Translations under genes and position numbers: made by a program
In this document: positions 1 through 64,000 of the stretch, piece by piece
Layout: every line of letters begins with the position of its first letter
How positions within the stretch are numbered: position 1 is the first letter of the stretch
The notes under the pieces: generated by a model
What the model was told of the DNA's origin: nothing
The model's input: only the letters and a program-made list of their open reading frames with translations
Database searches by the model: none
NCBI GenBank assembly: GCA_946403845.1
Contig: CAMJBL010000005.1
Location: forward strand, 32,719 to 96,718
Direction of reading: 5' to 3'
DNA length: 64,000 bases
Source: an uncultured Prevotella sp.
GTDB lineage: Bacteria > Bacteroidota > Bacteroidia > Bacteroidales > Bacteroidaceae

Positions 1-1699
1 CGCTCTTGCCATTGAAACCATAGGTGACGGCAAATGACTCAGGACGGGCCTGATTCAGGAAGTCCTCCACGCTGTTATAGCGATAGTAACCTGTACCGTT
101 ACGCATATAGGCATTGTTGGCCAACTGGTGCTCGAAGCTCAGTCCGGCTGTAATCTTATGGGCAGCCAGATAGAGGGTGAAGTTGTCGGTGATGTTGGTA
201 ATCTTGTTCTTCACACCGTTGTTATAGGTGAAGAGCTCGTAACCCAGCGACATATAGGGCTCCATGATCTGATTACCATTGGCATCCTTACCGGCCATGA
301 TGTCGATGAAGGGGAACTCGCTGGAGTCAGAACCACGCATATCCTCGATATTGGTATAGGTGAAGAGCAGCTGGTTTGACATCTTCTCGCCAAAGCGGCT
401 GTGGAGGTCGGCAGACAGCGACTGCACCTTGTTCTCCATCGAATAGAGCGAATTGGAGAAGGCCATTGACTGCACGCCAATACGATAAGTACCGTTCAGA
501 CGATAGCCTGTATCAGAAGAGTTACCGTTGGTGGAGTTCCAGGCAACATTCTTCGTGTTGTTATAACGTAATGACAGGTGATGGGCATCTGTGATGTTCC
601 AGTCGAGACGGGCCAGCAAGCGGTGGTTGGACTCGTCGGCAGGATAGTCGGTATAGGAACCGGGATTATAGCCGAAACGTGACTGCACGAAATCAGACAC
701 CTTCTGCATGTCGGAAGCCAGCGTACGTGATACCAGACCACCTGTGGCTGTCTCACCGTTGATATCGTCAGTAACGCGGTATTTCACCACCTGACCTGGG
801 GTCTTCTCACCCTCGTAGTTCACGAAGAAGAAGAGCTTATCCTTGATAATCGGACCACCGAGGGTGAAGCCGTAAGTGGTCTTCTTCTCATCAGGACGGG
901 CACCAAGGTCGGTGTGGTCGATGCGGTTACCACGCAGGTTCTGGTCGCGATAGTAGACATAGGCCGTACCCTTGAAGGTGTTGGTACCCGACTTGGTGAT
1001 AGCGTTGATACCACCACCAATGAAGTTGGTCTGACGCACATCGAAGGGCGCCACAACCACCTGCACCTCCTCGATGGCATCGAGCGAGATGGGGTTACCG
1101 CCACCAGGCAGCTTGTCGGAGAGTCCGAAGTTGTTGTTGAAGTTGGCACCGTCGATGGTGAAGTTGGTAGAACGTCCGTCGCCACCAGCGAAGCTCATGC
1201 CGTTGGCATAGGGCGAGAGCTTGGCAATGTCGGAGATGCTACGGTTTACGGTCGGCATCTGCATCATCTGCGAATTGTTGATGCTGGTTGAAGCACCCGT
1301 CTTCTCAGCAGCAAACTTCGACGCCTTTCCGCTGATCACGACCTCAGCCAGTTCGTTGGCATCCTCAGAGAGCCACACCTGCAGGTCGTAAGTCTCACCG
1401 AGCTGGAGGTTGATGTTCTTGAGGGTCTTCGGCTGGAAGCCGATGTAGGAAACGGTGACAGAGTAAGGACCGCCAGTACGCATACCCTGAATGGCAAAGC
1501 GGCCTGTGGTGTTGGTCACTGCAGCGTAACGCGTGCCCGAAGGCTCGTGAATGGCCTGAATGGTGGCACCAATCACCTCTTCGCCATTGGCGTCGTCGAT
1601 GGTCACCTTACCTGCAAGACTGGATGTTGTTACCTGGGCGATGGCTGCTACTGATGTCATCAGCAGCACAACGGCCATCATAAGCAATCTTTTTTTCAT
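1..1699 (-). CDS. TonB-dependent receptor, Oar-like with N-terminal carboxypeptidase-regulatory domain (partial, runs off left edge)
   Basis: Minus-strand reading from cat at 1697-1699: MKKRLLMMAVVLLMTSVAAIAQVTTSSLAGKVTIDDANGEEVIGAT...NANGMSFAGGDGRSTNFTIDGANFNNNFGLSDKLPGGGNPISLDAIEEVQV; no stop before window edge, so absent from ORF track; close paralog of 3405..6752. Confidence 0.9.
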   Translation of the reverse strand, partial: MKKRLLMMAVVLLMTSVAAIAQVTTSSLAGKVTIDDANGEEVIGATIQAIHEPSGTRYAAVTNTTGRFAIQGMRTGGPYSVTVSYIGFQPKTLKNINLQLGETYDLQVWLSEDANELAEVVISGKASKFAAEKTGASTSINNSQMMQMPTVNRSISDIAKLSPYANGMSFAGGDGRSTNFTIDGANFNNNFGLSDKLPGGGNPISLDAIEEVQVVVAPFDVRQTNFIGGGINAITKSGTNTFKGTAYVYYRDQNLRGNRIDHTDLGARPDEKKTTYGFTLGGPIIKDKLFFFVNYEGEKTPGQVVKYRVTDDINGETATGGLVSRTLASDMQKVSDFVQSRFGYNPGSYTDYPADESNHRLLARLDWNITDAHHLSLRYNNTKNVAWNSTNGNSSDTGYRLNGTYRIGVQSMAFSNSLYSMENKVQSLSADLHSRFGEKMSNQLLFTYTNIEDMRGSDSSEFPFIDIMAGKDANGNQIMEPYMSLGYELFTYNNGVKNKITNITDNFTLYLAAHKITAGLSFEHQLANNAYMRNGTGYYRYNSVEDFLNQARPESFAVTYGFNGKS

Positions 1700-1734
1700 A
1701 CTAAAGAATTTAATGATTAGTCCAATTTCGATTG

Positions 1735-1742
1735 CAAAGATA
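1735..1742 (-). promoter_or_regulatory. Bacteroidetes -7 box (CAAAGATA = TATCTTTG on minus)
   Basis: TAnnTTTG consensus about 35 bp upstream of the TonB receptor start. Confidence 0.55.
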
Positions 1743-1796
1743 CACATTATTTTTGAATAGCCAACATTTTTTTGCACTTTATTTCGTTTCGTACAT

Positions 1797-1833
1797 AAAT
1801 ACTCCCGATATGTCAAGCATACCGGGAGTATTT
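1797..1833 (-). terminator. Intrinsic terminator-like hairpin
   Basis: AAATACTCCCGATATG-tcaag-CATACCGGGAGTATTT, 16-bp stem with one mismatch, 3' of the gene ending at 1860. Confidence 0.7.
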
Positions 1834-1859
1834 ATAGGGATAATCAGGGAAATCAGCCC

Positions 1860-3377
1860 TTAGTTGGCGGGTGTGTGAGAGAAGTAGATACCATTGCTGA
1901 GCTGCGGGGTATCCTTGTAAACGGCACGCACACCAATCACACTCAGCTTGTCACCTACCTTCATGCCCAGCTTCTCGATGAGACCCTTACGGGCATCGCC
2001 TGTAGCACCCCAGCCAGGATAGCAGCCATAGACGTAGACACGATCCGTGCCATCCGTCAGATAGAGGTTACCATAGACGTCGTTGGCAATCTCGTCGATC
2101 GTACCACTGATCATGTAGTAGACATCAGCTGCAGGCTCCTTGGCGAGGAACTCAGCGAGGCTCACCTCAGTCACAGCAAACTTCAGATTCTCGAAGGTAC
2201 CGCTGACCATCTGCGGGGTATCCTTATAGGCACCACGCTTACCAACTACCGTCACCACGTCGCCCACCTTGGCACCAGCCTCGATGAAGCCTTCAGCACG
2301 ATAGACGAGCACAGAGCCAGAGTAATCGCTGATATAGAAGCTCTTACCCTGCTTGTCGCTGGCATAGAGCTCCGTGATGACACCTGTGATACGGAACTGC
2401 GTATCGCCTACCTCAGCAGCGAGGAAGTCGGCAATCGGACACTCGATGATGGCGCCCTTCTGGATGATCGTAGCCTGAGAGGTGTACTCCTTCTTACCAT
2501 CGGTGGTCTTGAAGATAACCGTCGTGTTGCGATCGCCACCAGTATTGGGAGCAGCACGGAAGGTGATGGTGGGGTTAGCGCCTACGGTAGAAGCGACGAC
2601 ACCCAGCCAGCTCTGAGCCTCAGCAGGAATCTCAACGGCAACGCCATTGCCCTTGCAGGTCAGGTTGGCCACAATCTCACCACCCTCGAGAGGCAGCTCG
2701 TTGCTCTCTTCACCATTCACGGTGAGCATATCGCACTTGATGAGTGACTTCACAATCTTCACAACGGTCACATCGACGAGCTCGACAGTGCCGTTATAAG
2801 TGGTCTTCGGACCCTCAACGGTTACCTGGTCACCTACCTCAAGACCCAAGCTGAGGAAGTTCTTGGTGGCACCCTTTGCATCGAGCGTACCATAGATATA
2901 GACCTCGCCAGTCTCGTCGACCAGATACCAGTTACCATAAGTGGTATTGGCAATCGCCCTCACTGTACCAGTAACGCGATAGGTCTTTGAGTCAGGACCA
3001 GCGATGATCTCTGCGCAGGTAGCGTTAGAGACGGTGGCAATACCCTGAATGATATTGATGTGCTGGGTTCTGCCCTCACACTCAATCAAGACCTCAGCGG
3101 TACGGCCTACGCCAGCACCAGCAGAGAAAGTGATGGTACCAGAACCGGAGCCCGAAGCGGGAGAGACGGTGAGCCACTCGGGCACATCAGTAACAGTCCA
3201 AGCACCTGTGGCAATCACATCAACAGAGGCAGAACCGCCATTGACATCAAGGGCCACATACGACTGCGACACACGGATCTCACTCAGATAGGTGGGATCA
3301 TAGTCATTATCGGAGCAGCCTGTGAACATAGCAGCGACAACTGCTACGAGAGACGGAATGAAATATCTTAGTTTCAT
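1860..3377 (-). CDS. BACON-domain lipoprotein with repeated OB-fold-like modules
   Basis: Lipobox (MFTGCSDN), BACON-like SVDVIATGAWTVTDVPEWLTVSPASGSGSGTITFSAGA, three repeats of (YRV/FRI/YMI)(T/S)G...GN-YL-D...V-VYG/Y. Confidence 0.75.
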   Translation of the reverse strand: MKLRYFIPSLVAVVAAMFTGCSDNDYDPTYLSEIRVSQSYVALDVNGGSASVDVIATGAWTVTDVPEWLTVSPASGSGSGTITFSAGAGVGRTAEVLIECEGRTQHINIIQGIATVSNATCAEIIAGPDSKTYRVTGTVRAIANTTYGNWYLVDETGEVYIYGTLDAKGATKNFLSLGLEVGDQVTVEGPKTTYNGTVELVDVTVVKIVKSLIKCDMLTVNGEESNELPLEGGEIVANLTCKGNGVAVEIPAEAQSWLGVVASTVGANPTITFRAAPNTGGDRNTTVIFKTTDGKKEYTSQATIIQKGAIIECPIADFLAAEVGDTQFRITGVITELYASDKQGKSFYISDYSGSVLVYRAEGFIEAGAKVGDVVTVVGKRGAYKDTPQMVSGTFENLKFAVTEVSLAEFLAKEPAADVYYMISGTIDEIANDVYGNLYLTDGTDRVYVYGCYPGWGATGDARKGLIEKLGMKVGDKLSVIGVRAVYKDTPQLSNGIYFSHTPAN

Positions 3378-3380
3378 ATC

Positions 3381-3408
3381 TTCTTAGTTCTTAATTGTTG
3401 ACTCTTAA
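3381..3408. repeat. Degenerate 7-bp array (TTCTTAG TTCTTAA TTGTTGA CTCTTAA)
   Basis: Read in sequence; fills the 3378-3404 gap between co-directional genes. Confidence 0.5.
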
Positions 3409-6400
3409 TTGAAAATGTATCTAATACCGACAGAAGCGTACCAGCACTGACCAACAGCGTGGTTGGGAGCCCAAGTCTCGGTATTGGCGTTGATAGCAGC
3501 AGGTGTAGAGAATGTAGCATAACCATCTTTATCAACACCCTCGTACTTCAGGATACGGGCCTCGGAACCAATCTCTGAGTTGAGGAACTTGCTCACACCC
3601 CAGCTGGAGTTGAAGAGGTTCAGCACGTTCTTGATATCCATCGTAAGCTGCAGCTTATGCGTAGTCTTACCCACATTCACCTTGAAGTCGTGCTTATAGG
3701 CGAAGTCGATGCGATGTACCCAAGGATTATAAACGCTATAGGGCTCTGCATATTCGCCCTGGTGGTTGCTCAGATAGTCGTCGTTGTGGACATAGTCCAT
3801 GAAGCGCTGTGCGTCGTCCTGAGATATGAAACGGAACTCACCGTTAGCCACCTGCTCATCCGTCGGGATGTAAAGGGCATCGTAGTTGTAACCGTCGCTG
3901 TTCATATCGTTCACCATCATATAAGAGTAGTTGTAACCACCACGCCAGGTCTCATAGATGAAGCTATAGTGGTTGCCGCTCTTATCGTTGATCGTCGCAT
4001 TGGCCACGATACGGTCAGGTGTCACATACTGCGAGTTGTGCAGCTTGATGTTGTTCGGACCTTCCACCGTAGGAACATAGGTGAAAGCAGACTCAGCAGC
4101 AGAACCCGGCATACCTGTCACCTCCTTCGATACGGTGTGGGTATAGGCGGCCATCAGGTTCAGCCACTCAAACGGCTGAGCATTCAGCGTTACGTTTGCA
4201 CTCCAACCATAACCCTTGCTGGTATTCTCCAGAATGAATGCCTTCGTACCTGTACGGAAGCCGGCAGGATAGAGAGGACGGTTATCAGCACCATTGAAGC
4301 GTGTGAAGCCACCTACATTGGGGATAGCCCAGTCGGAGATGCAGTTATCGTGGAGCTTCTTGTTGAAGATACCCTCAACCGTTACAGAGAGCGGGAATGA
4401 TACGGGCAGCTGATAGTCGATAGCCAGAGAGGTCTTCCAAACCTGTGGCATCTTGAAGTCAGGATCAACAGCAGAGATCGAAGAGGGAACGGTACCCATC
4501 TCAGGTGTTACATGACTGGGATAACCCATCGAGAACAACTTGTTCTGCAAGGCGGCAATAGAGGCCTGACCATTCTCAGTCACCAGACCACCAGCAAACT
4601 GGTTCATGTCGATATAGCGGTTACCGTTGGCATCAGTCGTATAGGCGCCAGAGTAGTTCTCGAAGCCCTTGACAGCAGCATTGCTCTTAGCATCCCACAC
4701 CTTTGTCTTGGCGTTGAGCTGTGCCTGATACTGCACCAGACCACCGTTGGTAGGCATATTGGTGAAGAACACGAGGGGCAGACGGCCAGAGAAGAGACCG
4801 GAACCTCCGCGAATCTTCAGGCTCTTGTCGCCAAACACATCGTAGGTGAAGCCTACACGCGGAGAGATCGTGATGCTGTTAGCAGGCCACTGACCAGTGT
4901 CGATATGACGTCCGTCATAATCCAGATCATAGATAGCCTGATTTCTCAGCAGGTCGTCGTTGTTGAAGAACAAACCATCAACACGCAGACCGTAAGTCAG
5001 CTTGAACTTGTCGTTCACATTCCAGTCATCCTGTATATAGGCACCTGGACGGTTGAACTGCACACGGGCAGCAGGCTTCGACTCACCGTCGTAACCGTAA
5101 GTCAGACAGACGATTTCGGGTGCAGCACCATTCATGAAATCGTCCATGCTGGTATAGCGGTAGTAACCTGTACCGTTACGCATATACTGGTTGTCGGCCA
5201 TCTGATGCTCGAAGGTGATACCACCCATGATCTTATGGGCACCCAGATAATAGGTCATGTCGTCCTTGATGTTCCAAATGGTATTGTGAACGGCATTGTT
5301 CCAAGTGAAGAGCTCGTAACCCAGAGCCATATAGTTATTGTCGCCACCGTCGAGGATATCGATGAAGGGGAACTCTGAAGAATCAGTACCACGGATATCA
5401 TCGAGCTTTGAGAACGTGGCCAGGAACTGGTTAGAGAGCTTGTCTGTCAGACGGCTGTTCAGGTCGATTGAGAAAGAGTGTACCAGATTGTCCATCGAGT
5501 ACATCGAGTTGGCAAACGACATGGAGTACTGCGACATACGGGCGCCGCTCATACGTGTACCACCGTCCATAGAGGTGGCGTTGGGAGCATTCCAGATGGT
5601 ATTCTTCGTATAGTTATAGCGAAGGGCCAAGTGGTGCTTGTCGGTGATGTTCCAGTCGAGGCGAGCCAACAGTTTGTAGTTGCTCTCGTCGGCAGGGAAG
5701 CTTGTCCAACTACCTGTGTCATAGCCATAACGGTTGGCAGCAAACGTCGAGATTGTCTCCAGATCAGAGAGCTTCGTACGTGAGATATTGCTGGCCACAT
5801 CGGCGACACCATTTGTAGAACCGCGCCAAGGCGAAGAGATCGTTGGCGTCTTAATCATCTCACCATTGACGAAGAAGAACACCTTATTGGGGATGATCGG
5901 GCCTCCGAGAGAGAAGCCGTAAGTAGTCTGACGGTCCTTCTCGCGGGCTGTGGGCAATGTCACCTTGTCAACCACGTCACCACGCAGGTTCTCATTGCGG
6001 TGATAGATGTAGGCAGAACCCTTGAAGGTGTTGGTACCCGACTTCGTGATGGCGTTCACACCACCACCGATGAAGTTGGTCTGACGAACATCATAAGGTG
6101 AGATCACCACCTGCAGCTCCTCGATGGCATCGAGAGAAACAGGGTTACCACCACCAGGCAGCTTGTCGCTCAAGCCGAAGTTGTTGTTGAAGTTGGCACC
6201 GTCGATGGTGAAGTTGGCCGTACGACCGTCAGCACCTGCGAAACTCATGCCATTACCACCATAAGGTGACAGACGGGTCACATCGGTAATTGAACGGCTG
6301 ACGGTAGGCAGTGCCGTAATCTGTGCACTGGTGATGTTGGTAGCAGCACCGGTCTTCTCGGCAGCGAACTTCGACGCCTTACCGCTGATGACGACCTCAG

Positions 6401-6752
6401 CCAGCTCGTTGGCATCCTCAGAGAGCCAGACGGAGAGGTTGTAGGTCTCTGCCAGCTGGAGCGTGATACCCTTGAGGGTCTTCGGCTGGAAACCGATGTA
6501 AGTAACCGTCACCTCGTAAGGACCGCCGGTACGCATACCGTTGATAGAGAAACGGCCTGTGGTGTTTGTCACTGCTGTGTAACGCGTTCCAGAAGGTTCG
6601 TGCACGGCTACGACAGTTGCGCCGATGACCTCCTCGCCGTTCTCGTCGTCGAGGGTCACCTTTCCTGCCATACTTGACGTTGTGATTTGGGCCATCGCTG
6701 TCAACGAGAGCGTTAACAGCATAGCAACCAGAAAGAACAATCTTTTCTGCAT
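3405..6752 (-). CDS. TonB-dependent receptor, Oar-like
   Basis: 1115-aa ORF; signal peptide, carboxypeptidase-regulatory domain, plug (SLDAIEELQVVISPYDVRQTNFIGGGVNAITKSGTN), barrel C-terminus ending ASVGIRYIFN. Confidence 0.92.
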   Translation of the reverse strand: MQKRLFFLVAMLLTLSLTAMAQITTSSMAGKVTLDDENGEEVIGATVVAVHEPSGTRYTAVTNTTGRFSINGMRTGGPYEVTVTYIGFQPKTLKGITLQLAETYNLSVWLSEDANELAEVVISGKASKFAAEKTGAATNITSAQITALPTVSRSITDVTRLSPYGGNGMSFAGADGRTANFTIDGANFNNNFGLSDKLPGGGNPVSLDAIEELQVVISPYDVRQTNFIGGGVNAITKSGTNTFKGSAYIYHRNENLRGDVVDKVTLPTAREKDRQTTYGFSLGGPIIPNKVFFFVNGEMIKTPTISSPWRGSTNGVADVASNISRTKLSDLETISTFAANRYGYDTGSWTSFPADESNYKLLARLDWNITDKHHLALRYNYTKNTIWNAPNATSMDGGTRMSGARMSQYSMSFANSMYSMDNLVHSFSIDLNSRLTDKLSNQFLATFSKLDDIRGTDSSEFPFIDILDGGDNNYMALGYELFTWNNAVHNTIWNIKDDMTYYLGAHKIMGGITFEHQMADNQYMRNGTGYYRYTSMDDFMNGAAPEIVCLTYGYDGESKPAARVQFNRPGAYIQDDWNVNDKFKLTYGLRVDGLFFNNDDLLRNQAIYDLDYDGRHIDTGQWPANSITISPRVGFTYDVFGDKSLKIRGGSGLFSGRLPLVFFTNMPTNGGLVQYQAQLNAKTKVWDAKSNAAVKGFENYSGAYTTDANGNRYIDMNQFAGGLVTENGQASIAALQNKLFSMGYPSHVTPEMGTVPSSISAVDPDFKMPQVWKTSLAIDYQLPVSFPLSVTVEGIFNKKLHDNCISDWAIPNVGGFTRFNGADNRPLYPAGFRTGTKAFILENTSKGYGWSANVTLNAQPFEWLNLMAAYTHTVSKEVTGMPGSAAESAFTYVPTVEGPNNIKLHNSQYVTPDRIVANATINDKSGNHYSFIYETWRGGYNYSYMMVNDMNSDGYNYDALYIPTDEQVANGEFRFISQDDAQRFMDYVHNDDYLSNHQGEYAEPYSVYNPWVHRIDFAYKHDFKVNVGKTTHKLQLTMDIKNVLNLFNSSWGVSKFLNSEIGSEARILKYEGVDKDGYATFSTPAAINANTETWAPNHAVGQCWYASVGIRYIFN

Positions 6753-6795
6753 AATCTTTAAGTTGTTATTAATTAATTGAATGTTATTTCGGATG

Positions 6796-6803
6796 CAAAG
6801 ATA
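6796..6803 (-). promoter_or_regulatory. Bacteroidetes -7 box (TATCTTTG on minus)
   Basis: CAAAGATA upstream of the TonB receptor. Confidence 0.5.
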
Positions 6804-6874
6804 ACAAAAATAATCGACTTAATATTATAAAAAGACAACTATTTTTATTAAAAAATAAAAAATCTAGAAGTACC

Positions 6875-8047
6875 TCAAGACCGGTCGTCCAGCTCTTCCT
6901 CGTATTCGAAGTCATCGAGGTCCTCGACATCGTCGATATCGACATATTCGATGTCCTCATCCTCACCCTCGTCGGCCATCTCTTCAGCGAATCGTGTCAT
7001 ATCCTTATCGCGGTGCACGAGACTGTCCTCAGCCGTCAGAGCCGCGAGTTTGTTACTCTCGGCATTGAGCTCATTCCACAGCACATCCTTCAGCTCGTCG
7101 AGGCCGAAACCCGTCACTGCCGAGATGAACACCACGGGCAGATCCTGAGGCAACGTCTCCTTGAGCATCTCGATAAGTTCCTCGTCGAGCAGGTCGCATT
7201 TGGTGACAGCCAGCACGCGGTGCTTGTCGAGCATCTCGGGATTGAACTGCTTCAACTCGTTGAGCAGGATCTCGTATTCGCGCTTGATATCGTCGGTATC
7301 GCCTGGCACCATGAAGAGCAGCAGCGAGTTGCGCTCGATATGTCGCAGGAAGCGCAGGCCAAGACCTTTTCCCTCGGAGGCCCCCTCGATGATACCTGGG
7401 ATGTCGGCCATCACAAACGACTTGTTGTCGCGATAGCCCACAATACCCAACGAGGGTTCCATCGTGGTGAAGGGGTAGTTGGCAACCTTCGGACGGGCAT
7501 TCGAGAGCGATGACACCAGCGTAGACTTACCGGCATTTGGGAAGCCCACGAGACCCACATCAGCCAGGAGTTTCAGCTCGAGGATGATGGTCATCTCCTG
7601 CATGGGTTCACCGGGCTGCGCATAACGGGGTGCCTGATTCGTCGCCGTTCGGAACTGGAAATTACCCAGTCCGCCCCGACCGCCTTTCAATAGCAGCACC
7701 TCTTGGCCATCGTAAGTCACATCGCAGACATATTTGCCCGTCTCCGCATTGTAGACCACCGTTCCGCAAGGCACGTCGATATACACATCCTTGCCGTCGG
7801 TACCGTGACACTTGTCCTTACCGCCATTGCCGCCGTGTTCGGCGAAGATATGACGCTCGTATTTCAGATGGAGCAGCGTCCAGTAATTATGGTTACCGCG
7901 CAGATAGACGCTTCCCCCCTTGCCGCCGTCGCCGCCATCGGGACCGCCATTGGGGTTGTACTTCACATGTTTCAGGTGCATCGAGCCCTTACCGCCCTTA
8001 CCCGAGCGGCACATGATCTTTACATAGTCTACAAAGTTCGATTCCAT
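6875..8047 (-). CDS. obg: GTPase Obg/CgtA
   Basis: [51 protein letters not shown]; GTPase motif [29 protein letters not shown]; acidic C-tail. Confidence 0.97.
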
Positions 8048-8048
8048 G

Positions 8049-8096
8049 CTAGAATACTAGTATTACTAGTCCGACTAGTCAGGCTAGCCCGGCTAG
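8049..8096. repeat. CTAG array, 9-bp period
   Basis: CTAG at 8049, 8057, 8066, 8075, 8084, 8093; spans obg start codon to adk stop codon. Confidence 0.9.
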
Positions 8097-8665
8097 ATAT
8101 TATCAATTACTGCGCAGATGTCGGCGAAAATGCGGTCGAGCTCGCCCAGACCGTCGATATGATAGTGGATACCCTCCTTCTTGTACCACTCGATAAGCGG
8201 CTGTGTCTGAGAGTGATACACCACAAGGCGCTTCTTGATTGTCTCCTCGTTGTCGTCGGCACGACCACTCTGCTGTCCGCGCAGGATCAGGCGCTTCATC
8301 AGCTCGTCCTCAGGCACATCAAGCTCAATCATCGCAGCCACACAGTCGCCACGCTCGTTGAGCATCTGCTTCAAGGCCTCAGCCTGCGGAATGGTACGGG
8401 GGAAGCCATCGAAGATCACACCCTTGTGCTCACGTCCGAAAGCGTCGTAGACGGAGGCGAGGATGCTCACCATCAGGTCGTCGGGAATCAGCTGACCGTT
8501 GTCGATGAAACCTTTGGCGGTCTTGCCTAATTCCGTACCCTTCTTGATCTCACTGCGAAGCACGTCACCCGTAGAAATGTGGTTCAGACCGTACTTCTCA
8601 ATCATCTTATCACTCTGTGTGCCCTTGCCTGAGCCCGGCGCACCGAAAATCACTATATTTTTCAT
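8093..8665 (-). CDS. adk: Adenylate kinase
   Basis: MKNIVIFGAPGSGKGTQSDKMIEKYGLNHISTGDVLRSEI; start moved to the cat at 8663-8665. Confidence 0.96.
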   Translation of the reverse strand: MKNIVIFGAPGSGKGTQSDKMIEKYGLNHISTGDVLRSEIKKGTELGKTAKGFIDNGQLIPDDLMVSILASVYDAFGREHKGVIFDGFPRTIPQAEALKQMLNERGDCVAAMIELDVPEDELMKRLILRGQQSGRADDNEETIKKRLVVYHSQTQPLIEWYKKEGIHYHIDGLGELDRIFADICAVIDNI

Positions 8666-8666
8666 A

Positions 8667-8722
8667 TCACTATTCACTTTTCACTATTCACTTTTCACTG
8701 TTCACTTTTCACTGTTCACTAC
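8667..8722. repeat. 7-bp tandem array TCACTNT x8
   Basis: TCACTAT TCACTTT TCACTAT TCACTTT TCACTGT TCACTTT TCACTGT TCACTAC in exact register. Confidence 0.95.
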
Positions 8723-9254
8723 TTACGATAGTATAGACGTCCTTCAGCTGGCGGCCTGCCTGGTCATAATCCAGACCATAGCCCAAGATAAAGTCGTCGG
8801 GGATGCTGAAAGCCACATAGTCGATGTCGATCGGCTCCTCCAGTTTGGTGGGCTTGACGAACAACGAGCAGATGTGCAGCGATGCCGGACGACGGGTGCC
8901 CAACGACTCTATCATCTGTCGCATCGTACGGCCCGTGTCGACGATATCCTCCACGATAATCACCGTACGCCCAGTCAGATCCTCATTCAGACCAATCACC
9001 TCGTGAACCTTTCCTGTCGAAGTCGTCCCCTGATAAGAGGCGAGTTTCACAAACGAAATCTCGCAAGGAATCGTCATCTCGCGCATCAGGTCGGCGGCGA
9101 AGATAAACGATCCGTTCAACACACCCAGGAAGAGAGGGTTCTTACCCTCCATATCCTTGCTGATCTGAGCAGCCAAAGCCTTAATACGGGTTTTGATCTC
9201 TGCCTCCGGAATGGAGACCTTAAACTGTTTGTCTTTGATTTTTATGACACTCAT
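8709..9254 (-). CDS. hpt: Hypoxanthine phosphoribosyltransferase
   Basis: VIIVEDIVDTGRTMRQMIESLGTRRPASLHICSLFVKP PRPP-binding motif; small PRTase length. Confidence 0.93.
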   Translation of the reverse strand: MSVIKIKDKQFKVSIPEAEIKTRIKALAAQISKDMEGKNPLFLGVLNGSFIFAADLMREMTIPCEISFVKLASYQGTTSTGKVHEVIGLNEDLTGRTVIIVEDIVDTGRTMRQMIESLGTRRPASLHICSLFVKPTKLEEPIDIDYVAFSIPDDFILGYGLDYDQAGRQLKDVYTIVSSEQ

Positions 9255-9280
9255 AATGTACCAAAAGCTAAAATTTTCGG

Positions 9281-9288
9281 CAAAATTA
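9281..9288 (-). promoter_or_regulatory. Bacteroidetes -7 box (TAATTTTG on minus) for hpt-adk-obg
   Basis: CAAAATTA 27 bp upstream of hpt start. Confidence 0.5.
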
Positions 9289-9305
9289 CAAAAAATCTGC
9301 TAAAC

Positions 9306-9339
9306 TTTGCTATTCATTAGCATATTTTTCGTATTTTTG
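9306..9339 (+). promoter_or_regulatory. Bacteroidetes promoter: TTTG (9306-9309), 22-bp spacer, TATTTTTG (9332-9339)
   Basis: Matches TTTG/TAnnTTTG; the ATG follows only 5 nt after the -7 box. Confidence 0.6.
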
Positions 9340-9344
9340 CAGCA

Positions 9345-10856
9345 ATGAAGATTTTCACAAGCGCTCAGATACACGAGTTAGACAAATATACGATGGAACA
9401 TGAGCCCATCAGTTCCATCGATCTGATGGAGCGTGCGGCAAAGGCGCTCACGGTAGCCGTTATGGCTGAATGGAGCACCGCCACACCCATTGTGGTGTTT
9501 GCGGGTCCAGGCAATAACGGTGGCGACGCGTTGGCGATGGCGAGGATGCTTCTGGAGCAGAGCTACAACGTTACGGCCTACCTGTTTAATATCTCCGGCC
9601 GTCTGTCGGAAGACTGCGCCGCCAACAAAGCCCGTCTCATCGAGAAACGAGCGAAGGCCCTGATCGAGGTGAAAGAGGAATTCGAGCCACCCCGCCTCGA
9701 TGAGAACACCCTCGTCATCGATGGTCTCTTCGGCTCCGGCCTTAACAAACCCCTCGCTGGCGGTTTTGCCTCGTTGGCCAAATACATCAACGCCGCCCCC
9801 TCGAAAGTGGTCAGTATCGACATCCCATCGGGTCTGATGACGGATGACAACACCTATAATATCCGCGCCAATATCGTGCGTGCCGACCTGACGCTCACCC
9901 TGCAGCAGAAGAAACTGTCGTTCCTCTTCCCTGAGAACCAGCAGTATATCGGACGGCTGAAGGTATTGGACATCCGCCTCAGTCAGGAAGGCATGGAGAA
10001 AATCGAGGCCAACTACACGCTGGTCGAAGAAAACGACATCCGTCCCCTGCTGCTGAAACGCAACCCCTACGCCCATAAGGGCAATATGGGCAACGCCCTG
10101 ATCATCGCCGGCTGTTATGGTATGGGAGGCGCCTCCGTACTGGCCACGAAGGCCTGTCTGAGAGCGGGCGCCGGAAAGGTGACCGCCCACACCCCCAAGC
10201 AGAACAACGTGATCATGCAGGTAAGCGTGCCTGAGGCCATCATCCAGCTCGACCGCGACGAGACCATCTTCTCGGAGGCTGTAGAGGCGGAAGACTACAA
10301 CGCCATGGGTATCGGTCCCGGCTTAGGTACCAACGAGCAGACAGCCATCGCCGTGATAGCACAAATCCGTCGCAGTCAATGTCCGATTGTCATCGATGCC
10401 GACGCCATCAACATTCTGGCTAATCATCGTGCCTGGCTGCAGCAAGTGCCGAAAGGCGCCATTCTCACCCCCCACCCCAAGGAACTGGAGCGTCTGGAGG
10501 GTCACAGCACCGACAGCTACGAGCAACTCATGAAGGCCCGCACCCTTGCGGAGCGCCTTCAGGCCTTTGTCATCCTGAAAGGCCACCATTCGGCCCTCTG
10601 CCTGCCCGACGGACACGTCATTTTCAACTCCACAGGCAATGCCGGTATGGCGACAGCAGGAAGCGGCGACGTGCTCACAGGCATCATCACCGGTCTGCTG
10701 GCCCGAGGCTACAAACAGCAGGAGGCCTGTCTCATCGGTATGTATCTGCACGGCTTAGCTGGCGACATCGCCGTTCGCGAACTGGGCGAAGAGAGTCTGA
10801 TTGCCAGCGACCTCATCCAGTATCTGCCGCAAGCCTTCAAGAAACTAAGAGACTGA
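9345..10856 (+). CDS. nnr: Bifunctional NAD(P)H-hydrate epimerase / ADP-dependent NAD(P)H-hydrate dehydratase
   Basis: N-terminal YjeF_N (VVFAGPGNNGGDALAMARML) and C-terminal carbohydrate-kinase-like domain (PIVIDADAIN, ILTPHPKEL, GNAGMATAGSGDVLTGIITGL). Confidence 0.95.
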   Translation: MKIFTSAQIHELDKYTMEHEPISSIDLMERAAKALTVAVMAEWSTATPIVVFAGPGNNGGDALAMARMLLEQSYNVTAYLFNISGRLSEDCAANKARLIEKRAKALIEVKEEFEPPRLDENTLVIDGLFGSGLNKPLAGGFASLAKYINAAPSKVVSIDIPSGLMTDDNTYNIRANIVRADLTLTLQQKKLSFLFPENQQYIGRLKVLDIRLSQEGMEKIEANYTLVEENDIRPLLLKRNPYAHKGNMGNALIIAGCYGMGGASVLATKACLRAGAGKVTAHTPKQNNVIMQVSVPEAIIQLDRDETIFSEAVEAEDYNAMGIGPGLGTNEQTAIAVIAQIRRSQCPIVIDADAINILANHRAWLQQVPKGAILTPHPKELERLEGHSTDSYEQLMKARTLAERLQAFVILKGHHSALCLPDGHVIFNSTGNAGMATAGSGDVLTGIITGLLARGYKQQEACLIGMYLHGLAGDIAVRELGEESLIASDLIQYLPQAFKKLRD

Positions 10857-10861
10857 AAGGA

Positions 10862-10896
10862 GTGAGAAGTGAGAAGTGAAAAGTGAAAAGTGAAGA
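10862..10896. repeat. 7-bp tandem array GTGARAA x5
   Basis: GTGAGAA GTGAGAA GTGAAAA GTGAAAA GTGAAGA. Confidence 0.9.
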
Positions 10897-10912
10897 ACAA
10901 AGAATATAGCAT

Positions 10913-11980
10913 ATGAAACGACTGTTATTAGGTTTATTATTTATTATTTGTTATTTATCATTTAGCGTCGCCCAGACCAGCACCAGCTCCTATCAGCCTG
11001 GCGTCACGCCCGAGGGCATGGTCTATTTCCTGCCAAAGACCGCCGTCCGCATCGTCATACAGGTAGAGAAGACCACCTATACCCCAGGCGAGTTCTGCAA
11101 ATATGCCGACCGTTATCTGCGCCTGAAGGATGTCGCCTCCGAGCCGTCTGTCAGCTATCGCATGACGAGCCTGCGTGTAGAGCCGTTCGCAGTGGCCGAT
11201 ACCACCAAGGGCTTCTCCGTGAAGTTCGACCCCAAGAGCGTCGCGTCGAATATCGCCCTCTCCGACGACGGTATCCTACTGGCCATCAATGCGACACCGA
11301 AACCGGCTGAGGTCACACCGACCTTCAAGCCTGCCCCCAAACCTGCGATGATGAATCCCCGTCAGCTCATGAGCGAGGAGATCCTCGCTGCCGGCAGCAC
11401 CGCGAAGATGGCGGAACTCACCGCTCAGGACATCTATGAAATCCGCGAGAGCCGCAATCTGCTCATCCGGGGTCAGGCCGACAATATGCCCAAGGATGGT
11501 GAGCAGCTCCGACTGATGCTCAGTCAGCTGGAGATGCAGGATCGCGCACTGAGCAGCCTCTTCTCAGGACAGACGGTCAAGGATACCACCGAACAGGTGT
11601 TGACCCTCATGCCCGACAAGGAGATGGAGCGACAGCTGCTGTTCCGTTTCTCTAAGAAACTGGGACTTGTCGACAAGGACGACCTCGCAGGCGAACCTTA
11701 TTATATTAGAGTGGCCAATATGCGCACCATTCCGATGCCCAATGCCGACGAGAAGAAGAAAAAGCAGGAGCCGGGCCTCTATGTCAACGTGCCAGGAAAG
11801 ATGAAGGTGACGCTCTACGATGCCCTTGAGCCCATCCACGTTGAAGAGCTTCCTGCCGGACAGTTCGGCAATGTCGAGTTGCTGAGCGGCGCGCTGTTCA
11901 ACAAGCGCTATGCCACACACCTCTGGATGAACCCCATCTCCGGCGCCGTTGACAGACTGGAAGCCGAACAGCCGAAATAA
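10913..11980 (+). CDS. DUF4831-like exported protein
   Basis: Signal peptide MKRLLLGLLFIICYLSFSVAQ; family call from recall of Bacteroidales homologs. Confidence 0.6.
   Translation: MKRLLLGLLFIICYLSFSVAQTSTSSYQPGVTPEGMVYFLPKTAVRIVIQVEKTTYTPGEFCKYADRYLRLKDVASEPSVSYRMTSLRVEPFAVADTTKGFSVKFDPKSVASNIALSDDGILLAINATPKPAEVTPTFKPAPKPAMMNPRQLMSEEILAAGSTAKMAELTAQDIYEIRESRNLLIRGQADNMPKDGEQLRLMLSQLEMQDRALSSLFSGQTVKDTTEQVLTLMPDKEMERQLLFRFSKKLGLVDKDDLAGEPYYIRVANMRTIPMPNADEKKKKQEPGLYVNVPGKMKVTLYDALEPIHVEELPAGQFGNVELLSGALFNKRYATHLWMNPISGAVDRLEAEQPK
10933..10960. repeat. 7-bp array TTTATTA TTTATTA TTTGTTA TTTATCA inside signal-peptide coding sequence
   Basis: Read in sequence; identical 28-mer on the minus strand at 54168-54195. 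Confidence 0.95.
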
Positions 11981-12000
11981 ATCATCCGAAATAGAAATAA

Positions 12001-12029
12001 ATTAGGGCGCTCGATTTGAGCGCCCTAAT
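12001..12029. terminator. Bidirectional intrinsic terminator
   Basis: Perfect ATTAGGGCGCTC-gattt-GAGCGCCCTAAT between convergent genes. Confidence 0.85.
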
Positions 12030-12032
12030 TTC

Positions 12033-14108
12033 TTATCTCACGACCACCTTCTGACCTTGCCAGATGTAGATGCCTTTCTTATGCGGCATCGTGATCTTAT
12101 TGCCTTGCAGGTCGTACCAGTTACCATTCACGAACTCATCGACGTTGATGTGCTCGATGCCGGCAGCCTGCTGCGACGTACGGGTGATGGAGTAGATTCT
12201 CACATTACCCTTCGTTTTCTTCGCTCTATGGTTGGGCGACATCATGCGGGCATTGCCTACAACACCGCCATTATACACATGAACCCAGGTCTCCTTGTCG
12301 CAGTCGTAAGTGATATAGTCCTTATCACGGTCTGCATGATTGAATGAGACAGGCGCCAGGTCGCCGATCTGCACCTTCATCCAATGCTCGCCATCGGTCC
12401 TTGAGTCGATGATAATCTGACCCGTGCCGGCAGGCACCTTGAAGGTCAGACCGAAATACTCCCCTGCATAATCCTCAGAACCCGGTTCAAGTCCCATCGA
12501 GAGGATACCGTACAGATGACGATCCGACAACGGATGGTTGAGCACGATGCAATGCTCCGTCTCGTCATAGCCGTCGCTCTCTGAGGGATCGCCCTCGATA
12601 TTGAGCGTGAAGAGGATATCCCAGATCACCGTATTGTCGAGCTTACGCTCCTTCTTATTGCCATTCTCGTCGGTATAGAGGAAGTGTTCGTCATCCATCA
12701 CATAGACTACGTCCTCGTCGATCGGATCAATGTCGCGCTGCAGCACCGTAAGGTAATAAAAGTCGACAGCGCCGTTATAGTTGTTATCGCCAGCAAACGT
12801 TGCGTAGATCTGAACCTCACCCGGCGATACCAGAACCACCTCACCCGTCTGGGGATTGACGGCAGCGATTTCCGCATCTGAAGAAGAATAGGTCACCGGG
12901 AGGTTGGCGGGAGCCAGTGTCAGATTGGGAGAATTGAAGGTCTCACCGATCTTGGCCGTAAATACATAGTCGACATATCTCAACGTGACGTCAGCCTTGG
13001 AAATCGTCACCGTTTCACTACCCGTCACAGTGATAAAATTAGGTTTGGTCACCTGATAGTAGACGGTATAGGTGCCCGCGTCGGTATAGGTGGGCGAGGC
13101 ATTGAGGTTATAGGTGCCGGCGGTTGTGCCGTATGTGATCGTCGCACCGTCAGGAGCCGACACGCTGATGCCGTGAGCCTGACCGTCATAGCTGCCGTTA
13201 TAACCGCTGGTCGTCACCGTCATCGCCGCAGGGATGACGGTAAGCGTATACTGGGCCGTTGGCGTAGGATAGCGGTAGAACGTTCCATCTTTCATGGTAG
13301 CCGTGATGGTCGTATTTCCAACGCCCACAATCGTCACTTGGCCTGCCGCATCAACGGTGGCTACCGTCGGATCTGAAGAACCGTAGCTAACTGTACCATC
13401 TCCCACAATTGTCAGCGGATTGGTAAAGGGTGCCTCAATGCTGGTCTTTTCGATGCTGGCGGTCGCATAACTGACGGTGCCTGCAATCTTGAGAATCTCA
13501 TAGGTTGCATTCTCATTATTGTCTTTATACGTACGGGTACCCACAATGATGATCTTCGCTATACCAGGATTGATGCTGTCAGGATAGTACACATCATAGT
13601 CAGTGCCCTTGGTAAGCGGCGTACCTCCGAGGGTGACAGACACAGCAGGCTTGAAAGCCGAGCCGTTATAGGTATAGGGGCCTCCGTTCACGTTCACCGT
13701 AGCGCCCGAGATACTCGTCCGCGTGTGGAAGTCGGCTGTGATCTCGTAGTCATACTTCGTATCCGTAACAGTAATCGTATATGTCGTCACCTTACTGGGA
13801 TCCGCGTTAGGATCCTGAGCCGTAACGGCAATCGTACCGGTATCAAACCCAGGTGCGCGTCGGCGCGCCTCAGCATTTTTGCTATCGAGCGTCTTAACCA
13901 CCGTCAAGTCGGCTGCTGTCAGGTAGTATCCATCTGCAGGCGTAACGGTAATCACGCCAGCTTGATAGTTCACGGTACCTGGATTGCTATTACCGGCACC
14001 AACACCGTCAATCTTGTAGATATAGGTTGCTTGATCATCTGCCATGATGCCGGTTGTCGACAGGATCATGGCCACAAGGGCTAAAATATATTTCGTTGTC
14101 TGTTTCAT
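12033..14108 (-). CDS. MBG/Ig-like repeat secreted protein with Prevotella-type C-terminal domain
   Basis: Repeated MBG-like units (YNGSYDGQAHGISVSAPDGATITYGTTAGTYN...), Big_2-like VSYGSSDPTVATVDAAGQVTIVGVGNTTITA, C-term WYDLQGNKITMPHKKGIYIWQGQKVVVR. Confidence 0.8.
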   Translation of the reverse strand: MKQTTKYILALVAMILSTTGIMADDQATYIYKIDGVGAGNSNPGTVNYQAGVITVTPADGYYLTAADLTVVKTLDSKNAEARRRAPGFDTGTIAVTAQDPNADPSKVTTYTITVTDTKYDYEITADFHTRTSISGATVNVNGGPYTYNGSAFKPAVSVTLGGTPLTKGTDYDVYYPDSINPGIAKIIIVGTRTYKDNNENATYEILKIAGTVSYATASIEKTSIEAPFTNPLTIVGDGTVSYGSSDPTVATVDAAGQVTIVGVGNTTITATMKDGTFYRYPTPTAQYTLTVIPAAMTVTTSGYNGSYDGQAHGISVSAPDGATITYGTTAGTYNLNASPTYTDAGTYTVYYQVTKPNFITVTGSETVTISKADVTLRYVDYVFTAKIGETFNSPNLTLAPANLPVTYSSSDAEIAAVNPQTGEVVLVSPGEVQIYATFAGDNNYNGAVDFYYLTVLQRDIDPIDEDVVYVMDDEHFLYTDENGNKKERKLDNTVIWDILFTLNIEGDPSESDGYDETEHCIVLNHPLSDRHLYGILSMGLEPGSEDYAGEYFGLTFKVPAGTGQIIIDSRTDGEHWMKVQIGDLAPVSFNHADRDKDYITYDCDKETWVHVYNGGVVGNARMMSPNHRAKKTKGNVRIYSITRTSQQAAGIEHINVDEFVNGNWYDLQGNKITMPHKKGIYIWQGQKVVVR

Positions 14109-14120
14109 ATCGCGTCCACC

Positions 14121-17100
14121 TTATTTGTTTTTAATAACCACTTTCTGTCCATTCCTGATATAGAGTCCGGCCTTGGTAGGCTTGTTGATCTGGCGACCCT
14201 GCATATCATACCACTTCTCTTCGCCATCGGTCTCCTCGTCGAAGACGCCTTCGATGGCAGTCGTGTTATTCGTGTTGATCGTATAAGAACGGGCAGGACT
14301 GCTCGATCCCAGGTCGAGATAAACCTTACCACTGATGGTACCCGAAGCCCTCACAAACTCACCATTATAGAGTAAGTATTGATTGCCATTGGCAGCGACA
14401 TCGTTCGTAGCATACGCCAACTTGTTGGTCGTGAAATCATCAGCCTTGTTTTTAACACTCTTCGCACCCGCTTTAGCTTCCAGCAGTACGGGGGTCTGCT
14501 TCGGAATGTAGCTCACCGGCTGAACAGTTACCTCGTTACCATTAACGCCCGTTACGATATAGGCCTGTATGTCATCCGGTACGCGGTTGGTCTCCGAAGC
14601 ATTGTAGTAGGTTCTGAAAGTACGTCCGCCAAGATCAATGGATGCCACACGATCCAGGATGGTAAACTTCGTTGAAGCGCTACTCGTGAAGTTGCCCTTA
14701 CCCGTGATGGTCACAGTCGGGGCAGGCGTGTCCGTAGATTGGGCGGCGTCTGTATTGTTCGCGTAGCTGTAGGTGAAGTCTGTGCCGGCTTTCAGTGTCT
14801 TACCGCCCCACGTAACAGCTGGCGTCGGTGTAATTGCCGAGCCGGTATAGGTCTGGGCGGCAATCGCATCTATAACTGCTGTCGAGATATCGGCCTTAGA
14901 AATCGTGAAGTTAACCGACTCTTCATCCTTAAAGTTTTTCGTACCAATAACCTTGACGGTTGCCGTACCCGCATTGGTATTGTTTTCGTATGCGAGCGTA
15001 TAGTCCGTTCCCTTCTCCAACTTGGTTGCCTGGTTTCCTGCTACCAGAACGAGAGTGACATCCGGCTCTGGCGTATAAGGATTTCCATTATAAGTTTCAT
15101 TAGCAACCTGGCTGATGCTTGCACCCGAGAGGCTCCTCTTATTGATAGTAACAGTCTGGCTGCCTTTCACCGTAGCGAAATTAGCCTGACTCACCTCATA
15201 ATAGACTTTATAGGGATTTGCACTATAATCTTTGTATTCGGGCGATCTGGTATCCGTACAGGAGTTTGCATTTGTGCCGTATTTCACCGTTGCACCCGCA
15301 GGAGCCGTCACCGTAATACCGTGCCCAGCACCATCGTAGTCGCCAGTATAGCCTGTTGCCTGAACTCCCGTCAAGGTAGCCTCTTTCACTATAAGGGTAT
15401 ACGTAGCCGTCTTGGTAGCATACTGGTAGTTCTTACCATCCTGAACGGTTGCCGTCATCAGAATGCCATTTGGGGCACTTCCTACAATCGAAACCTGTCC
15501 GGTTGTCTGATTGACGGTTGCCACATTCTCATCTCCCGAAGAATACTTCACAACACCATCACCAGTGTTGGAAACCGTCTTGGTAAAGTCTTGATCGAGG
15601 TAGGTCGCTTCATATACTATATCCGGAGCGAAGGTGATTGTAGCATCAGCCTTATCAATATCGAAGTTCCAAGAAGCATCGCCCATGAAGTTGCCTTGAC
15701 CAGTAGCCTTAATGGTTGCCCTACCCGCATCGGTATTGTTTTCGTAAGAGAACTTATAGTCAGTGCCCTTCTCCAACTTGGTCGGCTGCCCGCCAGCTGT
15801 CAGCACAAGCGACACATCCGGCTCTGGTGTATGGGGTGCTTTATTATAGGTCTGTTTAGCAATCGTACCGATTGTGGCACCTGAGAGGCTTCTCTTATTG
15901 ATAACAACATCCTGACTACCTGTCACAGTGTTGTAATTAGCCTGGCTCACCTCATAATAGACGGTATAGGGATTTGCACTATAATCTTTGTATTCAGGCG
16001 ATTTGGTATCGGTATAGGATCCGACATTTGTGCCGTACTTCACCGTAGCGCCAGCTGGAGCCGTCACCGTAATACCGTGCTTAGCACCATCGTAGGCGCC
16101 AGTATAGCCTGAAGCCTGGATTCCCGTCATGGTAGCCTTGTTGATGGTAAACTTCAATGAATTCGTTTTCGTGAAGTTGCCTTTACCCGTTATTATCACT
16201 TCAGGAGCATTATTATCGGTAGACTTAGCGGCATTGGTATTGTTGCTCCAACTATAGGTAAAGTCATCACCCTCTGTCAATTTCTTATTATTAAATTTCA
16301 CTTCAGGTGTCGGCTTTTTGGCTGTTCCGTCATAGGTCCAGGCGTCCTCAGCAATAGCCGTAATGACAGCGTTTTTAATGTCTGCCGGATTGATTGTGAA
16401 AGTCACAAGAACATCTTGAGAGGCGTAATTAGCATTACCCTGCGACACTTTGACGTAATAGACATTGGCCTTGGTGGGCGCTTGTGTAGTGCCACTAGTT
16501 CCAGCTGTTCTGTCTGCCTCTTTTTCATAATACGTTACCACTGCAGTACCGCCGGTTACCGATACACCCGACAAAGCATGAGAATTGCCATCATAAGTAA
16601 CTTCCTGGGTCAGATTCGTGACCGAGACTTTACCATCAGCCTGCTCAATCTTGAAATCAACGGTGGCCGTTCCACTGAAATTGCCATTACCTTTGATGAC
16701 AACCTTATAGTTACCGGCATTTGTGGGTGCAGTCGTACCAAGCGACTTAAGCTCAGTAGTTGTTTGCTGCTTGTACTCAGTAATAGTAAAGTCACCATTA
16801 TTGTAATCAAGTGTAATCTCTGTGTTGGCAGCGCTATTCGAACTCGGCTTCGTCTTGATTTGCGTGATTGAAATCTGATTGCCATCATATACTTTCTTGG
16901 CATCAGCCGGATTACTGATAGCGAACGTACGATTAGCATTAGAGAAGTCAAGCGGGAACGCAATGGTGGCTGTCAAATCATCCTCGGGCATCTCGAATTC
17001 CCAAGTAGCATTGGCAGCGCCTGTATTATCGGTACCTGCGGTAGTATTTGCAAGATTATAAGAGCCACCATTTAAAGTTAAGGAAATGGTCGGCTGATCA

Positions 17101-20100
17101 TAGCCCAAATTCGACGTTGCCTTAATCTTTGTCTTCTGAGTCGATATAGAATAAGGAAGCGCGTAAACCTTTTTATTTTGTTGGTCATATCTATAATAAC
17201 CCTCAAGATACTCTACCGTACCGTTTGAACCTACATCCACATTAATGGTCTGAAGTCCCGTAAGCACGGCGCCGTTAACGACATTGTTATTGCTATCATA
17301 AAAGACGTCAAAATCACCGTTAGCATCTGCTTGTCCTGTTCCACGCTGATCATTGCCACTCCTCACAACTTCCGAAGCACTTCCTTTCTTGGTTTTAACC
17401 TGGACACTCGCATCATAAGTATTATTCGTCAGTGTTACAGGAATTCCCAACTCACCTGCGATCGCACCTGTATACAATTCATTTGTACCTGAGGTCTGGC
17501 TACTTATGGTTGAACTCTTGACATCACAATTTTGAATAGTTCCCCCATTGAAATAACCTGAGATACCGCCAACTTTCTGGTCTGACGACCTGTTTTGTTG
17601 AGTCATCGTGATGGTGGTATTCTCTACCGAACATCCCGTCACGGTACTACTGAATTGATAACCCACGATACCGCCAGCATTTAAAATGTTGTCATTATCA
17701 CCGCTGGAAATTGAACTGTTAATGACATGACAGTTATTAATTTCTGCATCTGAAGACCTTATCTCAGCGACCAATCCCGCGACGCTCTCACCCGAATTGG
17801 TTCCTGTAACAGTGCAGTTATCAATCGTTAAGTTTTTAATAACACATTTTTCACTTATAAATCCAAACAGTCCATATGGAGTAGTCTGGTTGATAATCTT
17901 ATAATTGCCACCATTACCATCATCACCATCAAAAGTACCTTGAAAGGCGTTATTAGAAATAATTCCTATTGACGCCATTGGGCCTTCGTTGCCACAATCT
18001 ATATCACTAGTCAACTCGAAATGTTGATCAAGTGTGTAACTATTATTATTGATTTCTGTGGCGATTTGTTTCAGATCTGCCACATTTGTGATCTTGAATG
18101 GATTGGAGGACGTTCCATCACCTGCCCATGGAGCCGTTCTGATTGCAGCATCAAATTGGCCATAATTGGAACTATACTGTTTCCAGAGAGAAAGGCCATT
18201 ATTATAGGTTATAGAATTGAAATTCTTAATAATATCTTTATCAGCCGAAGAAACATAAAGACCTACATTTGCGGAATTAGTTTCAAAAATAATATTTTCC
18301 GTACCATTCACGCCTTCAAATGCGGCCCTTCTTGCATTTCCATTAAATTGGAAATATGAGCCGGATGCCAAATTGACTGTCAGATTATCCAAACCACTTT
18401 TAATACCAGGGTCATCTCCTGAAACCCTGATATTGGAAACCCCATCAAGCGTCAATTTGAAATTGACAGGGTCATAGATTACGGTAGGTTTACCTGTTAG
18501 ATCACCTAAGACATTACCACAGTTAAGAGAAGTTACCTGGTCACCATTTATCCACAGCGGGAAATTCATGTAAACCGTAGCACCTAAAGTATTAGCATCA
18601 TTGAGTGTAGTGCCATTACCAAGTGTTATATCACAGAGTAAATCATCTAAGACTTCGACAGAGCTAAAGCCCCTAACAACACGAATTGGGGTATTTTCAT
18701 CATAACAAGTACTGAGGGTGAGCAAACTACTTTTAGCATTTTGCGCCTTCGCAATTATCAACTTACTAGTACCAACAATAGAATAGATAGGGCTATAATG
18801 GTTTGGATCACATGTAGAGAGGGTATTAACACCATCCAAAAGAATCCTCAGCTCTGGCAGAGAAGTATCAATACAATTTGACGTACCTATAGTAGCATCT
18901 TTCAAGGAAAGGGTGGCGGGAGTAGAACCGGAAGCTGGAGCAAAAGACGCTGTACCATTACCACAAGAATAACTGGCTGTAGATCCCTTCACCTGTTGAC
19001 TCTCTATCCACAGCGGGTAATATACGTCCGTAGTGAATTCAAGGTCTTGAACATTAGACCATCCTGAATAATCCCCACTTGGAGTCAGGTAAGCCATTTT
19101 CTTACTACCATCATCGTCGTATTTATAACAATTGCTTGTATGTATGTATACATCCTCCAAAGTTACTGAAGCAAAACCGCTTACTGCCGAAGTGCCTGTG
19201 CTATTGGTAAGGGTCAAATAACCATCAGATCCTTTCTTAATGGTAAGAGTAGCCGAGGTATTATTGCTTTCAATATATCCTTGTGTTCCTGTGAGTTTAT
19301 TTTCATCATTTAATACGATGGTCAGATTTGCCAAATTGCTTACAATGGGGCCATTCGCTGACAGATTATTAAGTATCAATGTATTTGTGGCAGGATAGAA
19401 TGAAGCCGTACCTGTCGAGGCTGAGTTGATATTAGAAGCATTACTTGCTTTTACTGTCGTAACTCCAACGGCCAAGTCATAAGTACGATCCGTTTTCATA
19501 TATTGGTAACGAGTAGAAACGGTGGTCTGAGGGTTAAGACCAGTCGGGTCTGTGTTAGTGTTGTCGCCATAGCAAGTAACACCTGAGCCAAGCGTCAGCG
19601 TGCCGTTGCCCGGCGCAGCTGCAACAACAGCCGTTGAAACACCTGCACCAATACCCCTTGCAGGGGCGTTATTACTACGATCTCCATCGCCACCAGTAGC
19701 AATTACCTCACCACCATAAATATTTACCGTGCCACCTTCACCATTTCTGCCACCACCAATACCTGCGCCATACAGGCCACCTGTGGCTGTAACCTTACCG
19801 CCGTAAACAGTCAACTCACGAGGACCATTAGAAGCCCCATCAGCACCCCATCCACCGATACCGGCAGCATCATCAAAAGAACCGATAGGTGAATAAGAAC
19901 TTGCTGTGATTATACCTCCATGAATAAAAATCTTGCCACATTGAGAGGTAGTAGCAGAATTATTACCCATTTGACGATAATACCCGCCAATAGCTGGACC
20001 CTTGTAATAATCAGTACCTCCGGAATTAAAATTATATCCGGATGCAATCAATTGACCTGTGCCCTTTTCCTGACCGTAGATATTCAGCGTTGCATCATAG

Positions 20101-20468
20101 CCAACAGCGATGCCATGATTAGCATTCAGTGTTGCACCGTCACAGAGGATAATATTCACCGTACCATCTATGACGAGGCAGCCGCTGTAAGTGACAGGAC
20201 TGCCACTAGGCACATAATAGGTACCGGCGCCCAAAGAAAAATCATTCACAGTGGACTGAGATCCACTCAAAGCCGAAGGGGAATCAGCCCTTGTCTTCAC
20301 AAACTTTGAACCGTCGTACATGTAATAATCTACCTGTGCCAACGTACTTTGTGGAATGAGCATCATGGCAAAGATCGCCAAAAGGATTCTTGTCACAGTG
20401 TTTAGCCGTCTGGTCTTCATCCCGAAAGGCCTCGGCTCCTGTTGATAGTTGAATAATTGTTCAGTCAT
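14121..20468 (-). CDS. Giant MBG/GLUG-like repeat surface protein, 2115 aa
   Basis: Signal peptide-like N-terminus, GLUG-like NCTVTGTNSGESVAGLVAE, multiple MBG/YDG units, C-term WYDMQGRQINKPTKAGLYIRNGQKVVIKNK. Confidence 0.85.
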   Translation of the reverse strand: MTEQLFNYQQEPRPFGMKTRRLNTVTRILLAIFAMMLIPQSTLAQVDYYMYDGSKFVKTRADSPSALSGSQSTVNDFSLGAGTYYVPSGSPVTYSGCLVIDGTVNIILCDGATLNANHGIAVGYDATLNIYGQEKGTGQLIASGYNFNSGGTDYYKGPAIGGYYRQMGNNSATTSQCGKIFIHGGIITASSYSPIGSFDDAAGIGGWGADGASNGPRELTVYGGKVTATGGLYGAGIGGGRNGEGGTVNIYGGEVIATGGDGDRSNNAPARGIGAGVSTAVVAAAPGNGTLTLGSGVTCYGDNTNTDPTGLNPQTTVSTRYQYMKTDRTYDLAVGVTTVKASNASNINSASTGTASFYPATNTLILNNLSANGPIVSNLANLTIVLNDENKLTGTQGYIESNNTSATLTIKKGSDGYLTLTNSTGTSAVSGFASVTLEDVYIHTSNCYKYDDDGSKKMAYLTPSGDYSGWSNVQDLEFTTDVYYPLWIESQQVKGSTASYSCGNGTASFAPASGSTPATLSLKDATIGTSNCIDTSLPELRILLDGVNTLSTCDPNHYSPIYSIVGTSKLIIAKAQNAKSSLLTLSTCYDENTPIRVVRGFSSVEVLDDLLCDITLGNGTTLNDANTLGATVYMNFPLWINGDQVTSLNCGNVLGDLTGKPTVIYDPVNFKLTLDGVSNIRVSGDDPGIKSGLDNLTVNLASGSYFQFNGNARRAAFEGVNGTENIIFETNSANVGLYVSSADKDIIKNFNSITYNNGLSLWKQYSSNYGQFDAAIRTAPWAGDGTSSNPFKITNVADLKQIATEINNNSYTLDQHFELTSDIDCGNEGPMASIGIISNNAFQGTFDGDDGNGGNYKIINQTTPYGLFGFISEKCVIKNLTIDNCTVTGTNSGESVAGLVAEIRSSDAEINNCHVINSSISSGDNDNILNAGGIVGYQFSSTVTGCSVENTTITMTQQNRSSDQKVGGISGYFNGGTIQNCDVKSSTISSQTSGTNELYTGAIAGELGIPVTLTNNTYDASVQVKTKKGSASEVVRSGNDQRGTGQADANGDFDVFYDSNNNVVNGAVLTGLQTINVDVGSNGTVEYLEGYYRYDQQNKKVYALPYSISTQKTKIKATSNLGYDQPTISLTLNGGSYNLANTTAGTDNTGAANATWEFEMPEDDLTATIAFPLDFSNANRTFAISNPADAKKVYDGNQISITQIKTKPSSNSAANTEITLDYNNGDFTITEYKQQTTTELKSLGTTAPTNAGNYKVVIKGNGNFSGTATVDFKIEQADGKVSVTNLTQEVTYDGNSHALSGVSVTGGTAVVTYYEKEADRTAGTSGTTQAPTKANVYYVKVSQGNANYASQDVLVTFTINPADIKNAVITAIAEDAWTYDGTAKKPTPEVKFNNKKLTEGDDFTYSWSNNTNAAKSTDNNAPEVIITGKGNFTKTNSLKFTINKATMTGIQASGYTGAYDGAKHGITVTAPAGATVKYGTNVGSYTDTKSPEYKDYSANPYTVYYEVSQANYNTVTGSQDVVINKRSLSGATIGTIAKQTYNKAPHTPEPDVSLVLTAGGQPTKLEKGTDYKFSYENNTDAGRATIKATGQGNFMGDASWNFDIDKADATITFAPDIVYEATYLDQDFTKTVSNTGDGVVKYSSGDENVATVNQTTGQVSIVGSAPNGILMTATVQDGKNYQYATKTATYTLIVKEATLTGVQATGYTGDYDGAGHGITVTAPAGATVKYGTNANSCTDTRSPEYKDYSANPYKVYYEVSQANFATVKGSQTVTINKRSLSGASISQVANETYNGNPYTPEPDVTLVLVAGNQATKLEKGTDYTLAYENNTNAGTATVKVIGTKNFKDEESVNFTISKADISTAVIDAIAAQTYTGSAITPTPAVTWGGKTLKAGTDFTYSYANNTDAAQSTDTPAPTVTITGKGNFTSSASTKFTILDRVASIDLGGRTFRTYYNASETNRVPDDIQAYIVTGVNGNEVTVQPVSYIPKQTPVLLEAKAGAKSVKNKADDFTTNKLAYATNDVAANGNQYLLYNGEFVRASGTISGKVYLDLGSSSPARSYTINTNNTTAIEGVFDEETDGEEKWYDMQGRQINKPTKAGLYIRNGQKVVIKNK

Positions 20469-20515
20469 AATGGTATTTTTAATGTTATTATTTTCAGTTG
20501 ACTATTATTTGGTTG

Positions 20516-20523
20516 CAAAGATA
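20516..20523 (-). promoter_or_regulatory. Bacteroidetes -7 box (TATCTTTG on minus)
   Basis: CAAAGATA upstream of the giant MBG gene. Confidence 0.5.
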
Positions 20524-20595
20524 CAAAGAAAAAATGAAACGACCAAATTTAATTTTAAAAATAACACGCGCATAAAAAGAAAAAAGCACGCTCTC

Positions 20596-20616
20596 AATTA
20601 CAAATTACAGATTACA
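20596..20616. repeat. 7-bp array AATTACA AATTACA GATTACA
   Basis: Left arm of inverted array pair with 20977-20997. Confidence 0.9.
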
Positions 20617-20715
20617 GTTTTATTTTGGCATGTATTGACTGTTTAATTGGGCTTACTTGGGCGAACCGTAGGATAAGTGCCACTTATTTTCTGAGGACAC
20701 CTGTCTTTCTATAGG

Positions 20716-20751
20716 TTAAGAGCCATCTGCTATTCAGCGAATGGCTCTTAA
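20716..20751. other. Perfect 11-bp stem-loop TTAAGAGCCAT-N14-ATGGCTCTTAA
   Basis: Inverted repeat read in sequence, non-coding region. Confidence 0.85.
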
Positions 20752-20845
20752 TCGTGTATGTAGTTTGGTACTCTGTCCGAATTAGTCTATTAGTCAATTA
20801 GTGTTTTTGAAAATATAAAATGCGTTATAAATAGTCACAAATCCT

Positions 20846-20883
20846 TTCTAATAATAATATATTATAATATATTATTATTAGAA
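20846..20883. repeat. 38-bp perfect AT-rich palindrome
   Basis: TTCTAATAATAATATATTATAATATATTATTATTAGAA equals its own reverse complement. Confidence 0.95.
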
Positions 20884-20976
20884 TATTACAATTTATTTAC
20901 TTCTTATCATAACTAATATACTCAAAACAAAATGACTAATTCACTAATTCACTAACATTGGGTGCCGAATTAAAAC

Positions 20977-20997
20977 TGTAATTTGTAATTCGTAATT
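20977..20997. repeat. 7-bp array TGTAATT TGTAATT CGTAATT
   Basis: Right arm of inverted array pair with 20596-20616. Confidence 0.9.
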
Positions 20998-21201
20998 GGA
21001 TCTATCTTGAAGAGACTTTGAAAACTATTTACATTTGGAACACAAACGAAAAACAGGCATTTTTGCGGCCTAACTAGGAAACAAAAATTTCATCGTTAGA
21101 AAGAAAGTGTTTCCTAGGGAAAGCGCAAAAACTGCATCTGGTGTGGTTTTGCGAAAGTTCTTGACAATATAACAAAGACGCCGGGAGAAAACAAAAACTG
21201 C

Positions 21202-21219
21202 CGCCGTTGGGAAACGGCG
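21202..21219 (-). terminator. Intrinsic terminator of the partner-switching operon
   Basis: CGCCGTT-ggga-AACGGCG, T-rich (GTTTTTGTTTT) downstream on minus. Confidence 0.75.
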
Positions 21220-21250
21220 ACAGCCTATGGTCGGGCAGCGGATAAACGGG

Positions 21251-21592
21251 TTATCCCTGCAAGCTATCGAACTTCTTCAGCAAGGCCTTCAGGCGCTCTA
21301 CGCTGTCAGGATCCTTGTCGTTCTGGGCAATCAGTTCGAGGTTGTGGCGGATGTCGGCCATCTTATCGAACAGGAGCAGAGCCTGCTCATAGCCCTTACC
21401 AATACTGTCAAAGTTTTTCGAAAGCGAATCGTAATCCTCCAGCAGACGCTGCTGCTCGTTGACGCGCTTCTCGTAGTCCTTCAGCAGCTGCTCTCTGTCC
21501 TCATTCTGCTTCTTGACCGACTTCGCCTGCAGGAACAAGGCTACAGCCAGTGCTCCCACGATAACGGCCAATACGATAATAGCGATATCCAT
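21251..21592 (-). CDS. Small membrane-anchored coiled-coil protein
   Basis: N-terminal TM (MDIAIIVLAVIVGALAVALFLQ) then charged heptad-like region; co-directional with STAS gene. Confidence 0.6.
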   Translation of the reverse strand: MDIAIIVLAVIVGALAVALFLQAKSVKKQNEDREQLLKDYEKRVNEQQRLLEDYDSLSKNFDSIGKGYEQALLLFDKMADIRHNLELIAQNDKDPDSVERLKALLKKFDSLQG

Positions 21593-21597
21593 AGTGC

Positions 21598-21909
21598 TTA
21601 ATCCTTTCTCTGTTCAACCTTCATAAACTTCGTAAAGCCCGTCATGGCGAGCACCTTGTAGATTTCAGGGCTGACGTTGGTCATCTTAAACTGTCCGCGC
21701 TGCTGCATCACCGTGCGCATGGTCTTCTGGATGATACGGAGACCCGAGCTGGCCATATAGGTCAGTTCAGAGCAGTCCATCTCGAGATCCACGCCACCGT
21801 CTTTCAATGCCGGCTGGATATCGGCCTCAAATTGATTTGCATTCATGGTGTCGATACGACTACCTGTCTTAATGATGGTTTTACCACCTTCTTTCAAAAT
21901 CTGTGTCAT
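21598..21909 (-). CDS. STAS-domain anti-sigma-factor antagonist
   Basis: SRIDTMNANQFEADIQPALKDGGVDLEMDCSELTYMASSGLRIIQKTM. Confidence 0.9.
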   Translation of the reverse strand: MTQILKEGGKTIIKTGSRIDTMNANQFEADIQPALKDGGVDLEMDCSELTYMASSGLRIIQKTMRTVMQQRGQFKMTNVSPEIYKVLAMTGFTKFMKVEQRKD

Positions 21910-21930
21910 AATTTTTCTATTGTTAATTTG

Positions 21931-22353
21931 TTAATTACTTTGATCTTCAATTCCCTTAGTCATCGTCAACAGGTTCTTGCCTTCCAGACGCTGGTAGGTT
22001 ACCTTGTTCATGATGTTCTTGACGATAAAGATACCCATACCGCCCAAGTCACGGTCGGCTGGGTTGACATCCAGGTCGGTGTCTTCCTTTGCCGTGGGGT
22101 CGAATTCCTTGCCCTGATCGCTCAAGACAAAGGTCAACTCCTTCCCGTCGCTCTTAGCCAACAGCTCAATGTCGGCGATTACGCCTTCCGGATAAGCATA
22201 GAAAATCACATTGGTCACCATCTCCTCCATGACCAGATTCAGGTTCATCTGCAACTCCATGCTCAGCCCTAGTTCCTCGCCGATTTCCTCAACGAACTGG
22301 GCAACTTTCTCCAGTTCAGTGATTTGATTTTTGATGCGGAGTTCCTTTCTCAT
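21931..22353 (-). CDS. RsbW-like ATP-binding anti-sigma/serine kinase
   Basis: LNLVMEEMVTNVIFYAYPEG, FVLSDQGKEFDPTAKEDTDL, DLGGMGIFIVKNIMNKVTYQ. Confidence 0.88.
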   Translation of the reverse strand: MRKELRIKNQITELEKVAQFVEEIGEELGLSMELQMNLNLVMEEMVTNVIFYAYPEGVIADIELLAKSDGKELTFVLSDQGKEFDPTAKEDTDLDVNPADRDLGGMGIFIVKNIMNKVTYQRLEGKNLLTMTKGIEDQSN

Positions 22354-22371
22354 AAACTTATAGATTTGTTA

Positions 22372-24480
22372 TTAGCTATTTCTGATTACTTTCACGCAGA
22401 GCATCGTCAGGTCGTCGTTAGGATCGGCGCCGTCGCGATGCTTCTCCACTTCGGAGGCCAGCAGCTCGATGGTCTGCTTGGAGCTCTCGAAAGGTGTCGT
22501 CTCAAGGATTTCCAGCAGGCGCTCGTCGGAGAACTGCACCTGCTCACGGTTCTCGGCCTCGTTAAGGCCGTCGGTATAGACAAACAGCGGCTGGTTGCTG
22601 ATGTCGGCAATCTCCTCGCCCTCGTAATCAAACTCAGGCATGAGGCCGATTGGCAGGTTGGGAATCATCTCAAGGAACTCGGTCTTACCGTCGCCGATGA
22701 GTACTGGCGGGTTGTGACCGGCGTTGCAGAAATTGAGATGACCCGTGGTGAGGTCGACCAGTCCGATAAACATCGTGACGAACATACCCTGCTCATTATC
22801 GTCGCCCGAGAGGGCATCGTTGATGTGTGTGGCAATCTCAGCGGGCTGCATGCGCTGTGCAGCGAGGGTGCGGAAGAGTCGCGTGGCCTGGGCCATGAAC
22901 AACGAGGCCGGCACACCCTTGCCCGACACGTCGCCCAGACAGAAGTAGAGCAGATCACCCAAGAGGAGATAGCCATACAGGTCGCCTCCCACCTCCTTGG
23001 CGGGGGTCATCGAGGCAAACAGGTCGAGGTCGTCGCGCTCGGGGAACTGACTGGGCACCATCGACATCTGGATGTTACGGGCGATGCGCAGGTCGCTCTC
23101 AATACGCTCCTTGGCGGCGGTGGTCTCCTCCAACTGGTCGTAAGCCGTCAACAGCTGCTGGTGGGTCTCCTCCAGTTTGCCGTGCGCCTGCTCAAGGCTC
23201 TCGTGGGCCTTCTTCAGGCGACGGGCTGAACGGATGCGGAAATAGAGGAAGATGGCCAACGAGAGCACCAGAATGGAGGCAATGGTAATGATGCTGCGCA
23301 TCTGCTCCTCAGCACGCTTCATGCGCTCCTCGTCGAGGGCGTATTTGGTATTCATCTCCGCCAGCTGACGCTTGGTATCGCTGGAGTTGATGGAGTCGTT
23401 GATCTGATACATCTCGTTATAGAGCTTCGCTGCGTCGGCATGGCGTCCCAGATTCGTCAGGATCTCAGCTCGCTGCTGCTTCACACGGATGAGCTCTGCC
23501 ATATCGCCAACACCCTCATGAAGGGCTAACAGCTGGTCGCTCTGCAAAAGGGCCTCAGGATAGAACTCGAGCATGGCGAGATAACGGATGCGGTAGAAAA
23601 GCCAGGAGCGATAGACTGCAGTATCTTCGGAGGGTATATTCTTACGGGCCTCTTCAAGCATCTTATCGGCCTTTTCGATGTCACCCAGTCCAAGCGCAGA
23701 CTCTGCACAACCGAGATAATAATAGGCCCAGTCGGGAAGAAGGCCGGGATTATCCCTGGTCACTTTCTTATCCACAATAAGCTGCTCAAGGAATGCCAAC
23801 CACTGACCGGTCATCCTATCCATATCGGTATAGCGCTGCTGCTTCTCCAACACTTCGCATTGGGTCGTAAACAGCTCTGAAAGCACCTGTGGGATGGGTT
23901 TTTGCCGCATCAGGATATCAATACCCTGCTTATTGATAGCGGCAGCTTCATCCAGATTGTTCATAGTGTAATAGGCATTACCCATCACATAACAGGCGAG
24001 TCCGCTGCCAAAATCATCCTTATCGTCCTTGGCAAACTGATACATCTTCTCAGCCTCCTTCAAGCCTGTAGCCAAAGAGCCGCAATAGACGTAGGTATTC
24101 ACCAAGCAGCTCCACGCATCGTAGAATTTCTCACGGATTCCATGATCACGGATAAAATCAATGTCATCGGGAGCATAATGAATCACAGAGTCGTTCTGGT
24201 CACTGTTATAGAAAAACAAAATACGATTATAACGGGCGTAACTCTCTTCACGCATATTGCCTTGTTTGCGGCTTTCCCGAAGATAATCGTTAATGCATTG
24301 CCACTGAAACTGGTAATCGTCTTCTTCCAGACTGGCCTCATAGAGTAGCGACAATAATTCCAACTTTTCTTGCCCTTGAGCATGCTCCAATCGCTTCTTA
24401 ATGTCGTCGGCTTCCGTCGCAAAAACACCCACCGCCGCCATCAAGAGGCACATACTCACAAACAATCGGCTCAGATTCAT
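22372..24480 (-). CDS. TPR - TM - SpoIIE-family PP2C phosphatase
   Basis: TPR N-half, TM IITIASILVLSLAIFLYFRI, phosphatase ASMTPAKEVGGDLYGYLLLGDLLYFCLGDVSGKGVPASLFM. Confidence 0.9.
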   Translation of the reverse strand: MNLSRLFVSMCLLMAAVGVFATEADDIKKRLEHAQGQEKLELLSLLYEASLEEDDYQFQWQCINDYLRESRKQGNMREESYARYNRILFFYNSDQNDSVIHYAPDDIDFIRDHGIREKFYDAWSCLVNTYVYCGSLATGLKEAEKMYQFAKDDKDDFGSGLACYVMGNAYYTMNNLDEAAAINKQGIDILMRQKPIPQVLSELFTTQCEVLEKQQRYTDMDRMTGQWLAFLEQLIVDKKVTRDNPGLLPDWAYYYLGCAESALGLGDIEKADKMLEEARKNIPSEDTAVYRSWLFYRIRYLAMLEFYPEALLQSDQLLALHEGVGDMAELIRVKQQRAEILTNLGRHADAAKLYNEMYQINDSINSSDTKRQLAEMNTKYALDEERMKRAEEQMRSIITIASILVLSLAIFLYFRIRSARRLKKAHESLEQAHGKLEETHQQLLTAYDQLEETTAAKERIESDLRIARNIQMSMVPSQFPERDDLDLFASMTPAKEVGGDLYGYLLLGDLLYFCLGDVSGKGVPASLFMAQATRLFRTLAAQRMQPAEIATHINDALSGDDNEQGMFVTMFIGLVDLTTGHLNFCNAGHNPPVLIGDGKTEFLEMIPNLPIGLMPEFDYEGEEIADISNQPLFVYTDGLNEAENREQVQFSDERLLEILETTPFESSKQTIELLASEVEKHRDGADPNDDLTMLCVKVIRNS

Positions 24481-24510
24481 AAACCCATCAGTGATTAATT
24501 AGTGATTGTG

Positions 24511-24518
24511 CAAATATA
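24511..24518 (-). promoter_or_regulatory. Bacteroidetes -7 box (TATATTTG on minus)
   Basis: CAAATATA 31 bp upstream of the SpoIIE gene. Confidence 0.5.
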
Positions 24519-24628
24519 CGAAGAGTTTTTGAAATAGCCAACTTTTTGGGCAAAAACTTCCTAAAAGCCGCCTAATTTGATGGAATTCATAGACAAAATA
24601 CCAGAATTCCATGCAAATGTAACAAAAA

Positions 24629-24652
24629 AATGGGACTCTTAAGAGCCCCATT
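24629..24652 (-). terminator. Terminator-like hairpin 3' of fba
   Basis: AATGGGACTCTT/AAGAGCCCCATT, one mismatch. Confidence 0.6.
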
Positions 24653-24673
24653 CTTAAATATGCTTGAATAAAT

Positions 24674-25675
24674 TTAGCACTGTGCGAGCTTGCCGTCAGA
24701 ACCGAGCACATTCACAATCTTGTGGATGTACATCTTCTTCATGTTCTCACGAGCGGGCTTCAGATACTGACGAGGATCGAAGTCTCCAGGATGCTCAGCG
24801 AGGTGCTGACGGATAGCAGCCGTCATAGCCAGACGAGAGTCAGAGTCGATGTTGATCTTGCAGACAGCGCTCTTAGAAGCCTTACGCAGCTGCTCCTCGG
24901 GGATACCGATAGCGGCGTCGAGCTTGCCACCGAACTTGTTGATGGTGTTCACCTCGTCCATAGGAACAGAAGAAGAACCGTGAAGCACGATGGGGAATCC
25001 GGGGAGTTTCTTCTCGATCTCGGCGAGGATGTCGAATGCCAATGGCGGTGGAACGAGCACGCCGTTCACCAGTGTGCACTGCTCAGGAGTGAACTTATGA
25101 GCACCGTGAGAGGTACCGATAGAGATAGCCAGAGAGTCGCAACCTGTACGGGTAGCGAAGTCGATAACCTCCTCGGGCTTGGTGTAGTGAGACTCAGCAG
25201 CGCTGACCTCATCCTCAACACCAGCGAGCACACCGAGCTCAGCCTCAACGGTTACGTCGAACTGATGAGCATAGTCGACCACCTTCTTAGCCAGTGCAAC
25301 GTTCTCCTCGTAAGGGAGGTGAGAACCGTCGATCATCACTGAAGAGAAGCCCATGTCGATACAGTCCTTGCAGAGCTCGAAGCTGTCACCGTGATCCAGG
25401 TGAAGCACGATCTCAGGGTGAGCGCAGCCCAACTCCTTGGCATAAGCCACAGCACCCTCGGCCATGTAACGCAGAATGGTAGCGTTGGCATAGTTACGAG
25501 CGCCCTTGGAAACCTGCATGATCACAGGAGACTTTGTCTCAACAGCAGCCATCACGATAGCCTGCATCTGCTCCATTGTGTTGAAGTTGAAAGCGGGGAT
25601 AGCATAGCCACCGGCTACTGCTCTCTTAAACATCTCGCGGGTATTCACGAGACCCAAATCCTTGTAATTTACCAT
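24674..25675 (-). CDS. fba: Class II fructose-bisphosphate aldolase
   Basis: AIPAFNFNTMEQMQAIVMAA, HLDHGDSFELCKDCIDMGFSSVMIDGSHLPYEENV, HGSSSVP. Confidence 0.95.
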   Translation of the reverse strand: MVNYKDLGLVNTREMFKRAVAGGYAIPAFNFNTMEQMQAIVMAAVETKSPVIMQVSKGARNYANATILRYMAEGAVAYAKELGCAHPEIVLHLDHGDSFELCKDCIDMGFSSVMIDGSHLPYEENVALAKKVVDYAHQFDVTVEAELGVLAGVEDEVSAAESHYTKPEEVIDFATRTGCDSLAISIGTSHGAHKFTPEQCTLVNGVLVPPPLAFDILAEIEKKLPGFPIVLHGSSSVPMDEVNTINKFGGKLDAAIGIPEEQLRKASKSAVCKINIDSDSRLAMTAAIRQHLAEHPGDFDPRQYLKPARENMKKMYIHKIVNVLGSDGKLAQC

Positions 25676-25729
25676 AACAATCTAAAATTAAAATATTTAC
25701 GATTAACTTCCTATTTTCTAAATGCGTTG

Positions 25730-25737
25730 CAAAGGTA
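25730..25737 (-). promoter_or_regulatory. Bacteroidetes -7 box (TACCTTTG on minus) for fba
   Basis: CAAAGGTA. Confidence 0.55.
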
Positions 25738-25746
25738 CGAAAAAAA

Positions 25747-25774
25747 GTGAAGAGTGAAGAGTGAAGAATGAAGA
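25747..25774. repeat. 7-bp array GTGAAGA x4
   Basis: GTGAAGA GTGAAGA GTGAAGA ATGAAGA; inverted partner at 25848. Confidence 0.9.
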
Positions 25775-25847
25775 ATTTGCTGCCGCCAAAGGCCATTTTT
25801 CATTTTATTTGCAATGGCAGCATCCTTAACGGTCGTTTTTGCCAAAC

Positions 25848-25882
25848 TCACTTTTCACTTTTCACTTCTCACTTTTCATTTC
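25848..25882. repeat. 7-bp array TCACTTT x5
   Basis: TCACTTT TCACTTT TCACTTC TCACTTT TCATTTC. Confidence 0.9.
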
Positions 25883-25890
25883 TCTCACCA

Positions 25891-26601
25891 CTAAGAAAGT
25901 GTATGCGTATCCAGATATTGCTGCACCTCCTCCTTATAGTTGTCGGAGATGGGGATAAAGATATCGCCGAACACAATGCGGAAGCGGTCGATAGAGCGAA
26001 CCTCTGGCATGTGGACGATATAGGAGCGATGGGTACGCAGGAATTCCGGACGAGGCAGGTAATCCTCGAGCTTCTTCATACTCATCAGCGACATGATCTT
26101 CTCGCCGTTCTTCAGGCAGATACGCACATAGTCCTTCAGACCTTCCACATACAGGATATCGTCGAGACAGACACGCAGGAGCTTGTATTCGCTCTTGATG
26201 AACATGATACGGTCGTCGTTGTAAGTCTCGCGCTTCTGCAGGACATTATACCAGTCCTGCGCCTTCTCTGTGGCACGCAGGAAGTCCTCATAGCTGATGG
26301 GTTTCAGCAGATAGTCGAGGGCATTGACCTTATAGCCTTCGAGGGCATATTGCGGGAATGCGGTTGTAAAAATGATCTTGGTATCCTTTGGCAGGATCTT
26401 GGCAAACTCCACACCACTCAACTCTGGCATCTGAATATCCAGGAACAACAGCGGCACGGGGTTGTCACGCAGATCGCGCATGGCCGTAATCGCACTATTA
26501 TAGGTACCCGTCAGATTCAGATAGGGTGTTTTTGATACATAACTTTCCAGAAGACCTGCAGCCAATGGCTCGTCATCAATGATGGCACAATTAATTGTCA
26601 T
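25891..26601 (-). CDS. LytTR-family response regulator
   Basis: CAIIDDEPLAAGLLESYVSKTPYLNLTG, LFLDIQMPELSGVEFAK; C-term LytTR (EFLRTHRSYIVHMPEVRSIDRFRI). Confidence 0.95.
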   Translation of the reverse strand: MTINCAIIDDEPLAAGLLESYVSKTPYLNLTGTYNSAITAMRDLRDNPVPLLFLDIQMPELSGVEFAKILPKDTKIIFTTAFPQYALEGYKVNALDYLLKPISYEDFLRATEKAQDWYNVLQKRETYNDDRIMFIKSEYKLLRVCLDDILYVEGLKDYVRICLKNGEKIMSLMSMKKLEDYLPRPEFLRTHRSYIVHMPEVRSIDRFRIVFGDIFIPISDNYKEEVQQYLDTHTLS

Positions 26602-26627
26602 ACTTTCTGTTCTTAATTTTTTAATGA

Positions 26628-27731
26628 TTATAATTGAATAGTTATTTTTGAATAATAAGTTCGTCCGTCTTCGCCTGTTCCCTTTTCCCAGACATACCGC
26701 TCGGGATAGAGCAGATCGAGGCGCCGCTGCACCTGTTCGAGGCCGATACCGTGACCGCTACGGTCCTGTTCCGTCTTGGGGAAGTAGGAGTTCTCGATCG
26801 AGCAGATCAGTTGTTTCTCACCGCCACCCGGAGGCGCGACGGCCTGAATGAGGATGTTGATGAAACTGGGCTCCGTCAGACTGACGCCATGCTTAAAGGC
26901 GTTCTCAAACAAGGAGATGAAGATCAACGGCGCCACGCGGATATCCGCATCAGGGACAATTTTCCTGAAGTTCACTTCCACCGAATTGGGAAGTCGGATC
27001 TTCATCAGGTTGACATAGTTCTCAAGGAACTGTATCTCGTCCTGCAGACTGACAGAGTCCAACATGTTGTCGTAGAGCATGTGGCGCAGCATCTTCGACA
27101 GCTGCTGGATGGCATTCTGGGCCCGATAGGTGTCCATCGCCGTCAGCGCATAGATGTTATTCAGCGTATTCAGCAGGAAATGGGGATTGATCTGCGAACG
27201 AAGACTCTTCAGTTCCGCCTCCGTACGGTCGGCCTCAGCCCTGACGCGTGCCGTCTCTGCATACTTGCGGGCATTGTCGGCCCAGAACCAGCGTTGCGCC
27301 AGCGCGATACAGGTGGCAGCCGTCGCAAAGATGCCGCAGTTGATAAGGTCTCTCAGGAAGAAGAAGAACTCATCGACGGAATCGGGATTCCTGGGCATCA
27401 TGACACCCGGCTGGAACAGCACGCGTGAGTAGTCCATCCAATAGTGCAGCACCAACGAGATGAACAACGCCATCAACACATTGAACATCAGGTAATAGCG
27501 ATGCTTGCCCTGTACGAAATACCGCGGTGTCAGCCAGAAATAGTTGACATAGAACACCACCATCAGCAGCAACGGCGACAAGCAGTTCATGAGATACTGC
27601 GTGAACGTCATGCCCGTGCCGCGCATATACTGCATCGGCGACAAGAACATATAGGCCCAGAACACGACGTGAAGGAAATACTTCAGCCGTTTGTCGAGCA
27701 TCACCTTACCGATTACCTCTTTCTTATTCAT
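26628..27731 (-). CDS. LytS-like membrane sensor histidine kinase
   Basis: His_kinase motif LKSLRSQINPHFLLNTLNNIYALT; start moved to MNKKEVIGKVMLDKRLKYFLHVVFWAYMF. Confidence 0.92.
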   Translation of the reverse strand: MNKKEVIGKVMLDKRLKYFLHVVFWAYMFLSPMQYMRGTGMTFTQYLMNCLSPLLLMVVFYVNYFWLTPRYFVQGKHRYYLMFNVLMALFISLVLHYWMDYSRVLFQPGVMMPRNPDSVDEFFFFLRDLINCGIFATAATCIALAQRWFWADNARKYAETARVRAEADRTEAELKSLRSQINPHFLLNTLNNIYALTAMDTYRAQNAIQQLSKMLRHMLYDNMLDSVSLQDEIQFLENYVNLMKIRLPNSVEVNFRKIVPDADIRVAPLIFISLFENAFKHGVSLTEPSFINILIQAVAPPGGGEKQLICSIENSYFPKTEQDRSGHGIGLEQVQRRLDLLYPERYVWEKGTGEDGRTYYSKITIQL

Positions 27732-28941
27732 GGCGGATGGCTTCAATAGGATCCATATTGGCGGCCTTCTGGGCGGGGATATAACCGAAGAGCACACCGA
27801 TAAACACACAGACGAGGAACGATACGTAGATGCTCCAGGCAGGTACACTCGACGGCATACCAAAGGACGAGACGAACGCGCTCGCCCCTACCCCGACAAG
27901 AACACCAATCAGTCCTCCCGTCACTGATATCAAGACCGATTCGATCAGGAACTGCAGAGAGATTACGGGACCTGTGGCGCCGACCGCCATACGGAGACCG
28001 ATCTCCTTGGTGCGCTCGGTGACACTCACCAGCATGATGTTCATGATGCCGATACCCGCAACCAGCAATGAGAAGGCGGCTGCCACAACGAGGATAATCG
28101 TCACCGTATCCATCGTCGACGACATCGTTTCCATCATCTCGGCCTGCGAGCGGATGGTGAAGTCGTCGTCGGTATCTTCCTTCAGCTTATGATTGTCGCG
28201 CAAGATCTGCGTCAGCTCCTCGATGGCAGCATCCGACAGTTCCTCCGTCACGGCCGAACAGACGATGCTCGAGAAATAGGTCTGGGCAGCGATACGCTTC
28301 ATCACCGTCGTATAGGGGGCGATGATCACGTTGTCCTGGTCCATACCCCAAGAGTTATAGCCCTTCGACTTCAGCACACCCACCACTCGCATGGGGATCG
28401 ACTTGAAGCGGATGGTCTTACCGATCGGGTCGGTATGCTCGCCGAAGAGTTCCTTGACGATGGTGGCACCGATTAAGCACACCTTCGCCGCCTTCTTGAT
28501 ATCCTCCTCGGTGAAGCACTCACCCTCATCGATCACCCACTGGCGGATGTCGAGATAGTCGGCCGACTCACCATACATCGAGGCATTGGTATTGTTGTTG
28601 CCATAGATGGCCTGTCCGCTGGCCGTCACCTCGGGCGACACCTTCGTCACGAATTTCTTCTCGCGGACGATACGCTCGTAGTCGGCCATCTTCAGCGTCT
28701 GCATGGCAGAGGGGTCCTGACGCACGCCGCCTCGCATATCGGCTCCCGGACGGACGGTCAACAGGTTGGTACCCATCGTGGAGAGCTCCGCGCGGATACT
28801 TTCCTTCGAGCCTTGTCCGATGGCCATCATAATGATGACGGCTGCCACACCGATGATGATACCCAGCATCGAGAGGAAGGAGCGCATCTTGTTGTTGGCC
28901 ACCGCCTTCAGACTTACTTTTATGAGATTTAATATATTCAT
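27724..28941 (-). CDS. MacB-like ABC transporter permease
   Basis: SFLSMLGIIIGVAAVIIMMAIGQGSKE; FtsX-like C-term. Confidence 0.93.
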   Translation of the reverse strand: MNILNLIKVSLKAVANNKMRSFLSMLGIIIGVAAVIIMMAIGQGSKESIRAELSTMGTNLLTVRPGADMRGGVRQDPSAMQTLKMADYERIVREKKFVTKVSPEVTASGQAIYGNNNTNASMYGESADYLDIRQWVIDEGECFTEEDIKKAAKVCLIGATIVKELFGEHTDPIGKTIRFKSIPMRVVGVLKSKGYNSWGMDQDNVIIAPYTTVMKRIAAQTYFSSIVCSAVTEELSDAAIEELTQILRDNHKLKEDTDDDFTIRSQAEMMETMSSTMDTVTIILVVAAAFSLLVAGIGIMNIMLVSVTERTKEIGLRMAVGATGPVISLQFLIESVLISVTGGLIGVLVGVGASAFVSSFGMPSSVPAWSIYVSFLVCVFIGVLFGYIPAQKAANMDPIEAIRHE

Positions 28942-28946
28942 ATCGC

Positions 28947-29702
28947 CTAATCATCTTGTTGGGTTGGCAGTTTGGCGAGGGCCTCAGCCGCCGACTTGAT
29001 ATTCGTATTGATGGTATCCTCGCGGATCTTACCGTCGCGCAGGTTGATATTACGACTGGCGTATTCGGCGATCTCCGGATTGTGGGTCACGAAGATGATC
29101 GTATTGCCCTGCTTATAGAGCTCCTGGAAGAGCACGAGCATCTCGAACGAGGTACGCGTATCGAGGTTACCGGTGGCCTCGTCGGCCAAGAGCACAGCGG
29201 GATCATTCACCAGCGCGCGGGCAATGGCGACACGCTGCATCTGACCACCCGACATCTGGTTTGACTTATGGTACATGCGGTCGCCCAGTCCTACGGCCTG
29301 CAGGGCCTTGATGGCTTTCTCACGACGCTCGGCAGCGGAAATCTCGGAGTTATACATCAGCGGCAGCTCCACATTCTCCAAGGCCGTCGTCTTCGGCAAC
29401 AGGTTATAGCTCTGGAACACGAAGCCGATCTTACGGTTGCGCAGTTTGGCGCGCTTGGTCTTCGACATCGTGCGCACGCTGATGCCATCGAGGAAGTACT
29501 CGCCCGACGTGGGGGTATCCAGACAGCCTAACTGGTTGAGCAGCGTCGACTTACCGGAACCGGAGGTACCCTGAATTGTGACGAACTCGCCCTCGTAGAT
29601 CTTGAACGAGACACCACGCAGCGCCTTCACCGTCTCCTCGCCCACCTGGAAGTAGCGCTTGACGTTCTGCAGCTCGATGACTACTTTTCTCTCTTCTGCC
29701 AT
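28947..29702 (-). CDS. MacB-like ABC transporter ATPase
   Basis: Walker A GTSGSGKSTLL, signature MSGGQMQRVAIARAL, Walker B VLLADEATGNLD. Confidence 0.95.
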   Translation of the reverse strand: MAEERKVVIELQNVKRYFQVGEETVKALRGVSFKIYEGEFVTIQGTSGSGKSTLLNQLGCLDTPTSGEYFLDGISVRTMSKTKRAKLRNRKIGFVFQSYNLLPKTTALENVELPLMYNSEISAAERREKAIKALQAVGLGDRMYHKSNQMSGGQMQRVAIARALVNDPAVLLADEATGNLDTRTSFEMLVLFQELYKQGNTIIFVTHNPEIAEYASRNINLRDGKIREDTINTNIKSAAEALAKLPTQQDD

Positions 29703-29705
29703 AGC

Positions 29706-30956
29706 TTATTGTCTTCTTGGTGCCTGAGCGCCGTTACTGCTATTCGGTCCGCCCTGACCACCTTGTCCGGCCTGACCGCCTCGGTTGTTGTTCCTATTAC
29801 CCGGACGCGGCATGAAGGGGTTGGTGGCCTGCTGTCCTTGCGGCATACCCATCTCACCACCCGTGATATTAAAGTCGGTGAGCACCTCAGTACCCTCACT
29901 GATGCCGCCCGTGATCTCGGTCAGCACACCATTCGTGGTACCGGTCTCCACTTTATGGGCCTTGAAGACATTACCCTCCTTGGTCCACACCTTGAACATA
30001 CCTTCGCAGTCTTCCACCTTCTCGTCTTTCTGCAACAGCGCCTCGTTGGGCTGGAAGCGCAGCGCCTTAGAGGGCACCACAAGCACATTGTTCTTCTCCA
30101 AGGTGAAGATGGTCACATTAGCCGTCAGCCCGGGCTTCAGCTTCAGGTCATTATTGGGTGCAGAGATCACCACCTCATAGGTCACGACATTGCTCTCCGT
30201 CGTAGCCTGCTGGCGCACCTGCGTCACAGCGCCCTCGAACTTATCGTCGGGGAAGGCATCCACCGTGAAGCTCACGCGCTGACCTTCCTTCACGCCACCG
30301 ATGTCGGCCTCGTCGATATCGGCAATCACACGCATGTTCGTCAGATCCTGCGCAATAGTGAAGAGCTCAGGGGTATTAAATGAAGCGGCCACCGTCTGAC
30401 CTTCCTCAACGGCCTTCGACAATACGACACCGTCGATCGGCGACGTGATGGTGGCGTAGCCGAGGTTCGTCTGGGCGCGCTGCACACTCTCACGCGACTG
30501 TGCCACCTGCTGCTTCGACTGCTCGTACTGCAGACGGGCGCTCTCAAACTCGTCGGCACTCACCAGACCCTTCTCGAAGAGGGTCTTGTAGCGCTCAAAG
30601 TTGCTCTGCTGATAGTTCAGCGAGCTCTGTGCGGAAGCGAGACTGGCTTTCTGGGCATTCAGCTCACTGATGAGGTTGGTACGGTCGAGTTCGGCAATCA
30701 CCTGACCCTTCTTGACCACACTGTTATAGTCCACATAGAGTTTGGACACGATACCTGACACCTGTGTACCTACCGTCACACTCGTCACAGGCTCAATGGT
30801 TCCCGTAGCCGTGATGGAGGTCTGGATATTACCCAGTTCAACCTTTGCCGTATCAAACGACACCTTCTCTTCCTTCTTTCCGCCAGAGAGCAGGAAATAC
30901 AAAATTGCAATCACGGCAATCACACCGATGGCAATCCAAAGTTTCTTATTCTTCAT
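29706..30956 (-). CDS. MacA/HlyD-like periplasmic adaptor
   Basis: TM then biotinyl-lipoyl-like region, VEEGQTVAASFNTPELFTIAQDL. Confidence 0.93.
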   Translation of the reverse strand: MKNKKLWIAIGVIAVIAILYFLLSGGKKEEKVSFDTAKVELGNIQTSITATGTIEPVTSVTVGTQVSGIVSKLYVDYNSVVKKGQVIAELDRTNLISELNAQKASLASAQSSLNYQQSNFERYKTLFEKGLVSADEFESARLQYEQSKQQVAQSRESVQRAQTNLGYATITSPIDGVVLSKAVEEGQTVAASFNTPELFTIAQDLTNMRVIADIDEADIGGVKEGQRVSFTVDAFPDDKFEGAVTQVRQQATTESNVVTYEVVISAPNNDLKLKPGLTANVTIFTLEKNNVLVVPSKALRFQPNEALLQKDEKVEDCEGMFKVWTKEGNVFKAHKVETGTTNGVLTEITGGISEGTEVLTDFNITGGEMGMPQGQQATNPFMPRPGNRNNNRGGQAGQGGQGGPNSSNGAQAPRRQ

Positions 30957-30972
30957 ATATCTTGTTTTTATT

Positions 30973-31000
30973 GTTTACAGTTTACTGTTTACGGTTTACA
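30973..31000. repeat. 7-bp array GTTTACN x4
   Basis: GTTTACA GTTTACT GTTTACG GTTTACA. Confidence 0.92.
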
Positions 31001-31043
31001 GGTGATTACCTTCAAGGATCTACAGCCAACAGTCATATCATCT

Positions 31044-31071
31044 GTAAACTGTAAACTGTGAACCGTAAACT
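31044..31071. repeat. 7-bp array GTAAACT x4
   Basis: GTAAACT GTAAACT GTGAACC GTAAACT; inverted partner of 30973-31000. Confidence 0.92.
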
Positions 31072-31080
31072 AAATATTAT

Positions 31081-32424
31081 TCACTTAATCTCTCCTTCGG
31101 CATAGAGGTTCAGTATCTGCTTGTTGTAGATGGTCTGATACTTCGACTGCAACTGGTTCTGCTGGGCAGCGAGCAGATTGTCCTTGCCCTGCATCAGCTC
31201 CACGATGTTCTTCAGACCCAGGCGGAACTGCTCCGACAGCAGCTCATAACTCTGCTGGGCACTCTCCACGCTGAGCGAGGCGGCCTTGTACTTCTGCTGA
31301 TTGGTAGTGGCATTCACCCAGAACTGCTGGATGTCGCTGTAGAGGGTCTTCTGCTGGTCCTGCAGGTCGAGCTGCGCCTGCAACTGCTGGATCTTGGCCT
31401 TGTTGACCGCCGTCTTCGTAGAACGACCGTCGACAATCGGCACACTCACACCCAGTCCCAGCGACGTGTTCACATTGGTCTTCACCTGTGTGCCCCAGCC
31501 GTTATTATTCAGCGAGTTCGTCGAGGTGCTCACACCGCCGTTCACGCTGATGTTCGGCATCCAACCGGCCTTTGCGATATTCAGGCTCACGTCGCTGCTC
31601 TTGATGGCGAGCTGCGAACGTTCTATCTCCGGACGACTCAACAGCGCCCGCTCATAGATGGTGTGCAACAGGGGGATGGGCGCCAGGATCTGCTCGTCGC
31701 TGATCTCGGGAATTGCCACATCGAACTCGGTCTCATCGGTAATCTCCAGCAACTGCTTCAACTGCAGCTTATAGGTCATCAGCTGACTCTTGGCCTCCAC
31801 GATGTTGTATTCGTCGTTGGCGCGCTGAGAGGTCAACTGGGCCAGATCAGCCTTCGACATCTTGCCGACATTCACCATTTCCTGTCCGCGCTCCTCGTTC
31901 TTCTTAGCCGTTTCCAGCGTCTGCTCACTCACCTTCACGCTCTCGTCGATATAGAGTATCTGCGTGAAGATCTGGGCGATACGCTCCTGAATGGTGTTAG
32001 CCGTCTCACGGGCCTGCAGGTCGGCCTGCTGCTCCGCAATCTGGTCGAGCTTCACGGTATTGGTATTACGTCCACCGTTCCAAACGGTCCACTGCCCACT
32101 CAGCGAGTAGTTGCCGTTATACGAAGTCTTGTTCACTTTTGTGTTCACCACACCGTTGGTCACCGTCGAGATACCCGTATCCTTCCAAGGTTGATAGCCG
32201 AGACTCTGGTTGGTCGAGGCGTTAAGTGTGGGCAGCAGTGCCGCTTTCGCACCTTTCAGATCTTCCGTAGCGCTCTGTTTCTGCAGCTGCGACTTCTTCA
32301 GCGTGATGTTATTCGCCATCGCATAGTCGATACACTCCTGCAGCGTCCATTGCTTCTGAGCAAAGGAAACAGCGACCGAGAGAAGCAGCGCAGAAAGCAG
32401 CGCAAGTCTTTTTTCCATGTACAT
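31081..32424 (-). CDS. TolC-family outer membrane efflux protein
   Basis: MEKRLALLSALLLSVAVSFAQKQWTLQECIDYAMANNITLKKSQLQ; periodic coiled-coil OEP repeats. Confidence 0.93.
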   Translation of the reverse strand: MYMEKRLALLSALLLSVAVSFAQKQWTLQECIDYAMANNITLKKSQLQKQSATEDLKGAKAALLPTLNASTNQSLGYQPWKDTGISTVTNGVVNTKVNKTSYNGNYSLSGQWTVWNGGRNTNTVKLDQIAEQQADLQARETANTIQERIAQIFTQILYIDESVKVSEQTLETAKKNEERGQEMVNVGKMSKADLAQLTSQRANDEYNIVEAKSQLMTYKLQLKQLLEITDETEFDVAIPEISDEQILAPIPLLHTIYERALLSRPEIERSQLAIKSSDVSLNIAKAGWMPNISVNGGVSTSTNSLNNNGWGTQVKTNVNTSLGLGVSVPIVDGRSTKTAVNKAKIQQLQAQLDLQDQQKTLYSDIQQFWVNATTNQQKYKAASLSVESAQQSYELLSEQFRLGLKNIVELMQGKDNLLAAQQNQLQSKYQTIYNKQILNLYAEGEIK

Positions 32425-32465
32425 ATTTATATATTAATATTAATGTTTACACAATAACACGGGTG

Positions 32466-32473
32466 CAAAGGTA
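32466..32473 (-). promoter_or_regulatory. Bacteroidetes -7 box (TACCTTTG on minus) for tolC-macAB operon
   Basis: CAAAGGTA. Confidence 0.55.
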
Positions 32474-32507
32474 CTAACAAACTACCAAATAAAAGAATGT
32501 TATAGAC

Positions 32508-32545
32508 AAGAATTGGCGGTTAATAGATTTTAACCGCCAATTCTT
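32508..32545 (-). terminator. Strong hairpin, terminator-like, 3' of GH95 gene
   Basis: Perfect 16-bp stem AAGAATTGGCGGTTAA-tagatt-TTAACCGCCAATTCTT. Confidence 0.75.
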
Positions 32546-32567
32546 CGATAAAACATCCGATAGTTAA

Positions 32568-35015
32568 TCAATTTAACGATTCGAATGTCACGATTTCACC
32601 CTTCTTCGTCTTGACATCATACTCATAGACCTTCCGGATTTCGATGTCGTGCTGCTCCTTCTTTTCCTTGGAAACAAGCGGGGTCTTCACCTTCGCCACC
32701 GACAGGAACGGGTTCTGACATGCGCCCTTGGCAGGCTTCAGGCCCTTGCCCTTCAGAGGCACATACGAACGCACGCGCAACACGCCACCCAGTTCCGACT
32801 GGATGCTGGCCGACTTCAGCTGGCCGCCATCCCAGATCTCGTCGACGACAAAGCCGCCACGCGCCCGCAGACCTTTCACCTCGCCCTTCGACCACGCGTC
32901 GGGCAGAGCAGGCAACAGATGAACGGCACCATCGTGGCTCTGCAGCAGCATCTCGGCGATACCGGCCGCACAACCGTAGTTACCATCGATCTGGAACGGT
33001 GGATGGGCGTCGAAGAGGTTCGGATAGGTACGTCCGTCGGGATATTGCCGCTGACTCCGGTCGTCGGGCAGCAGATGGAGCATGTTCGACAAGATCTTCA
33101 GCGCATGATTGCCGTCAAGCATTCTTGCCCAGAAGTTTACCTTCCAGCCTAAGCTCCAACCCGTCGCCATATCGCCACGCTGCGCCAGAGTGGTAGCTGC
33201 GGCAGCAAACAGTTCGGGATGCTGGTAGGGAGAAATCTGGTTCGAGGGATAGAGTCCGTAGAGATGCGACACGTGACGATGCTCGTCGCGGGGGTTGTCG
33301 GCATCGATGAGCCACTCCTGCAACTGTCCGTACTTACCGATCTGCATCGGCGGCAGGTCTGCCAACGTGGCTGTCAAGCGCTTCTTCAGGCCGACATCCT
33401 TCACACCCAGCACCTGCATGGCGGAGAGCACGTTGCTCAGCACGTCGAACACAATCTGGTTGTCCATCGTCGAACCGGCTGTCACCGTCGTGCCCTTTCC
33501 CTCAGGACCGTGTTCGGGCGATACGGTGGGCACCGTCATCAGCCAGCCATATTGCGGATGGCGCTGCACATAGTCGAGCAGGAACTCAGCCGCTCCACGC
33601 ATCACGGGGTACTGCTGCTTCAGGAAGGCCTTGTCGCCCGTAAAGAGATAGTGCTGCCAGATATGAGTCGTCAGCCAGGCACCGCCCGTGGGGAACATGC
33701 CCCAAGTAGTACCGTCCACAGGTCCGGCGATACGCCACAGATCGGTATTATGATGGGCTACCCATCCACCACAGCCGTACATCTCCTGAGCCGTGATAGC
33801 ACCTGTCTCACTCAGGTCGTCAATCATCGAGAACAAAGGCTCGGCAGCCTCACGCAGATTACCCACATCGGCAATCCAGTAGTTCATCTCGGTATTGATA
33901 TTGATGGTGTATTTCGAATCCCAGGGGGCATTCATCTTGTCATTCCACACACCCTGCAGGTTAGCCGGCTGACCACCGGGCTGCGAGGCACAGATGAGCA
34001 GATAACGGCCATACTGGAACATCAGTGCCGCCATATCCATATCGCTTCCGCCTGCGAAGGCAGCCAGACGACGGTCGGTAGGCAGCGTCGAGCGGTTGGA
34101 AGTGGGCAGCGAGAGCGACACCCTTCCATACTGCGCCTGATACTTGGCAATATGAGCCGCCAGCAGATCCTTAAAGCTACGACCCTGCAGACTCTTCTGC
34201 ACCTGCTCGTTCTTGGCTGCAGGGTTACCCGTGATATCGCGGTAGTTCACATAGTTGGTGGCTGCCGTGATATAGACCGTTGCCTGCGTGGCACCCTGAA
34301 CAATCATGCTCTGCGCCTCATCGGTCACCTTACCGTCGGTATCCACCCAGATGCGGCACTCTGCCGTCAGTCCGGCCGGGATTCCCTCCTGGGCATCACC
34401 GCTGACCGTCGCAATCAGACAGTGATTATCCACCCGCTGGGTATTCTTCAGACCACACTCATAATAGAGTGAGAAATCAAGTTTCCCACCCTTGTCGGCT
34501 TCCATTCTGACGGCGATCACGCGATCGGCCATCGAGGCGATCGCCGTACGACGATAGTTCACGCCACCCACCTGATATTTCACATTCGCCGTCGCATTCT
34601 CCAGGTTCAGCTCACGCTCATAACCGGTTGGATTCCGCTGGTTCCAGAACTTCAGGAACAAGTCGCCCAACGGCAGGAAACGCATGCCGTGAGGACCTTT
34701 GAAGAAATACTTGTCGAGCAGTTTGTGGGCCTCACCCTCCTTACCTTCGAAGATCAGCTGTCGGATCTCCTGCAGATGGGCCTTCGCCTCAGGACTGTTG
34801 TTGTTATGCGGCGAACCCGACCAGAAGGTCTCCTCGTTCAACTGGATCTGTTCGGTATCGGCACCGCCATATACCATCGCTCCTAAGGCCGAATTGCCAA
34901 TCGGCAATGCCTCTAACCAATGAGAAGCCGCCTTATCATACCAAAGGCGGCGACTCTCTGCCTGCACCTGACAGACGGCCAAGGCAGACAATACAATAAT
35001 AACTAGTCTTTTCAT
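32568..35015 (-). CDS. GH95-family alpha-L-fucosidase-like glycoside hydrolase
   Basis: [92 protein letters not shown]. Confidence 0.92.
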
Positions 35016-35021
35016 CCGGGA

Positions 35022-35699
35022 TTACTTCTCGCTGCTATCAATCATTTTCCAAATACCGGCAGCGCAGGCAGCACCGATGAACGGGCCCACGATGAAGATC
35101 CACAGATTGGTCAGAGCCGTACCTCCCTGGAAGATAGCGGGCGCAATCGAACGGGCGGGGTTCACCGAAGTACCGGTATAGCGGATACAAACCAGATGAA
35201 CCAATACCAGCGACAGACCGATGGCCAGACCGGCGAAGTTGTTGGTAGCACCGTTGGTCTTGGCTGTTGCACCGAGCACCACCAGCACAAACACACAGGT
35301 GAAGATGATCTCAGCCAGGAAACCACCGAGCCAGCTCACATTGGCCTGTAGGTCGTTAGCACCCGTTCCGTCAAGACCGGGAACATTCTCCGTAAGGATA
35401 TACAGCAGGATAGAGCCGATGAAGGCACCAATCACCTGGAAGAGCATATACATGCCGCAATCCTTGGCGTTCATTCTGCCGCTGAGATAGCAGCCGAGCG
35501 TGATGGCCGGATTGATGTGGCAACCGGAGATACCACCGATGGTATAAGCCATTGCAACAACGGACAGACCGAAGGCCAGCGCCGTACCCACCACAGCGGG
35601 GATATTGTTTACAGGATCACAACCCAGGCTGACGGCAACGCCACAACCCATCAACACGAGCACCATCGTGCCCACCATTTCTGCTAGATACTTTTTCAT
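35022..35699 (-). CDS. MIP-family aquaporin
   Basis: Two NPA motifs (GCHINPAITLG; TGTSVNPARSIAPA). Confidence 0.95.
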   Translation of the reverse strand: MKKYLAEMVGTMVLVLMGCGVAVSLGCDPVNNIPAVVGTALAFGLSVVAMAYTIGGISGCHINPAITLGCYLSGRMNAKDCGMYMLFQVIGAFIGSILLYILTENVPGLDGTGANDLQANVSWLGGFLAEIIFTCVFVLVVLGATAKTNGATNNFAGLAIGLSLVLVHLVCIRYTGTSVNPARSIAPAIFQGGTALTNLWIFIVGPFIGAACAAGIWKMIDSSEK

Positions 35700-35743
35700 A
35701 ATGCTAATAGTTTATTGATTAATAATTATTCGTTTCTAGGGCA

Positions 35744-35751
35744 CAAAGATA
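35744..35751 (-). promoter_or_regulatory. Bacteroidetes -7 box (TATCTTTG on minus) for aquaporin
   Basis: CAAAGATA. Confidence 0.5.
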
Positions 35752-35777
35752 GGAAAAATTTCCTTTGCATCCAAATA

Positions 35778-36965
35778 TTATGGCAAAAAATTGTGAATGG
35801 CGCGGGCAACGGTATAGGCGGTGGTCCACGCTGCCTGGAAGTTAAAACCGCCCGTAATGCCGTCGATATCGAGCACCTCACCGGCGAAATAGAGATGGGG
35901 CACACAGCGGCTCTCGAGTGTCGACGGGTTGATAGCCGACAGCGCAATGCCGCCACAAGTCACAAACTCGTCCTTGAAAGCCGCCCGTCCAGCAATCTGA
36001 TAGCCGTCGCCTCCGCTCAACAGGTTAGCCAAGCGGTTCAGTTCCTTCTTGTTGAGACTCCCCCACCGGCCATTCGACCGTTCACCCAGGCATTTCTCCA
36101 CCAGATACACCCAGAGCCGCGAGGGCAGGCCACAAGGGGCAATCGTCTTCAGTTGTTTCTGCGGGTTGCGGATCATCAGCTCGTCGAGCAGCGTCAGCAC
36201 CTCTGTATCGCGACGTTTCGTCCAATTCACGGCCAGCGGGGCTTGATACTGTTGTTCCGCCAACAGGCGTGCCCCATAGCTCGACAGTTTCAGAATCGCA
36301 GGACCGCTCATGCCCCAATGGGTAATCAGCAGCGGTCCCTCAGCCCGCAGTTTCGTGCCGGGCATCATCGTCACCACATCCTCCACCACCGTTCCCATCA
36401 ATGCATGTAAAGCCTCATCGGCAATCTGGAAGGTAAAGAGCGAGGGGGCGGGCGCCGCTATCTCATGCCCCAGTTCACCCAGCCATCTGAGGCCCTCTCC
36501 CTTGGGAGAACCGCCTGTCGTCACGGCGATGAAGTCATAACCGCTAAGCTGCGCCAAAGTATCGATTTTCGTCTCTGTCCGGATCTCGACGCCGAGCCTT
36601 CGCGCCTCAGAAAGGAAGCAGTTGATAATGGTATGCGAGTCCTGCGACATCGGGAACACACATTGGTCCTCTTGAGTCGTCAGCTTGACCCCATGACGTT
36701 CAAACCAGCTGTAGACATCTTCCTGCGAAAAGCCCTTCATCAGCCGTTTCATCAACCGGTGGCCTCGGGGATAGACCTCCTGCAGGTCGCGCACCTCAGC
36801 AAACGAGTTCGTGCAATTGCAACGTCCGCCGCCCGAGATCTCCACCTTCGCCAGCACCCGCTTCGACTTCTCGAAGATGGTTACTTCCATCTCCGGTCGC
36901 AGCTCCTTCAAGTTGATGGCCAGGAAGAAGCCCGCTGCGCCGCCGCCGATAATCGCCGTTTTCAT
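35778..36965 (-). CDS. HI0933/BaiN-like NAD(P)/FAD-dependent oxidoreductase
   Basis: MKTAIIGGGAAGFFLAINLKE dinucleotide fold; SGGGRCNCTNSF; HLYFAGEVLDIDGITGGFNFQAAWTTAY. Confidence 0.9.
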   Translation of the reverse strand: MKTAIIGGGAAGFFLAINLKELRPEMEVTIFEKSKRVLAKVEISGGGRCNCTNSFAEVRDLQEVYPRGHRLMKRLMKGFSQEDVYSWFERHGVKLTTQEDQCVFPMSQDSHTIINCFLSEARRLGVEIRTETKIDTLAQLSGYDFIAVTTGGSPKGEGLRWLGELGHEIAAPAPSLFTFQIADEALHALMGTVVEDVVTMMPGTKLRAEGPLLITHWGMSGPAILKLSSYGARLLAEQQYQAPLAVNWTKRRDTEVLTLLDELMIRNPQKQLKTIAPCGLPSRLWVYLVEKCLGERSNGRWGSLNKKELNRLANLLSGGDGYQIAGRAAFKDEFVTCGGIALSAINPSTLESRCVPHLYFAGEVLDIDGITGGFNFQAAWTTAYTVARAIHNFLP

Positions 36966-37017
36966 CTGAGTAATCTGCGCATTCCGAGTAATCCGAGTAT
37001 TCTGAGTATTCCGATTT
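36964..37017. repeat. 9-bp array WTCYGAGTA x6
   Basis: ATCTGAGTA ATCTGCGCA TTCCGAGTA ATCCGAGTA TTCTGAGTA TTCCGATTT. Confidence 0.9.
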
Positions 37018-37021
37018 CTCT

Positions 37022-38023
37022 CTACTGCCCACCGAGCCTTTCAAAATAAGCTGCGATATCATCCCAAGTCTTAAATGTGTCGCTCCCGAACTGGATGTGC
37101 GTCGCCATTCCCGACCAGTCTTCCTCCATACCGATGAAGTAGTCGCCATAGAGCAGGTCGCGGCGCACCGTAAACACTGTATGCCCCCAAGCCGGCACAT
37201 TGATATACTCATAGAGCCATTGGTTTACGTGGGAGAAGTAGACATCATCGCCGGGTGATGCCGCCACGAAAAACACCTGATATCTTTCGATCAGCCCCCT
37301 GACCGTTTTCTGCAACGAGCTCTTCGGTGCCTCATACACATCAGCCAGAGTCTCCATACCTATATATATAATTGGACGTTCGCGGCCTTCCTGCCGGTCG
37401 TCAATCCAACGCATCACGGGAACCACCGAGTGCATAAACGACTTGTCGTTCATCCTATGTTCCCCATGAAAACGGATGGCGGTGGGATAATTCATGCGGA
37501 ACAGGTCATAAGTATTTACCGTCGTGTCCGCATCACCGAAGAGTCCCCACACGCGACCGCGCTCCTCATCGTCTGCACCCTTGAAGCATTGCTCAGTCAT
37601 CTCCTTGTATTCCTTCACTAAGGCCTTCGTCACGATGAAGTCCTGCACCCCGTCCTGACGGGGATTCTGGAAATGCTGTGCGCCGATCATGCCGTGATCC
37701 TTCATCGTATCGCCCATCTGAAAGGCAGGATTCACCAACAGACGGTCGTAGCCGTAGAGCATCTCGGTATACATGCCGCCCATCGAGGTGCCGATAATCA
37801 GATCCGGCTGCTCTCTTTCACACGTCTGCCGCAACAGCGCCATCGCCTCCTCAGGATGAATCGGCAGGTCTGGGGCAATCACCGTCGCACTGGGAAACAC
37901 CTCGCGGATACGGGTTACCGTCCCACTCTGCCCCGACGACGCGAAGCCGTGAACATACATGATCTTCTTTCCCTTGAACAATTCCGGGAACTGCTTGATA
38001 TAAGGATTCGTCTGTTCCATCAT
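37022..38023 (-). CDS. YqiA/YcfP-like alpha/beta-fold esterase
   Basis: KKIMYVHGFASSGQSGTVTRIREVFP; GTSMGGMYTEML; start moved to MMEQTNPYIKQF. Confidence 0.65.
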   Translation of the reverse strand: MMEQTNPYIKQFPELFKGKKIMYVHGFASSGQSGTVTRIREVFPSATVIAPDLPIHPEEAMALLRQTCEREQPDLIIGTSMGGMYTEMLYGYDRLLVNPAFQMGDTMKDHGMIGAQHFQNPRQDGVQDFIVTKALVKEYKEMTEQCFKGADDEERGRVWGLFGDADTTVNTYDLFRMNYPTAIRFHGEHRMNDKSFMHSVVPVMRWIDDRQEGRERPIIYIGMETLADVYEAPKSSLQKTVRGLIERYQVFFVAASPGDDVYFSHVNQWLYEYINVPAWGHTVFTVRRDLLYGDYFIGMEEDWSGMATHIQFGSDTFKTWDDIAAYFERLGGQ

Positions 38024-38060
38024 AAAAGGATTATCTATCGTTGGTGCAAAATTACAAAAA

Positions 38061-38091
38061 AATCCCCGAACTGCCAAACAATTCGGGGATT
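38061..38091 (-). terminator. Terminator-like hairpin
   Basis: AATCCCCGAA-ctgccaaacaa-TTCGGGGATT, 3' of the gene ending at 38108. Confidence 0.65.
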
Positions 38092-38107
38092 CTTCCTATA
38101 TTTAGCC

Positions 38108-40123
38108 TCAGTAGCCGACTTGCCTTTTTCGTATTATATCAGGAGCCGTCATCTCAACCGGTTGTAACCTAACGTCGTACTTTATGCCATCAATGGCGAG
38201 TTTCACGGTTTGACATCCTACATAGGAAAAACGGAGTTCGTCTTGGGTATTCACGACCTTGAGTGTGAACTTGCCTTCGAAGTCGGTGATGGCAGATGCC
38301 ACAATACGACCTTGCTCGTTGATCTCACAGACGGTGGCGCCCATCAGCGGAACGTCGTTGTCTCTCACGGTGCCACTAATCGTGTCGCCAGCCTTCACGC
38401 TATCCCCAACGTAAATGACCGAATTGATGGGTGATGGTTGAGTTTTGGGGGATGTCCCAGGTATCAGGCGGATGGTGAGGGCGGTGTCGGCGGGCTGGAT
38501 CCAATAGGCATCTTTGTAGCCGGCTTTTCTCGCTCTGAGCGTTTGGTCGTACGGCAGCCAAAGGTCGAAATGCCCTTTTTGATCTGTTCTGACCCCTCCA
38601 GCATCTAATGTCCCCATGGAGTGATTGATATAGACAAGTGCATCGGCGATGGGTTTTTCGGTTTCATCATCGAGGACCACGCCCTCGATGTAACGACGGT
38701 TATCGAGGATGACTGGACAGTCGGAGGCGTAAAGCTTATCGACGGAGATCAGGTGCATGAATAACTGTCGCGGATGGGTGGTATTGAAGTAGGCTTCTGC
38801 CCACCAGGAGGATTCGGCCTTGGCATCGGGCGTGAAATAATATCTGCTCTCTATGTCGAAGGAACCATCCCCCTTCAGCGGGTAGGTCCAGAAAGGATGG
38901 GACTTGCCGGCTTTGACTTTTCCCCCGAAGATAAACGCCAGACGGACGAGGCTGTCGGTGCGCTCGATGGACTTGTCGGCCTGCCTGGCGGCTTGCCGGA
39001 TGGCATTGACGACAGAGTCGGTATGATTCTGATCGACTTTAGCTGGAATTTTGATCTCTACCTCGCGGATGAGCGGAACGTAGATGCCACGGGCATCGCT
39101 GCCAAAGGGGCCTAAGTATTCGTTGATCATATGGCCATGTTGGCGCGTGAATTGTCCGAAGAACTGTTCCTCGACAGGCGTGGCAAACAGGTCGGGGTCG
39201 AGGGCATTGTTTTCACCGTTATAGATGAAGCCGTTGGGTCTGAACGCAGAACTGGAACCGATGACATGGCCTTGGTGATAGGTGTCATAAATATCTATGA
39301 GGGACGCCAGGCGACGGGCTTTCGACTCGCTGGGTGAAAGCGGTGCGACAGACAGGAAGGGCCGGGTGGTGACTTCTATGGCTCCGCAGGCTCCGATACT
39401 TCCATATATCGCCGTTGCTGCCGTGTCTGATAACACGCTTACATCTTTCACGTGTTCGTCGTGTCGGAGGAAGTAGGCCCGAAGATCCCTCATCAGTTCG
39501 AGGTCGTAGTAGGAATGTTGATTCTTCATCTGCTCTATGAAGGAGAGGGGGGGCTTTCCCCCGACCTTTGTTATGCGTCGATAAGGGTTGATGAGCTGCC
39601 TGTTCATAGACTTCGGAAGTTCCTTGCCGTTGACGACGATGAGGATGGAGTCGATGATGTCGCCTTCTTCCTCCTCTTCCTTCGGCGGATTATTCAGGCG
39701 CATAAAGGCTTCGGCATAGTCCACATAGTAGCGAGAACCACCGAACGTGAGGCCATAGGCGGGCTTGTTGACATCGTAGCAGCCCTGCACCGAGAGCACC
39801 TCGCCTGGCTCGGCATGGACATTGAAATCGAAGAAGTTGTCCATGTCATCACTCGGGGGCGTGAAGATCAGAAAGTTGCACGGCTCGGTGAGTGGGGTGT
39901 AGAATAAGAACATGCCATGCTCGTTTTTCGTCAACGTTTTCACTTTCATTGGCGGCTGGGCATCCGACTTGATAAGCAGGAGCGTATCGACGGGGTTGTC
40001 CAACTTGGCCATAAACCACCAAGTGCCAGGTATGCTCTTCAGGTCCTCAGAACGCTGGGTGCTCTGGGCTGTGGCGAGGCTGGCGACGAGTGCCAGCATG
40101 ATGATGGTAAAACTTTTCTTCAT
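38108..40123 (-). CDS. Exported protein with barrel-less TonB-plug fragment and C-terminal carboxypeptidase-regulatory-like domain
   Basis: MKKSFTIIMLALVASLATAQ; VSVLSDTAATAIYGSIGACGAIEVTTRP; ISGTVRDNDVPLMGATVCEINEQGRIVASAITDFEGKFTLKV. Confidence 0.7.
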   Translation of the reverse strand: MKKSFTIIMLALVASLATAQSTQRSEDLKSIPGTWWFMAKLDNPVDTLLLIKSDAQPPMKVKTLTKNEHGMFLFYTPLTEPCNFLIFTPPSDDMDNFFDFNVHAEPGEVLSVQGCYDVNKPAYGLTFGGSRYYVDYAEAFMRLNNPPKEEEEEGDIIDSILIVVNGKELPKSMNRQLINPYRRITKVGGKPPLSFIEQMKNQHSYYDLELMRDLRAYFLRHDEHVKDVSVLSDTAATAIYGSIGACGAIEVTTRPFLSVAPLSPSESKARRLASLIDIYDTYHQGHVIGSSSAFRPNGFIYNGENNALDPDLFATPVEEQFFGQFTRQHGHMINEYLGPFGSDARGIYVPLIREVEIKIPAKVDQNHTDSVVNAIRQAARQADKSIERTDSLVRLAFIFGGKVKAGKSHPFWTYPLKGDGSFDIESRYYFTPDAKAESSWWAEAYFNTTHPRQLFMHLISVDKLYASDCPVILDNRRYIEGVVLDDETEKPIADALVYINHSMGTLDAGGVRTDQKGHFDLWLPYDQTLRARKAGYKDAYWIQPADTALTIRLIPGTSPKTQPSPINSVIYVGDSVKAGDTISGTVRDNDVPLMGATVCEINEQGRIVASAITDFEGKFTLKVVNTQDELRFSYVGCQTVKLAIDGIKYDVRLQPVEMTAPDIIRKRQVGY

Positions 40124-40148
40124 AGGGTTATTCGTATTTACTATGATA

Positions 40149-42875
40149 CTATGATCCCATATACTGTCCGATAAAGAAGATGGTGCTAGTAGACCATTCC
40201 CTGATGAAATAGAGGAAAGGATGTGTGGCATGGAAGACGATCTTTTCAGGCTTCGTGAAATCCAGCCCCGCAATACGCCCTTGCAAAGCAGTGGCAACCC
40301 ACGCTTCGGTGCCTGTCTCATCGACCTTGATACGGCCTTTCTGCTTGATCATTTTGATGCAGGATTCTAAATCGAAGAGATTGGAGAAGTCAGCCTTCTT
40401 CATATTGAAAGCATTAGGCATGAGTGCCGACATGATACCAGTGAGATTCACCTCTGACTCCGACTCAAAGCGTGGCAATTTCACATCGACACGGACTCTT
40501 CTCATCTGATCATACATCTTCTCCCAACTGTCGGCCGTCAGCGACTGGGCTACCTCCTGAACGGTCCTACCCTCCTTCGGCAACAAGACAATCATCTGAT
40601 AGGCACCATTACTATAAGGTAGGCAGAGTGTCTGGCAGAGATCGTTCTCAGTATAGAAGAATTGGCGTGTCTGATTCATCATCGGCACCGTCTGCTCTTT
40701 GCCGTCCTCGCCTTTGAACATCTCGTCCTGTGTGTAGGCCTTAGGAAACTTATCCGTCCAGATGCCCTTGAAGTTGATGGTGTTCACCAGGGTAAATTTC
40801 AACTGGTCTGACTCCGACTCCATGAACTTCGTGTCATAACTGTCTTTAGCCACCTCCTTGAAGGCAGGCTTGGGTTGGATATTCTTGTGCGAGGTGAATT
40901 CGTTACTGATGTCAATTGTGGCCAACTTGTCGAGTTTGGGCGTCTCAGTGAGCATCTTGCGACAGAATTTATTAATGTTGGCGGCTTTCTTATCATCACA
41001 GCCCAGCACCTGGTTGATTTGTGTTCTCGTCTTGCCGGCAGATCCGTTGTTGATCAAGCCGAGGGCGTAGGTCATACCCAAGGGCGACAGAAGGATGCTC
41101 TCGCTGGCTCCCACTTTGCGGAATAGGTTGAAACCAAGGTCATTGACAGACATCACCAACGTCTGTTCTTCATCAGACAGACTGACCTGGATTCGCGGGT
41201 TGTTCTCATTCGGCACCCCATCTCCCTCTGCCTCAATTTCGAATGCCTCGATTTCCTTCATGGAGAAAGGCATAACGGCGCTGGTCACCTCTCGCTGCTT
41301 GGTGGTGATTTCGATCACACCGTTTTTACCTTGGGAACCATAGACGGCCGTTGCGGCGGCATCCTTCAAGACGCGCTGCGACTTGATGGTGGCAGGATCG
41401 ATGTCCGACAGCTTACCCTTGAAGATAACACTATCGACGATGATCAGCGGCTCGTTGGTGACGATCAGAGTTTTTCTAATACGTCTGATATCAGCTTTGG
41501 GGAAATGTTTCTTGATGGCAGCTTCCTGTTCATCGCTCATCTCACCCTTTATGGTCAGATTGTCTATCTGCAGGCCGTAGAACCACTCGGGCAACGCCAC
41601 CTTGTCGGTGAAGTTGAGGGTCAGTCTCTTGATGTACTTCAACTGGGCGAGGTGCTCAGGCACTCTGTTCACCCGTAAATCGAGGCCATCGAAAGAATCT
41701 TCTTCGGCCTTTTTCTTGAGACTCTCTACTATCTTTTCGTTGCTCTCTATCTGTCGCACCATCCAACCCATCTTGGGCGTGAGGGCATGCGTCAGGGTGT
41801 CCACTTCCGTTCCGATATAGCCTGCGATGAGCTCCATCGGCGTATCGACAATGACGTTACCATTGGCAATGTCGATAACCTGGTATCTGAAATCAACATA
41901 CACGCGCTCCGATGGCATCTCATGGATGTGAGGCACCTGGTCGAGCGTCTGTCCGTTTTCATCGGGGAACAGTTTGAGCATCCAGCCGTCCAGAACGGTC
42001 GGCTTGCGAAAGTCGCATACCTTATTGCCCACCAGTTTGTCGGGGTTTTCCTTCTTGACCATGTTCTGCCAGAAAGCTTGGTTGGGTTTCCCCTCGGAGG
42101 CCTTGATGAACTCGGTCAGGATGGGTTTGAGGCTTTTGAACCAGTCGCCCATGCCGTACTTTTCCAACTGCTCTGTTTTCTCCAGCACCTTCTGCCAGTC
42201 CTGAGGCGTGCCCATGAGGGTGATAGAGGGAATGCCGCAGCCCATATAATGGACAACGTAGTCGAAATAGGTCTTCACCGTCTCCATCAGCGTGACCTGC
42301 GAGACGATGCGTTCAGTAACACCAGTCGTGGTGAAGTCGGCGGTGATGGTCTTGGCAACGTCGCCCTTGGTGAATTCGTTGATTTGTGCAGCGAAACCGG
42401 CGATGAGTTTCTTCCAGTCAGCATCCTCATGGAGCAGATCCTTCTTGGTCACCACCACCAGATCCATTTTCTCGGTGTGGCTCACTACCTGGTCGCGCAG
42501 TTCATCCGAATGTGCATTCACATAACGTGCAAACCCCTGACTGATGAGCAGCCAAAACATGTCGGGCGAGAGCACCAGCGGACGGTGCTCGGCATAGGCC
42601 CGCACGATCGTCTGGAAGAACACGTCTTTCCCCTTAAAGGTATAAAACCGTTCATCGTCAGAAAAACTCTTGGCAATCCAAATAGGTTCCAAAACCCCTT
42701 CTTCTCTGAAAATGCCATATAGAGCCGAGGAGCCCCTCAACTGGGAATCTTCCATATCAAGAGCATCCTCGTCGATGGGCGCGAGATTCTCGTCGACCAC
42801 GAAGGTGACGCCGTTCTGAGCACTCGCGAAGCTGGCGACGAGTGCCAATATGATGATGATAAAACTTTTCTTCAT
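40149..42875 (-). CDS. DUF4419 - TonB-plug-like segment - serpin fusion protein, exported
   Basis: DUF4419-like AYAEHRPLVLSPDMFWLLISQGFARYVNAHSDELRD; VLKDAAATAVYGSQGKNGVIEITTK; serpin FNLFRK...NSAGKT, LVNTINFKGIW, IKVDETGTEAWVATA, THPFLYFIREWSTSTIFFIGQ. Confidence 0.82.
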   Translation of the reverse strand: MKKSFIIIILALVASFASAQNGVTFVVDENLAPIDEDALDMEDSQLRGSSALYGIFREEGVLEPIWIAKSFSDDERFYTFKGKDVFFQTIVRAYAEHRPLVLSPDMFWLLISQGFARYVNAHSDELRDQVVSHTEKMDLVVVTKKDLLHEDADWKKLIAGFAAQINEFTKGDVAKTITADFTTTGVTERIVSQVTLMETVKTYFDYVVHYMGCGIPSITLMGTPQDWQKVLEKTEQLEKYGMGDWFKSLKPILTEFIKASEGKPNQAFWQNMVKKENPDKLVGNKVCDFRKPTVLDGWMLKLFPDENGQTLDQVPHIHEMPSERVYVDFRYQVIDIANGNVIVDTPMELIAGYIGTEVDTLTHALTPKMGWMVRQIESNEKIVESLKKKAEEDSFDGLDLRVNRVPEHLAQLKYIKRLTLNFTDKVALPEWFYGLQIDNLTIKGEMSDEQEAAIKKHFPKADIRRIRKTLIVTNEPLIIVDSVIFKGKLSDIDPATIKSQRVLKDAAATAVYGSQGKNGVIEITTKQREVTSAVMPFSMKEIEAFEIEAEGDGVPNENNPRIQVSLSDEEQTLVMSVNDLGFNLFRKVGASESILLSPLGMTYALGLINNGSAGKTRTQINQVLGCDDKKAANINKFCRKMLTETPKLDKLATIDISNEFTSHKNIQPKPAFKEVAKDSYDTKFMESESDQLKFTLVNTINFKGIWTDKFPKAYTQDEMFKGEDGKEQTVPMMNQTRQFFYTENDLCQTLCLPYSNGAYQMIVLLPKEGRTVQEVAQSLTADSWEKMYDQMRRVRVDVKLPRFESESEVNLTGIMSALMPNAFNMKKADFSNLFDLESCIKMIKQKGRIKVDETGTEAWVATALQGRIAGLDFTKPEKIVFHATHPFLYFIREWSTSTIFFIGQYMGS

Positions 42876-42887
42876 AGGTTGGTTGGT

Positions 42888-44741
42888 CTAATGGACTCTT
42901 CTTTGGATTCTAATCGTAACAGGCTCCGAAGTCATGATCGATTGCATCATGATCTTGTATTTCTTTTTGTCGATAGCACGCGTCTCGGTTATCATGCCCG
43001 GATAACTGAAACGGAGGCGATTCTCAGGATTCTGAACCTTCATGACAAAACGACCATTAATATCGGTGATGGCCGATTCTACGATACGTCCTTGGGCGTC
43101 AACCTCACAGACGGTGGCACCCATCAGCGGACCCAAATCTTCGCTCACCGTGCCGCTGATCTTGTTGCCAGCCTTCACGGCTTTCGTTTTTTTTGCTTTT
43201 GAGGGCTTTTCGGAGGACAGTGGAATGACAATTTCCTCAACTCTTGTGATCTTGCCTTCCGGGAACCGTTGGTTCAACTGGGCTTCTTCTTCGTCGGTGA
43301 ATTTGCCCCAGATGTAGAGTTCGTCGATGGGAATCTTGTCTAACCATTCAGGGATGACGACGGGATTGCTCCCGAAATTGAGATGCAGCCTGCGGATGTG
43401 CTCCAATTTAGAGAGCGCAAAGGGCACTTCCTGACCTTTACCCACATCGATACTGATATTGCCATCATACTTGTTTTGTTCCTTCATTCGTCCGACTTCA
43501 TCGGATTCCTCATCGGCAATACGTGCCAGCCAGCCGATCTTGGGTGTGAGGGCATGCGTTGTGGCATTTTCCTCGACACCCACAAAGCCTGACCACAACT
43601 GCACGGGGATGGTGTCGAGTGGCTCGCCAGTGGCGGGATCGGTGAGAACCTGTCGGAAACACGCGCGCACCATCTCCTGAGGCATGTTGGTGCTCCACAA
43701 CACACTGTCGGAGGTTTCACCATCCGCATTGGGGAAGAACTTCAGGATCCAGCCGTCCACCTTGGTCGTCTTTTGGGGATCGGGAAGGCAACCTCTGCCA
43801 ATATTTATCTGGTCGACACGCCTTTTCCTGACGATATTTTGCCAGAACTTCTTGTTGGCTTTGCCCTTGGAGGCTTCGACAAACTCCTTGAGGATGGTCA
43901 CCAGATCGTCAGACCACTTTTCCAGCTTGTATTTCCTCAGGCTGCGGGCCTTGTCGAGCACCTTCTGCCAGTCGTCGGGTGTGCCCTTGAGCGTGATGGA
44001 GGGGATGCCACAGATGGCTGAGATTCTGGTATAGATGAAATATTCCTTGACCACATCCATCAGCGAGATCTGCGAGGCAATGCGTTCGGTGATGCCGGTG
44101 GTGGTGAAGTCGGCTGTCATCAGGTCGGCCAACTCACCCTTAGTCTCCCTGGCAATGCAGGCGGAGAAGTCGTTCAACACGTCTTCCCAGTTGGCACCGG
44201 GCAAGAGAATATTATCATCGGAGACAGTCACAAGTTCCATTTTCCCCTCATGAGACACCAGCAGGTCGCGCATCTCCTCTGTATGTGCATTCACATAGCG
44301 GGAGAACCCCTGGCTGATGATGAGCCACACCATGTCGGGCGACAGCACCAGCGGACGGTGGTCGGCATAGGCCTGCAGGATGCACTTGTAGAAGTTGTCC
44401 TTGCCCATGTGGGCCAGTTGCTGCCCCTCAAAACTGGTCTTCAGCACATGATAGTCTTCCGAAGGCACCGCTAAGACGTTGATAATCTGCGCGGCAATAA
44501 ACTTATCGTCGAACTTTGTGATGGTCTTCTTTGGGGCGGGCAGGTCTTTGTCAACTTCAAAGATGGTGCCCACGATGTCCAGTCCAGTACGTGGGCCTTG
44601 AAGCGGGTATTCAACCCCGGTGAGGGTCATCCCTTCGATCTCTTCCATTGAGAAGCGCTTGGCGGTCTGCTGCTGGCTCGTCTGTGCTGTAGCCAGGCTG
44701 GCGATGAGAGCTAGCATGGTGATGGTAAAACTTTTCTTCAT
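42888..44741 (-). CDS. DUF4419 exported protein with C-terminal carboxypeptidase-regulatory-like domain
   Basis: AYADHRPLVLSPDMVWLIISQGFSRYVNAHTEEMRD; ISGTVSEDLGPLMGATVCEVDAQGRIVESAITDINGRFVMKV. Confidence 0.8.
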   Translation of the reverse strand: MKKSFTITMLALIASLATAQTSQQQTAKRFSMEEIEGMTLTGVEYPLQGPRTGLDIVGTIFEVDKDLPAPKKTITKFDDKFIAAQIINVLAVPSEDYHVLKTSFEGQQLAHMGKDNFYKCILQAYADHRPLVLSPDMVWLIISQGFSRYVNAHTEEMRDLLVSHEGKMELVTVSDDNILLPGANWEDVLNDFSACIARETKGELADLMTADFTTTGITERIASQISLMDVVKEYFIYTRISAICGIPSITLKGTPDDWQKVLDKARSLRKYKLEKWSDDLVTILKEFVEASKGKANKKFWQNIVRKRRVDQINIGRGCLPDPQKTTKVDGWILKFFPNADGETSDSVLWSTNMPQEMVRACFRQVLTDPATGEPLDTIPVQLWSGFVGVEENATTHALTPKIGWLARIADEESDEVGRMKEQNKYDGNISIDVGKGQEVPFALSKLEHIRRLHLNFGSNPVVIPEWLDKIPIDELYIWGKFTDEEEAQLNQRFPEGKITRVEEIVIPLSSEKPSKAKKTKAVKAGNKISGTVSEDLGPLMGATVCEVDAQGRIVESAITDINGRFVMKVQNPENRLRFSYPGMITETRAIDKKKYKIMMQSIMTSEPVTIRIQRRVH

Positions 44742-44755
44742 AGATTGGTTGGTTT

Positions 44756-45988
44756 TTAATAAGATGTCGTCATTGTGCCATCAAAACCGATGGCGTCGCG
44801 GTTGAGCGAGCGCACACGGATATACGCTTCGCCAGAGTCATAGAGTTCTACGACATAGTGATAGGAATCCTCCTTGGTCCTGACATCGATGTCGAGCTGC
44901 GTGTATTTGTTCGACTTGGGTTTGCTCTCCTTATAACTCAGCACGGGTGCCTCGAAGTTCAGACCTATCGAGGGTGCGAGCGTGGGCGATACACGAGCCT
45001 GTCCCAGATAGGGCAGATAGCTGTGCAGCGTGTCGCCTCGCAGTTCCAGGTAGAAGTCGGGTGTCACCATCCTCGAGCCGTAGCGCATGGTGTTCATCGA
45101 ACGGATGTCGATGCGCCACTGCCTGGCAGCGATGGCATCGGAGGGCTTCACTTCGTCTCTCTCGTACGTATGGGTGTAGAGGCCCCGGGCCTGGTTGGCA
45201 TCGTTCTTCTTATAGGTGAAGTTGACGGATTCCGTGTCGCTGAACACCAGGGCATACTCGAGGGTGTCAGTACCGTTGGCGTGGTTTTCGTAGAGATGAC
45301 TCTCTGTCGCCTCCTTGCTCAGTGCGGTGAAGACGGTGCGGATGGAGTCAAGGACGGCCTGTTTGGGAGGCGTTGTGAGCTGTCCACCCTTGTTGTGGCG
45401 CTTTTTCGTCTTACTGGCGTTCGGCTTGCGATCGACCATCTTTATCAGGCCCTGCTCCTGCAGATAGGTTTCCAACTGACGGAGCAGCGAGAGCCTTCCG
45501 AGCTCGCTCGAAGATGGCCGAGTCGTGACGGACGAAGGCGAAGCCAACTGTCTGAGGCGCGGGTTCTGACCCTGTCCGGATAGAGGCGTTACCATTTGTT
45601 TCGATACCGTAAGGGGAGAGACTTCAATGGCCTTCATCTCGTTGTCTGACATGAGGTTCTTACGCCCATGATAGTATTCACCTTGAGTGCCGCTGCAAAG
45701 GAATCGGGCTACTTCTTGGATGGGGCTTCGATGGTCACCATTGCCGTCATAACGAAAAGCCAACTCATACTTGATGGTGTCAGCACCCCCCTTGTGAGAT
45801 TCGTAGCGATAGCTGTCGGACGCCTCTTTGCTCACACTGGCGAAAATATGGCGGATGGAGTCGACATTCACATTTCCCCTCTGCTTTTGGAGATAGTCGT
45901 CCAATTGGCTGAGGCGCGGATTGGGCTGCTGAGCAAATGCCATCGTCGCCCAAACAACCAGGGAAATAAGTGTATAGCGTCTGTTCAT
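44756..45988 (-). CDS. Exported protein, paralogous to 49038..50282, internally duplicated
   Basis: DSIRHIFASVSKEASDSYRYESHKGGADTIKYELAF and DSIRTVFTALSKEATESHLYENHANGTDTLEYALVF. Confidence 0.6.
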   Translation of the reverse strand: MNRRYTLISLVVWATMAFAQQPNPRLSQLDDYLQKQRGNVNVDSIRHIFASVSKEASDSYRYESHKGGADTIKYELAFRYDGNGDHRSPIQEVARFLCSGTQGEYYHGRKNLMSDNEMKAIEVSPLTVSKQMVTPLSGQGQNPRLRQLASPSSVTTRPSSSELGRLSLLRQLETYLQEQGLIKMVDRKPNASKTKKRHNKGGQLTTPPKQAVLDSIRTVFTALSKEATESHLYENHANGTDTLEYALVFSDTESVNFTYKKNDANQARGLYTHTYERDEVKPSDAIAARQWRIDIRSMNTMRYGSRMVTPDFYLELRGDTLHSYLPYLGQARVSPTLAPSIGLNFEAPVLSYKESKPKSNKYTQLDIDVRTKEDSYHYVVELYDSGEAYIRVRSLNRDAIGFDGTMTTSY

Positions 45989-46001
45989 GATGATATCTTG
46001 T

Positions 46002-46580
46002 TTAATTATTCATAATTGCTGTGATTTCCTGTTGAAGGCGCTGGCCGCGAGAACGGATGTCCTCCAACTGAGCCGCCATCGCTACTAACGGGTCTTCTTC
46101 GGCGTTTGCTGCTGACTCAGGAGTTGGTTCTGCTTCTGCTGTGAGGGCAGGCTCTACTTCTGGGGTGGGTATCAGTTCAACGAGTTTCATGACCGTTTCC
46201 TGACGCTTCTTTGCAGGCTTATGAGTGGGCTGTGGCGCTGGCGCTTCGACAGGCTCAGAGACCGTATTTGAAGGCTCCTCTATGACAGACTCTCCTTCGA
46301 TAGGCTCAGGAACCGGGGCTGTAGGCTGTTCAACAGTCTGTGCCACGAGGGGCTCTTCAACTGTTTGCTGTTTTCCGAAGTTGAACACAATGAGCAGGGC
46401 GATACAGGCAGCGACGGATATGGCAGCATAGAGCCAAAGTCTGCGAGACTTGGGTGCCGTTGCAGGTTCCACAAGGCGCTGCATCAGCCGATCGTTCAGG
46501 TCGGCGGGCAATGGCGGCAATTGCTGCTCCCGTCGGCTGACGGCTTCGTGTAGGTTCTTATCGTTTCTGAGTTCGTTCAT
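46002..46580 (-). CDS. Single-pass membrane protein in the anti-sigma position
   Basis: TM RLWLYAAISVAACIALLIVFNF; LPPLPADLNDRLMQRL; C-term IRSRGQRLQQEI. Confidence 0.6.
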   Translation of the reverse strand: MNELRNDKNLHEAVSRREQQLPPLPADLNDRLMQRLVEPATAPKSRRLWLYAAISVAACIALLIVFNFGKQQTVEEPLVAQTVEQPTAPVPEPIEGESVIEEPSNTVSEPVEAPAPQPTHKPAKKRQETVMKLVELIPTPEVEPALTAEAEPTPESAANAEEDPLVAMAAQLEDIRSRGQRLQQEITAIMNN

Positions 46581-46583
46581 ATT

Positions 46584-47123
46584 TTAGCGGGTTTTGATGA
46601 TTCTGTAGAGTTTCTTGCGGATGCGGCTCAGCTGCGAGCCGACGGTAGAGGGGTTGGAGTCTGTGACAAATGCAATGTCAGCGAGGCTCATGTTGTCGTA
46701 GTAGAACATGCTCACGATGGTCTGCTCGTGGGGCGGAAGTTTCGCCAGCGCCTGTTCCAACTGTCGGATGGTCTCTTCGTTCTGAGGCACATCGTCTGGT
46801 GCTTCCATTGCGTCAGTGCCCAGATTGCCTTCTTCTATATATAATAAGGTGGGCTTTTTGCCTCTGACGAAGTTGAGCGACTCATGGTAGGCAATGCGGT
46901 TGAGCCATGTGGCGAGCGAGGCCTGACGAGAATCATAGCTCCCGATGCTGCGCAGGGCCTTAAAGAACACATCCTGATAGACCTCTTCGGCGTCCTCGCG
47001 CTGCGACACGATGCGCTGCACCATGCGGAACACCATCGGACCATAGTCAGTGAGCAGCCGTTGGCAGGCGGCAGGCTGATGCTGCTGCAGGTCGCTGATC
47101 AGGATGGTTGAGTCTTGGTCCAT
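46584..47123 (-). CDS. ECF-type RNA polymerase sigma-70 factor
   Basis: EEVYQDVFFKALRSIGSYDSRQASLATWLNRIAYHESLNFVR (region 2); LPPHEQTIVSMFYYDNMSLADIAFVTDSNPSTVGSQLSRIRKKL (region 4). Confidence 0.95.
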   Translation of the reverse strand: MDQDSTILISDLQQHQPAACQRLLTDYGPMVFRMVQRIVSQREDAEEVYQDVFFKALRSIGSYDSRQASLATWLNRIAYHESLNFVRGKKPTLLYIEEGNLGTDAMEAPDDVPQNEETIRQLEQALAKLPPHEQTIVSMFYYDNMSLADIAFVTDSNPSTVGSQLSRIRKKLYRIIKTR

Positions 47124-47202
47124 TTGACTTTGTCTTCTACTTATATATACACACATAATGGAAAATCATTGCACTATTTCCATTATTTTTTTACTTACCG
47201 TG

Positions 47203-47210
47203 CAAATATA
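47203..47210 (-). promoter_or_regulatory. Bacteroidetes -7 box (TATATTTG on minus) for sigma cassette B
   Basis: CAAATATA. Confidence 0.45.
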
Positions 47211-47983
47211 CGAAAAATAATCGAAAGTACCAAGACTTTCGGCTGATTTCATCGTTAGGATCTTTTTCTGACAAACCGTCTCGTGAGAATCGTACATTGG
47301 TCAGCAATCGGTCATCAGGTCACAAATACGCGAGTTTTGAGCACTTTAGCTAAATGACTGACATACTGCAAGTTACATTGTTAATAGTATTAGTATCACT
47401 GACAGAGGGTATCTATGGGTTGTTCAAATAGTACTTATCGCTCGTTCGAATGGCATCTTCGACTCATTCGGATAATCTCTATAGGGGTAAAGGGATTATC
47501 TGAACAAGTCGTTCGGACTATCCAAACCACCGTTTTACTACGTCCAAACTCCCAGTTCCCGACATTCAAGCTCCTATTCCTTCGATTATTCCATGTATTT
47601 TTCTCCTAGATTGTTCTATCAAGATAGCATAATTATAGACAAAGTATCTTGACATTCCCACGCAGTTATGCTTCTTTACACATCGTTCATTGGATCCATG
47701 TGTTATAATCATATTGTTAATGATTAAGCGAACGGAATAAAAAACGGATTCTGCCGACCGCTCAGATATATCAGGTCGGACGCTCCAATATGTAAGGGCG
47801 TCCGCCCTAATTCATGCGGGCGACTGCCAACAACCAGTTTCCCCGTACCTTTCTCCCTGTTACTACGTACTTCATTCCCTGTTCCCCCTAGTTTTAGCCC
47901 CTTTTCCTTCGAACGCAAAACATACACATGGGTTCACTTTACACATAGTTACTATGTTTGCATTAGTTTTCTTGTTCATTGTT

Positions 47984-49036
47984 CTATTCGATGTTTAGTG
48001 CCTTCTTAATGAGCGGCTCCAATTCCTCAGCATCGGTTGAGGTGGAGAGAATGGTGCCATCGCGGTCTATGAGGAACATGGCACCGCCTGCGCCACCCAC
48101 GCCATTCTTCTCCCAGACACGGTTTTCGTCGTTCAATTCCAACAGGCTCGTCCATGGGTAGCCATCCTTTCGCGCTGCGTTTTCCATATCCTCCCGCTTG
48201 CGTTCACGGGCTATGGCTACGACTGTAAATCCTTTGTCCTTGTACTTCTCATAAACGGGAATCATGGCCTCGCTATGGCTACGACAGGGGCCGCACCACG
48301 ATGCCCAGAGGTCGATAAGCGCCACTTTTCCACGGATGAGCGAAGAGATGGGGACGAGTTGGCCATCGGTGTTGCGGACATCGTAGTCAATGTAGGGCTT
48401 GCCGGGCTGAAAGCGAAGGGCTGTTAAGGCAGTAGTAATCTGTCCGTGAACGGGATGACCTTTATATAAATTGCATAGCTTTGTTTCGTAGAGTGCGACC
48501 ATTTGCTCATGCGGCGTGGCATCGAAATTCTGGTATACATTCGCATACCTGAGCATTGTAATAGACTGCAACAACTGGTAGTAGGCCCAAAGCATGGGAT
48601 GTTGCTCGTAATATTCTGCTCGGAACGGATAACTGAGACGGCCTAAGCTGTCCATCGTCTGATGCAATCGGCCTTCATCGCCAGTGCTCTCTATCTTTGG
48701 AGCTTTGTCGCCATATAATTCAATCCGTACCGTTCCGTTCTCCACGATGAACCAGCCGTAATAGTGGCTCGAAGTTTCTACATATTGTTTATATGGAATG
48801 ACCTCGTACATTTCGGGAACGTCCGTTTCTATGTCACACTCGAAATGCCTGTTCACGGCCTTGTAATGCCATTCTGGTGCATCATTGACGCGCAGGTCCG
48901 TCCCCATCTTACAGATGACAACTTCATCGCCCCATTTGTTATCAGCAAACTTGCCCTCGATGTGGCATTTCACTTGTCCCTGTCCCGCCATTGCTACGAG
49001 GGCGAGCAGAGCGGTGATGATAGTTTTCTTGTTCAT
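47984..49036 (-). CDS. TlpA-like thioredoxin-fold exported protein
   Basis: GKVALIDLWASWCGPCRSHSEAMIPVYEKYKDKGFTVVAIARE. Confidence 0.88.
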   Translation of the reverse strand: MNKKTIITALLALVAMAGQGQVKCHIEGKFADNKWGDEVVICKMGTDLRVNDAPEWHYKAVNRHFECDIETDVPEMYEVIPYKQYVETSSHYYGWFIVENGTVRIELYGDKAPKIESTGDEGRLHQTMDSLGRLSYPFRAEYYEQHPMLWAYYQLLQSITMLRYANVYQNFDATPHEQMVALYETKLCNLYKGHPVHGQITTALTALRFQPGKPYIDYDVRNTDGQLVPISSLIRGKVALIDLWASWCGPCRSHSEAMIPVYEKYKDKGFTVVAIARERKREDMENAARKDGYPWTSLLELNDENRVWEKNGVGGAGGAMFLIDRDGTILSTSTDAEELEPLIKKALNIE

Positions 49037-49037
49037 A

Positions 49038-50282
49038 TTATTCAAACGGTTCGAAACTTCTTGTGGTGACAGAGTAAAAGCCGGAAGTCTTTTCACGGGC
49101 TTGCTGGGGAGTCATGCTTTTGAGCGCCTTCTTGTCGTAGGTTACCTTGCCGTTCTTCCAGCTCTTCAGGACGGCCCACTCGGCGGGTATCATCATGTCA
49201 CCTTTGCCCTCGATGATGATGATGTTGAATTCCTGTTCGCTTGCACAACGAATATAGATGTAATAAAAGTCGGGGACTCTCGACAGATATTGGCTCTCGA
49301 ATAATTCGGACAATCTCAATTTCATGTGTGTACCATTGAAAAAGGTAATAGTAGGATAGAAAGAGAACCAGAAGCCCGTGTTGTCCTCCAGGAAGGCGAG
49401 TGTAGCGTTTTTGATCTGATCAAGCACCGCAGTGGCCTGTGTCCGTGAGTGCATGGTATAGACGGTGCCGCGTGTCTCACTCTTCGTCTGCTTCGGCTCG
49501 ACCGTTTGCTCCCTCAGCACGAAGTCATCCTCGTTGCGATCTTTCCTCACAATGGTGTAAGTGCTGTCGTGATAGACGTAGAACTGGCGGCTCGTGATGC
49601 CTTCCTGTTTCAGGATGGGCTGAATCATACGGGTGTAGGCCTCCTTGTCGAAAGGCACGATGTCCTTAATCGGCTTGTAAACGCTGTCGGGGGTGTATTC
49701 ATATCTGAAGTAGCCAAAACCCTTCGGACTCCACTGGGATCCTATATTATAGGGATATGAATTATAGCTGAAGGAGATTAACTCTGGGGCATTGATATAA
49801 TCGACATCCCTGTTGTGGTGGTAGGTCGTCAAGGTGTCTCCATTCTGATATTCGCCAATGACAATGGCATAGCGCACGCTATCGACTCCATTTCGGTGGT
49901 ATTCCCAGATATAGCTCTCCAAGGCATTGTCAGTAAGTGCCTTGCAGGTGTTGCGTATGGCTTCATACACTTTGTTTTCCCGATTAATCCTATCCTGCAC
50001 GATGCTGTCATTCCTCTGGTTTGGCAAATCCTTCTTGGGGTCGCCCGTTTTTGGCGTCGGCTGGAAGTCGTTCATCAACGCGCATTGAATTCTAACCGTT
50101 TTATGGTACTTTCCGTCATAACTATATGTTATCCAATCGGGAACAGCAGTTCCTATGTTATACACATAGTTGGCGAGGCTGTCAATCATTGGATTGCCCT
50201 GCAACCGCTTTAGAAGGGTTCCCTGAGCCACCGCGCTGAGGGATACGATGGTAGCACAAAGTGCAAATGCTATTCTTTTCAT
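49038..50282 (-). CDS. Exported hypothetical protein, paralog of 44756..45988
   Basis: MKRIAFALCATIVSLSAVAQ; AIRNTCKALTDNALESYIWEYHRNGVDSVRYAIVI. Confidence 0.6.
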   Translation of the reverse strand: MKRIAFALCATIVSLSAVAQGTLLKRLQGNPMIDSLANYVYNIGTAVPDWITYSYDGKYHKTVRIQCALMNDFQPTPKTGDPKKDLPNQRNDSIVQDRINRENKVYEAIRNTCKALTDNALESYIWEYHRNGVDSVRYAIVIGEYQNGDTLTTYHHNRDVDYINAPELISFSYNSYPYNIGSQWSPKGFGYFRYEYTPDSVYKPIKDIVPFDKEAYTRMIQPILKQEGITSRQFYVYHDSTYTIVRKDRNEDDFVLREQTVEPKQTKSETRGTVYTMHSRTQATAVLDQIKNATLAFLEDNTGFWFSFYPTITFFNGTHMKLRLSELFESQYLSRVPDFYYIYIRCASEQEFNIIIIEGKGDMMIPAEWAVLKSWKNGKVTYDKKALKSMTPQQAREKTSGFYSVTTRSFEPFE

Positions 50283-50307
50283 ATCTTTTTTGTTTATGAA
50301 TTTACTA

Positions 50308-50919
50308 TTATTCGTCTTCATTCAAGGCTATTTCCACTTGTAGGCTCATGCGCTCACCCCGACTGCGGATTTCGTCGGTCAATCCCTTGAAGTCGGCTTG
50401 CAGACTGCCGCTCGTCTGTGTCATTATTTCCATTTCTATCCGTCTCCTCTCTTCAGCGAAGGCTCTTTCGGCAAGTTCTGTTGCATCGATAGGATCTGGT
50501 TCCGGCGTAACTTCCACGGGCTCAGCTTTCGCCATGTAGTGTCTGGGCGTGCGGGGCATCCGGATTTGCTCCTTCAGGATTTTCACGGTGTCGGCCGTTT
50601 CCGTCTTTTCTTCTTTCTCCAAGGTTTTTGCCTTCACTTTCTTGGTCTCTGTTTGCGGGGACGCCTTTATGGTGTCTGTATGTGCCACAAGGTCGGGGTT
50701 CTCGCTGTTTCGGTTGTTGAGAGCAACACTCAGGGAGAACAGCAGGACGAGACTGGCGGCGATAGCCGATATTGGGTAGAGCCAGCGACGTATCGGGCTT
50801 TTGGTTTCCTTTTCGGTAGCCTGGTGCATCCGCTGCAGGAAGTCGGCAGGCAACTGCGGCGTATCGGCATATTTGCGCCGGACGGCTTCGCGGAGGTCGG
50901 TATCTTTGTTCGTTGTCAT
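50308..50919 (-). CDS. Single-pass membrane protein in the anti-sigma position
   Basis: LPADFLQRMHQ..., TM YPISAIAASLVLLFSLSVAL, C-term IRSRGERMSLQVEI; 4-bp overlap with sigma gene. Confidence 0.6.
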   Translation of the reverse strand: MTTNKDTDLREAVRRKYADTPQLPADFLQRMHQATEKETKSPIRRWLYPISAIAASLVLLFSLSVALNNRNSENPDLVAHTDTIKASPQTETKKVKAKTLEKEEKTETADTVKILKEQIRMPRTPRHYMAKAEPVEVTPEPDPIDATELAERAFAEERRRIEMEIMTQTSGSLQADFKGLTDEIRSRGERMSLQVEIALNEDE

Positions 50920-51464
50920 ATCTTCTGAAGTTGTTTATAAAGTTTCTTGCGGATTCTGTAGAGGCGGTTGGCCAATGCGTGAGAGGTGGCGTCCATGATG
51001 AATGCGCATTCGTCGAGCGGACGGTTTTCGAAATAGTAGAGCGTGAGCAGCAGGCGTTCGTCGGGCAGCAGATCGTCCATCAGTTGTTCCAGTCTCTGGA
51101 TGCGCTCCTCACGTCCAGTGGACAGCTCCGCTTCCAACTGCTCATCACTGATGTCCGTCTGCCAAGCCTGGCTGTCTTCGATCGGAACGATCATGGGGCG
51201 GCGGCGTTTCAGGAAGTCGAGCGTCAGACGGTAGGCGATTCGGCAGAGCCAGGTAGAGAGCGAAGCCTTGTGCGGGTCGTAGCTGTCGATATGGTCGAAG
51301 GCACGGAGGAAAGTATCTTGCGTCAGTTCCTGGGCATCCATCACGTCGGTCACCTGTCTTACGATCATTGCGAAGACCTCCTGCCCGTAGCGACCGACCA
51401 TCAGGTCTTGTCCCTTGCGCCGACCGCCTTTCACAGCTTCTACTATCTGCTCGTCTGCCTTCAC
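50916..51464 (-). CDS. ECF-type RNA polymerase sigma-70 factor
   Basis: AQELTQDTFLRAFDHIDSYDPHKASLSTWLCRIAYRLTLDFLKRR; LLPDERLLLTLYYFENRPLDECAFIMDATSHALANRLYRIRKKL. Confidence 0.95.
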   Translation of the reverse strand: MKADEQIVEAVKGGRRKGQDLMVGRYGQEVFAMIVRQVTDVMDAQELTQDTFLRAFDHIDSYDPHKASLSTWLCRIAYRLTLDFLKRRRPMIVPIEDSQAWQTDISDEQLEAELSTGREERIQRLEQLMDDLLPDERLLLTLYYFENRPLDECAFIMDATSHALANRLYRIRKKLYKQLQKI

Positions 51465-51554
51465 TATCGTTGTTTCAATTTGCTGTTTCTACTTGTTATA
51501 CGACAGGAATCAGGAAATATCCCGCACTTTCCTACATTTTTTTATAATTGTGTG

Positions 51555-51562
51555 CAAAGTTA
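51555..51562 (-). promoter_or_regulatory. Bacteroidetes -7 box (TAACTTTG on minus) for sigma cassette A
   Basis: CAAAGTTA. Confidence 0.45.
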
Positions 51563-51612
51563 GGGAATTTCACTGAGAAAACGAAATAAGCGCGAACTTT
51601 ATGACGAAAAGA

Positions 51613-51644
51613 TTTGGAAGTATCAAATATAGTTATTATCTTTG
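51613..51644 (+). promoter_or_regulatory. Bacteroidetes promoter TTTG-N20-TATCTTTG
   Basis: TTTG 51613-51616, TATCTTTG 51637-51644. Confidence 0.6.
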
Positions 51645-51665
51645 CAGTGTAAAAATCCAAGAACT

Positions 51666-52334
51666 ATGGAACACAACATCAACAACAAAGAGAAACAAGT
51701 GCTGCGCAAGCAGAATCGGTGGGAAGGACTCTACTTCTATCAGAAGTCGAATGTGCTCTACCAACTGACATTCGCTTTCACTAAGCGTTTCCTAACCCGT
51801 GGCGACCGCACCATCGACCAGATGGTACAGGCGGCACGCTCAGGCAAACAGAACATTGTGGAAGGCTCCGCCGACGGCGTCACCTCGATGGAGATGGAGT
51901 TGAAACTCTTGAACGTCGCCCGAAGCAGTATCAAGGAACTGAAGGAAGACTACGAGGACTACCTAGCCTCGCGCCATCTCTCGCGCTGGACGGCCGGGCA
52001 TGCCCGCTACGACGGGATGCTGAAATTCTGCCGCCGGCATAACGCCATTGCTGACTACGAGAGTTTCTTCGAAAAATGGACTGCCGAAGAGATGGCAAAT
52101 ATAGCCTTAACGCTCTGCCATATGGTGGACAGGATGATGACCACCTATCAGAAGCAACTGGAACAGGAATTCGTGACAGAGGGCGGAATCAAGGAACGGA
52201 TGACAGCCGCCCGCTTGAGCTATCGCACAAATCAAAAAGAAGAAATAGCCCAACTGAAGCAAGAATTGGAGCAGGCCCACCGCAGGATCGCCGAGCTCGA
52301 GGCGAAACTCAAGGCCATAGAAGGAAAGGAATAA
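51666..52334 (+). CDS. Four-helix-bundle protein (23S rRNA IVS-protein-like) with suffix and C-terminal coiled coil
   Basis: LYQLTFAFTKRFLTRGDRTIDQMVQAARSGKQNIVEGSADGVTSMEMELKLLNVARSSIKELKEDYEDYL. Confidence 0.8.
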   Translation: MEHNINNKEKQVLRKQNRWEGLYFYQKSNVLYQLTFAFTKRFLTRGDRTIDQMVQAARSGKQNIVEGSADGVTSMEMELKLLNVARSSIKELKEDYEDYLASRHLSRWTAGHARYDGMLKFCRRHNAIADYESFFEKWTAEEMANIALTLCHMVDRMMTTYQKQLEQEFVTEGGIKERMTAARLSYRTNQKEEIAQLKQELEQAHRRIAELEAKLKAIEGKE

Positions 52335-52346
52335 GGCTCTTTCTTG

Positions 52347-52461
52347 CTAGCCTGGCTAGCCGTTCTAGCCTAGCTAGATAGACTAGAATGGCTAGATTAG
52401 CTAGATCGGCTAGTTCGGCTAGGTAGGCTAGATTGGCTAGTCAGGCTAGATCGGCTAGTTC
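52347..52461. repeat. CTAG array, exact 9-bp period, 13 phased units
   Basis: CTAG at 52347, 52356, 52365, 52374, 52383, 52392, 52401, 52410, 52419, 52428, 52437, 52446, 52455, plus one extra at 52370. Confidence 0.97.
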
Positions 52462-52466
52462 AAAGC

Positions 52467-54230
52467 TCAGAACTGCCAGCGGTTGGGGATCTGGCGGTCG
52501 GGCCAGAGGTGCTTGGCGTAGGTGTAATGATACTGCTCGAAGAGCGAGGTAAAGCGGGTGAGGCGCTGGAGGAAGGCTTGATAGTTTTTGCGCGCGGGCT
52601 GTGTCCATTGCACCTCAGCGAGGGCCGACATGCGGGGCAGCGCCTGATACTCCACCATCTGCTCGTTGGTCATATACTCCGTCCAGAGGTTGGCCTGCGT
52701 ACCGAGGATATGACTGCGGGCCTCCACAGAAAGGCTGTCGGGAGCGGGATCGAGGGCATAGACCTTCTCGATGGGGATAAAGCCGCCGCAACGACTGGGT
52801 TCAAACTCAGTATCCTTCACCTGCTGGTAGTCGAAATAGCAGTGGGTTGTTGGCGACATCACCACGTCGTGACCTGCCTCAGCAGCCTTCGCACCGGGGG
52901 CAGAGCCGCGCCACGACATAATCATCGCATCATGAGGCGCACCATCGAGAATCTCGTCCCATCCCAAGGCGCGACGGCCTTTGGAAGCCAAGATATTGAA
53001 AACCTTGTTAGTAAAGTAAGGTTGCAACTCAGACCGTACCATTTCCTCAGGAGAAAACTCTGGCATCGTCCGCGGACCATCAGAGCCTCCTTCAACTTGG
53101 CCAGCTACGCGGCCTTGAAGTACCTTCTTCAAATAGAGTTTACTGCATTTCTCGCAATGCACCCATTTCTCGGCGGGTGTCTCGTCGCCACCGATATGGA
53201 TAACCTCGGATGGGAAGATATCCATCACCTCGGTCAGCACATCCTCAACAAACTCATAGACGCGGGGATTACTGACGCAGAGCACGTCCTTATACACGCC
53301 CCAGTAGTGACCCACCTGATAAGGGCCGCCCGTACAACCGAGTTCGGGATAAGCGGCGAGGGCTGCCAACATATGACCCGGCATATCAATCTCAGGCACG
53401 ATGGTGATGTGGCGGGCTGCGGCGTAGGCTACAATCTCACGGGCCTCAGCCTGAGTATAGAAACCGCCGTAGGAGATGCCATCGTCGAGGTCGGAGTTGG
53501 TACCGATGATGGTGCCGCTGCGCTGTGAGCCGATGGTAGTGAGACGGGGCCACTTCTTGATCTCGATGCGCCAGCCCTGATCGTCGGTCAGGTGCCAGTG
53601 GAACACGTTCATATTGTGCAGCGCCAACAGGTCGATGAACTTCTTCACGAACGCAACGGGGAAGAAGTGGCGCGAGCAGTCGAGGTGCATCCCACGCCAG
53701 GAGAAACGCGGGGCATCGGTAATCACCACAGGATTAAGGAGTGTGAAAGGAGGCGTCGCGGAGGAAGCGGAAGGATGATTCGTGAGTTCCGTGACGTGTT
53801 GTGACTGTCGGGCGTTGACAACGGCCTTTCGGAGTGTCTGGATGCCATAGAAGACACCAGCCGCAGAGCCGCCCGCAATCGTTATTCCTTTCTTATTGAT
53901 TGTAAGCACATAGCCCTCGGATTCCTTGACCTTCGGCGACACAACGAGTTCGATGTATGTCTTTCCCTTCTCCCGTTTCTGGGCAAGGGGCAGCGTTCCG
54001 CCGGTGACATCCTTCAGATAGGCCTGCAGGAAATCGGCCTCAGCCTTCAACTCCTCTGGCGCCACAATCTCCACCAGATCATTCCACAGCGTAAACGGCT
54101 CGCCCTTCTGCATCTCGATGCTTTGCGGCAGCGGCACGATATCGTATTGCGCCCTGACGGGGCTAACTGATAAATAACAAATAATAAATAATAAACCTAT
54201 CAGTCTATAACTATATTTCTTGGTAATCAT
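52467..54230 (-). CDS. GH20 beta-N-acetylhexosaminidase
   Basis: FSWRGMHLDCSRHFFPVAFVKKFIDLLALHNMNVFHWHLTDDQGWRIEIKKWP; HIGGDETPAEKW; start moved to MITKKYSYRLIGLLFIICYLS. Confidence 0.94.
   Translation of the reverse strand: MITKKYSYRLIGLLFIICYLSVSPVRAQYDIVPLPQSIEMQKGEPFTLWNDLVEIVAPEELKAEADFLQAYLKDVTGGTLPLAQKREKGKTYIELVVSPKVKESEGYVLTINKKGITIAGGSAAGVFYGIQTLRKAVVNARQSQHVTELTNHPSASSATPPFTLLNPVVITDAPRFSWRGMHLDCSRHFFPVAFVKKFIDLLALHNMNVFHWHLTDDQGWRIEIKKWPRLTTIGSQRSGTIIGTNSDLDDGISYGGFYTQAEAREIVAYAAARHITIVPEIDMPGHMLAALAAYPELGCTGGPYQVGHYWGVYKDVLCVSNPRVYEFVEDVLTEVMDIFPSEVIHIGGDETPAEKWVHCEKCSKLYLKKVLQGRVAGQVEGGSDGPRTMPEFSPEEMVRSELQPYFTNKVFNILASKGRRALGWDEILDGAPHDAMIMSWRGSAPGAKAAEAGHDVVMSPTTHCYFDYQQVKDTEFEPSRCGGFIPIEKVYALDPAPDSLSVEARSHILGTQANLWTEYMTNEQMVEYQALPRMSALAEVQWTQPARKNYQAFLQRLTRFTSLFEQYHYTYAKHLWPDRQIPNRWQF
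54168..54195. repeat. 7-bp array (minus: TTTATTA TTTATTA TTTGTTA TTTATCA) inside signal-peptide coding sequence
   Basis: Identical 28-mer to 10933-10960. Confidence 0.95.
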
Positions 54231-54232
54231 CT

Positions 54233-54260
54233 GTAAACTGTAAACTATAAACTGTAAACT
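54233..54260. repeat. 7-bp array GTAAACT x4
   Basis: GTAAACT GTAAACT ATAAACT GTAAACT. Confidence 0.92.
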
Positions 54261-55395
54261 AAAACCTATACTCAACAAAAGCTTCCATCGCCTCGTAGCT
54301 GGCGAGGCCGAGTTCATCGTAGCGCTTGGCAGTCTCGCGGTTGCGGTCCTCGGCACGCTGCCAGAACAAGCGTTCGTCATTACCAAGGAAGGGCGCACTC
54401 TCCATCTGACTCTGATGGCGCAGGATGGAGTTACGTTTCTCACGGAGCTCCTCCGGACTCATCGGCACACACATCTCGATGTCGGCCACATCCCACTCTG
54501 CCCAGGCACCTCGGTACATCCACACACGACAGTCCTTCAACCACTCTGCCCCAGCCTGTTTGGCTTCGTCGATAGCCGCCAGCACAGCATCGGTACACTT
54601 GCGATGGGTGCCATGCGGATCGGCCAGGTCGGCAGCCACATAGATCTGATGGGGCTGTATCTCCTCCAACAGCTGTTGGATAGGCTCCACATCGCGCTCC
54701 GTCATCGGGAGTTTCTCAATCTTGCCACTCTCATAGAAGGGCAGATCGAGGAAATGGATATGATCCTTCGGAATATGGTTATAACCGCAGGCATTACGGG
54801 CCTCCCCACGCCGGATGAGCCCTTTCACCGTCAGGATGGCCTGATTGTCGCAATCTCCGGTCTGCTTCTCCTTCAGGTAACTCATGATCTCCTTGTAACG
54901 AATCTTGATGACCTCATCGGAGCCATTAGCGAAGAGCTGGTTGAAACCATTGATGAAGTGCATATACAACCGCACCTCCTCATCAGCCACCGCGATATTA
55001 CCAGATGTCTCGTAGGCGATGTGGACATCGTGCTTCTGCTGCATCAAGCGACGGATGGTGCCACCCATGGAGATGACGTCATCGTCGGGATGAGGCGAGA
55101 ATACCACCACCCGCTTGGGATAGGGTTTGGCACGCTCCGGACGGGTAGAATCATCCACATCCGGCTTACCGCCAGGCCAACCCGTGATGGTGTGCTGCAA
55201 CTCGTTGAACACTTCGATATTGACGAGACCGGCCTGACCGTCGAACTGCTCGACAAGGTGGCCGAGACCGTTGTCAACATAGTCTTTCGTCGACAGTTTG
55301 AGCAAGGGCTTGCCCACTTTGTTGCAAAGGTCGATGACCTGCCTGCGCAAGGTGTGCTCAGGCATCTTGATCGTAGATGTTAGGTTTAGATTCAT
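54259..55395 (-). CDS. PIG-L family deacetylase-like protein
   Basis: RVVVFSPHPDDDVISMGGTIRRLMQQKHDVHIAYETSGN; YVAADLADPHGTHRKCTDAV. Confidence 0.8.
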   Translation of the reverse strand: MNLNLTSTIKMPEHTLRRQVIDLCNKVGKPLLKLSTKDYVDNGLGHLVEQFDGQAGLVNIEVFNELQHTITGWPGGKPDVDDSTRPERAKPYPKRVVVFSPHPDDDVISMGGTIRRLMQQKHDVHIAYETSGNIAVADEEVRLYMHFINGFNQLFANGSDEVIKIRYKEIMSYLKEKQTGDCDNQAILTVKGLIRRGEARNACGYNHIPKDHIHFLDLPFYESGKIEKLPMTERDVEPIQQLLEEIQPHQIYVAADLADPHGTHRKCTDAVLAAIDEAKQAGAEWLKDCRVWMYRGAWAEWDVADIEMCVPMSPEELREKRNSILRHQSQMESAPFLGNDERLFWQRAEDRNRETAKRYDELGLASYEAMEAFVEYRF

Positions 55396-55396
55396 A

Positions 55397-55431
55397 GACT
55401 TTGAACTTTGAGCTTTAAACTTTGAGCTTTA
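55397..55431. repeat. 7-bp array RACTTTG/AGCTTTA x5
   Basis: GACTTTG AACTTTG AGCTTTA AACTTTG AGCTTTA. Confidence 0.9.
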
Positions 55432-55460
55432 TGATTACACTATTATGCGGAAGCGAATTT

Positions 55461-55481
55461 TTCACTATTCACTTTTCACTT
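55461..55481. repeat. 7-bp array TTCACTW x3
   Basis: TTCACTA TTCACTT TTCACTT; contains stop codon of the upstream gene. Confidence 0.85.
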
Positions 55482-58476
55482 CCTCTGGCAGGAGGACAAC
55501 ACCGGTCTGTTTCTTGCCATCCATCATAATCTTCAGCGGCTTCTCGAAGCGGACATGGCGCACGTATTCCGTCTCCTCGACAGCGGGCATCTGATCGAGG
55601 ATATCCTGCTGGAGGATGCCATCGCCTGTATAGGTGTTAATGGTGAAATAGCCGACACCGAAGCTGGTAAGGTTCTGGAAGAAGTGGGTACCTTGTGAGG
55701 GGTCGACATGATAGTTCTTCAGACTTGTCTCTACAATGACACGGGCGGCGGAGATATGAGGCCACTTAACGGGGATGCCAAGCCAGTAGTCGCTGGAGCC
55801 CCAGCGTCCCGGACCAATGAGCACGTAGTTCTTATCCTCATTGAGGAACTGCTGGTTGATCTTCTCGATATGTGAGGCAATCGTGGGGTTATTGGCAGCA
55901 GTGAAGTTCTCATCGGTCTTGACATAGACCACATCGACGACATCCTCAGAGATACCATGTCCCAGCGAGTTTTGAGAGCGCAACAGACAATCGGCATCGG
56001 GAATCTTCTGCAGATCTTCGTCGAGCACCTGCTTCGAATCTACAATCGGCCGGATCTGGAGCAGATAGAGCTCCCCGGAGCGGTCGTTATTCAGATTACA
56101 GGCAAACTCAATCTCGATGGGGCGTCGCATCTCCTCAGAGCCGTATTTCTGCGCCATCTGGAGCAGTTCGGGCAAGGGGAAGATGCCCTGCTGGAGGACG
56201 CCACAGAAGGAGATCACCTTACGCCCACCCTCGTAGATGCCATCGCGGATGACCTGATCCACAGGGTCGTAGGTCGAGGCGATATACGTCAGCGAGCCGT
56301 CGGCATCAGCCTGCTTGACGCGCAACGACTTGATGTTAAAGCCGTCGTCGACCTTGAAGTCATCGCCCACATGACTCATGTCGAGGGCATAGAAGCGTGT
56401 CTGCGTCTCGCTCAGGGCCGTTTCCATCTCACTGGTCTGCAACACCTGCGTGGGGTGATAAGGCGATACACGGAGCGTCTGTCCGCCATCGACGATGTAC
56501 TTACCCAATCCGAGGGCGAGGCTGGCGATACCCTCCTCAGCCGTCTCGTCGCCGATGGGATAATAGTTCAGCGAGCGCAGCACACCCGAGAAGTTAGGAT
56601 AGTAGAGATCGCCATACTGCTTACCCACCACCTCCTGCAGGATGACTGCCATCTTCTCCTGGTCGATGACATTCTGCGTGGCCAGCATATAGGCCTTAGA
56701 ATCCTTGTAATAGACAGAGGCATAGACACCCTTGATGGCACAGGCCAGCATACGGAGCATCTCATATTTGTCGTCGAGATAAGGAATCATGTAGGTACTG
56801 TAGATACCTGCGAAGGGCTGATAGTGGGAATCCTCCAGCAACGATGACGAGCGCACGGCAATCGGCGACTTCACGGCATCGAAGAAGGTGAAGAAGTCGG
56901 CTATCAGCGAGTCGGGCAACTGCGCACGGAGGAAATGCTGCAGAATCTCCTCGTCAGGGGCGTCGCTCAGTGCGATGGGGTAGAGATTATTCTTCTCCAT
57001 GAACTCGTCGAAGAAGTCGGTACAGAGCACCACCGTCTTCGGAATCATCACCTGCGCCTGCTCATACTTATTGAGTTCCGGGTGGCGCTTGATGATATTA
57101 TCGAGGAATGCCAAACCACGGCCCTTACCACCGAGGGAGCCCTCACCGATACGGGCGAAGTGGGCATAGCGGTCGAATTTCAAACGGTCGAAGACAGCCA
57201 CAATACCGATGTTCTTCATCCGACGGTATTGCACGATGGCATCGAAGATGATTTGACGGTGGGCATCGACATCCTGAAGTTTATGCCAGGTGACATGCTT
57301 GAGGAAGGCCGAGACGGGGAAGATGGCACGGGCACAGAGCCAGCGGCTCATGTGGTTACGACGGATATGGCGCACCAGTGAGTCGGCGGGAATGTTAAAG
57401 ATATTGTCCTGCAGTTCCTTCAACGAAGTGACGCGGGCTATCTCCTCCTTCGTCACAGGATCGCGGAAGATGAAGTCGCCGAAACCCATGTGCTCCTCCA
57501 TCAGATGATGCAGGTCGACATTCATCTTCGTTGAGTTCTTATCGATGAAATGGAAGCCCTCCGCCTGGGCCTTCTCACGGTTGGCCGTCTCCTTCGAGTC
57601 GAGAATCAGCGGCACATACTCATCGCGGCGGCGGATCTCACGCAGCAGTTTCAGGCCAGCCTCAGGGTCACCCTCCTCGACATGGGAAAGGCGTCCAGGG
57701 GTATTGTGCATCGGGAAACGGGTATCGGAGATGACACCGAGCGTATTCTCGTGATATTTCTCATAGAGGGCCATCGCCTCCTCATAGTTCGTGGCGAGCA
57801 CCACCTTCGGACGACCTCGCTTGCGCTGGGCAGCAGCATGGGGGTTCAGGGCCTCGGTCGAGAAGCGCTTCGACTGCGCAAGGATGTAATTATACAAATT
57901 CGGCAATACAGAGGAATAGAAGCGGATATTATCCTCGACCAAGAGAATCATCTGCACACCAGCCTCGCGGATATCGTGGTCGATGTTCATCTTGTCCTCC
58001 AACAGTTTGATGATCGACATGATGAGGTTGGTGTTGCCAAGCCAACAAAAGACATAATCGAACATCGACATATCCTCGTTCTCGATGCGCTTGGTGATAC
58101 CGTGCGAGAAAGGCGTCAGCACCACGCAGGGGATATTCGGATGAGCGGCCTTCACCTCACGGGCCACCGTAAAGGCATCGTTGTCGGCATTACCAGGCAT
58201 ACAGATCACAAGGTCGATGTCGGTCGTCTTCAACACAGCACTGGCCTCCGCCGTCGTCGACACCTGGGTAAACGAGGGTGGGTAGCGCATGCCAAGTTCC
58301 ATATACTCATCGAAGATTTTCTCGTCAATACGGCCATCATCCTCAAGCATGAAGGCATCATAGGGATTGGCCACGATAAGGACATTGAAGATACGTCGTG
58401 TCATCAGGTTGACGAACGACACATCCTTCAGATAGAATTTATTCCACTCCTGTGGTATCTTAGTTACTTCTTCCAT
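55465..58476 (-). CDS. Receiver-like domain(s) fused to PEP/pyruvate-binding (PPDK_N-like) domain
   Basis: N-terminal receiver-like segments (LVICMPGNADNDAFTVAREVKAAHPNIPCVVLTPF; ILLVEDNIRFYSSVLPNLYNYI); IGEGSLGGKGRGLAFLDNI; SPIAVRSSSLLEDSHYQPFAGIYSTYM. Confidence 0.8.
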   Translation of the reverse strand: MEEVTKIPQEWNKFYLKDVSFVNLMTRRIFNVLIVANPYDAFMLEDDGRIDEKIFDEYMELGMRYPPSFTQVSTTAEASAVLKTTDIDLVICMPGNADNDAFTVAREVKAAHPNIPCVVLTPFSHGITKRIENEDMSMFDYVFCWLGNTNLIMSIIKLLEDKMNIDHDIREAGVQMILLVEDNIRFYSSVLPNLYNYILAQSKRFSTEALNPHAAAQRKRGRPKVVLATNYEEAMALYEKYHENTLGVISDTRFPMHNTPGRLSHVEEGDPEAGLKLLREIRRRDEYVPLILDSKETANREKAQAEGFHFIDKNSTKMNVDLHHLMEEHMGFGDFIFRDPVTKEEIARVTSLKELQDNIFNIPADSLVRHIRRNHMSRWLCARAIFPVSAFLKHVTWHKLQDVDAHRQIIFDAIVQYRRMKNIGIVAVFDRLKFDRYAHFARIGEGSLGGKGRGLAFLDNIIKRHPELNKYEQAQVMIPKTVVLCTDFFDEFMEKNNLYPIALSDAPDEEILQHFLRAQLPDSLIADFFTFFDAVKSPIAVRSSSLLEDSHYQPFAGIYSTYMIPYLDDKYEMLRMLACAIKGVYASVYYKDSKAYMLATQNVIDQEKMAVILQEVVGKQYGDLYYPNFSGVLRSLNYYPIGDETAEEGIASLALGLGKYIVDGGQTLRVSPYHPTQVLQTSEMETALSETQTRFYALDMSHVGDDFKVDDGFNIKSLRVKQADADGSLTYIASTYDPVDQVIRDGIYEGGRKVISFCGVLQQGIFPLPELLQMAQKYGSEEMRRPIEIEFACNLNNDRSGELYLLQIRPIVDSKQVLDEDLQKIPDADCLLRSQNSLGHGISEDVVDVVYVKTDENFTAANNPTIASHIEKINQQFLNEDKNYVLIGPGRWGSSDYWLGIPVKWPHISAARVIVETSLKNYHVDPSQGTHFFQNLTSFGVGYFTINTYTGDGILQQDILDQMPAVEETEYVRHVRFEKPLKIMMDGKKQTGVVLLPEEVKSE

Positions 58477-58488
58477 ATTGTTTGTTGG

Positions 58489-58496
58489 CAAAGGTA
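58489..58496 (-). promoter_or_regulatory. Bacteroidetes -7 box (TACCTTTG on minus)
   Basis: CAAAGGTA, 13 bp from the 58476 start. Confidence 0.55.
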
Positions 58497-58539
58497 CAAC
58501 TTTTCTCCAAGAAAAGCAAGGGATTTACAAAAAACTTCG

Positions 58540-58547
58540 TACCTTTG
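58540..58547 (+). promoter_or_regulatory. Bacteroidetes -7 box TACCTTTG for metY-like gene
   Basis: TAnnTTTG. Confidence 0.55.
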
Positions 58548-58575
58548 CAGACAAAATCATTAAACCGACAAACAA

Positions 58576-59858
58576 ATGGACAAGAAACTGAAACAAGGCA
58601 CGCTTTGCGTACAGGCAGGCTACAAGGCCAAGAACGGAGAACCGATAGAGTTGCCGATCATCCAGAGTACAACCTTTAAATACGACGATTCGGATGAGAT
58701 GGCAAAGTTGTTTGACTTAGAGAAGGAAGGTTACTTCTATACCCGTCTGCAGAATCCGACAAACGATGCGGTGGCTGCAAAGATTGCCACGCTCGAAGGC
58801 GGTGTAGGTGCCGTACTGACCTCATCAGGCCAGGCCGCCAATTTCTATGCCATCTTCAATATCTGTCAGGCCGGCGACCACTTCATCACATCGAACGAGA
58901 TCTATGGCGGCACTTATAATCTGTTTGGTGTCACCCTGAAGAAACAGGCATCGACTGTACGTTCATCTCGCAGGAGGCCTCCGACGAGGAGATTCAGGCA
59001 GCCTTCCGACCAAATACCAAGGCCGTGTTTGGCGAAACCATCTCTAATCCCGGCTGCGCTGTCTTCGACATTGAGCGTTTTGCCAAGATCGCACATAAGA
59101 ACGGCGTGCCCCTGATTGTCGACAACACCTTTGCAACCCCGGTAAACTGTCGTCCGTTTGAATGGGGCGCAGACATCGTGACCCACTCTACCACGAAGTA
59201 TATGGATGGTCTGGCTACACAGGTGGGCGGTGTTGTGGTCGACAGCGGTAACTTTGATTGGCTGGCTCATGCCGAGAAGTTCCCTGGCCTCTGCACACCC
59301 GACGAGAGCTATCACGGCCTGACTTACGTGAAAGCCTTCGGGAAGATGGGCTTCACTACGAAGCTCGTGGCCCAGCTGATGCGCGACCTCGGCTCAATCC
59401 CCGCCCCACAGAATGCTTTCCTGCTTCACCTCGGCTTGCAGACATTGCACCTGCGTATGGCTCAGCACTGCAAGAATGCCCAGAAGGTGGCAGAGTTCCT
59501 CAGCCAGAACGAGAAGGTTGCTTGGGTTCATTACTGCGGACTGCCCGGCGATGAGGCCTACGCCCTGGGACAGAAGTATCTGCCCAACGGCTCATGCGGC
59601 GTGATTGCCTTCGGACTGAAAGGTGACCGCGAGACTGCCGTGAAGTGGATGGACTCGTTGGAGATGATCAATATCGTGACCCACGTAGCCGATGCCCGCA
59701 CCTGCGTATTACATCCTGCCTCGCACACCCATCGCCAACTCTCCGACGAGCAGTTGCGCGAGGCCGGTGTGGCACCCGACCTGATCCGTCTTTCCGTCGG
59801 TATTGAGGACGTTGAAGACATTCTCGACGACATCAAGCAGGCCTTAAATCGCATCTAA
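58576..59858 (+). pseudogene. O-acetylhomoserine sulfhydrylase / Cys-Met metabolism PLP enzyme, interrupted by a frameshift near 58947
   Basis: ORF 58576-59115 gives MetY N-terminus to VTLKKQ; the -1 frame continues (G)IDCTFISQEASDEEIQAAFRPNTKAVFGETISNPGC into ORF 59025-59858; one missing G restores a full-length protein. Confidence 0.85.
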
Positions 59859-59901
59859 AAGGCCTTACATTTAACAAAATGTAACTTTATTAGAAAATTA
59901 T

Positions 59902-59927
59902 TCGGTACTTTCCTTGGAAGGTACCGA
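59902..59927 (+). terminator. Strong hairpin followed by T-rich tract, 3' of metY-like gene
   Basis: TCGGTACTTTCC-TT-GGAAGGTACCGA then tatttttatta. Confidence 0.75.
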
Positions 59928-59936
59928 TATTTTTAT

Positions 59937-59944
59937 TATATTTG
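59937..59944 (+). promoter_or_regulatory. Bacteroidetes -7 box TATATTTG for gdhA
   Basis: TAnnTTTG 58 bp upstream of ATG. Confidence 0.5.
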
Positions 59945-60002
59945 CACCATCAAAGTAACATTTTGAAAGAACTTAAAACAGTAATTCTAACAAAACAACA
60001 CT

Positions 60003-61343
60003 ATGGAAGTTGAGAAGATTATGCAAGCCTTGGAGCACAAGCATCCTGGCGAACTGGAGTACTTACAGGCAGTAAGAGAGGTGCTAGAATCGATTAAGGA
60101 CGTCTACAACCAGCATCCCGAGTTCGAAAAGGCAAAAATCATAGAACGTATCGTGGAGCCCGAACGCATCACGACCTTCCGCGTGCCCTGGGTCGACGAC
60201 AAGGGCGAGGTACAGGTGAACATCGGCTACCGCGTACAGTTCAACAGCGCCATCGGTCCTTACAAGGGCGGTCTGCGCTTTCACCCGTCGGTGAATCTGA
60301 GTATTCTGAAATTCCTCGGTTTCGAGCAGACGTTCAAGAATGCCCTCACCACCCTGCCCATGGGCGGCGGCAAGGGCGGCTCAGACTTCTCGATTCGCGG
60401 CAAGAGCGACAATGAGGTGATGAAGTTCTGTCAGGCTTTCATGTGCGAACTCTATAAGGTGATCGGTCCGGATATGGACGTACCCGCCGGTGACATTGGT
60501 GTGGGAGCCCGCGAGATCGGCTACCTCTTCGGCTACTACAAGAAACTGACAAGTCAGTTCCATGGTGCCACATTGACTGGTAAAGGTATGGAATGGGGCG
60601 GAAGCATTCTCCGTCCGGAGGCCACAGGTTACGGTGCCTTGTACTTTGTTCACCACATGATGGAGACCCACGGACTCGACATCAAGGGCAAGACCATCGC
60701 CCTCTCTGGCTTTGGCAATGTGGCTTGGGGTGCTGCCAAGAAGGCTACCGAACTCGGTGCGAAGGTGATCACCATCTCCGGTCCTGACGGCTATATCTAC
60801 GACCCCGCGGGTCTCGACGCAGAGAAGATCGAGTATATGCTGGAGCTCCGCGCCAGCGGCAATGATGTCTGTCAGCCTTACGAGGAGGAGTTTGAGGGCT
60901 CGAAGTTCTTCGCCGGCAAGAAGCCATGGGAACAGAAAGCCGATATCTATCTGCCCTGTGCCACTCAGAATGAGCTCAACGGTGAGGACGCCGATATGAT
61001 TCTGGCCAATAAACCGCTATGTGTCGCTGAGGTATCGAACATGGGCTGCACAGCCGAGGCTGTCAACAAGTTTATCGCCGCCGGTCAGCTGTTTGCACCG
61101 GGCAAGGCGGTGAATGCCGGTGGTGTGGCCACCTCTGGTCTGGAGATGACGCAGAACTCGATGCGCATGTCGTGGACAGCCGAAGAGGTCGACCAGCGTC
61201 TGCATCAGATCATGTCTGGCATCCATGAGCAGTGTGTGAAGTACGGCAAGGAACCCAGTGGTTATATCAACTATGTAAAGGGTGCAAACGTCGCCGGCTT
61301 CATGAAGGTCGCCAAGGCCATGCTCGCACAAGGTATTGTATGA
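60003..61343 (+). CDS. gdhA: NADP-specific glutamate dehydrogenase
   Basis: VQFNSAIGPYKGGLRFHPSVNLSILKFLGFEQTFKNALTTLPMGGGKGGSDFSIRGKSDNEVMKFCQAFM. Confidence 0.97.
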   Translation: MEVEKIMQALEHKHPGELEYLQAVREVLESIKDVYNQHPEFEKAKIIERIVEPERITTFRVPWVDDKGEVQVNIGYRVQFNSAIGPYKGGLRFHPSVNLSILKFLGFEQTFKNALTTLPMGGGKGGSDFSIRGKSDNEVMKFCQAFMCELYKVIGPDMDVPAGDIGVGAREIGYLFGYYKKLTSQFHGATLTGKGMEWGGSILRPEATGYGALYFVHHMMETHGLDIKGKTIALSGFGNVAWGAAKKATELGAKVITISGPDGYIYDPAGLDAEKIEYMLELRASGNDVCQPYEEEFEGSKFFAGKKPWEQKADIYLPCATQNELNGEDADMILANKPLCVAEVSNMGCTAEAVNKFIAAGQLFAPGKAVNAGGVATSGLEMTQNSMRMSWTAEEVDQRLHQIMSGIHEQCVKYGKEPSGYINYVKGANVAGFMKVAKAMLAQGIV

Positions 61344-61348
61344 TTTTA

Positions 61349-61376
61349 GAGGTGAGAGGTAAGAGGTGAGAGGTAA
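61349..61376. repeat. 7-bp array GAGGTRA x4
   Basis: GAGGTGA GAGGTAA GAGGTGA GAGGTAA; contains the candidate GTG start (61366-61368) of the next gene. Confidence 0.92.
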
Positions 61377-62154
61377 GAGAATACTCAGAAAGCTGAACAA
61401 GCAGCAAGGATGGAAACTCAGGGTTGTAGTGATTTCGGTCGCTATGCTCTTACCTCTTATCACATCTCTCACCTCTCACCTCTCACCTCTCACCTCTTAC
61501 ATAAACGCCCAAGGCGTTCAGACGGGTAAGGCCTCATTCTACGCCATGAAGTTCTCCGGGCGGAAGACCGCCAGTGGCGAACGGCTACATCATGACTCGC
61601 TGACTTGTGCCCATAGAACCTATCCCTTCGGCACCCAGTTGAAAGTGACGAACCCCAATAATGGCAAGACTGTCATTGTGCGTGTCACCGACCGCGGGCC
61701 TTATGTAAAAGGACGTATCATCGACCTCTCCGTACGAGCAGCCAGGGAATTGGGTATTATCTCGCAAGGAATTGCACCCGTGATTGTGGAACGCTATAAT
61801 CCTTCGATTATTCCCTTCAAGCCTGAAGACATCATAGAGTTGCCGGAATTGGAACTGAGCACGAATGAGGGTCCGATGTCCAAGCCTATCTGGGTGGAAC
61901 TGAAAGAACAGCAGGAACAAAGAAACAAGAGTCAGAAGGCCGTACCTGTCATCAACCGCAAGTTCCCCCCCCCACCCGATAAGAAAGAAGAGCCCAAGGA
62001 TGTCAAGACGCCCGAAATGAAGGCTCCTGAGACCAAAGCGCCTCAGACACCTCAGAACAACAGGAACGGCATCGACGAAATCAACAAGAAGCCCAACCAG
62101 TCAAAGGCTTATCAGAAACGGGAAGAAGGATCAGCAAAGAAAAGCAGGCGATGA
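61366..62154 (+). CDS. RlpA-like septal ring lytic transglycosylase/DPBB protein
   Basis: QGVQTGKASFYAMKFSGRKTASGERLHHDSLTCAHRTYPFGTQLKVTNPNNGKTVIVRVTDRGPYVKGRIIDLSVRAARELG. Confidence 0.93.
   Translation: MRGKRILRKLNKQQGWKLRVVVISVAMLLPLITSLTSHLSPLTSYINAQGVQTGKASFYAMKFSGRKTASGERLHHDSLTCAHRTYPFGTQLKVTNPNNGKTVIVRVTDRGPYVKGRIIDLSVRAARELGIISQGIAPVIVERYNPSIIPFKPEDIIELPELELSTNEGPMSKPIWVELKEQQEQRNKSQKAVPVINRKFPPPPDKKEEPKDVKTPEMKAPETKAPQTPQNNRNGIDEINKKPNQSKAYQKREEGSAKKSRR
61467..61501. repeat. 7-bp array TCTCACC x4 + TCTTACA, in frame inside the RlpA signal peptide
   Basis: TCTCACC x4 then TCTTACA; inverted partner of 61349-61376. Confidence 0.93.
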
Positions 62155-62155
62155 A

Positions 62156-62935
62156 TCATCGCCTGCTTGTTTTGATAGTGAACTCCCGAGCCTGGGACGA
62201 CATATCCTTATTACCTTGCATGACGCCAATCCGGAAAACGGCATCACCGTCACGTAATCTGCTATCGGCTTTGATCGTTGCCGTATAGCGGATGCCCTTG
62301 TCTGGCATGATGCTCTCCACCATCACATTCTCTGAGATATGGATATGCTTATTACCTGTCACCTCGGTAACCGTCGGCAGGACACGATAGGCAGGTCTTT
62401 CCGAATTGTTAAACACCTCGAAGACCATCCTTGCCTCTTCACCGCGTACCAAGACACCGTCACGACTGGCATCAACCAAACGGGGGTTACGGATCTCCAG
62501 AGAGGTGAAACGGATCTCCCGGGGAGCAGGAGCTTTCACATCTTCTGTAGCAGAGAAGTTCTCGTCAAAGCCGAAAAGACGATCATCACCACTGTTTGTG
62601 CTGTCAAAACCACTATTGTCATATTCTGGCTCCGGGGTATTGCGCTGCATATTCCGGATACGCTCCTGACGCTGCGCCTTATAGTCCTCATACTTCTGCT
62701 GTTCGGCTTCATCAGCAGCAGCACCGATGGCAGCGCCTACCATTGCACCACCTGCCAGACCGACCAATGAACCAATGTCACTACCACGCCAACCGCCAGT
62801 GATGCCTCCAATGGCAGAGCCGATAATGGAGCCGAAATAGCCACCAGTAGCAGCGCCAGAACCAGCGTAAGTTCCGCAGCTGCTCAACACCAGCAAGGTG
62901 CTAACCGAAATAACCAATAACTTTTTCATATGCAT
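62156..62935 (-). CDS. Glycine-zipper lipoprotein-like exported protein
   Basis: LVLSSCGTYAGSGAATGGYFGSIIGSAIGGITGGWRGSDIGSLVGLAGGAMVGAAIGAAADE. Confidence 0.7.
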   Translation of the reverse strand: MHMKKLLVISVSTLLVLSSCGTYAGSGAATGGYFGSIIGSAIGGITGGWRGSDIGSLVGLAGGAMVGAAIGAAADEAEQQKYEDYKAQRQERIRNMQRNTPEPEYDNSGFDSTNSGDDRLFGFDENFSATEDVKAPAPREIRFTSLEIRNPRLVDASRDGVLVRGEEARMVFEVFNNSERPAYRVLPTVTEVTGNKHIHISENVMVESIMPDKGIRYTATIKADSRLRDGDAVFRIGVMQGNKDMSSQAREFTIKTSRR

Positions 62936-62956
62936 CTTGTTTTAAAAACCACGGTG

Positions 62957-62964
62957 CAAAAGTA
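62957..62964 (-). promoter_or_regulatory. Bacteroidetes -7 box (TACTTTTG on minus)
   Basis: CAAAAGTA. Confidence 0.45.
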
Positions 62965-63019
62965 TGCATTTAGGATGAAACTCACAAAGGGATTTCCCGA
63001 AAAAGTCATAGGGGAAACC

Positions 63020-63733
63020 CTAATCGATCAACGAGAAGGCCACATCCATCATATGCGTAAAGGTGGTCTGCCGCTCCTCGGCCGTCGTCACCTCACCCGT
63101 CAGGATATGATCCGAGATTGTACAGATTCCTAAGGCTCGATTGCCGGAACGGGCTGCATTCATATATAATGCGGCGATTTCCATCTCTACGGCCAGCACA
63201 CCCATATTGATCCATTTGTCGTTATGGGCATCCTCAAAATAAAAGACGTCTGACGTGAAGACGTTACCGACTTTGTAACGATAGCCCAGACGCTCACAGG
63301 TTTCCACAGCACCCCGTACAAGAGAGAAATCTGCTATTGGCGCAAAAGTACCAGGCAACTCATACTGACAGGCATAGTTGGAATTGGTACATGTGGCCAT
63401 GGCAATGACGAGATCGCCCACATGCAGGTCATACTGGATAGAACCGGCAGAACCGACACGTATAATCGTCTTGACACCATAGAAAGTATAGAGCTCATAG
63501 GAATAGATACCCATGGAGGGCATACCCATGCCATGTCCCATGATACTCACCCGCTTTCCTTTGTAAGTGCCCGTATAACCGAGCATGCCACGGACATTGT
63601 TAAACTGGACGGGATCATCGAGGAAGTTCTCCGCCATAAATTTCACACGCAGCGGATCACCCGCCATAATCACAGTCTCGGCGATGTCGCCAAACTTTGC
63701 CCCGATATGGGGAGTTGGAGTCTTGTCTGCCAT
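63020..63733 (-). CDS. deoD: Purine-nucleoside phosphorylase (DeoD type)
   Basis: TPHIGAKFGDIAETVIMAGDPLRVKFMAENFLDDPVQFNNVRGMLGYTGTYKGKRVSIMGHGMGMPSMGIYSYELY; VLAVEMEIAALY. Confidence 0.96.
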   Translation of the reverse strand: MADKTPTPHIGAKFGDIAETVIMAGDPLRVKFMAENFLDDPVQFNNVRGMLGYTGTYKGKRVSIMGHGMGMPSMGIYSYELYTFYGVKTIIRVGSAGSIQYDLHVGDLVIAMATCTNSNYACQYELPGTFAPIADFSLVRGAVETCERLGYRYKVGNVFTSDVFYFEDAHNDKWINMGVLAVEMEIAALYMNAARSGNRALGICTISDHILTGEVTTAEERQTTFTHMMDVAFSLID

Positions 63734-63763
63734 ACAATTCATTGTTTTAAGTTATTCACGCTG

Positions 63764-63771
63764 CAAAGATA
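63764..63771 (-). promoter_or_regulatory. Bacteroidetes -7 box (TATCTTTG on minus) for deoD
   Basis: CAAAGATA. Confidence 0.5.
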
Positions 63772-63848
63772 CGAAAAAAAATCAAATAAAACAAGCCCGC
63801 ACCAAGAAATGATGCGGGCTCAGCTTATTTAGAGATACGTAAGTCGGT

Positions 63849-64000
63849 TTATTCAGCCTTCTCTTCCTCAGCAGGAGCGGCCTCTTCTGTGGCAGGAGCC
63901 TCTGCGGGAGCAGCCTCCTCAGCAGCGGGAGCCTCAGCAGCAGGAGCCTCAGCCTTTGCACCTGAAGAACGACGAGAACGACGGGTCTTCTTCTTGCCAC
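63849..64000 (-). CDS. Partial CDS, Ala/Glu/Pro-rich C-terminal tail after a basic stretch (runs off right edge)
   Basis: Minus frame ending at tta 63849-63851: ...GKKKTRRSRRSSGAKAEAPAAEAPAAEEAAPAEAPATEEAAPAEEEKAE*; family not assignable from the tail. Confidence 0.6.
   Translation of the reverse strand, partial: GKKKTRRSRRSSGAKAEAPAAEAPAAEEAAPAEAPATEEAAPAEEEKAE

Follow-up and report, generated by a model that had tools for sequence, protein, structure and literature searches.

The array and its genomic setting

The window, i.e., the whole stretch of 64,000 nucleotides analysed here, belongs to an uncultured Prevotella sp. represented by a MAG that is 80% complete (hereafter G000). Genes were predicted with our own simple caller, and for genes outside the window, the functions given were read from the translations rather than taken from a curated search. 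The features of the window that are relevant for this analysis are the following.

51642..52334, + strand: four-helix-bundle gene, similar to 23S rRNA intervening-sequence proteins (PF05635, weak, below the cut-off)
52347..52458, no strand: CTAG array, 13 CTAG at an exact 9-bp pitch with free 5-nt spacers
52370..52373, no strand: single off-phase CTAG within an array spacer (CTAG scan)
52467..54443, - strand: glycoside hydrolase family 20 (GH20) gene (PF00728)
8049..8096, no strand: second CTAG array, five in-phase units (8057-8096) and one CTAG 8 bp before them
36983..37014, no strand: (TCNGA N4)n 9-bp phased array of four units, a related array class with another core
8667-8720, 10861-10894, 25746-25774, 25848-25884, 54231-54270, 55399-55431, 61348-61379 and 61466-61497: arrays with a 7-bp period (AGTGAAN, TTTACAG, AGAGGTA and similar units)
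63866-63953: low-complexity, coding-like repeat with 33- and 15-bp units at the window end, CCTCAGCAGCAGGAG

Re-reading of the sequence confirms that CTAG recurs at 52347+9n for n=0..12, with the spacers given in the preliminary description of this locus. The off-phase CTAG at 52370 originates where the spacer CCTAG is followed by the next CTAG, yielding CTAGCTAG. The array was also said to fill exactly the gap between two convergent stop codons; it does lie between them but occupies only 112 bp of the 132-bp gap, with 12 bp separating it from the stop codon of the four-helix-bundle gene (52334), the product of which has a C-terminal coiled coil, and 8 bp from the stop codon of the GH20 gene (52467). 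TRF reports this array merely as a weak 9-mer repeat with 75% matches. The array folds as one long hairpin with an RNA minimum free energy of -66.7 kcal/mol, better than all 300 letter-shuffled versions (mean -52.0, sd 4.3). In the displayed sequence, no T run follows the array, so that the GC hairpin plus T run of an intrinsic terminator is lacking here, and an Rfam search of the window yields no match.

The second CTAG array lies in the gap that separates the obg start from the adk end (both genes are on the - strand), such that the adk stop codon is the TAG of the last CTAG. The array at 36983-37014 belongs to a second 9-bp phased family with a palindromic unit near TAYTCNGAR (TCNGA core), which is present in G000 and in the sister species G090 and G103 (0-1 matches to the reversed control); a pattern scan with this control identifies further sites of the family, e.g., L031:6993, L031:15744, L037:10325 and L152:9155. 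The heptamer arrays occur at a density of about 1-2 per 10 kb in G000 and in every sister species, and those inspected (before adk, the GH20 gene and a PIG-L-like gene) are found near gene starts.

Phasing of a scarce tetramer

The rarity of CTAG assumed in the preliminary description is borne out by the counts: the window contains 37 copies compared to 249 expected from base composition, a depletion of about 7-fold, and about half of these 37 fall in the two arrays (52347..52458 and 8049..8096). Outside arrays, the depletion reaches approximately 10-15-fold. In 377 kb of G000, 107 CTAG pairs are spaced by exactly 9 bp, compared to 0-2 pairs at any other spacing below 17 bp, and the 107 units include 60 or more distinct spacers, in agreement with the claim that the tetramer and the phase are conserved whereas the remainder is free. 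A genome-wide search of G000 with (CTAGN5)3CTAG yields 126 matches, and the reversed pattern yields none; thus, the possibility envisaged at the outset, that CTAG is common and its phasing is at the chance level, does not hold. An unbiased scan of periods 5-15 singles out two of them: 9, with CTAG as its core, and 7, which corresponds to heptamers with GTGA and similar cores.

Adjacent spacers differ at 2.33 of the 5 positions, compared to 2.96 at random, which is a signal of local unit duplication. Nevertheless, only CTAG is retained whereas slippage copies whole units, and the earlier conclusion that the array differs from simple slippage stands. The purine content of the spacers on the sense strand matches that of the flanking intergenic DNA. 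Between loci, only CTAG and the 9-bp pitch are common; the spacers resemble the local DNA and are species-specific.

Distribution across genomes

The arrays are not peculiar to the source assembly. Besides the recurrence within G000, matches of the (CTAGN5)3CTAG type are detected in 99 of 200 congeners, with up to 189 matches per genome and nearly none for the reversed pattern. Within the family, 10 of 30 genera, mostly those rich in MAGs, contain CTAG arrays (the reversed control gives about zero), and no CTAG arrays are detected in the Bacteroides-like genomes sampled in this family-wide scan. In a phylum-wide sample of 299 Bacteroidota, a 6-unit pattern is matched only in G000, and a 7-unit scan of GTDB representatives identifies at least 119 stretches, most of them, among the matches listed, from gut and rumen Bacteroidales, the isolates Prevotella conceptionensis and Prevotellamassilia timonensis included. 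The matches listed also include arrays in Verrucomicrobia, Kiritimatiellae and Victivallales MAGs, several of them from the rumen (L181, L191, L216, L220, L232); arrays in such Verrucomicrobia-related MAGs may reflect horizontal spread, misbinning or convergence. Viral contigs were discarded as a source of evidence because 113 of their 136 arrays are perfect 9-mer repeats and hence uninformative.

Within genomes, the distribution is uneven. Among the largest contigs of G000, seven, which total about 617 kb (lengths partly estimated), are free of arrays, and six others hold all of the approximately 25 arrays listed. In the congener G010, nine of the 16 listed arrays are found within 30 kb (G010:C3:1599601-1629938, L040 and L041), 1-7 kb apart among ordinary housekeeping genes, and the rest of this genome is nearly array-free. 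Several explanations of this clustering were considered and rejected. A conserved chromosomal domain is incompatible with the mapping of the genes of the G010 cluster to an array-free contig of G000, and proximity to the replication origin with the location of dnaA, in both G010 and G084, on contigs other than those with arrays; the GC-skew profile of G010 is too noisy to place the origin or terminus. A genomic island or bin contamination is not supported either, given that array and array-free contigs are alike in GC range and in the low density of lone CTAGs; the presence of the G010 arrays among housekeeping genes further counters the island reading. The lack of CTAG arrays in the sister species G090, in about 617 kb of G000 contigs and in the G000 counterpart of the G010 cluster speaks against a housekeeping role.

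Position relative to genes and codon choice

The preliminary description asked whether the arrays are restricted to gene ends and considered a role as an mRNA 3'-end element. Neither is supported as a general rule. Among the arrays of G000 sampled, 11 of 22 (10 of 23 on a recount) are in frame within genes, including alaS, mutL, purB, asnS, dxs, thrC, a Fkp-like gene and a helicase gene, as named from translations, and other arrays lie within operon-like gene runs (e.g., adk|obg in G000 and grpE|dnaJ in G010). In coding arrays, frame 1 (T/A/S/P-S-x; xS-x) dominates, and frame 2, in which TAG would be read as a stop codon, is never used. Within conserved genes, the arrays occupy permissive loops without disturbing the reading frame, and some of these loops are reused: the AlaS loop accommodates 15 CTAG units in G131, a more distant genome, and another array in the GTDB genome L258, and the helicase loop is likewise filled in the GTDB genome L245. 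The arrays at the GTDB loci, which were picked for length, are mostly intergenic, unlike those in the G000 sample: among the matches listed, 76 are in co-directional gaps, 13 in convergent gaps and 3 in divergent gaps, and 27 are in genes. Thus, divergent gaps account for 3 of 92 gaps among the matches listed, compared to the expected 15-20% (p 4e-4 to 4e-6). The co-directional arrays among these matches are close to the upstream stop codon, with a median distance of 14 nt.

Only two arrays, both without any insertion, are clearly silent at the protein level. The glycine dehydrogenase subunit GcvPB contains a conserved segment LVDLxDLERLVxL, in which all five leucines are encoded as CTA-G in G031, producing five phased CTAGs, compared to three of five in G000 and no CTAG in G103. 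In a DUF2723-like membrane protein, the segment LAGLVSLVGL has four of four leucines as CTA-G in G000, and the same leucines are encoded by CTG or CTC in G090, none as CTA-G. Given this synonymous recoding in two conserved genes, it is the nucleotide sequence that is kept, not the encoded protein. The sampled coding sequence of G000 contains only five runs of at least four phased Leu-Gxx codons, four of which are CTA-rich (4/4, 4/5, 4/5 and 3/5), and the CTA baseline at Leu-G positions elsewhere in G000 is 1.3-1.5%. When whole arrays are included, 13 of 22 Leu-G codons located 9 bp from a CTAG are CTA, compared to the 1.3% baseline, and 48 of 50 NCN-AG codons in this position are NCT, compared to a 5% baseline. 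The phased use of CTA-G fits a force that acts on the nucleotide sequence at this pitch; neither slippage nor selection at the protein level would have such an effect.

Turnover among sister species and the number of units

A comparison with sister species, at about 85% identity, reveals differences in the presence and unit number of arrays. The window array itself is shared with G103, where the orthologous gap (L094; our own alignment) contains seven intact CTAG units and one CCAG and is 95 bp long, compared to 135 bp in G000; seven of the eight homologous CTAGs are intact and about 15% of the spacer bases are changed, which is too few sites for a firm test. Arrays private to one species sit where sister species have 2-18 bp. 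For example, in the gap of a permease-gene pair, G000 has gctga(CTAGN5)4CTAGaagattatg whereas the sisters have gctga[AT/TT]aagattatg. The array at 8049..8096 is missing from G103, G090 and G031: the obg|adk gap in sisters contains nothing, 18 bp or a different 9-bp repeat. In G031, this gap (L111/L112) is filled by CACGAATTW units of 9 bp that form an inverted repeat of 97 bp.

Elsewhere, the CTAG arrays of G000 are replaced in sisters by TCNGA-type 9-bp arrays (the Fkp-like, ThrC and helicase sites), by CNGG-type 9-bp arrays (the PurB, AlaS and TolC-like sites) or, in AsnS of G099, by heptamers. The sister species thus keep other phased arrays at the same places, and therefore the sites are shared whereas the array classes turn over. 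The stand-in of TCNGA-core arrays for CTAG arrays extends to some orthologous sites only; heptamer repeats (TTCAATG; CTCAACT-like) are in frame in the AsnS (L048) and PurB (L061) loops that hold CTAG arrays in G000, and other polar tripeptide repeats fill the same enzyme loops in sister species. In sisters, CCAG, CTGG or CCGG is found in place of CTAG in some decayed units. CTAG arrays are gained or lost rapidly between sister species.

Counts of arrays with 2, 3, 4, 5 and 6 units are 1, 1, 8, 6 and 3 in G000, where the selection of most stretches for 4-unit matches makes any threshold partly ascertained, and 7, 0, 4, 0 and 2 in G010, where the pairs are near the chance level. In a roughly unbiased 604 kb, there are five arrays with at least four units and none with three. 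The counts in G031 show no dip (four arrays with two units, two with three and three with five). These numbers are suggestive, not proof, of a run threshold of four units, and only in G000 and G010.

Possible function

Taken together, these features suggest that the CTAG array is a DNA (or RNA) signal under selection and did not arise by accidental copying. The best mechanism that we can propose, tentatively and as somewhat less likely than not, is that the arrays are landing sites for a candidate cooperative CTAG-binding protein, as the preliminary description had it when it suggested a phased protein-binding array; a binding protein was not found. A putative cooperative dimeric DNA-binding protein would read CTAG in successive grooves, single CTAGs would be avoided as weak or harmful off-target sites, and, once a nucleus exists, extra in-phase CTAGs would be favoured until about four neighbours give stable binding. 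At a 9-bp pitch, successive sites would miss a full turn by about 51 degrees, which might suit a spiralling row of small dimers, e.g., ribbon-helix-helix proteins. Bound arrays might function in domain organisation, local gene control or segregation.

The strongest rival, although on balance unlikely, is a CTAG-directed mutational drive, whereby misaligned template-directed repair, or a CTAG nickase combined with cut-and-extend repair, would lengthen phased runs without benefit to the cell, leaving tolerated minisatellites. The similarity of adjacent spacers, the private arrays at places where sisters have only a few base pairs, the regional clusters and fast turnover, and the several other 9-bp and 7-bp array classes in the same permissive sites of sisters are all compatible with such a drive. 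However, slippage duplicates whole units, yet only CTAG is retained; the silent recoding of conserved leucines requires point changes always towards the rare CTA-G; and pure expansion predicts more two- and three-unit than four-unit arrays, the reverse of what is seen in G000 and G010. Spacer runs common to different loci are not above the null either (5 pairs, with a null mean of 2.0 and maximum of 6); copying of arrays between loci was rejected on the same comparison with a shuffled null. A passive origin, in which the absence of Vsr repair lets CTAG persist so that arrays arise, is hardly credible: CTAG is a target of Vsr-type repair, and the CCAG, CTGG or CCGG state of decayed sister units would fit, but Vsr is present in 112 of 200 congeners, G000 included, and is unrelated to the array count (Mann-Whitney p 0.46).

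Because CTAG is its own reverse complement, the palindromic core cannot tell DNA from RNA recognition, and a rather improbable alternative is that phased CUAG (or UAG) is bound by a multimeric RNA-binding protein, in the manner of TRAP, which recognises spaced UAG/GAG triplets, or forms protective hairpins. The near confinement of arrays to probably transcribed regions, the proximity of co-directional arrays to the upstream stop codon and the strong folding of the window array all point in this direction. The avoidance of divergent gaps, however, may be mere promoter avoidance, a palindromic core is unexpected for an RNA site, and Rfam provides no match in the window. Moreover, spacers add little pairing to the CTAG scaffold (mean z about -0.06 to -0.14 in column shuffles and -0.7 to -1.0 in letter shuffles), folding is the same in coding and intergenic arrays, and the purine bias of the spacers is no greater than in the flanks; with spacers barely better than shuffles across arrays, an RNA hairpin was rejected as a general design. 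If the array served the two convergent genes of the window as a transcription terminator or another 3'-end element, its location between two stop codons and its strong hairpin would be accounted for. This is very improbable, given that the majority of arrays at other loci occupy either co-directional gaps (grpE|dnaJ and adk|obg among them) or positions in frame within genes, and that only 13 of 92 gaps among the matches listed are convergent. Selection at the protein level might favour tripeptide repeats as S-x-x or L-x-x linkers and generate CTAG incidentally. This reading is compatible with the dominance of frame 1, the lack of frame 2 and the polar tripeptide repeats of other kinds that sister species have in these loops; the identical core and pitch of intergenic arrays and the push of synonymous codons to CTAG render it extremely improbable.

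Returning to the landing-array reading, its broadest form, which we consider possible but short of probable, is a nucleotide-level second code in Prevotella-related genomes: arrays of at least four CTAGs at a 9-bp pitch would serve a putative cooperative binder as landing sites, running between genes and through essential genes by means of rare synonymous codons or in-frame loop insertions, with lone CTAGs purged elsewhere. If so, a phase-coded genomic signal would dictate synonymous codons and reshape loops of alaS, asnS, purB, dxs and thrC, and yet turn over between sisters. Such a signal would suggest that abundant bacteria of the gut and rumen possess a new DNA- (or RNA-) binding system, would explain in concrete terms why CTAG is avoided and would be a case in which a protein-binding array determines codon choice. 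Those who annotate genomes or model proteins would encounter TSQTSQ or SSx loops, artificial in appearance, within conserved enzymes.

Comparison with known sequence elements

The operators of MetJ and TrpR are arrays of short cores at a fixed pitch, and TrpR operators contain phased CTAG at an 8-bp pitch. The CTAG arrays also resemble the parS sites of pSM19035, recognised by ParB/Omega, in the short core, fixed short pitch, contiguous runs and free orientation or flanks; full activity of ParB, a ribbon-helix-helix protein, requires at least four contiguous 7-bp repeats (PMC9499535). The fixed pitch, the conserved core and a minimum run, the latter in G000 and G010 only and subject to the ascertainment noted above, are thus common to the CTAG arrays and cooperative operators or parS. 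A promoter location is not, judging from the 3 of 92 divergent gaps among the matches listed, and a location at a partition locus is probably not either, as judged by dnaA, which is not nearby. The CTAG arrays further differ from these systems in the 9-bp pitch, the palindromic CTAG core and the dozens of chromosomal sites, including essential genes.

Among dispersed repeats, the short tandem heptamers of cyanobacteria, Xanthomonas and Beggiatoaceae similarly form dispersed short arrays that are patchy between species, but these families repeat the whole unit identically or nearly so and are mostly intergenic (PMC4692102, PMC4679880). In contrast, the CTAG arrays have five of nine positions free, with 60 or more spacers in 107 units in place of near-identical head-to-tail copies, and also occur in frame in genes, partly by means of synonymous codons. 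REP/BIME elements share with the CTAG arrays intergenic copies in operons and convergent gaps, scarcity in divergent gaps and hairpin potential; however, they are extragenic, unlike about half of the G000 arrays, and have a conserved palindromic unit of 20-40 bp, whereas the CTAG arrays conserve nothing beyond 4 bp. Rickettsia palindromic elements are long conserved palindromic insertions. They are likewise present in frame within essential genes, but the CTAG arrays have no sequence common to loci beyond the spacer dialect, and some involve no insertion. CTAG profiling in Salmonella describes strong depletion of this tetramer, with the remaining copies conserved in intergenic regions and hairpins suggested (PMC5337935); these are single CTAGs, and the text does not mention a tandem, spaced or periodic arrangement. 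Among the papers searched, none describes CTAG arrays in Prevotella. The CTAG array fails the defining features of short tandem repeats, REP/BIME and Rickettsia elements and is best regarded as a new sequence element, although a cautious reader may see in it a variant of interspersed repeats.
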